From: Sorex araneus
Lineage: Eukaryota > Chordata > Mammalia > Eulipotyphla > Soricidae
Assembly (NCBI RefSeq): GCF_027595985.1
Contig: NC_073305.1
Coordinates: 110,628,035 to 110,692,034, forward strand
Direction: 5' to 3'
Length of the DNA: 64,000 bases
Positions within the stretch are counted from its first letter, which is position 1. Every line of letters begins with the position of its first letter. The notes below the pieces were generated by a model that saw only the letters and a program-made list of their open reading frames with translations, had not been told where the DNA came from and searched no databases. Positions 1-64,000 of this stretch are shown piece after piece. Made by a program: the position numbers and the translations under genes.

Positions 1-1213
1 TTACATATTCCAAAACTGTGAAATATCTGGTAGTTTAAAAACAAATTAAAACTCTGTATAACTTAAATAATATCATAGTTTGAAAGGCAACAATGGGCTA
101 GTGAAAGATAGCTGCAATAAATATGACAAAAATCTGACTGAACATGAAAAGGAAAAGAACCCAGTAGAAAAATTGTGCTAATATGGACAGTAAATAGTTC
201 CTAGAAAAGGAATGAATTTCAGCAGAGGAAAAGGTAATTTTTTTTACCATATTCATATGGTAAACACCATCTGAAATCAGGAGCAATATCATAATAGTAG
301 AAACTTAAAAATGGGTTTCCTTTTAGCTATGATAACAGAAGAATTCTTGCTGGAAATAGAGTGATTTTCCAAGCAATCTTATTTATGAAAATTGAGTGTG
401 CCCATTTTATTTAAGCCAAAAATTCTACTACATTCAAGAATGTGTAATACCACTATAGTTTCATATGTGCATAAAATCAACATTACATAGGTTATTTATT
501 TTTATTACTTATAATAGCAAGAAATTGGGCAACCCAAGAAACTGGTTAAATTTGTACATTCCCATGCTGAAATAAAAGTAGTCCTAAAAAAATGATAGTA
601 CCTATGTAATATCTAAGAGATATTAAATCAAGGCAACGAGTTTTTAAGAGATTTGTTGTGCAAATATGTGCTCATCTGTGTGTGTGTGTGTGTGTGCACT
701 TACTGGATGGATATTCGAGATGCTAGCAATTTATGGATTCTATAGAGGAAGATTACCTTTCTTTGGTGTTCCATTTTATACTGCTTGAATATTATCCATA
801 TCAAATTAGTTTTAAATTAAAACCAAAGTTAGAAATAAAAACAAAAACAGAAAGGTTGGTAAGAAAAAAGTCTTCCTTAATTTTTTAAGTTCCTTGCTCC
901 TTAGTTTAGTTCAAGTTTGTGTTGAGATTTTGTCCACTAATGAGGATGAAAACAATTTGTTAAGCTCATGAAAAAAAAAAAAACGAGCACTGTATAAATT
1001 TACACATGCATTTAGTCTTTACAACTCTGCGGTACTTAATATTATTTTTCATTATTAATGAAGTAAAGGTTTAGGTTGAGAAATAATCCCTAGGTGACAA
1101 TGTTAGAAGCATACCACATATTTGAATCTGTGTAGTGCTTGGGTAATTTGTTTATTTACATGATCTTAGATGGCAAAGGGTTTATCTTCCTGATGTTAAC
1201 ATTCTGTGCATAG
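1..1213 (+). other. DOP1A intron, AT-rich
   Basis: No exon or recognisable interspersed repeat. A short (GT)n tract lies at about 678-697. Confidence 0.5.
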
Positions 1214-1343
1214 GTACCGATGGGCCTTTATTCCAGAAGTCTCGGATGATTCAGGGTTGGAAGTCAGAAGGCAGGGCATACATCAACGAGAATTCAAACC
1301 TTATGTAGTACGACTCGCAAAGCTTCTTCGGAAAAGGGCAAAG
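1214..1343 (+). CDS. DOP1A: DOP1A penultimate coding exon
   Basis: 130 nt: one base completing the previous codon, then 43 codons from YRWAFIPEVSDD to RKRAK. The acceptor is ctgtgcatag and the donor is AAG|gtattg. The exon ends on a codon boundary. Confidence 0.92.
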
Positions 1344-4300
1344 GTATTGCTTTTGTTTTTATCTTAAGTATGTTTCTGATAAATATAAAGATAAAATTTG
1401 TAAAATATAATTTTACCATTTTAGACATTTTATATACTATATAAAATGTATATACTATATAGTATATATCCATATATACCTATTTTTCAGTATGTATCAA
1501 GTTAACTCTAAATATTTTGCTGAGGAAGATAATAATGAATTTGCTATGCTAAGTGGGTCATTGTTACATAAATTTCAAAAACTATTAGGTTGTTTTGAGA
1601 GTCTAAGTTTGCAGTATGTGCTTTGATCACTCAAAATTTCCAGTGTTCTAGGTTCTCATTGAGGCAGCAACTCCTAAATTATATCCCCCCCAAACTATAG
1701 AAACAAAAGAAAATTAAAATTTCACTTGACTTTTAAGAGCTTGATATAAAATGATATACTTTAGATTCACTAAAGAGCACTTAAACTTGGTCCAGAGGTA
1801 ATCACAGGCAGGTAAGGGTAGGACTTGAACTTTGATATCAGAGCATTTGAAGAAAATAATCATAAATTCAGAAGCAATATTCTGGATCACACGTGTACTT
1901 TGTCAGTCCTGTGTCAGATTAGTGATGAGAGTTTTTATAAGATACCTTTCCCCTACCAAAGGGAAAAACGTGATAAACTTTTGTTCAAAACTTGTATGCA
2001 GAATTGAAAAAGAGTTGACTTGGAAGTATTTTCCTGTCCAGAACATTTCAATCAAGGTCTTCATGACCAAGCATACATTTCACTGGCACAAAGGCTCTGA
2101 GTTCTCCTCTTTCCTTCCACAGGACAAGGAGGAGGACTTTAAGACAGTGATTTTGGAGGGATTGGAGATGGCCAAGCATCAGGTATGGGAGGTTTTTGAT
2201 GCTTGTGATATGGCAGCAAAAAATGCCACATCTGGACCAAATATGGAGACATACAAGGAGCTTGGAATTTCAACAAGTACAAGAGAAGTAAAGAGGGAGG
2301 AAGTCTTCCTGCAAGCATAGATTAGTGAAGTGAAAGGAGAAATTTTATGGAAATGTTTTAATTCTTTATTACTGAGGATGTGTAATTATGATTAAGAACA
2401 GAAGTATAAAACAATTGTACTGTTCTTGGTCAAGAACTAAAAATCCTCTCAAGTACTTCTTGACAGGAATGTAAACAAGAGGTTTTATCTTATTTTCTTG
2501 CATTTGGAAACTAGCTATGTAGGCTCAAGCATATTATTTGTTCTTCTTCAAGACAAACTTAGCTATGTATATACTTTCAAGTTTAGCCTAGGAAAATGAA
2601 GGTGGCTGGAGAGCCAGGGAATGGTAGCAATAGCAGTTAATGGCATAGAAAAAAAAATGGGACTCAGCACTAACATTAAAACCACTTTTAGTTATGAGAA
2701 AGGAAGATGGTTTTGTCTATCCAGTAATTTGGGCTGGAGGTTAAATGATTACTAAGAAGTCAACTAAGTGGTATTGGCTATTGTTTTCCTTTCCTCCTTT
2801 CTTTTGTCATAAAGATCTAGATCTTTCTATTTTAAGTTAAATCTATTTTCCTTTCCCTGGATTTTATTTTAAAATAAGCCCAACTCATGAGCACACATAA
2901 GAAAAATGAGCTAAATTTTTGCAGCTGCTTTCTCCATTAAAAAATTAATATTAAAATACTAAATAATGGAAGTTTCCTGGCACTCCTTGATCTTAGAGGG
3001 CAGACTCATTTATGATTGTGATAGATTCTATTTTTGCTTCCTTGACTCCCCCTTAAGTATTTTTATCTCCAGCTCATTGTTTTCATTATCCTATTTGTAT
3101 CTATCCAGGGTCAAACACCATTAGTTCCATTATAACCTTCACTAATTAATGTCTGTTACTCTAAAACTAGCCTCTTTTAACACATACACTTTTACTTGAG
3201 TTTGTATTTCGTTAGCAGTTTTCACCTCTCACTTTTTTATTGCAAGGTATAGTATTTTATTTGTCTTACCCCAGGATGTTGCAGTTCATTGTCAGAACCA
3301 AGATACACTTTTGACTCCAGGTCCAGGTCCACCTTTCCTCCCTATGTCGATTAGCACAGAAGCTTAGCAGTGTTGCTCTCCCAAGGATTCCCTTACTTTC
3401 TCCTTGCTTTGCATGAGAGTACCTATTTACTTTCAACCCTGATTATGGGGAGGACTTTGGGGCCACACCCAACGGCTACTCCTGGCTCTACATGCAGGAA
3501 TATACTCCTGGTGGTGCTCATCGACCGGGTGGAATACTGGGGATGCATGTAAGGCAAACACCCTATCCACTGTACTGTCATTCCAGTCCAACTACTACCA
3601 TCTTGTGACTCTGAAGTGTGATCTACTAATGGTACAGTGAACAAGACCTGTCCCTTCCTTAGCCTCATCCTAGTTAATCTGTCTCCTGGTCCTTGATAAC
3701 ATTAGCGGGAGTCTGGAAATCTGGGAGCTTTTTGAGTATATGGACTGGAGCGATAGCACAGCAGGTAGGGTGTTTGCCTTGCACGTGGCTGACCCGGGTT
3801 CAATTCCTTTGCCCCTCTCGGAAAGCCTGGCAAGCTTCCGAGAGTGTCCCGCCCACACGGCAGAGCATGGCAAGTTACCCGTGGCATATTCGATATGCCA
3901 AAAACAGTAACAACAAGTCTCACAATGGAGATGTTACTGGTGCCTGCTCGAGCAAATCAATGAACAACAGGACGACAGTGCTACAGTGAGTATATGCAAA
4001 GCACAACAAATTTTCGTATTATTTGACTCTCCCTATTTAAAACCAATCCTGGTCTGTTTGCTTGATTCTAGTTGGGAAAATACTGCTCCTGTGTTAGACC
4101 TGTCTGCGTACAATAATGGGCACTCAAGTGCCTCCTGAATTGGAGTTTTCATCCTGTCTAGGGTGAAAATGGGAAGATCATCATGTGAATTCATTTCTTA
4201 GCTCTGCTGATCTTTTACATTTTCTCCCATCCCACTCTGAACACAACTACTCCCTTTCTTGTCTTCCGCAGAAAAACCCGGAGGAAGACAACTCAGGGAG

Positions 4301-4577
4301 AACGCTGGGGTGGGAGCCGGGGCACCTGCTGCTCACCCTGGGCACCGTGCGCAGTCTCGAGCAGCTGCTGCCCTTCTTCAGCGTGCTCAGCCAGGTCTTC
4401 AACAGCAAGGTCACCAGCCGCTGCGCAGGACACTCAGGGAGCCCCATCCTCCACTCAAACACCTTCCCCAGTAAGGACATGACACTGGAAAACCACAAGC
4501 CATTTTCCAGCAAAGCCCGGCAAAAAATAGAAGAGATGGTTGAGAAAGATTTTCTGGAAGGGGTGATGAAAACTTGA
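1214..4577 (+). CDS. DOP1A: DOP1A (DOPEY1), 3'-terminal two coding exons, partial gene
   Basis: C-terminal end of the large Dopey family protein DOP1A, a peripheral membrane scaffold of endosome/Golgi traffic (family knowledge). Two exons are in the window: 1214-1343 and 4272-4577. They join in phase to give 145 residues ending in the motif EGVMKT and a TGA. The protein reads YRWAFIPE, then the basic stretch RLAKLLRKRAK, then KNPEEDNSGRTLGWEPGHLL, and ends in a Lys/Glu-rich tail. The intron is GT-AG (donor gtattg, acceptor ttccgcag) and holds a class R SINE at 3743-3986 and an older class A copy. The rest of the gene, more than 2,000 codons, lies upstream of the window. Identification rests on recalled similarity to human DOP1A and on the order with PGM3, RWDD2A and ME1. 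Confidence 0.93.
1344..3454 (+). other. DOP1A last intron, 5' part
   Basis: AT-rich, with a TA-rich run at 1430-1480. A 162-codon open frame at 1832-2320 has no family resemblance that I recognise. Confidence 0.4.
3455..3590 (-). repeat. tRNA-SINE class A, diverged
   Basis: Reverse orientation: ggggccacacccaac at the body end, and gtaaggcaaacaccctatcc ... ccagtcc as the inverted tRNA-like head. An old copy without a visible duplication. Confidence 0.7.
3743..3986 (+). repeat. tRNA-SINE class R (RTE-type tail), full length
   Basis: Head with A box tagcacagcagg and B box gggttcaattcc, body cctctcggaaagcc ... gcatattcgatatgccaa, and a tail ending gacgacagtgctacag. Flanked by a perfect 10-bp target duplication tgagtatatg (3733-3742 and 3987-3996). 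Confidence 0.92.
4272..4577 (+). CDS. DOP1A: DOP1A last coding exon with stop
   Basis: 306 nt, 101 codons plus TGA, starting in phase 0 at KNPEED after the acceptor ttccgcag. Codons upstream in the same open frame (4185-4271) are intron. The exon is GC-richer than its flanks. Confidence 0.94.
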   Translation, partial: KNPEEDNSGRTLGWEPGHLLLTLGTVRSLEQLLPFFSVLSQVFNSKVTSRCAGHSGSPILHSNTFPSKDMTLENHKPFSSKARQKIEEMVEKDFLEGVMKT

Positions 4578-5510
4578 GCCAGCACGGGAGCGCCACTGAG
4601 CGCAAACGTCAATGTAATTATTTAAAACCAACAATGCTCCAAGTTGTACAGTTTCTTCTGTTTTTGTATGTAACGAAAACACATTTCAGGTTGTATTTAA
4701 TTTAAATATTTGTAAATAAGAGCAAATGTCTGAATGTGGCCTGAATCAAGTTAAATATTGTCGGCTCGTATTGACTATGGTGCCTAAGAAAGACCTATAT
4801 ATACTTATAAAGTTCACTGTCTTATTGTCCTTACTTGTCCTAAACCTGCAAAATACACAATGCACACTTTTTTTTTTCTGTTGGTTTCGGGCTTTGTTTG
4901 AATTAGATTGGTTGGGGGTTACTCTTTCCATTTCACTACATTTTACTATTAGAATGGTGCCACAAGTCCTTTTCTTCCACATACCTTCACTAAGAGTAAC
5001 TGAAGCCTGGCACATGCATCCTTGTAAGTAGAGCAAGACCATCCTGACCTCAGTACAGAGCCGACGTAGCACTTCCGTCCACCCCCTCTCAATTCCTAGT
5101 GATGTTCCCAGAAGAGGTGAGTTACCTAAGGATTGTTCTGGGCAGGTGGGGAGGGGCTGGGAAGCAGCAGGTGAGTATGTGTGTCTGGCAGGAGACGGTG
5201 AGATGTAGGGGCCGCTATGCCTACTGCTGAGCTCTGTGGCCAGCAGGGCCCATTTTGACTAAAACTCAAACACAAATGGGATAAAGCGCAGTCATGTGTG
5301 TGCTTACTGTGGACTGGGCTCAACCCAGAGACAGGTGAATGGGTAGCTTTACTGATCAGAGTGAGTACCTCTTACAAGCCCTGAGTCAAGACAATATGTA
5401 TACCTTTCTAGGTTCAGAAATGAGTCTGTACAACCAGAAGCAAGCAAGAAAAAGTGTGAAACACTTGATGGGGAAAAAAAATGCAGAAATAAAATATTTG
5501 ATATCTCTCC
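4578..5510 (+). other. DOP1A: Probable DOP1A 3' UTR
   Basis: No SINE or L1 piece is seen here. The first canonical AATAAA on the plus strand after the stop is at 5488-5493, which would give a 3' UTR of about 0.9 kb. The 3' end is inferred, not shown. Confidence 0.5.
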
Positions 5511-6089
5511 ATCCCTCATATTGAGGAGTATGCTTTGTGAAGCTTCCAGAGCTGAGAGCTGCACTCATTTATACCTTGAACTGTACGATAGCATTGAGTG
5601 AATTTTGTGTTTTAACTGCAGAGCACCAGCAGATTAGTTCACCTAAGTCAACAACTTGAACACTGTACTCATAAGCAGGTGACCTGTGAAACAGTTTCCC
5701 CCATTTAGGACCAAGTGCAATCCATTGACACTCCGGGGGCGGCGCCTACCAGTCTACAGATGCAGTTCATGGCTAGGAAAACAAGATAGCTGTTCTTTTT
5801 GTTTTTTTGTCTCCTGGTCTTTTCAGCTACCAGAAAAAAAAAACCTTGATGGTGTCTTGACTAACCTGTTTTGATCACTCTCACTGCAGTTCTGCTCTAA
5901 GAAGCTACTGTCTAGGAATTCTGCACTTCCTTAAGTTGGCATACATACCTTTGAAGACATGGATAGAGGTGTTTAGATTGCGGCTTCACTTTTAGTAACT
6001 TATCTCTGAACTTGGCACAATGGATTTTGTAAGAACTTGTACCTTGTATTTTTTTCCCTTCCATTTTAAGCATTTCTTTTTCCACCCCT
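5511..6089. other. Spacer between convergent DOP1A and PGM3 3' ends
   Basis: About 0.6 kb between the inferred cleavage sites of the two tail-to-tail genes. No coding exon or repeat is recognised. Either UTR may extend into it. Confidence 0.4.
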
Positions 6090-6800
6090 AGGTTCTGCCT
6101 TATGGTTTTATTGGTAAGGAAGGAACTGATATTATTAGTTAAGATTTATGTATTTCTTGGAATATATGAAATCCACAAGCCCAGTCATCTTTTTCTTTAA
6201 TTTGAAATTCCAAAAGAGTAGTTATCTGCATGCTTTATGAAGCTGTGTCATATGCGAGCCAGTGGGATTCAGAGAAAGAATTTATCTTTGTTGGCAAAGG
6301 TTGTTATTAGAATTTCATAAGGCACTCAAAAAAAAATTTGTTCTGAAGGCTAAGTCTTCACCACCATCCCCATATGTAGTGATAATGGCAAGGGAGTAGT
6401 TCTGCAAAATAACATAATAGGTAATAGTGATGGAAAATACCTCAAAACGAGTTGGTAATAAATAAGATTTAATTTCCCAGAAACCCCAGGATTTTTCCCT
6501 AAATACATTAGAAGGTTAATGGCTGAATCATATGCCTGCATCATATGCTTAAGTCCCAATATCTTATATTAGTGAAATCAGGATTAGCGGTAAGTTTCCT
6601 CTTTTTAAAAATCTTAATTTAACCAGTATAAGATGTACCTACTTGTAGAGAATGACTCTGGTAGTGTTTAAGAAAAACAACCAGAACAACCCAGTTAGGT
6701 GCTCTGACTGTAAACAACATGTCTGAGTGTCCCAATAATGACAGTATTATGATTTTACAAAAACTAAAAATCCAGTTTCTTGAGAATATAAAAATTGTCT
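6090..6800 (-). other. PGM3: Probable PGM3 3' UTR
   Basis: Follows the PGM3 stop on the minus strand. A minus-strand AATAAA (tttatt at 6107-6112) is a candidate polyadenylation signal. A weaker ATTAAA type signal lies near 6470. There is no interspersed repeat. Confidence 0.45.
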
Positions 6801-29077
<22,277 letters not shown>

Positions 29078-29391
29078 TTAATAAATCTTCATTCTGAACT
29101 CCCCCCAAAGAAACAGACACTTGATCGGGAAAAGAATGGCAGAATAAATCCTGGGGATTAGCCTTCCCAGTACTGTCAACCGGAGGCAGAAATCAGACAC
29201 CCACCAATTCCCACTTCAGTGCCGGACGATTCCACACCTCAGCTCCACCTCCTACAAGTTCCCGGTGAGATCAAAGATTCTTCACTGCACAAATGGGAAA
29301 ACTTAAGCCAGGACCTCATTTAAATAACCTAAATTAGCGGGTCCCTTATTTGAGGTCAACTATGAACTAGAACCTTAAAACCAAAATAGGG

Positions 29392-29530
29392 ACTAGGGGC
29401 CACAGATACAGCACAGCAGGTATGACACTTGCCTTCCATGAGGCATCCCCCAGGGGTGCCACACCCAACACCTCATTTGGTCTCCTGAGTCCACCAGGTG
29501 GGATCCCTGAGGACAGAAACCTGTGATTCT
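29392..29530 (+). repeat. tRNA-SINE class A, old
   Basis: ggggccacagatacagcaca ... acacctcatttggtctcctg. Confidence 0.65.
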
Positions 29531-30279
29531 GCTGCTACTCACACCCTTGGTACAGACAAGGAAAAAGCAAAGGAAATGCCATCTTTCTCCAAAACTGCCC
29601 AGACCTCCTAACGCACAATGCAGGGACTTCCTCATTTTCCTAAGGAAGAAGTGGAACACTTTTCCAAAGTTATCTCTTACACTCTTCCTTTGACCACTCA
29701 TTTTAAATACCAAACATTGGCTCTCCGTCTGTTTTTTACTTCCTTCTTTGGCCTACTCCAATTCTATGCATAATTCGGGGTTTCCAAACTCAGTCCCTGG
29801 TGCTCAGCGCCATGGCCAATTAACCATGCCATGAGCAGCCACTGTAGCAACCCACCAACCTGTATGTACGCAAGGGTCTCCATTGTCCTTCAGTGCTTCA
29901 GTGCACACAAGTTAAAGGCAATTCTCCAGGCCAAAAAACCTGAAATTCTGCAGGTTCATCTCAGGAGCATGAGGACAGTTTTCTAATAATTAACCAGTGG
30001 ACAATGTAACATGATTACTCCGAAGAGCATGTGCCCCTGTCCTTTTAAATCTGGATAGCACTAAAAAGGAAATAAGATCAAATGCTCTCAACTCTTCCAT
30101 GCTGCGGGGATCCTAAACCTCAGCAGTCTAATGTTCTTTAATTCAAAGTACATTTCCCCCACCCAAGTTCAGGATTTAGCTCTCTTAAAGCGTGTCCCCT
30201 CCCCCTCCTTTCCATTCAATCTTCAAAACCTCGTCCATCCCGCTCTCCTCCCAGTACCCCGGAATCCTGGCACACTTAC
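29531..30279. other. PGM3 first intron next to the CpG island
   Basis: No exon, repeat or strong signal is identified. Confidence 0.4.
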
Positions 30280-30505
30280 GAGCATGGCCACCCCCTCCCC
30301 CATCCCTGGCAGTGGACGCGCGCCCCATCATACAGGACCCTCGGGCCGGCCCAACAGCCAGTTCCCGCCCAGTCGAGGCGGGTGGGTGTGTCCGGCGCGT
30401 GGCCTGGGGGTCAGCCGGGGCCAGCGCACTAGCCCGGGGGTCGGGTGAATCCCTGTGGACCAGGCCCCTCCACTGGCCGCAAACCAGTCGCAGAGCCCCG
30501 CTCAC

Positions 30506-30600
30506 CTCCTCCTCGCCCTCGCCCCGGAGACTCCGCGCAGGGACCAAGAGACTCAACCCGCAGACGTGGCCTTGCGTGACTTCCGGATTGTCGCCACGCC
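30506..30600 (-). other. PGM3: Probable PGM3 non-coding exon 1
   Basis: A consensus minus-strand donor (GAG|gtgagc; ctcac at 30501-30505) lies in the CpG island upstream of the first coding exon. The 5' end is not fixed by the sequence; about 30600 is a guess placed before the CCAAT box. Confidence 0.5.
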
Positions 30601-30689
30601 CCTCGGCCAATCACGGCGGGGGAGGATCCTCTGGTCCCGCCCCGCCCCGCCACCTGGCCCCGCCCCGCCGCCGGCCGGGGACGCGCCGC

Positions 30690-30760
30690 TCGTGCCCGCG
30701 GAACTGCGGATCTGGGTTCGGAGCGGGCTCGGGGCTGTTTCCTTTCAGAGAGCTGGAAGG
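30690..30760 (+). other. RWDD2A: Probable RWDD2A non-coding exon 1
   Basis: Ends at the strong donor AAGG|gtgagg (30761). It would splice to the acceptor cccctctag before 31669. The start is not determined. Confidence 0.45.
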
Positions 30761-31668
30761 GTGAGGCTTCCGCGGGGGCCGGGTGTCGGGGCCGAGGGGA
30801 GCTGTCCCACCGAGCGCGGCGATCGCTGACACGCCGCCTTCGTGTCCATGGTCGGTGTGCAGGGACGGTTTCCTTGTCTCCGAAAGGGGGCTCCCAGCCC
30901 CGACCTGGGGGCGTGGAGGGTGGCGGGGAGAGGGTCTTGTGCTCGGAGGCGGCCTGGACCACCGCGAGAGCCACTCAGCTCCCCGCTTCCCCTTCCCGGT
31001 GCTCGAGATCCCTCTCCCAAACCTTTCATCCCGGGAAACCGTTTTCCGCCCGCCGCCCCCACCCCCCAGCTCGCGGGAAACGTCTTTTTTTTTTTTTAAC
31101 CGTACCTGAAAATCACTCCCCTCCCCCAAGCCAGGGTCCCTGGATTCGAACCATCCGAACCCACCGACGCCTCCCGGGAACCTCTGGGGCTGAGGGGTGC
31201 GTGGGGCGGGGGGTGTCCCTGCAGAGGAGGAAAGGCCCAGGGGCAGTGGTCTTTGCCGACTGCACCAGGGAGGCTGGCTGCAAGAGGCATTGCGGGCGGG
31301 TCTTCCAGGCCCCGAGCCGTCCGGAGCTCCCCGCCCTCCCCCCACCCCCTCACCCCGCACCGCTCTCTGCAGGCAGCTGGCCTGGGCGCCGCAACCTGGT
31401 CCGTAGGGGAACTGTGGGTGGGATGCCTCCCTGGGACCCCCCCCCTCCTCCATATGCTGTTCCCAGAATTCAGGCCGGCAGGTGTGTCTGCCCACCACCT
31501 GCTCACACTTGTTGATTGTTGGCTTATGCAGATTCTTGATCTAAATGGAAAGCGGTGGTTTGGAGGGAAAGGGACAGGGAATCTGAATTTTAATTCAGTA
31601 CCTGGGTGGGAAATGTTACTTGTATTGGGGAGATAACGAGCGTTCAGTGTCCCGCTTTGCCCCTCTAG

Positions 31669-31807
31669 CTCTCGGTGCCTAGCGTTCCTGCAAAAATTAC
31701 CTCCACGGAAAGGAACATTTTGGAGATTTCCTTGGACACCTGTGACACTGACAGAGCCAGCGTCCTGGACCTTTTCAGGTTTGCTGGCAAGTTGATTTCG
31801 AGGCGTC
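31669..31807 (+). other. RWDD2A: RWDD2A 5' UTR in exon 2
   Basis: Follows the acceptor ctttgcccctctag and contains no ATG before the start codon at 31808. Confidence 0.65.
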
Positions 31808-32008
31808 ATGTCCGCGTCAATGAAAGAATGCCTTCAGCTTCAGCTGCTGGAAATGGAAATGCTGTTTTCTATGTTTCCTAATCACGGGGAAGTGAAACTT
31901 GAAGATGTAAATGCCCTGACGATCATAAAGCGATATTTGGAAGGCACAAGGGAGGCACTACCACCAAAAATCGAATTTGTGATAACACTGCAGATTGAGG
32001 AGCCCAAG
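31808..32008 (+). CDS. RWDD2A: RWDD2A first coding exon
   Basis: 201 nt, residues 1-67, [18 protein letters not shown] to LQIEEPK. Donor AAG|gtgagt. Confidence 0.95.
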
Positions 32009-33382
32009 GTGAGTGCCCTGAGTTTTTTTCATTGTTGCTAGGCACCAGGTTTTTATTGGAAACATTAGAACATGAGCTCATATTTCCAAGAAACTGAATA
32101 TTCCAAATGCACGTTTACTTGTTTGGAACGCAAAAATGTAAAATGCAGCATGTGCTATCAATTCTTTAATAAGTATCTTGATTTTTTTGTAAATTTTCCA
32201 TCTTTTAACAAATAAACCATGTTTTTATTTAAATGTTATATGTTATAATGTTGCCCTATTTTCTTCATCTAATTTTTTACCAATTGAACCATATCTTACA
32301 TGTGCATTATCGTTTTTAGAAACCTAAATAGTGCCTTTAGCAGAACAGACCTTTAGGGAATAAACTTTTTCTTGGTGGTGCCATATTATAGGGAAAAAAA
32401 TCACTGTCACTATCACTCATCCCATTGCTCATCGATTTGCTCGAGCGGGCACCAGTAATGTCTCCATTGTGAGACTTGTTGTTACTGTTTTTGGCATATC
32501 CAATATACCACGGGTAGCTTGTATATATACATAAAAGAATAAAAATGCATAAAGGAATCGTGTAAGTAAAATATTTAGAATGCTCTGTGCCTGGCACATA
32601 CCTGACTTCATAGCAGTGACTATTACATTTATCAAAGCCATGTAGTTACCATTGATAAGCTAGCCTCTGTATGATTTTATGGTACTTCTGTTTTTCATTT
32701 TAAGGTGAAAATTGATTTGCAAGTGACCATGCCTCACAGCTACCCCTATGTAGCACTGCAGCTGTTTGGACGATCACCCGAGCTTGACAGACAACAGCAG
32801 CTACTTCTCAACAAAAGTCTCACATCTTACATAGGAACTTTTGATCCAGGTGAGCTGTGTGTGTGTGCAGCAATCCAGTGGTTGCAAGATAATAGCGCCT
32901 CCTATTTCCTGAACAAAAAGCTAGTTTATGAACCATCCACACAAGCGAAACCAGTCAAGAATACGTTTCTCCGAATGTGGATCTACAGTCACCATATATA
33001 TCAGCAGGACTTAAGGAAAAAGATCTTGGATATTGGGAAAAGGTTAGATGTGACTGGATTTTGCATGACAGGAAAGCCTGGTATAATCTGTGTGGAGGGC
33101 TTCAAAGATCACTGTGAGGAATTCTGGCATGCAATTAGATATCCCAATTGGAAACACATATCTTGTAAACATGCTGAAAGTATAGAAACGGAAGGAAATG
33201 GGGAAGATCTGCGCCTGTTCCATTCTTTTGAAGAATTACTCCTTGAAGCCCATGGGGACTATGGATTGAGAAATGACTATCACATGAATCTGGGCCAGTT
33301 CTTGGAATTTCTGAGAAAACACAAAAGTGAGCATGTTTTCCAGATATTATTTGGTATTGAAAGCAAAAGCTCAGATTCTTAG
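31808..33382 (+). CDS. RWDD2A: RWDD2A, RWD domain-containing protein 2A (complete)
   Basis: Coding exons 31808-32008 and 32705-33382 join in phase 0 to give 292 residues plus TAG, the length I recall for the human protein. The N-terminal part, about residues 10-130 ([16 protein letters not shown], the [13 protein letters not shown] strand and turn), is an RWD fold like those of GCN2 and E2 enzymes. The C-terminal part, about 155-285 ([41 protein letters not shown]), is the domain family formerly called DUF1115. There is no catalytic motif or transmembrane segment. Its function is poorly known. The start ATG has G at -3. The intron (gtgagt ... tttaag) holds a 5'-truncated class R SINE at 32400-32521. 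Confidence 0.96.
32400..32521 (-). repeat. tRNA-SINE class R, 5'-truncated
   Basis: Inverted tail cactgtcactatcact, then the body up to ccacgggtagcttg. The tRNA head is absent. Inside the RWDD2A intron. Confidence 0.88.
32705..33382 (+). CDS. RWDD2A: RWDD2A second coding exon with stop
   Basis: 678 nt, residues 68-292, from [18 protein letters not shown] to [10 protein letters not shown] and TAG. The first codon is GTG (Val), an internal residue and not a start. Confidence 0.96.
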
Positions 33383-33530
33383 GAAGCTATGAAGATCCCT
33401 ATGTTTGTAACATCATTAAACTAGTATTTCTGTTAATAAGAGAAAATTTAATGGGCCAGTGTCTATTTGATGTACTGTAACATAGGTCCAGAATTTTTAA
33501 CCTGGTAATAAAATACACAGGTCTTTTAAC
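33383..33530 (+). other. RWDD2A: RWDD2A 3' UTR with polyadenylation signal
   Basis: AATAAA at 33507-33512, 125 nt after the stop, followed by T-rich and GT-containing sequence. Longer forms cannot be excluded. Confidence 0.55.
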
Positions 33531-35285
33531 TTTGTTAACAGTGAAATCGTGATGTTATCTCTATGTTCTTATGTTAATTGGAAATAATTTTATTCCATTA
33601 AACCAGCAAAACTGATTTGATTAAAGGGGAGTACAAAGCCCACAGTTGCTGTCAATAGCTGTGAACTCAAATGCAAACAGCATTTCTCCCATTTTGTGAG
33701 CCTACAGAGAATACTGTGTTTTCTTTGTTTCATTATTGGAGCTGTTCTAAGTCAAGTTTAAAATGAGAACAAAGAGAACACATGTTTGTTACACTTCTTA
33801 TTATAAACCCCCTAATTTTTTTTTTCTTTTACTAGAACCAAATGCTGTCTGGTAGAGAACTCCAAATAATGAAGTGTAATGATAGAGATGTATACTGTTA
33901 TGTGTTCCTTGCTATTTCCATTAGATGAGTCATGATACTGAGGCTGATGTTACCTAAATTCTTAGTACAATTATTATCCACACACACACAAAAGGATTCT
34001 TGCTCCAGGTAATGCCCCTGGCAGCCTCTGCCTCTGTGCTATACGCATTCCTGTGTTGGACAGAAGTGTTGACAAAGGACTAATGTGGCTAGCTCCTGAC
34101 CATCAGCTTACTTGGGAGAAAAATATCAAGCTGTACATTTCATCTCCTGTGAAAATTCCAAGTTCCACAGGTTTCACCAGCCATTTTCAAGATGACACTT
34201 TATTTTAATGGTTATAAGTCCTGGTAGGGGAGCTCTACGAAAGTGTTCAGGACAATGTATCCTCTCCCTAAGGATTTCTGAGGTCCCCCGTGTGTTATGA
34301 GGGCTGCCACTGCCTAGGACTCCTTGATTTTCTCTCCTCTCTCTTACTGCCCTTTCATTTCTCCGCTGGTACCCAGGCACCCTACTGACACTATGGTCCC
34401 CCAAGGATGCCAAAGGTGGATCTGAGATTTAGAAACGGGAATGTCTCACTCCCTACTTTGTGGATCTGCTAAGTGCCAAATACTGCTGCATGTGCCAGGT
34501 GATCTACAGAATCTTTAATGTAATAGTCCATTCTGGTCTTACTCTCTTTTCCGGTCTTACTTTCTAGAACACAGCCATGTATATGTCTGGGTGAGGGGAA
34601 GCCCTAGACCCCTAAGGAGACACTCCTGATCGTGAGGACTTGCAGCTGTATCCACTCAGTGACACCTGTGCCTTGAGCTCAAAAGGCAGCTCCTTTTAGC
34701 ACACAATTCAGACCGTCACTGTGGCTGCCATTTCTGAGTTAGTCCTGTCCCTCAGAATAGCTTGGACTCAAGCTGGGGCCTCACACTCTACGTGTACACA
34801 AGTGGAGGAGTTAGTATTTGCATTACCAGAGACTCATATCCCAGTCTATAAGAGGATCAAAACATAACATAGGATTCAGTTTCCCATATAACCTCCTCAG
34901 TAAGTATCAGTAAGTAAAATTAGCATTTATTGGTTTTTAGGTCCCAAACAGATGACACTCCATGAGCTTTTTCTCTTTGAACTAAGACAACATATGCCAT
35001 CTACCTAATAAGTACAAAAGCCATTGAGATCTTGCTGTGATTAAATCGACAAATATATCTTCAGAAAGTCACTTAAGAGAACTAAAATATAGACTTAAAA
35101 TAAATGTTTTTCATAAATCAATAGCTGAAATCATTTATTTTGAACTCTTTACTGTAATGGAGTTCGGTAAAAACTAGTTTTACACATTCTATAGGCGCAT
35201 GAAAGAATACATTTCTTCCTCTCAGGAGCAGTAATAGTATTCATTAGTTAGGGCAGAACTATAGGTTTCAGAAGAAAAACTTAGG
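33531..35285. other. Intergenic RWDD2A-ME1, no clear repeat
   Basis: No coding exon, class A or class R SINE is recognised. A (CA)n stub lies at about 33980. Confidence 0.4.
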
Positions 35286-35376
35286 AACTCTGGCCAGGGA
35301 TATAACTGTATGTGGTAGAGTAAATGCCTTGCATATATGAAGCCCTTGCAATTCTTCACACCACCACTATATGTAA
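35286..35376 (+). repeat. Short older tRNA-SINE (ID-like head)
   Basis: ggccagggatataactgtat ... atgccttgcatatatgaagc ... accaccac. Distinct from classes A and R. Confidence 0.4.
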
Positions 35377-35379
35377 AGT

Positions 35380-35618
35380 ATAGCACTGTAGCACTGTTCT
35401 CCCATCGTTGATGGATTTGCCTGAGCGGACACCAGTAACGTCTCCATTGTGAGACTTGTTACTGTTTTTTGGCATATCGAATATGCCACGGGTAGCTTGC
35501 CAGGCTCTGCCGTGTGGCTGGGATAGTCTAGGTAGCTTGCTGGGCTCTCCGAGAGGGACAGAGGAATTGAACCTGGGTCAGCCGCGTGCAAGGCAAACAC
35601 CCTACCCACTGTGCTATC
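35380..35618 (-). repeat. tRNA-SINE class R
   Basis: Inverted tail tagcactgtagcactgt (the gtgctaca type), complete body, and the head to ctgtgctatca. Confidence 0.92.
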
Positions 35619-35624
35619 ACATAT

Positions 35625-37900
35625 ATTTATGTATATATATTTATGTATATATACTTATGTGATCATTCAAAACTCAGTCTTTTTTGTATCATAGACTGCT
35701 GGCCTTGTTTGCCCAGCCTGATGGGAGTGCATACTACCCTTCTATCTACTTTCTCCCACTTACCTCTCCCTATCATAATGCCCTTCAATTCTGAGTGAGT
35801 TTCTTTGTGAGTTTGGGATTTCGGAGTAAAAGTGATTGGGATCAAATCATCCTCTAGCATCCTTCTGGAAAAGTGGTTTTTGACCTCTTTCTGCTTAAAT
35901 CCATAGTGCCCCCTTCGTTTTTGGCACACTGAATGCTCAATTGCTTGATACCTCCTTTGAATTATCCAAAAGCTGACCTTTTTCTTGAATTGTTTATTGC
36001 TTGTAACTTGAGAACAATGACACTGTACATACCATATATTTTTAATAGTCATTTGGAAAATAACTGTTTCTGTGGACAAAACTATTCTAATTGATCTTGC
36101 TTCTTATTATCATAACCATTTTCATCTTTTCTGCAATTAATTGCTGCAAAGTGCTGTTACTATTCAGCTTTCATGAAGCCAAGAATTCTGATGACTCTTG
36201 AAATGAGAACACCATTTTAGCCAAAGCATCTCCCACAGATCTTCCCAGCTTACAGTGAAGAGTCCTGAAAACACTTTCGGGAATGCTACTGCATTGGCCT
36301 CACCAATATATTTCTCAAAGCTTTAGTGAAAGGAATGTCACAGTTAGGTCCTCTTGAGAAGTTTGAGGGATTGTAAGGATTTGGAGGGTCTGTCAGATCA
36401 GACTGTTATAACAATGCCACTCTGATACTCTTATTTCTGTAAATTTTTTATTCCTTTATATTATTTCAAGGGATGTTCACCTTTTCAATTTCATGTAATG
36501 TGGGCCCATAAGTCTTCATTTCAGTCAAATAACTGAACCAACAAGAGAACCAGCCACTTTCAGTTGCTCAAGACGCATACTGAATCCAAAAACCTCTGCC
36601 TGGTGTACCCCTATCAAGTCAGTTCTGCCCAAACCTCAATATTTCTCCTACCTCAGTTTATTTAGAGAATTGCATAGGTTTTCCCACACATTTTCCAATA
36701 AAAACAACCTGGAATTCTTTTGTTGGGAATCTTCTGGGACTGACTTTTTAAATGTGTTCACTAGCATTCTCTCACCATGCTAAAATCTGCTCTATGTGTA
36801 CTGATAATAAGTTATGTGGATGAAAAAGGAGATAAAGTGAGGTTTTTACAGGATCTTTAAGCAAGGCATTAGTAACCCTCTTTAAATGGGAAATGTTCCT
36901 GCTTGATTAGGAAAGCAGAATGTGTACAGTATAACCATTTAGCTAGGGTTGAGGGATTTCCTGGGGTATGATTCCTTATGTACTCAAAACTATGCTAGAG
37001 TTAGGGTTGCTTAAGTCATACAAATCTGCACACCAACATCTCATCCCAAATCAAGATCCCATAACTGTCTCCTAGTTGATACTTTCTCTTAGCCTTTACA
37101 TAAAGGCCTTACTTATGAGGATTTTGATGCAACTCCTTAATATAATTCGACAACCAGCAAATTTAGTATGACCTTAGTTTTTAACTATTTCAAACTTTTA
37201 GCGTGCAAGAAAAAAATTTTAAGCAAAAACATAAGCATTTCCCAGTTTTAAAACCATACTTTGTGCTGAAAATTCAAGCATTTAACCTAAATTCTCTATT
37301 AGTATAGCAAGTGACAACCCTATCAAGCAGTCCTGAAATCCTTTACCTATCATAGTTTTATAGCAGCAGACTTAAATTTTTTCTTAAGGCTTTATAAGCT
37401 AAAAGGTTACCATCAGTAGGTAATGCATTCCATCTGTTTTCTTATTTTGTAATCATGTTTCAGAGGTCCCAAAGATATTTTGCTACATTAATTTTTATGA
37501 ACTTTATATTTTTACTATTCAAATCTGGTTCACCTTTTTACATAGTGGAAGGTAAATTTATTACATTTTTCTCTATGTGGTAATTAATCCAGTTTTCCCA
37601 ATACTTTTACTAAACACTATTCTTTATCTAGTGATTTTTGAAACCCATGTATTTGGATGGCTGAGGATCTGTGAATTTCTATGTTATTGCATTGTTCAAT
37701 GTTATGAGAATATGTGGATTTGGGAAAGCTATATATAAAGTAACAGGCAGTACCTTGTTAATAATTTCATATGGGTTACATGTTGAGATTAACATTTCAG
37801 GTATTGTTTTAAATAAAATATACTATTAACATGACTTCCTCTTATTCTTTTTATGAGACTATTAGAAGTTACATATGAGGCTCAGATCTTTTGTTACTGG
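35625..37900. other. Intergenic, SINE-free 2.3 kb
   Basis: Apart from a TA-rich run at 35620-35660, no repeat or exon is recognised. Confidence 0.4.
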
Positions 37901-37904
37901 ACAC

Positions 37905-38105
37905 TGGCGTTCTAGACCAGCAGGGGGATTTATGAATATTCCCTCAAGATTTTCCAAGGGGCCACAGGCATATCACATAAATGCAGGGGGAGTGGGCAGG
38001 GGGGACACACAGAATGAGACTAGGGGACCAAACAGTAGACAGGGGGCCATAGGAAGGAAACAAGTCAGAAGGAAGTCACAGCCGGAAAAGGGTTATGAAA
38101 CATTT
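37905..38105. repeat. Unnamed interspersed repeat, copy 1
   Basis: Contains agacagggggccataggaag, gaaacaagtcag and cacagccggaaaagggttat, which align in order with 48050-48235. Confidence 0.45.
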
Positions 38106-38109
38106 TTCT

Positions 38110-38260
38110 GGGGGCTGGCATAATAGTACAGAGAATAGAGCACTTGTCTTGCATGTGGCTAACTCAAGCTCAATACCTAGCATCCCATATGGTCCTCTGA
38201 GTCTGCCAGGAGTTATTCCTGAGCACAGAGCCAGGAGTAAGCCCTGAAGACACTGGTGAA
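38110..38260 (+). repeat. tRNA-SINE class A
   Basis: gggggctggcataatagtac ... catcccatatggtcctctga ... ccaggagtaagccctga. No A tail. Confidence 0.8.
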
Positions 38261-38764
38261 CTGTAATCCATGAAAGATTATGAACAAATACAAACAGTCC
38301 ATTTCCTTCGCTTATTAACTCTTATATAACACTTGTTCAAATTTGACAAATTATTTGTAATATCTGCTTCTTAGGGGATTGGGAGATTAAATATAATAAT
38401 TTATGTAGGCTACATGATGCTAGTAATCATCTGATGCCTGTTTCACTACTTTCCTCTGAAGACAAGAAAGTAGTTCACTCAGTGGAGATGAAACATGAAA
38501 TAGAGAAATGAAATTCACACTGAAATGAGCAATTATGAGAATATTTTAACAAGCCATTATACCATTCTATATAACAAGATCCAGCATTATTATCTTAAAA
38601 ATGAAAAAAAAACAGTATTTTTAAAGGAAAAAATATTTTGTAAGCTTACTTGTTTTTATTTCTGTGCTTTAATAAATCTTTTGCATAGGTAAATACAATT
38701 AAGTAAAAGGCTTGAAACAACACAAAAACAGACAAATGTAGGCATTCTGGATCTTTTCAAAATA

Positions 38765-38970
38765 GCTGTCACTGTCACTGTCACTGTCACTGTTATCCCA
38801 TTGTTCATAGATTTGTTCAAGCAGGCACCAGTAACGTTTCTCATAGACTTATTGTTACTGTTTTTGGCATATCAAATACGCCACGGGTAGCTTGCCAGGC
38901 TCTGCCGTGCGGGTGTGATACTCTCGGTAGCTTGCTGGGCTCTCCGAGAGGGGTGAAGGAATCGAACATA
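38765..38970 (-). repeat. tRNA-SINE class R, head truncated at the B box
   Basis: Four to five units of the inverted tgacag tail, full body, and stops at ggaatcgaac. The A box is missing. Confidence 0.9.
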
Positions 38971-39076
38971 TTGAGAAAATTATTTTACTCCATGTTCCCT
39001 TCAGAAATACTTACCATTGTTATTCCCACTTAAAACAATTTAAATGATCTTCAACTTTCTTATAAAACCACTTTGT

Positions 39077-39212
39077 ACTGGTGCTGGAGAGATTATACAG
39101 GAATCGTGGTGCTTGGCTCACATGCGGTCAACCTCAGTTCAATCCCTACTACCATCCCTAGTATCACATTTTGTCTACAAGTGCCAGGAATAGTGTGGTC
39201 CAAACCCCCCAC
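39077..39212 (+). repeat. Old tRNA-SINE class A
   Basis: ggtgctggagagattataca ... cctcagttcaatccc ... agtgccaggaatag. Confidence 0.55.
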
Positions 39213-40114
39213 CTCTCAAAGAGATCATTTAATCATATATTTTATCTCGAACATCTTATACTCTAAAAGCATAACTTCAAAAGCAAAAGACTTTTCCACA
39301 TAATTCTCCAAAGAGCAAGTGTTATTGAACCTGAGCTGAAAAACTTAAGATTGCCTCTACTGACTAGTACATTATTAATATCTTAACTTGAAACTCACAT
39401 TAGTTTTGGGGCTATAACCACTGTTGGTGACTAGAATTTCTTATTTCCAATATCAAGAAGATTTCTGATAAAAAAAACAGAAGTAGCTCTAAAACTTTCT
39501 CTAAACTCAATTTATTATAAAATATTTTGCTCTAAATTACCTGAGCTAATCAAGCAAACACTCTGGTAGGTTACTTTAGAGCTATGCTGGGAATCAGGTT
39601 CCTATTCCTGACTCCTGCTATTTTTAGAGGTCGGCACCATAAGATCATTTTCCCAGGAGATTGTCTATTGTCCTCAGAGCTCTTCCCTCTGCCCAGGTGC
39701 TCTGAACTGGGGTACAACTTCAGGGACAGAGACTCAGTGTACAAAGGCCCAGTAGCAATCGCGTAGTGATAAAGGAAAGGGCACTTCGTCAGGAAGATAG
39801 GCTGGTGCTGTGAGGAAGATAGATCTCTGACAGGGGGCCAAGGTGACAGGATGAAAGAGTGGTGAAAAAAGTGTTAATCTCTAGGCCTGCACAAAGCACT
39901 GCAGATGAAAAATGATCTCTCTTAGAAAATGTTATAATTCAGTTGCACAAAAGAACAAATATAATCGAGGACTGGAATGAAAATACCCAAAATTATTTTC
40001 CCTATGCAAAAATAAGTTGCTATTTAACAATCGCTCATCTATGCCTAAATTCATTTCATCTCATTTTTTTAAAGTAGTTTAAAAAATTGTCAACAAAAGA
40101 GTTATGGGCTTTAA

Positions 40115-40442
40115 TGTTGATCATATCAATTTATTAAAATTTTAGTCTTCCCATTAGTTCCCTACATAAAAACAATGAGTTTTTTCAGTTTTAAGTACAA
40201 TAGCATTTATAGACCACTAAGGCAAAATAATTAAGATAGAAACCATAAATAACTAGAAAGTAAATAAAGCAAAATTGTTTAGTGTAATGTTCACCTGAAA
40301 GTATATTAGTATCTTTTCATAAATAGAATGTTAAAGTAAAATCTTCTTAACATATTATGAATCATTATAAAAGATTTCAATTTTTTTAAATTATCAAAGA
40401 CTTCAGGAACTAATTAATGAAGTGAGAACTTTAGCTATTACA
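40115..40442 (-). other. ME1: Probable ME1 3' UTR (short form)
   Basis: A minus-strand AATAAA at 40130-40135 would give a UTR of about 0.3 kb. Another lies at 39511-39516. Malic enzyme transcripts with alternative 3' ends are known in rodents; which site is used here cannot be told. Confidence 0.4.
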
Positions 40443-40613
40443 CTACTGGTGAAGTTTGGTCTGTATTTTCTGAGATGCAGCAGGCCAAGAATAGCAGTCA
40501 GGTAGAATCTGGTCATAATCAGTGTTATACATCTGAGAGCGGACATACTCCTCTTTGTTTTGTGGCTCAGGATAGACCGTGGCTGTCCTTTCTTTGTATG
40601 CATCCTGCACAAT
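40443..40613 (-). CDS. ME1: ME1 last coding exon with stop
   Basis: 171 nt, 56 codons plus [23 protein letters not shown] through [10 protein letters not shown] to QTKLHQ. Acceptor atttctag. Confidence 0.95.
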   Translation of the reverse strand: MVQDAYKERTATVYPEPQNKEEYVRSQMYNTDYDQILPDCYSWPAASQKIQTKLHQ

Positions 40614-43600
40614 CTAGAAATAAAAGAATTTCAGTTATTTTAATGAGTAAATGAACTGGTGAGCATTTTTAATCAGCTTCAAAATTTTAATATATAAACT
40701 CTGATACTTTGCAATTTTGACAGTTTCTATTATAACAGCAGTATCCTACAAATGCCTAATATCTCCCTGAGTTTCCTGCTAAGCTGGATTCCAATTTAAG
40801 TGCTCCTTGCTAGAGACCAACACACTCTTGTCTCTAAGTCTTTGTGTCAAAATCATCATTCTAGTCCTCAGACAGGGGAATGCCAGTCAATTTGTCTTTT
40901 TACAATTGATTGCCATGATATTCCCACACTTCTCTAACCTTACCTGTCCCTATATAATTGGATTTATGCCTTAATTATTTTTTTAAGAAAACATGTTCTC
41001 ACAGTTTTTTTAGAAGAGTAGGTTATTATAATCTAGTAAGGCTGAGTGCTATATTATCATTGTTTTCTCCTCTCTGCATCAATATTTTAATATTTTAATG
41101 ACTATTACAAATGTGATATAGAAAACAACCAAAAATAAGGCAAAATTGGAAGATATGGATGATAGAAAACCCTAATAATTTAAATTATGTAACAAAAGTT
41201 ATAGCAAATTAGATTCTTCTTAATTTTTTCATTATTCTATAAGAATTAAAAGTATTCATTAGGACCAGAGAGAAAGGATAGTGCACTTGTCTTGCACATA
41301 GCCAAATCCAGTTCAATCACTGACACCATATATGATCTTCTGAGCACTGGGCCAGGAATAAACTGAGCAATGCTGAGTATGCCACCCAAACTAAATTAAA
41401 CTAAAATAAAATGACACTCCTAAATTCTGCTGAGGTACTGTGGTTAATTCTTTAGCATATTCTTTTTTTTTTTTTTTGGCTCTTTGGATCACACCCGGCG
41501 ATGCTCAGGGGTTACTCCTGGCTCTGCACTCAGGAATTACTCCTGGTGGTGCTGGGGGACCATATGGGATGCCAGGGATCAAACCCAGGTTGGCTGTGTT
41601 CAAGGCAAAAGCCCTACCCACTGTACTATAGCTCTGGCCCCTAGCTTCTTCTTAATACAGATACACATTTCAAGAAAGTGGAGCTGTAGTACCTGAAAAG
41701 ACATACATACAGCAATAGAAGCAAAGAAAAATAATGAGGTTTGAACAAAAGTGGTTTTACCTTTAATGCGATTTTCAGAGAAACATCTCGAATGGTGTTC
41801 AAAGGAGGATAAAGCCGGCCCTCTTGCAAATGTTTATCTGATACTTGTTGAGCTATGACCTTAAAAATAAAAGATGCAAATGTTTATACTCACCATCATA
41901 CAATGTGGTAATTATAAAGATAATCAGGTGAGTGGTCACATAAGACATCCTAAACAGAAGCAAACCAGTGATCATTTAATTTCATTCCCAACTTTATCAA
42001 AGGAAAAACTGAGCCCAGAGAAGTTTGGTAATTAGTTGGGATCACATAATGAGTGAAAAAGATAAGAAACGAATCTGGGTTTCCTTTTAGAGCAGTTGCT
42101 TTTCAATCTGTATCATGAAAGTGCACAGCTTTCCTATCTGACACACTAGAGGAACACGAAGAAGAGAAAGTGGGCAAAGGAGGATGACAGAAATGATGTA
42201 AAAGTACCACTGAGAGAAGAGAAAAGTTATCCAAGATTGGCTATGGCATTACTCCAAGCTCTCATAACCTTGAACTAAAGGTTTAAGAGGATGAGAAACC
42301 TATTTTATTGCAAATAGCATTTGAATTTGACAGAAAATCCAGATTATGTGAATCATATAACTAGCTTCAGAGTCTGCTATTCCCAAACCAGTCCCTATTT
42401 CTAAATCAAACAGTATAAATTTCAATAAATTTCCAAGTGTGCTAAGAGGCTTCCCTCTTATGTATGGTAGATCTTATGTCCCACTGTTTCTATCACACAC
42501 ACATACAGTAATATAGAGGGTAGGGACAAATGTTTTAAAATTTTAGCAAATTAAAAAGGACAAACTATTAAATGATTATGACATAGGTGATGGCTACTCA
42601 GACAAACAGTAGTCTCCAAAGTCATCAAATTGTATAATTACATATTTTTATGTGTCAATCATACCTGGAATTTTTTTAAATGAGACAATCTGCGTTCATC
42701 AAAGAGATGTTTTCCCTTTTCTCTACCCTTCCTTCCAGTTTCCAACACCTCCAAAAAAGAATGCCTTCCTTGAAAGAAGCAAGGAAGGGTTCTCGGAGCC
42801 TACCTACACTCATTCTCCTCAGAGAGATACCGGTGTGAGAAAATATGCCTATTCCTATCTGTTAGTGAAGGCCTTTATGCTGCACAGAAAGAAGAAATAC
42901 ATTTTCTCTGGAGTTGGTTAGAAATTCTACCTCCTGTAACAAATACTGTACAAAGCCAGGTGGGCTCAACAAGGGCAGATTTAGATGTGCTATCAAAGCC
43001 CAACAGACAGAACAGAGTTAAAGGCAGGATGAAATTTTCCTTGTAATGCAAAAATATTAAGAAATAGTCTTTGTAATTGCTGCTAACCTGTGAAGTTTTT
43101 AGTTCCAAAAGACACTGCTTAATGAAAGTTTCTGCTCTATGCTCTAGCATTGTCTGGGCGTTACTATGACTTTACAACAGATAATGATAAGGCAACACAA
43201 TTATTTAACACATATAACTCAAGAGAACAATACAACCAGAAATAAGATAAAATGCTGAAATGTAGCCACATCTAAAGAGAAAGATCAAGCTGAGCAATAT
43301 GACTAATAAAAGGATCCAAAGATGAGGTGTGACTTTGGCATAAACATGTAGAATGACTCACAAACCTTTGCAAGCAGGACAATCAGAAATTACACATGTG
43401 TATGGTGTGTTTGAAAATTCTGGGATAAGGAAACATGAAATGAATGTGAAGAGTCTAAGTTTCAGTGCCTACTTAGAAAGCGGGTATTACTTGTTGAAGT
43501 GTAAGTATTTCTCATAGGGAGAAGGAAGCTGAGAGAGATGATTTTTCAATCTTGATTAAGGGAAAATTATTTCTGATGCTATAGCACAGCGGTAGGGCGT

Positions 43601-46600
43601 TCGCCTTTCATGAGGCCGACCTGTGTTGGATTCCTCCGCCCCTCTCAGAGAGCCCGGCAAGCTACCGAGAGTATCGCGCCCGCCACAGCAGAGCCTGGCA
43701 AGCTACCCATGGCATATTGGATATGCCAAAAACAGTAATAATAAGTCTCACAATGAGAGACGTTACTGGTGCCTGCTCGAACAAATCTATGAGCAACGGG
43801 ATGACAGTGACAGTGACAGTGAAGCATCTATTAGGTAACTGAAGGTAAGAGAAAAGATAAGAACAGAGACCCAGAGTTGATCACTACTAGTATGAAAATA
43901 ATGAAAGCATCTTCGAAGTGATAAAAATGAAGAAATACAAGGTAAGAGCCTGGGGATGTAGCATATGCCTCAAACGTATATGGGATCTTGGATTGAATCC
44001 TGACACTTAAAAAAACAGGGCCCGTAAGAGGGGTTAGATAAAGGTTCTTAGTTAAAAGGGATATGAAACTGAGACAAAGAAAACCAACAGACATTCCACC
44101 ACCGCTGCCATTTAAGTTAATCTGTCGGCCTGCCTCAGAGACTCATGATTAACTCTCAAATGAGATCAACTAGCCACATAAAATTATTGTAATTTCTCAG
44201 CAGTACCAGCTAAGACCTCCAGGGGGGGTCTCGGGGTCGGGACGGGGGTCAGGGGATAAGGGACATGGCTGTACCTTTCCAATAGCTGCTACCATACCTA
44301 CAGCCAGATTCCACCGCCTCAAGACTGAGCTTCACAGAGATGCCAAACTGATACAGTGGGGTTTTTTGGCTGAAAACTCCAGATTGTCTCAGACTAGTGG
44401 TGGGCAACTTCCCCTCATCCCCACATCCAGAAGCCCTGGCAACCACATCCACATGCACCACTGCTCAGGTAAATATTCTAGATTTTCTGGAGCTCACAGC
44501 CATGAATGGCAAACCCCACAATACTAACTTTTCCCTAGGCGCACACCAAATTGCATGATAATGTAACATAGAACCCAAACTAAGCTCAATTAACAAAAAA
44601 CATCAACATAGAAGGTCAACTAGCAACAATAGCTTAGCAAACCCTCAAACAAGGACTTAATGTCCCTATGGTGACATATAACAATTTTCACAAATTTGCT
44701 TTTACTGAAATATTTTTTGATAATTCCACTGGCCATCTAGTGGCGACAAGTATTACAAAATAAATTATTTTGCAACTGCTATGGGGGCAGACTGGAACAA
44801 TGTCTAGGAAAATGGGACAATGGTGGAAGGATGGTCACAGAGGTGGGATTAAGGTTGGAATATCAAATGACTGTAACAAATGCATCATAAACAACTTTGT
44901 AAACCATGGTGTTTAAGTCAAGTGGGGGCAAGAGGAGAAAGATCATTTAGTATCAAAAGCAGGAATGGATAGAAACCTAAGAAAAATCCATTAGAAGAGC
45001 CAAAGCAGTTAAAGAGATCACCAGCTATATAAGTAACACTAGTGATAGCACCATATTATTTTCTTCAAGGTTTCTTTGTAGTGGATTTCACTTTTTCTGT
45101 ATAGAAAGGTTTTTGATTTTTAGAAAGGTTTTTGGGTTTTTTTCCCCCATGAATTTGTCACTAGAGGGTGCTGGAGCACAATCCTATTTCTTCTGATATG
45201 TCTACTATAAAATACAATCACATTTTTCTTGATGCACAAACAACTTTAAACATAATTAGACATTTTACTTATTGTGTGCAATATGACTTTTTGAGTTAAG
45301 GAAACACAGAAATATCAGTTACATATTTTTTTGCCTCCTTCACCCCCCCCCCTCTTTTATTTCCAATCTTCCCTCCACCCCTCTCCACATGAAGTCAGTC
45401 ATCAGGCTTTTAAAACAGTGACTAAAAGGAAATAACAGAACTTCAAACAACTATTCTCACAGAATGATGTTAGGCACTGAAGGGATGGGATTATATTCCT
45501 TCAGATAACATCAGAGATCGGAATCTAGTCAAACATGAATCAAGCAGATTCTGATTGTCCAAAGTTCATGATTTTATGACTATCTACCAATTACGGCATC
45601 ATCCCCCACCCCCTCCACTCCCCAGGCTCAGGAACGCAGGCTTCAGGTGCCTCAGGTACTAGGAGTAACAAAGTCCTTGGTCTCTGACCTAAGAACTGCG
45701 AGTCTTCTACCAGCTGTGAAATTCCGACACCTGTTAACTTGATAAGGTGAAATTCCTGATCCCCCACAGTTCTAACAGCAGCTTAACAGCACTTCCCTTC
45801 TAGGTCTGCCATGAGTTGTTGTGAGAATCCTCCCGAGGGTCCAACCTAGAGTACACTACTGACTTCTTTTAACTGATTTACTTTGACAATAGTACTATTA
45901 CTTTGTACCTTCTACACTACGCTCACCAGCTACTTGATCATCTCAACGTCTATACTTACCTTTTTAATGACTTTGTTAACACCCAGTTCCTTATTTTAAA
46001 ATCCTTCCTGCTTAAAGTACTAGAGTGGTTTCTGTTTGCTGCACTAAGACCTGGCATGACAAATCAGACTTTCATTTCAAGTCTTTAAAACACTGGTATT
46101 AGGAAGGTTCTCAGTGGAGAAATGCCTGCCACTTCAGCATAATTAGGGAACAGTATTTTTAATTAAAGATTTTTTAAAAGGTCTTTTTAAATGAAGAAAT
46201 CAATTTTTTTCTATTGACAACTGAAAAACCCTTTATTAGTGATTCAGTTTGAACTTCTTTATAATGATTTACTTATTCTTCACTAAGAAAGAATTTTTCT
46301 CCTTCTGACTTGACACCAATACAAAGAGCTGACATGCTAGATAAACGAAACAACAAACAACCAATTCTGAGCCCATTTAGCATTTCATGGCTTTCAAGGA
46401 TTTTACAATACCTCTGCAGTAGTGAGAAAAATCTTGTCAGGGATATGTCTTAATCCACATGCCACAACACCAAGAGCAACTCCAGGAAACACATAGGAAT
46501 TGTTGCCTTGGCCAGGATACAGGGTCTGTCCATTCGGAAGAGTGACTGGATCAAAAGGACTGCCGCTGGCAAAAATTGCACGCCCCTACAGTAACACAGA

Positions 46601-49600
46601 CACAGAAATAATGTCAGAAAAGGATATTTAAAAACAAAATTAACAGAACAACACCATAAAGGACTAGGTATTTAGAAAGAAGTCTAGGGGGCTGGAGTGA
46701 TAGCACAGCGGGTAGGGTGTTTGCCTTGCTCGTGACCAACCCGGGTTCAATTCCCAGTATCTCATATGGTCCCCTGAGCACCGCCAGGAGTAACTCCTGA
46801 GTGCTTGAGCCAGGAGTAACCCCTGTGCATCACCGGGTGTGACGCCAATAAAGCAAAAAAAAAAAAAAAAAAGCCTAATTTTTTCATTAAGTCCTTTCCA
46901 AGTCTGGACAAGCTTTCAAGATGTTGACAAGTTCTGGAGGGAGGGATTATTATTGTGCTTTTATTCTTCTACTCCAAGGAGAAGTGTGTTCGGCACAAGA
47001 AAGACCCCAAATCACCTATCTTATCTCTGCAATGACTCACCACATTGTCCTATCAACACTTCTATATCGGTTTCAAATGACAAATTTCTAGACATGGGAT
47101 AATTAAAATATCTGAAAAAATGACAGGTTGTTACAATTTAAGAGGCCAATAAACTTCAACATAATCACTGAGACAAATTTTACATATTTCCATGTTATAA
47201 ATAACTATATGAGAAAACAATATATAGAAAACAAAATTAATAAATGTAATTTGATATTACATGATATTAGCAAATGAAAGATTCTTGTTAATAACTACCA
47301 AAAACTGTATCCAGCTGGGAATACAGCTAAGCGATAGGGCACATGAGGCCCTGTGCTGAATCCCTGGCCCGAAACAAAACCCAAACCAAACACAACAAAC
47401 ATGCACTATATCACTGTCTTCCTGTTGCTCATCTATTTGCTCGAGCGGGCCTCAGTAACGTCTCCATTGTGAGACTTGTTGTTACTGTTTTTGGCATATC
47501 AACTACGCCATGGATAGCTTGCCAGGCTCTACCGTGCAGGCGAGATACTCTCGGTAGCTTGCCGGGCTCTCCGAGAGGGGTTGAGGAATCAAACCCAGGT
47601 TGGCCGAATGCAAGACAAATGCACTACTGGCTGCACTATGGCTCCAGCCCAACAAACACGCAATAGTCAATATTTTTTCTGGAGGGGTTCACACCTGGTG
47701 ATGCACAGGGGTTATTCCTGGCTCTGCATTCAGGAATTACTCCTGGCGGTGCTCAGGGGACCATATGGGAATCGAACCTGGGTTGGCCGCGTGCAAGGCA
47801 AATGCCCTCCCCGCTGCACTATTGCTCCAGCCCCCAGTCTTAATATCTTTATATTTTTTTTATGAGAACATGCATGCTTTATAAAGCTTCTTAGCTGTAG
47901 CAGTTTATACTGTTAATCAAAAGGGAAGCATTTATCTTCTCTGAGAGTGAGGGTAGAAAGTAGTTGAGAGCATTCAGCATCTTAAAACAGGAATAGTAAA
48001 CTTCAACCTCAAAAGCATATGTAACCTAGGAAATATATTTAAAAAGTCTAAAGCAGCTTTTCGCAATAGGAGGCCATTTGGCTCCACTGCCCATCTCCGG
48101 GATAGTCTAAGGGGGTCTCGGCCTGAGATTAGGAAACCATCCTGTAAGACAGGGAGACCACAGGAAGAAAACAAGATAGGGAGGGGAGCCGTGGCTGGGA
48201 AAATACTGAGCAAACTGGTTTAAAGCACCAAGTCACAGTTTATGATGAGAGAACGGGTTAAAATTCTCATCCCTTTTATAGCTGAAGGTTAAATTCTTTG
48301 TGATGTTAATAATATTAACTTAACATCATTTTTTTACTGATTTATTATTTGGGCAGTTTACACCAGCAGAGTTCAGGGGCTACTTCCAGCTTAGTTCAGG
48401 GGGTTTGCTCCTAGGGGTTGCTCGGCAGATCATGTGGTGCTGGGATAAACCTGGATCTCTAGAATACTTGGGGTTCAGTCCTGGCAATCTGGGCAGGTGG
48501 GGGATTGCGGATGGGATGGGGGCGTCCTATATGCTCTCCCAGAGGATCAAATCAGGGGTGTTACACGCAAGGCAAGTTCCTTAGCTGTTACTCTATTGCT
48601 CCAGCCTCTTAATGTTCTTTTTAAACTAATGCCATAATAAACCTCTTATATAAACATTTTTATAATATGATGCAATCATCTTCGGTATATAAAATTAGAT
48701 GGAAAGAAAACAGAAATTTTTATCAATGTGTATAAGAACCTGAAATATAATTCTGTACAAATATAAGTTCTGTACAAAATTGTATTTTTTAGGTAAGTCT
48801 GATGCCTTACCTCTGTTTAATATATATGTATTTTTCAACAAGCAACTTTTTAATGTAAACTATTTGATATACATGTTAGTTGTTATATATGCATAATATT
48901 TAAAAATTATATTTGAGAAGAGATGTACAGCATTATACAAGTTCATTTTTATCTCCCTCTATTCCCTAATGTCCAAACTTTCTCCCTCTTCTACAATCAT
49001 ATTTTAAGTAGAAATGGCATTAAATAGATGGGTTGGTGAAATAATCTTATATATGTAGATGTGAATATAAGAAGAAAATGAACAAATTTTTTGCATAATT
49101 ATAATTTCATACAGTTCAATGAGCCTTTGTTGTTTTAGGGCTCAGGGTTATTTTTTATTGGGAGATGCACTTCCAAGCAGGGCAATGAGCACTGGGCCAC
49201 AGAGCCTTTCCCATCCAACTATATCTGGTAGCTCAATGCAAGGGTGAAGGAATGCAATGGGTCATCCTGTGGTACTCAGGAGGCTTACAGGACACTCCTG
49301 CTGTATTTGGGAGGCCACACATTGCAGAGGATCAAGCAGGGGTCCAACTCTTGCAACGAACAAACTTTAAACCCCTCTCCTGTCCTAAAAGCAGTGGGGA
49401 CTCCAAACCACTGACAGAATACTTCTTCTACAGTTCTTTGATTGGCTGATTATTTGGGGGTGGAGGGGCCTGGAGGCAAAGGCCCCCAAGCAGTGCTCAG
49501 GGAAGTCAAGGGTCACTCTGAGTGATGCTCAACCAACTACGCTGGCAGTTCAGTGCTAGGGATTGAGGATGCTGGGTCGCTCAGGTCCTCTAATGCCAAG

Positions 49601-52600
49601 GTCCAACAAGACAGGCCCACCGGCAATGCTCAGGAGAACGTGTGGTGGCAGGAATTCAGCCCGGGTCAGGTACTAAGTCTTTGAGCCCTTATCCTAGAAT
49701 TCTTTGCCTGGATGAGTGTTTAAATTCTCATCCTTAAATGTCTTTTAACACAGAAATGACACAAGGGCTTAGGCCATACGTGTCAAATTTGTACAAACTT
49801 AAAAACACAGCAATATGAATTTGTCTACTTTTGTTACCAGATAGTATATGTTATATATAATTATATGCAAAATATGTAATGTATGTTATATATTACATAT
49901 ATAATTAAATATGTAATTTCAGGTGAGACTGTAAGCTCTTGGGGTTACTGAAATTTGCCAAAAAAAAGTAAACACTTCATTGTGCCTATTACATACAGTG
50001 AGTGTACAGGACTAAAATTGTGTTCTTATTTAAAGGATTTAAATTATTTTTCTTTAAGAATTTAAAGCCAGGCAGAGAGAAAGAATGCAGGACTCAAGGT
50101 GCATGCCTTGTATGCTGCATTTTGAGTTCCAGCACCACCTGGTCTACACACCGCTGTAGAGCCCTCAGACTTCAACAGCTGAGAAACACTGGGAGGGGTC
50201 TCCAGGCCTCCTGAGCCCTTGGGAACACCCGGTACACCCTAACACCCAATAAATAAAGGAATCTAGGGGCTGGAGCAATAGCACAGCGGGTAGGGCGTTT
50301 GCCTTACATGCAGCCCACCGGGGTTCAATTCCCAGCATCCCATATGGTCCCCTGAGCACCGCCAGGGGTGATTCCTGTGTGCAGAGCCAGGATTAATCCC
50401 TGTGCATCGCCAGGTGTGACCCAAAAAGCGATAAATAAATAAATGAATAAATAAAATTAAAAAAATAAAAAAAGGAATCTAAAGTCTATGAAGAACGTGA
50501 GGCAAATTTAACACTTGAGAGGATAAAAGTTAATATTACTGAAGGTATTGACGCTATATCAAGACAGATTTAAAAAATGGAGGGGCTCCTTACCAAAACT
50601 TTACTGATTTTAGTAATAAACACTCAATGGTATAATTTTTAAGTAGAGTCATCAAGTTCTGATTTGTATAGTGACATCTTTGTGTCATGTTTATATTTTC
50701 TGGTTCATTTTGATTTTTAAGATAAATGTGTTCAATATATATGATTCAACCTCTATTTTGTTGTATTGACATTTTCAAGTGAAGTTGCTGTTATTGTTAT
50801 TATTTGATATTTGCACATTCAGTGTTTACTCCTGCCTCTGCTTAAGGATCACTACTAGAAATGATCAGGAGACCATATATGGTACCGGGAATGGAAACCA
50901 GGTTGGTAAATGTAAGGCAAATGCCTACCCACTGTACTATCTCTCCAGCCCCTATTTTGAAGTTATTACAAGGGAGGAAAGTGTCTCATCAATATGTCAC
51001 TGAATATATATATTACTTATATATAGTATAAATACATAATAAATCACTTTTTAAAAAGAGCAGTCAGGTACTGACATTTTAGGATGGCTATTCTACTGGA
51101 GTGTGGACATTGAAAGAACTGTCCAATGGTCCATCATGGCATGAAAATCCAAACCCAGGATTTAGTGAAGTAAAAATAATATGGTTGGGGCTGGAGCAAT
51201 AGCACAGCAGGTAGGGCGCTTGCCTTGCACACAGCCGACCCGGGTTCAATTCCCAGTATCCCATATGGTCCCCTGAGCAGCTCCAGGAGTAATTCCTAAG
51301 TGCAAAGGCAAGAGTAACCCCTGTGTATTGCTGGGTGTGACCCAAAAAGCAATAAATAAATAAACAAACAAACAAATAAAAGTATGGTTTACATCCTGCA
51401 TGCTTCAAAGTTGCTGAATATCTAAGTTAAGGCTATTTAATAATATTTAGAATCGAGCCTTTATCTTGTGGGGGTGTGTCATACCTTCTGGGGTCAGGAG
51501 TCACTCCTGCTGGTGCTTAGGGGATGCATTTGGTACCAGAGAGTAAACTGGGGTCAGCTGCATGCAAAGCAAATGCCTTAACCACAAAACTATCTCACTG
51601 GCTTCTTTATTTTAATGTTTAAATTTTAGAAATTTCAGAATCACTTGATGGTAATTATCAATAAAATATGACATCATTCTACAAAAGGAATAGGTCTTAT
51701 TCTGACCCATTCACATCCTTTCAACCTTACACATAAAATTTTTAAAGATTAAGAGGTTAGATATTCTGAGTTCCTATAATGAATCAAAATCTGATTATTA
51801 AAACATCAGTCACAATTTTGCTTTACCTTGGTTAGTGTATAGCACTGCTCTGCAGTACATTCTGCTTTGCTAGTTGGATTACTCAAAGCAAAAATAATAG
51901 GCCGTTCATTGAAGGCAGCCATATCTTTGAGAATTTGTTCTGAAAATGCACCACCAATTGCAGCAACTCCTAATGCAGAAATGAGAAACCAGTGAATAGG
52001 GCTACAATTGATTAATTCAAGAAGCTCATGCCCAAACAACAATGACGTATCAGATTATTTTCTAACAGACAGCAAACAAAATATAGAGTTATTGTATTAA
52101 AATGACAGAAAAAACAAGTTTGTTAAGGTTAAGAATCTTTAAGACAAATAATCTACAGGTAGCTATAAAAATATAACATATAACATCTAGCTCGTAATAA
52201 ATTGAGTTGAGCATATTAGGAATTTTGATTATAGATATTTAAGGTATTGAATTACAGGTATTAAAAATTAAAATAATCCTATACATTATCTTTAAAAACA
52301 ATTCTACAAACATTTTAATTTCTCGGACTATAAAGTGATTATATTTTATGAACCACTAAACAATCATTCAAATTAACTATTGAATTGTAATATCACTTGC
52401 TGAAGGAATTTTAATAGAAGAATACATCAATTATCATATTTGAATGAAAAAAAGCTCCCAGCAGAACACATATACCAAAACAATAAAGGCTTAATACAGT
52501 CTCTTATCAAAAAAGTATTTATGTTGGTATTGGCTATCATGATTATTTTCAATATTGTCAGCCCTTTCACAACAGGGTCTAGAAATGGAGACTACACAGG

Positions 52601-55600
52601 GCTGATGTTATATACACACAAATTTATAGATAAAGTTTCAGAACTTCTCTTGAGATAATTTGAGATCCAAATTAAGTCTGATCATATTAGACATCTTATT
52701 GCATCCTGCAGCATGCAAAGTGAAGCTGCAGTGCCAAGGGCTCAGAGGAATGTAAGGAAATAAAAAATATGGTCGCTGTCTCCCAGGCCTGTCTAGTCCT
52801 ATATTATTCAGCCTCAGCTCTACTTACATATCGAGCTGGACAATTCCAAGTTGTGCAGATGTCTCCGTGTGCCAAAGGATCAAGGGAGGCATCCATACAC
52901 TCCGCTCACTGAGTGTCAGTGTGTCCAATGCCTCCCCTGTCCCTACTACCCACCATTAGCATCACAACCCAAAACATCCTCAGATATTGTCACGTGTTTC
53001 TTTGGCATTAAAATCACTGCTTGAGAAATCTCCTAGAGCAGTCAAGTCTGGGAAGGTGCTGAATATGCCAGGTTAAGAGGAGCCACATAGTTCAGCACAA
53101 TTAAGAAAAAAATATAAATCTAGGGGTCTACAAGGTACTGTTGTTTCAGTGACTATGTAATTGTATTAGTGAATTCCAATGGTTAGTATTCCAAAAGTCA
53201 AAATTACACTGAAAAAGTCAGTAGCAGGCACAATAACCGGGCCAAAATAAATTGAGGTAACAGTTATGGGAGGCTGGAAGAAAAAGTTTACCTATAAGGG
53301 CAGTTGGTTTTAATTCTTTAACAACGTCTTCTAGGTTCTTCATTTCCTTGTGTTCGTGGGCAAATTCCTCTTTCTCATGTGTTAAGGAAGCCCGTCCCTA
53401 AGTAAAGCGAAAAATGAAGAAATCATAAGTATGCCAAACATTTTAGCAAAAAAAAAATACTCAGAATATTATATATGATCTGCGTTTAGATTTTTTGCAT
53501 ATTACATGTTAGAGTTATTCTTGAAGTTTCTTCCCCAGTTGTCAGATCATTCATTCTTTTTTGCAATTATGTCCCAGATAATATTCTAGATCAACGGTTT
53601 TCAACATTTTACATACCTGCAGGCTGTCACTCACTAGTCTGATGATTAGTGGTTGAAAAAGATTGTTTTAGGCAATGAAAATTTAACAATGAACAAAACT
53701 GATTATAGGGGCCAAAACGATAGTACAATAGGTAGGATGCTTGCCTGGCATGTGATCAACCCAGGTTCGACCCTGGGTACCCTCTAAATGGCCCTCCAAG
53801 TACTGCCAGGAGCGATGCCTGAGTGCAGAGTCAGGAATAAACTGATTACTTTTGGATGTGCACCTCACCACCCAAATTAAACTGACTTTAATTTAGATGA
53901 AGTGATAAATTCAACTGGTGCCAATTCATCACTCTATTACTGTGTCAATGATCTCTGCAATGTAATTTTACAGTTTCTTTCACCAAAAATAGAGTATACT
54001 TTCTAACCCTTGTCTTTGGATATGGCCATGTGACTTTCTTTGGTCAATAAAACGTAGACTGAAATTGGAGCATGTTCATTCCAAGATTAGGCCACCGGAG
54101 GAAATGAATTTTCACTTGGTCCCTTGTGCCTTTGCCATTGACTCAGAAGACATAACCTAGCTGGCTACTGACCCACAGATGATGAAAACCTTGTGAAGCT
54201 GACCTTGACCCAACCTGATGCTTAGAGTCATCCAGCCAATCACTCACCCAGTTACCTAGTGAGCTTTCTCACTGACGAAGATACATGAGAAAAAATTCTG
54301 TTGTATGTATGCCACTGACATTGTATTGCCTTTGATAACAGTAACAACTGACTACTGCTGTCAACATAGCAGTTGATTTTAAGTTGAAAAATATAGAAGT
54401 TAATTTTAATTTTTATTATTCATCTTTCTACTCGTTTATTTCTATTCATTGTTGTTCTGGCAATAAGAGGTTCTTTTTTCCTGTAATGATTTAATGAAAG
54501 GCATACTTTTGAATCCATTTGCTCATATCCACATTACTGTTCAGTAATTTAGCAAAAGAAAATAATTATACATTATTAAAAAGAAGAGTGAAATTCTAAC
54601 TATGAACACAAATAAGAATTTGGAATCATTTGACATTTATAGTGTAGCACTGTTGTCCCATTATCCATTGATTTGCTCGAGCGGGCACCAGTAACATCTC
54701 CATTGTGAGACGTTGTTACTGTTTTCGGCATATCGAATACACCATGGGTACTTTGCCAGACTCTGCCATGATATTTACACTAAATATCTAAATTACTTGT
54801 TTATAGAACCACTATAAGTTAAATTTCATAATTATTTTAATGTTCATCATTATTCATTTTCATTCTCACAGCACTGCAATATTTATTTAGGACATTTACT
54901 AAATAAAGCTGATGGTTTGAAAAAGCACTTTTTCTAGCAATCATAATTTCAGCTCTCAGCGTTCTGAATACAACATAGTTTTGGCCTGTTACTCTACCCC
55001 AGATATGTATATAACCAACTGCAGATATAAAGACAAAAAAAGTAGATTAATGTCTGTATGAGTCCCTATGTGGCAAATATTTCAGAACCCCAAAATGCTT
55101 TTAGAATAATTTCTTTTAATCTTGAGGCTACAGGTCCCAACTATGTTTCCTCGGCTCTCTTATAGCTAGGGTTTTGTTTTATTATATCTTTTAATTAAGA
55201 TGGAATTTCTGGGGGCTGGAGTGAAAGTACAGTGGGTAGGGCATTTGTCTTGCACAGGGCTGACCTGGAGGTTCGATTCCCAGCATCCCATATGGTACCC
55301 CGAGAACCACCAGGAGTAATTCCTGAGTGCAAAGCCAGGTATGACCTGTGCATTGCCGGGTATGACCCAAAAAGCAAAAAACAAAAATAGGAATTTCTGT
55401 ACAATCCAGCAATCCAACATATTTTGCATCTATCACAAGGCCCCTAAAACATTATTTCAAAAAGATATCTGTGCTCCTATATTTACTGCAGTACTAATCA
55501 CAATGACCAAGCTCTGTGGTGAGAGGGGACAGCCAAACAGATGTCCAGGAGTAGAGGACTAGATAAAGCACTTGAATATAGGGCTAGAGGGAGTATACAG

Positions 55601-58600
55601 AGGTAAAGCATTTGCCTTGCATGGGAAAAATCCTGGTTAAATCCCCAGCACCACATATGATCACCCAAGAACCATCAGGAATGATCCTTAGAACAGAGCC
55701 AGGAGTAAGCAAGTAAGCCCTGAACACAACTGAATGTGAAAGAAAGAGAGAAAATACAGAAAAAGGAAAGGGAAGTGAAAAGAAAAGGGAAAGGGAAAGG
55801 GAGAAGGGGGATAGAAAGAGGAGGGAATTGAAGGGGAGGGGACAGAAGGGAAGGGAAAAGAAAAAAGAGGGCATATATGCAAATAGAATACTACTCAGTT
55901 TTAAGAAAAGATGAAATCATGCAATTTGTCACTATGTGGATGGAATTAGAGAATATATGTTGTGTGAAATCAGTCAGAAGATAAGAGATAGATACCAATA
56001 ATCTTATACTGAAGCATAATAAGGGAATAAGAAATGGCCAAAGGTAACTGTCTACATAATAGAATTGATCAAAGAGGAGGGCAGGAAAAGGCAGATGGAA
56101 GGGGAACACTGGTGAAGAGAAGTGGACACTCTGGTGGTGGTTATAGGGTTAGAACATTGTACACATGATACTAACATGAACATAACAGTCATGTAAATCA
56201 TGATGTCTCAATTAAAAAAAAAACCAACTAACTTCCACATACCACCATATAATTTTGACCCACTTCACCCACTTGACCCATCCACCATCCCCTTCTCCTC
56301 TTTGAGTTCTCCACGGTCTGGGATTGTTTGGGATTTTTGTTTCTTTCCTTTGTTTAAATTTCATATGTCAATAAACCATATTACTCATGTTCATATGATA
56401 GATTTGTTTAGCACAATCACCTCAAGTTTTTCCATGTAGTTGTAAATGGTTAAATTTTGTCTTTTAAAAAAATGTATATATGTGGGGCGGGGCAAAACCA
56501 AATAAAAAAATTTAAAAAATGAGTATATGTACATATATTACATATTTATGTGTATACATATGTACACATATATAATTGAATAGTATCATGTAGTATAGAC
56601 CATATCACATCTTCTTTTCCATTCATCTGTTCCTAGGCAATTAGGTTATATCCGTAACTTGGCCATAGTAAATAATGCTGCAATTGTAACAGAAGGCACA
56701 GATTTTTTTCTAATCACTTGTATCACTTGTCATCCTGTTGATCTTTGATTTGCTTGAGTGGGAACCAGTAACATCTCCATTCATCCCTGTCTCGTGCTAG
56801 TGTAGTCCAGTCGTATCTGCTCTATCTAGGAACATGAAGAGCCTCAAACCGTTCGTTCAGGGTTTATGTAGTTGATAAATTTCACTTTACTTTATCTTTA
56901 CTTTGATTACATTCAATATTTCAACAAAAAACTCACTATTATTGTTTGGAGTTTCCCGCCCCAAAGTTGGACCTGCTGGAAAAGAAGCATTCGATAATCT
57001 GTTTTCCATTGCTGAGAATGAAGAGATATGAGGTCATGTGGCCACAATAGCGTCCACAACCCTGATTCTTGATCGTCGACGGAGATCGGAACTCCGGATT
57101 CCTTCTCTCACTTGAGTGAAATGTGAAATTCCAAGCATAGCTCTTTCGATTCCTCTTTGGGATACCTGAATAGTGTACTCATCCTGTTTTTGTAGGACCC
57201 AGGTCTTTGAGGCGTATGTTAGTGCAGGAAGAGGTGGAGTCGAGGGGCTGGAGTGATAGCACAGCGGGTGGGGCGTTTGCCTTACATGCGGCCAACCCGG
57301 GTTCGATTCCCAGCATCCCATATGGTCCTCTGAGCACCGCCAGGGGTGATTCCTGAGTGCAGAGCCAGGAGTAACCCCTGTGCATTGCCAGGTGTGACCC
57401 AAAAAGAAAAAAAAAAGAGGTGGAGTCGAAAAGATGTGCCTGGGCTGGAAGTTCTTCGTCATCTTCTTAACCACGTCTTCAACGCTCTTGAAGGCGTTCC
57501 ACGCTGCTCTCTTCCTCCTGCGCAGTTCTGACGCCAAGTCATTCCTCATGTTGAGTTCTTGACCCAGGTACACATAGCTGCTGCATTCAGAGATGTTTGT
57601 TCCATTGAGAGCAAATGGAGCATCAGGGACTAGTTTGTTTTTCATGAGCATCATTTTGTTGAGACTCAGCTGCAGTCTGACCTTTCCACACTCATGGTCG
57701 AAGTCGGCCAGCATTTGTGCCGCTTGGCTAATGTTTGACGTTATGAGAACGATGTCATCAGCAAAGCAAGGTGGTGTAGTTGTCGACCATCTATCTTCAC
57801 TCCCATTCCTTCCCATTCCAGTCATTGCATGATGTTCTCGAGGGTGGCACTGAAGAGTTTTGGTGAAATGGTATCACCCTGCCGAACCCCTCTCTTTACG
57901 TCAATGATCGCTTCCTTGTAGAATGGTGAGATCCTGGTGGTCTTGCAAAACTTCAATGAGTTTGGTCACAGTGTGGATATGGTAAATAGTGCTGAATCCT
58001 TTTTGGAACCCGGCTGGCTCACATGGTTGTCCTTCATCTAGTGTTCTGCCTATTCTATTCAGAATGACTCGAGTGAGCAACTTGCAGATGATGGACAATA
58101 GGAAAATTGGGTGATAGTTGCCGTTATCGTGGATGTCTCCCTTCTTGTACAACAGAAAGGTCCTGCTGGTTTTCCATTGGGACAGAACCTTGCATACGGA
58201 CAGGTAGCAAGTGAAGAGCCGAGCCAGTGTATTGATGAGTACTGGCAACAGATTCTTCAGGTGTTCGGGTCTGACCTTGTCTAGACCAGGTGCTGTACGC
58301 ACAAAATGGCATGTTGGATTTCAGATTTCTAATAAGGATGCTTATATTTTTCAGAGAAATACACAAAAGGAATAACTAAATCATAGGAGATTTATGTACT
58401 CAATATTTTGAAGAATCCCATTTTATACTAGACTTAGCTGATCTTACTTTATTATATTATACTTTCTAACATGTTTTTTCTTTTAATAATATGAAAATAT
58501 TATAATTAATTTTTGCCTGGGGTTTATTTTGACAGAGAAAGCAGAAACCCAAATGGGACATATGGGATTACTGAAAATACTGTAAGATAAAACCTTTTTA

Positions 58601-61600
58601 GTAAATTTATTAAAGTTGAGGCAGTTATAAAGCTTATGGCATCAACATACAAAATTATTCCATCCACCACCACCAAAGTGACAAACACCCTCGACCATTG
58701 TCCCTATATCTCCTCTGTGATCCTCTTGGCTTCCCGCCTCTCACCCACTACTGGAAACTGAATTTATATTCTAACGCCACGTGTTTGTCCTTTTCTGGTA
58801 CTGTTAATGAGAGAAAACATATTGAAGATTTTTAAAATCATTAACAGACTAACAATAAAAAGTAAAATGTGCCATTGCTTTTATTTATTTTTAATTGCTT
58901 GGCCTCACCAAACAATAAGTAAGATTCCACACATTTTATGGCAAAAGAGCATGGCCCAGAGCATGAAATACAATTAGTAACTCACTGTGAAGGCTTATTG
59001 AAAGCATGTGAGTCTGAGAAAAATTCCAGTTCTTGACACCATTATACAACTGACCAACAACATGTCAATAAAAATATATTCAAATATTTTCCTTGTATAT
59101 TGTTTAAATAAATTTGCATGTGATTTCTATAAAATACCAATTATTCATTTTCATTAAGTTACCAAGCCTCCCACATGAAACAAGAAATTTACAGAATAGA
59201 ACAAAAGTTTTAGAAATGATTTTACTTGCAACTAAAATAACCATATTTAACCTAGTACAACATGAATGGTACTTCTACTAAAAAAAGCATGCAAATAGGG
59301 ACTGAAGCAATAGTACAACGGAAAGGGCATTTGCCTTGCATGCGGCCGACTCAGGTTCAATTCCCCAGCATCCCATATGGTTCCCCAAGCACCACCAGGA
59401 GTAATTCCTGAGTGCAGAGCCAGGAGTAACTCCTGAGCATCGCTGGGTCTGACCCGAAAAGAAAAAAAAAGCATGCAAATAAGAGGATCTATTTATGCTA
59501 AATGCAAAAAAATACAAAATTTTTAAAGGTTGAATAATCTCAAAGCAAGGGAGATGTAATCTCCATTGTGTTAATGCAATGATTCAAAATATTTTCCAGA
59601 TTGCAGTGTCCCAGGTTCTCCAAAACAGCAAATTTCTTTTAGTGTAATGTATTTTTAATTTTTAATTTGTTTTGTTTTGTTTGGGTGCAGGGGAGGTGAT
59701 GAGTCACACCAGGTTGTGCTGCCAGGGTTGGCAAGTGCCCTGTCTCCTCCATGGAGGGGCACTGGGGTTTGAACTCAAGGGCCAGAGTCTCCTGGACAAG
59801 CACTTTAAGCCACTGAGCCCTGTTCCAGAATTCCTTGAGAAGTAGTCCTTTGTTTTATCATTTGGGGTAACCCAGTAGTACTTGGGTGTTACTCTTGCCT
59901 TGGTACTTGGAGGTTACTTCCAGTGGTGCTCTGGGGGCCATGCAGCGCAGGAATTGAACCTTAGGCTCTCACCTGTAAAGCACGATCAGTCCTCTGAACT
60001 ATCTCCACAGCCTGACAGTTTTTAAGGGTGCAATAGCTAGTGTTTTATCTTTAACAGTATAAGGCTGCAACACTTGAAAACTAAAATAATTCAAGTGGTA
60101 AACACATATATTTTGGAAGCTGCCTGCTCATATTTCAGATGAACTCTGTAACAAAACCATGTAACTTTCTTCTTTAAAGTATGGATGTTATTAGATGGTG
60201 CAATCATCCATTTTTAACGGCTACCTTTGTATATCTTGGTAAATATACCAATAGTTTCCTGCCCGCATGGAAGAACCTGGCAAACTCCCCATGGTGTATT
60301 CATATGCCAAAACCAGTAACAATGCTGGGTCTCACTCCCCTGACCCTGAAAGACCCTTAATGCGACATCCTTGGGAAGGATGAGTAAAGAGAGGCTGCTA
60401 AAATCTCAGGCCTAGGACAAATGGAGACATTACTGAGACCATTCAGGAAATTCGACAATCAACAGGATAATGATGATGATGATGATGACCTTTGTGGATA
60501 TATCTATATCTATATCTATATATATTTTTTGCAAGGTAGGGGTAATTCCAGGCACTGCACAGAAGGTCTAGGGGCTTCATCAGATCTTGAGCCAACCAGG
60601 CTGGAGGATCAGTGCCGGGGCCAAGGATGCTGTGCTTCTCGGGATCCCTGCCAGGAATCCCTGAGCCACCCCTAGAGGCAGAACTAGGGGCCTCTAGGGC
60701 CATACATGGTGGTGCTTGGTGGGCCTCCCGGGCTGCATCCAATGGTCCTTGAGGACTGAGAGTGTGTTGAGGAGAGCAATCTTTGACAACAGCATTCAGA
60801 ATGGCATACTAATTTTTATACTGGTTAAAAAGGACAGATTCTTACCTTAACAATTAATCCTTTTGAGTCAACCAACCAAATCTTTTTCAAGGCTTTCTCC
60901 TTTGATAACCCTTCCTTTTCCATGGCCATAACAAGTAGGTGCGCAATCCCGAGGGCAGCCTGAGGAAGGCAAAATAAGAACAAAATTAAAAAAAAAAATT
61001 ATCCCACAAGATAGCTTTTTAAAGAGTTACATCTCACCCTAGTTTTGTCTTTTTTAAAATTTAACTAAGGAAAAACAAAATAGGCTTATTAATCTGAAGT
61101 TGTATTCATGAACTATACTGGGAACAAAATATTTTTGTCACATTTTGGTTAAGCTGACAATTATTTCCTCTTCTATACCAAAGCCTCCTGTGAAAAATGA
61201 GTCACTGTCACTGTCACTGTCATCCCGTTGCTTATCGATTTGTTCAAGTGGGCACCAGTAACCTCTCTCATTGAGAGACTTATTGTTACTGTTTTTGGCA
61301 ATATTCAATTTGTCACTATTTAAATAATTTCCATTTTGCAAACAGAACCTCAACTCTCAAATTTGTAAATAAAGTGAGTGCCGTTTTCACGAGTCTAGTA
61401 GAACATTAGTATCGTATGAAAGAGATACCTCTCCAGCTCCTTGGAACAGAATAGTTTGATCAGACAGTTTGTTCTTGGTTATCCGGAGAGCTGCAAGGAT
61501 GCCTGCGACTGCCACAGACGCTGTTCCTGAAAAAGTAATAAATAACCTTGAGTAACCCTCCAAGTCTGGCAAATTCTAATGCTCAAATACTTATTCACAT

Positions 61601-64000
61601 TTTGCAATCATCATACAGCACTGTAACTGGTACAGAAAATAGAGCCTGCAGTTCCCATGACCCCAATTGTGCCTGTGAGATGAGCTCTTGGAGCCATTAT
61701 TAACAGTATTTTAACACAGCCACGGAACATTATCATTAAAGTCTTTCCCCCAAAGTATTCTATGGCTTAACATGGTGACACAGAGAGCCAAAAGAGGACG
61801 GAGTCTGGAATCTCACTGGTTTGTGGGAATGGGTGCTGGGGTCCCACTAGTGGCTCTCCGGCAGTTCAGGGTCCATGAGTGACAATACCTCGCCAATCGA
61901 GCTTGCGGTCCAGTGAGAGGCCAGAGGATGCACTGCTGCTAGAGCCATGTAGGTGCTGGGGTGGGTCGGGGGGGAGGAAATGTAGGGAAGGGGCAGGAAG
62001 AGCCTCCAGAGGCACCCTGGAAGTGCTGAGGGTTGGGGGGAAGAAAGGGCCTCCCCAACAGATGGGGGCTGCTATCCCCAGTTATTGTGGTGCCCCAGAT
62101 CAATGCAGGGTCATGCGCTCTGACCCCTGATCTATCTCCCAGATCCCAGGTTTAGAATTCTATCTCTATTATTCAAACTACATGAGCTACAACTTAATAT
62201 GTATACAAATCCATTCATTTATTTGTACTATGAGTTTAAGGAATACTAAGCACCATTTAATTCTTCTGCTGCAATCAATGACTCATGTCAAATCCATTAC
62301 AGAGAAATAAAAAAATAAGCCTGTCATAGCAATGCTTTGATATATTTAGGTTTTGTTTGTGTTTTTGGGGGTTTGTTTAAGGTTTTTGGGATTGTTTTTT
62401 TTTTCTTTGATGCGGGGAGGGGTGGCCAACACCCGATAGTGTCTGAGGCTTACTCCTGGTTCTATGCTCAAGAGTCAACTCTTGAGCCTGGCAGGCAGGC
62501 TAGGGGGACCATCGGTGCTGTTAGGGATTGAACCTGGGTTGTACGCAAACAAGGCAAATGTACTACCCACTGTACTGTCATTATGGCTCTGCTGTGATAT
62601 ATTTGGAGGTTAACATCATGACTTTCCCTTTGATAAATGAATAGTCAGTAATTAAAATCTGATCCTATTGCATTTTTTTGTTTGGATTCCTATCTGTGAT
62701 GATCACCACTTGATTACAAACATGCTGGAATGAAATTACCGTGAAACTTATTTAGAATAAAAACTGTTGTTTCCCCATTAAACTACCAGTTCTAATTGTA
62801 TTACTTCAACATATAAACTTATACAGATTACAGAGCAGTTCTTTCTCTTTGAACTTAATTACATAGCTCAACTCTCCATAGCTCAAGACTGAAATAAAAC
62901 TTTGCAATTTCTTCCAGTACTTTCCATCTATATCTATATTTTACTACTCTAATATACTTAAAATGATTTCTAGATCACTCATATGAGTAGTAAACCCTAA
63001 CTAATCTATAAACACAAACCTCTATATCTGGTTAAAAACAAGAGAGATTAGAAAAGGACTGATGAGCTACACAATAATGAAGTGTTATATGCTAAGAACC
63101 AAAGATGATTTAAGCATTTTTTTCCTTTTCAATGTTTTGGTAGTTGTTTCTATCTTGCAGAATTTGGTAGTCATAAGCAATAACACAACAAATATTATTT
63201 GTTAAAGGTCTGTTACATTTTTATTTAGGAACACGATGTGGATTACAAAAACCCAGGGCTGAAGAGAGAGTCAAAAAGAAATGGAGATAAGGACAGAAGC
63301 AAAACTTTAGAAGCTGGAAGGCAAACAAGAAAATGACAATTAACTTAGTCAACTCAAGAAAGCTGATAATGGGGCCAGAGCGATAGCACAGTAGAGAGGG
63401 TATTTGCTTTCACGCAGCCAACCTGGGTTCAATCCCTGGCATCCATAGGGTCCCCTGAGCACAGCCAGGAGTCATCCTAAGTGCAGACCCAGAAGTAACC
63501 CCTGAGTATCGCCAGGTGTGACCCAAAAAGCCAAAAAAACAAAAAGAAAGCTGATAATAACAATATTAAGTAACTATTGCATAGAATATTGTAACTAGGA
63601 CAAACTTCTACAATATAGCTCACTGTAAATAAAAGAGCTCAGAAATGGTAATGACTGAGCGAAGATTAAAGAGAAAGGACATAAATCTGCAGATTTAAAC
63701 TATGAATAACATTTTCTCACAGTTCATTTGTTCTCTGGTCATAATCACTGGGGATTTACAGATTTTGGAGTGCTAACTTCAAACTCATGAAGTATATTCA
63801 GGAATCATGGGGTGCCTGTCAAAAATTTATGAAATTAAATATTGAGTCATAATGTGTGAAATCAAGTATAATTGATGACCTTGTATATGTTTATTGATTT
63901 AAAACATTACAAATTAATATAATTATGAATATAATGCCAGATTATTTTTATCTAATTGCATTTTATTACCTTGAATATCATCATTGAATGTGCAATACTG
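40443..64000 (-). CDS. ME1: ME1, cytosolic NADP-dependent malic enzyme, C-terminal eight exons (partial)
   Basis: Oxidative decarboxylation of malate to pyruvate with production of cytosolic NADPH, used in lipogenesis and redox balance. Eight exons encode the last 311 residues plus TAG, about residues 262-572 if the total is the usual 572. Motifs in order are: metal-site segment CTFNDDIQG; dinucleotide-binding [29 protein letters not shown], with a following EKEEF segment whose Lys aligns (from memory) with the Lys that contacts the NADP 2'-phosphate; [45 protein letters not shown]; and GRLYPPL. All splice sites are GT-AG and in phase, with no disruption. The N-terminal half and promoter lie beyond the window. 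ME1 is convergent with RWDD2A. Confidence 0.96.
41260..41395 (+). repeat. Old tRNA-SINE class A, shortened
   Basis: cttgtcttgcacatagccaa ... gggccaggaataaactgagc. Confidence 0.6.
41462..41641 (-). repeat. tRNA-SINE class A
   Basis: T-run, ggatcacacccggcgatgct ... gtactatagctctggcccc. It ends 120 bp from ME1 exon 41761-41859, downstream of its donor. Confidence 0.88.
41761..41859 (-). CDS. ME1: ME1 exon [10 protein letters not shown] to DVSLKIALK
   Basis: 99 nt, 33 codons, with [15 protein letters not shown]. Acceptor tttttaag, donor AAG|gtaaaa. Confidence 0.95.
41950..43570. other. ME1 intron, unassigned
   Basis: No exon, SINE or LINE is recognised. Confidence 0.35.
43577..43825 (+). repeat. 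tRNA-SINE class R with (TGACAG)n tail
   Basis: Head ctatagcacagcggtagggc, full body with the variant caatgagagacgttac, and a tail of three tgacag units. Confidence 0.92.
43940..44025 (+). repeat. Short older tRNA-SINE (ID-like head)
   Basis: gcctggggatgtagcatatg ... ggattgaatcctgacac, then A-run. Confidence 0.4.
44570..44930 (+). mobile_element. L1-like 3' end, long form
   Basis: ctaagctcaattaac ... ataaattattttg ... gggggcagactggaac ... acaactttgtaaaccatggt. Pairs with 18855-19215. Confidence 0.55.
44935..46411. other. ME1 intron, unassigned
   Basis: Pyrimidine-rich run at 45330-45385, otherwise nothing recognised. Confidence 0.35.
46412..46585 (-). CDS. ME1: ME1 exon [11 protein letters not shown] to FLTTAE
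   Basis: 174 nt, 58 codons, with [19 protein letters not shown], a stretch conserved across malic enzymes. Acceptor ctgtag, donor GAG|gtattg. Confidence 0.96.
46686..46872 (+). repeat. tRNA-SINE class A, well preserved
   Basis: gggggctggagtgatagcac ... atcaccgggtgtgacgccaa and a 17-nt A run. Confidence 0.92.
47310..47400 (+). repeat. Short older tRNA-SINE (ID-like head)
   Basis: agctgggaatacagctaagc ... gaggccctgtgctgaatccc ... A/C-rich tail. Confidence 0.5.
47405..47650 (-). repeat. tRNA-SINE class R inserted in the tail of an older SINE
   Basis: Inverted copy with flanks aacaaacatgcact and aacaaacacgcaat as an imperfect duplication. Tail reduced to one unit. Confidence 0.9.
47672..47836 (-). 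repeat. tRNA-SINE class A
   Basis: ggttcacacctggtgatgc ... gaatcgaacctgggttggcc ... attgctccagcccc. Confidence 0.9.
48050..48235. repeat. Unnamed interspersed repeat, copy 2
   Basis: Contains agacagggagaccacaggaa, gaaaacaagataggg and agccgtggctgggaaaatac, in the same order as in 37905-38105. Confidence 0.45.
48330..48606 (-). repeat. Old long tRNA-SINE
   Basis: Reverse copy: gagttcaggggctacttcc ... cgcaaggcaagttccttagc ... attgctccagcc. About 100 bp longer than class A. Confidence 0.5.
49130..49700 (-). repeat. Old SINE-like composite region
   Basis: Two stretches with the inverted SINE-body vocabulary (gtggtactcaggaggcttac; aagcagtgctcagggaagtc). Boundaries are uncertain. Confidence 0.35.
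50266..50470 (+). repeat. tRNA-SINE class A with (AAAT)n tail
   Basis: Complete copy. Duplication aaaggaatcta at 50255-50265 and 50471-50481. Confidence 0.93.
50810..50952 (-). repeat. tRNA-SINE class A, old
   Basis: gtttactcctgcctctgctt ... gtactatctctccagcccc. Confidence 0.75.
51187..51381 (+). repeat. tRNA-SINE class A with (AAAT/AAAC)n tail
   Basis: Complete copy. Flanks atatggtt and gtatggtt suggest an 8-9 bp duplication. Confidence 0.92.
51468..51604 (-). repeat. tRNA-SINE class A, old
   Basis: aggagtcactcctgctggtg ... gcatgcaaagcaaatgcct. Confidence 0.65.
51827..51969 (-). CDS. ME1: ME1 exon [13 protein letters not shown] to CYTLTK
   Basis: 143 nt: completes Gly, then 47 codons with the conserved [16 protein letters not shown]. 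Acceptor tgcattag, donor AAG|gtaaag. Confidence 0.96.
51970..52895. other. ME1 intron, unassigned AT-rich part
   Basis: No exon or repeat recognised. Confidence 0.35.
52900..53036 (+). mobile_element. MER5-type hAT (Charlie) fragment
   Basis: tcacaacccaaaacatcctc, agatattgtcacgtg and aaaatcactgcttgagaaat match, from memory, the 3' half of the MER5A/B non-autonomous hAT family shared by placental mammals. Confidence 0.55.
53292..53397 (-). CDS. ME1: ME1 exon [12 protein letters not shown] to PTALI
   Basis: 106 nt, 35 codons plus one base of Gly. Acceptor tttacttag, donor ATAG|gtaaac. Confidence 0.94.
53593..53672. mobile_element. Short hAT-like MITE, second copy
   Basis: caacggttttcaacatttta ... 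acctgcaggctgtcactcac ... tagtggttgaaaaagattg. Same plan and inner motif as 7161-7245. Confidence 0.5.
53707..53878 (+). repeat. tRNA-SINE class A
   Basis: ggggccaaaacgatagtaca ... cccaggttcgaccctgggta ... ccaggagcgatgcctgag. Confidence 0.75.
54005..54400 (+). mobile_element. Possible MLT1-type (MaLR) solitary LTR, degraded
   Basis: ggccatgtgactttctttgg and tcaataaaacgtag resemble the MLT1 LTR. There is no coding content. Assigned from memory, with uncertain ends. Confidence 0.4.
54642..54769 (-). repeat. tRNA-SINE class R, 5'-truncated
   Basis: Inverted gtgctaca-type tail (tagcactgttgtccc), body to ctttgccagactctgcc. Head absent. Confidence 0.88.
55212..55389 (+). repeat. tRNA-SINE class A with target duplication
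   Basis: ggaatttctg at 55202-55211 and 55390-55399. Small body deletion. Confidence 0.92.
55580..55740 (+). repeat. tRNA-SINE class A, old
   Basis: ggctagagggagtatacaga ... gcaccacatatgatcaccca. Its tail runs into the polypurine tract. Confidence 0.72.
55738..55872. repeat. Polypurine (GAAA/GGGAAA)n tract
   Basis: About 135 nt of almost pure A/G on the plus strand, probably grown from the adjoining SINE tail. Confidence 0.9.
55878..56216 (+). mobile_element. L1 3' region with poly(A)
   Basis: agaatactactcagttttaa, actatgtggatggaattaga and gtgtgaaatcagtcagaaga are the standard mammalian L1 3' region. It ends in the ggtggtggttatagggttag type UTR and A-run. Confidence 0.8.
56380..56714 (-). 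mobile_element. L1 fragment, 3' side of an interrupted copy
   Basis: catctgttcctaggcaatta and gccatagtaaataatgctgc are the inverted L1 3' region. Continues beyond the RTE insertion at 58322. Confidence 0.7.
57034..57825 (-). pseudogene. RTE reverse-transcriptase remnant (palm to C-terminal part)
   Basis: An open frame that looks like a 263-residue protein but fuses RTE sequence ([10 protein letters not shown] ... [20 protein letters not shown] and [15 protein letters not shown] ... [14 protein letters not shown]) with about 57 codons translated from the antisense of the inserted class A SINE. Not a gene. Confidence 0.85.
57244..57414 (+). repeat. tRNA-SINE class A inserted in the RTE element
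   Basis: Complete copy with a perfect 15-bp duplication aagaggtggagtcga (57229-57243, 57415-57429). Confidence 0.95.
57901..58302 (-). pseudogene. RTE reverse-transcriptase remnant (fingers region)
   Basis: 133 codons from [12 protein letters not shown] to TKLIEVLQ in one frame. After that the catalytic-domain segment is missing and the frame ends. Confidence 0.85.
58322..58480 (-). mobile_element. L1 fragment, 5' side of the interrupted copy
   Basis: ggaataactaaatcatagg and ttttgaagaatcccatttta resemble the inverted L1 region that follows the segment at 56380-56714. Confidence 0.55.
58490..59290. other. ME1 intron, mostly unassigned
   Basis: 58620-58800 has L1-3'-UTR-like vocabulary in reverse (ccatccaccaccaccaaagt), too weak to call. 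Otherwise AT-rich and featureless. Confidence 0.3.
59298..59464 (+). repeat. tRNA-SINE class A with 17-bp target duplication
   Basis: aaaaaagcatgcaaata at 59281-59297 and 59465-59481. One of the least diverged copies. Confidence 0.94.
59650..60016 (-). repeat. Two old tRNA-SINE-like copies in tandem
   Basis: Reverse pieces at 59650-59825 (gaggtgatgagtcacacc ... gccactgagccctgttcc) and 59850-60016 (ttactcttgccttggtact ... ctatctccacagcc). Confidence 0.4.
60257..60488 (+). repeat. Class R SINE variant with long RTE-like 3' region and (GAT)n tail
   Basis: Starts in the body (cctgcccgcatggaagaacc ... tattcatatgccaaaacc). After ctgggtctcac it carries about 115 extra bp before the shared gacaaatggagacattactg tail, and ends in gatgatgatgatgatgatga. 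Head absent. Confidence 0.7.
60502..60530. repeat. (TATATC)n microsatellite
   Basis: tatctatatctatatctata. Confidence 0.85.
60846..60959 (-). CDS. ME1: ME1 exon, Rossmann-fold core
   Basis: 114 nt, 38 codons, [20 protein letters not shown] to [11 protein letters not shown]. Acceptor ttcctcag, donor AAG|gtaaga. Confidence 0.95.
61201..61310 (-). repeat. tRNA-SINE class R, 5'-truncated, (TGACAG)n tail
   Basis: Three inverted tail units, the variant tctctcattgagagactt, cut at tttttggcaatattc. About 120 bp from ME1 exon 61429-61526, downstream of its donor. Confidence 0.88.
61429..61526 (-). CDS. ME1: ME1 exon, dinucleotide-binding start
   Basis: 98 nt: completes Gly, then [20 protein letters not shown] to LFQGAGE. 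Acceptor ctttttcag, donor GAG|gtatct. Confidence 0.95.
61830..62150. other. G-rich unassigned intron segment
   Basis: Locally GC-rich with tctatctcccagatccc at the end, which hints at a degraded inverted SINE head. Not assignable. Confidence 0.25.
62393..62590 (-). repeat. tRNA-SINE class A, old
   Basis: ggcttactcctggttctatg ... attgaacctgggttgtacgc ... ctgtactgtcattatggctc. Confidence 0.68.
62600..63355. other. ME1 intron, unassigned AT-rich part
   Basis: No exon or repeat recognised. Confidence 0.35.
63371..63543 (+). repeat. tRNA-SINE class A with 15-bp target duplication
   Basis: aagaaagctgataat at 63356-63370 and 63544-63558. Head slightly shortened. Confidence 0.94.
63970..64000 (-). 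CDS. ME1: ME1 exon cut by the window edge
   Basis: 31 nt visible: [10 protein letters not shown] plus one base of the next Gly. Donor CAAG|gtaata. It includes the conserved NDD metal-site segment. Confidence 0.92.

Follow-up and report, generated by a model that had tools for sequence, protein, structure and literature searches.

A composite SINE family of Sorex araneus, built from both ends of an RTE LINE and probably copied by it

SINEs that carry the tail of an RTE-clade LINE are known from several hosts. In ruminants, Bov-tA, with a tRNA-Glu head, and Bov-A2, which starts with the 5' end of BovB, are both paired with the LINE whose Bov-B tail they bear, and RTE-clade tails are also described for RTESINE1, MAR4, RTE1-N1_LA, the Afro SINEs, SINE2-1_EC and the Sauria SINE, among which MAR4, RTESINE1 and RTE1-N1_LA start with an RTE 5' end (PMC3747384). 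The AviRTE SINEs of birds consist of a promoter head and a tail in two pieces, one taken from the 5' part and one from the 3' part of an RTE, and AviRTE itself was described as horizontally transferred (PMC4844689). For Sorex araneus, the abundant RTE element RTE1_Sar has been reported, together with a horizontal transfer that links the shrew lineage with strongylid nematodes; the direction of transfer was not confirmed by that paper's own age analysis, and the word "SINE" is absent from its main text (PMC6542046). The 2013 review puts the number of SINEs with a partner LINE at 58, counts Bov-tA, Bov-A2, MAR4, RTESINE1 and RTE1-N1_LA among those of mammals, and nowhere uses the word "shrew" (PMC3747384). 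Within the open-licence literature we found no paper on an RTE-tailed shrew SINE, although Repbase, Dfam or SINEBase may list the family.

We analysed a stretch of 64,000 nucleotides of the Sorex araneus genome (NC_073305.1, positions 110,628,035 to 110,692,034), which is called the window throughout, and which contains twelve examined copies of a SINE termed class R together with an RTE LINE (Table 1). The RTE is a broken copy, which is 5'-truncated near 58330, frameshifted and split by a SOR-type SINE. The duplication AGAGGTGGAGTCGA, read by eye, flanks this SINE (57244-57415) on both sides and takes in the last ~14 bases of the adjoining RTE piece. The unnamed repeat that interrupts the RTE at 56867-57059 was matched at 38 further places in the genome at 91-96%.

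Table 1. Features of the class R and RTE families in the window (window positions).
Position	Strand	Feature	Evidence or remark
3742..3989	+	class R, full length: head 3742-3807, leader ~3808-3916, tail 3924-3980, repeat to ~3989	likely TSD GAGTATAT
9629..9801	+	class R copy without tail	
16552..16797	-	class R, full length	likely 12-nt TSD, one mismatch
23033..23276	+	class R, full length	
24181..24428	+	class R, full length	
32401..32521	-	class R, 5'-truncated	
35382..35625	-	class R, near full length	
38768..38968	-	class R, 5'-truncated, ACAGTG repeats	
43570..43820	+	class R, extra base at tail start, ACAGTG repeats	
47404..47650	-	class R, full length	likely 12-nt TSD, one mismatch
54641..54771	-	class R, 5'-truncated	
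56719..56781	-	RTE LINE 3' coding end matching the class R SINE tail	nhmmer, translation, 29-copy consensus
56867..57059	-	fragment of another abundant young repeat, replacing part of the RTE coding region	alignment
57060..57243	-	RTE coding piece upstream of the 3' end	translation; 40 scored genome matches
57244..57415	+	SOR-type (class A) SINE inserted in the RTE	ARAGORN tRNA-Val 57249-57321; Soricidae primer match at 57305
57416..58330	-	RTE reverse-transcriptase region, frameshifted and 5'-truncated	translation; RVT_1 E 3.3e-5, below cut-off
60224..60490	+	headless non-autonomous RTE derivative, longer leader and 3' coding end, (ATG)n tail	alignment with relatives
61202..61315	-	class R, 5'-truncated, ACAGTG repeats	

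The 3' end of the window RTE matches the class R tail. With a single class R SINE as the seed, an nhmmer search of the window recovered the RTE at 56781-56719 on the minus strand with E = 1e-7, and the profile made from all first-round hits matched the same stretch with E = 7e-14. Furthermore, the window RTE aligned with the class R consensus of 12 copies at a local score of 41, as compared with a mean of 10.3 and a maximum of 16 in 1000 dinucleotide shuffles. This stretch falls inside positions 56715-56790, where the preliminary description had placed the resemblance, and its example of a SINE tail at 3921-3980 is also correct. It had expected more than 80% identity between the SINE and RTE consensus sequences; the class R tail consensus is identical to the RTE family consensus at 50 of 54 positions, and at 58 of 62 with one gap (~62 columns) when the first terminal repeat is counted. 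The terminal repeat unit, expected to be the same, agrees only loosely, with ACAAGTGAT in the LINE versus ACAGTG or ACAGTGCT in most of the SINEs. The tail was further attributed to every class R SINE, and it is present in 11 of the 12 window copies examined, whereas the copy at 9629-9801 breaks off within the first tail bases. The 17-residue peptide quoted for the tail is a fair average, although none of the 11 tailed copies encodes it exactly. Such a shared 3' end is most naturally read as that of a tail-sharing SINE/LINE pair.

We then compared the tail with relatives of the LINE in the same genome. The RTE loci, 30 loci from the best 40 scored of 2419 candidates, were chosen by likeness to the window copy, and the 29 other RTE copies used for the 3' consensus are those that best matched a coding block of 167 nt from that copy, with 23 of them covering the tail well. 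In this consensus the ORF crosses the shared segment without interruption and reaches its stop, a TGA, within the terminal repeat ACAAGTGATACAAGTGAT, after which only the repeat follows, leaving a very short simple-repeat 3' UTR of the ACAAGTGAT type. Since the RTE ORF stops only inside the terminal repeat, the class R tail is the last ~18 codons of the RTE LINE. The claim that the SINE tail represents the last codons of the partner's ORF thus holds, because the consensus ORF reads through and the tail matches it. The same description had presented the tail as being "not a 3' UTR", as if this were special; RTE elements are described as having very short 3' UTRs that consist of simple repeats (PMC2887409). 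With the RTE 3' UTR being so extremely short, a SINE that borrows ~60 nt of such an RTE end borrows codons. In the whole genome, 947 matches to the RTE-type 3' end were found with at most one mismatch, as against 0 for the control, and the four of these that we read were three RTEs and one derivative.

The coding region upstream supports a reverse transcriptase. A peptide of the RTE copy L057 matched Pfam RVT_1 with 50.8 bits, above the cut-off, while the window piece gave 24.1 bits, below it. Two peptides from the region upstream of the reverse transcriptase yielded no Pfam match, and we take this region, by eye, to be a putative AP-like endonuclease. The placement of the LINE in the RTE clade, which we assume here, comes from the earlier description and from anatomy, and its C-terminal residues presumably resemble those of hookworm RTE proteins. 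When viral contigs were scanned for the RTE reverse transcriptase, seven pattern matches came up, none of which was confirmed.

The rest of class R also resembles known parts. Of the 30 RTE loci, 20 were searched upstream for the leader, and two of these, L039 and L057, reach the region before the main ORF. The SINE body aligned with these single leader copies at scores of 84 and 80 (maximum 16 in 200 mononucleotide shuffles), and with the RTE 5' leader consensus, made from L039, L057 and ten more leader copies, it is identical at 106 of 111 positions without a gap. The same body showed no match to the window RTE fragment, with scores of 9 and 10 and shuffle means of 9.4 and 10.1. The class R head is identical to the head of the class A (SOR-type) SINE at 62 of 66 positions, the similarity stops where the leader starts, and ARAGORN predicts a tRNA in the head consensus of class R. 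The alignments thereby show class R as a composite of a 66-nt SOR-type tRNA-derived head, about 111 nt of RTE 5' leader, a short junction, about 54 nt of the RTE coding end and a terminal repeat. Class A itself has an A-rich tail, and its consensus lacks RTE parts. We assume the name SOR for class A, the primer match being its sole support. The published Soricidae SINE primer (PMC8608897) matched class A in the window twice exactly and seven times with at most two mismatches, with 0 matches expected. Rfam gave no match in the window at gathering thresholds.

Some class R copies form a subfamily marked by one additional base where the tail begins, comprising 43570-43820, 38768-38968 and 61202-61315 in the window and L011, L016 and L022 elsewhere. 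In some of its copies GTCTCTC..GAGAGAC replaces GTCTC..GAGAC, and several have ACAGTG instead of ACAGTGCT repeats. These bases belong to a possible hairpin at the class R body/tail junction (CAGTAAC..GTCTC / GAGAC-GTTACTG, for example at 3907-3945), in which leader-derived bases pair with tail-derived ones. The four class R copies that we folded gave z values of -1.5 to -2.4, and their minimum free energy folds contain the inner 5-bp stem in all four and the outer stem in two, while the window RTE end showed no unusual folding (z +1.4). Across 25 copies, 94.2% of the cells in the hairpin pair, a value matched by 106 of 500 shuffles, and covariation gave no support.

Leader and 3' end are also joined in elements other than class R. 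The sequence examined by BLAST, mostly in loci fetched for other reasons, holds 36 leader-tail pairs, of which 32 are distinct after the removal of four repeats in overlapping loci. The class R junction accounts for 24 of these composites (10 in the window), a "long" type for seven and another junction, in L071, for one. The "long" derivatives (L010, L018, L034, L044, L049, L054, L057 and the window element at 60224-60490) have ~90 more leader bases than class R and join the 3' end at ...AAAATCTCAGG...GACGAATGGAGAC; no tRNA head was seen in them among the aligned relatives, and their tails are GAT repeats in some and ACAGTGATACAGTGA in others. The window element is identical to the leader consensus at 131 of 165 positions with two gaps. 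The third junction, at L071:1316-1576, is a single copy with a ACAGTGATACAGTGA tail. The different junctions of class R, the "long" type and L071 indicate that internal-deletion derivatives arose more than once.

To place the source of these tails, we scored 67 of the 75 tail matches, the remainder being duplicates or too short. By simple patterns, the 34 RTE tails comprise 21 EDQ, 10 IDEQ and three unscored ones, and the EDQ share is biased upward since the loci were picked by likeness to the EDQ-type window copy. The 33 derivative tails, including L071, comprise 20 IDEQ and 13 unscored ones, and no EDQ. The SINE tails thus appear to match a minority RTE subfamily, IDEQ, among the RTE tails scored, and since the derivatives lack EDQ while the window RTE is of this type, the window copy would be a cousin of the source and not the source itself. 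The terminal repeats set LINE and derivatives apart: CAAGTG was found in 31 of the 34 RTE tails, including 9 of the 10 IDEQ ones, and CAGTGA or CAGTGCT in 27 of the 33 derivative tails. The extra A of the LINE repeat (GACAAGTGA) puts the TGA in frame, whereas GACAGTGA does not, and most derivatives have GACAGTG, which removes the in-frame stop. Coding constraint may hold the extra A in the LINE, and the SINE would lose it freely.

On these findings we consider it very probable that class R is a composite family made from both RTE ends and a SOR-type head, and that it has been copied in trans by the RTE. The composite would have been born when the two RTE ends were brought together, either through an internal deletion or through template jumping, much as in the headless derivatives, and would have captured the SOR-type head. 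The tRNA-derived head would provide a Pol III promoter to drive SINE transcription, and the RTE protein would recognise the shared 3' end with its repeat and prime reverse transcription at the nicked target, copying the SINE in trans. Several signs support a spread by the RTE machinery, namely the lack of an A-rich tail, plausible target site duplications in six of 15 full-length copies, the agreement of the derivative tails with the IDEQ subfamily, the 5' truncations (five of the 12 class R window copies start beyond seed position 25) and the similar divergence of the two families, which is 0.068 for 12 SINE copies and 0.059 for 25 RTE copies, the latter being best matches and biased low. The consistent difference between the LINE and SINE terminal repeats counts against this explanation, and so do the nine of 15 full-length copies without an accepted duplication and the lack of covariation in the junction hairpin. 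In the earlier interpretation, which saw in the tail a sign that the LINE had mobilised the SINE, the origin of the tail stands and the mobilisation is probably right, but it was incomplete, as the SINE also carries the RTE 5' leader.

The composite could instead have been spread mainly by L1, as the A-tailed SOR-type SINEs presumably are, with the RTE tail kept as a relic. This is improbable. The SOR-type head that class R shares with those SINEs would fit such a route, and so would the copies that lack a target site duplication: candidates under the rule of our script occur, as a raw count, in 8 of 15 full-length copies, and we regard six as plausible (3742, 16797, 47650, L039, L036 and L032), leaving nine of the 15 without an accepted duplication. 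The class R tails, however, end in ACAGTG-type repeats and not in an A-rich stretch, and the tail is present in 11 of the 12 window copies. Three of the six plausible duplications (16797, L039 and L032) also have three Ts 9 to 12 bases upstream, a sample too small for a test, and a T-stretch upstream of the target site is among the features reported for RTE-clade pairs (PMC13295347). A shared sequence does not by itself tell the donor from the recipient, so that the LINE might also have taken its 3' end from the SINE. We consider this very improbable, since parts of both RTE ends are found in the SINE, since in the 29-copy RTE consensus a long frame runs unbroken to its C-terminus through the shared segment, and since there are deletion derivatives made of RTE sequence only, with other junctions.

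Least probable of all is that the SINE tail is translated or kept open as coding sequence, even though six of the 11 tailed window copies can be read in the RTE frame without interruption as far as the terminal repeat. A +1 insertion at the tail start is common to three of the 11, a stop lies inside the tail in two others, and the substitutions number 24, 15 and 21 over codon positions 1, 2 and 3. We reject selection on the SINE codons on this spread together with the insertions and stops, and the statement of the preliminary description that the tail is kept in codon phase fails on the insertions and the substitutions. The RTE copies, 23 for each region, likewise decay without phase bias, with 49/37/47 substitutions in the tail and 122/134/114 upstream. 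The codon phase of the SINE tail is inherited, not maintained. The best explanation of a SINE that carries codons without a coding role is that, in this RTE, one set of nucleotides would serve both as 3' signal and as C-terminal codons.

The partner LINE may be RTE1_Sar, given the host group and the fit of the clade. The odds seem to us about even that RTE1_Sar, having moved horizontally, gave rise within the shrew to at least two non-autonomous families that combine both of its ends, one of them with a SOR-type head, and that the difference in stop and repeat separates coding constraint from RNA signal; the identity of the LINE, the direction of its transfer and the constraint would all have to hold. 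If the LINE is RTE1_Sar, a reported transfer across phyla offers a reference point for the birth of the SINE, and the speed with which a new LINE gains SINE parasites becomes a datable question. Independently of the name of the LINE, the class R/RTE pair is one in which the last codons of the LINE and the putative recognition signal coincide in the same nucleotides, and the differences between SINE and LINE at the stop codon and the terminal repeat are worth following. The derivatives with different junctions, furthermore, offer a route to asking how SINEs of composite structure originate.

Neither shared tails nor SINEs made of two RTE parts are a new design, and the mechanism is not new. By analogy, class R appears to have the design of Bov-tA and the AviRTE SINEs, with a tRNA head and both RTE ends. 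To judge from the descriptions available, Bov-tA and Bov-A2 parallel class R and the headless "long" element, respectively, although they belong to another host and another LINE (PMC3747384), and the other RTE-tailed SINEs, such as RTESINE1 and MAR4, are alike by description in the same way, again in other hosts and with other LINEs (PMC3747384). As described, the 3' part of the AviRTE SINEs is a ~40-bp 3' UTR (PMC4844689), whereas that of class R is a coding end with its terminal repeat. The differing terminal repeats of class R and its RTE also have a described counterpart, in that different microsatellites terminate the Sauria SINE and the Bov-B element paired with it (PMC13295347).
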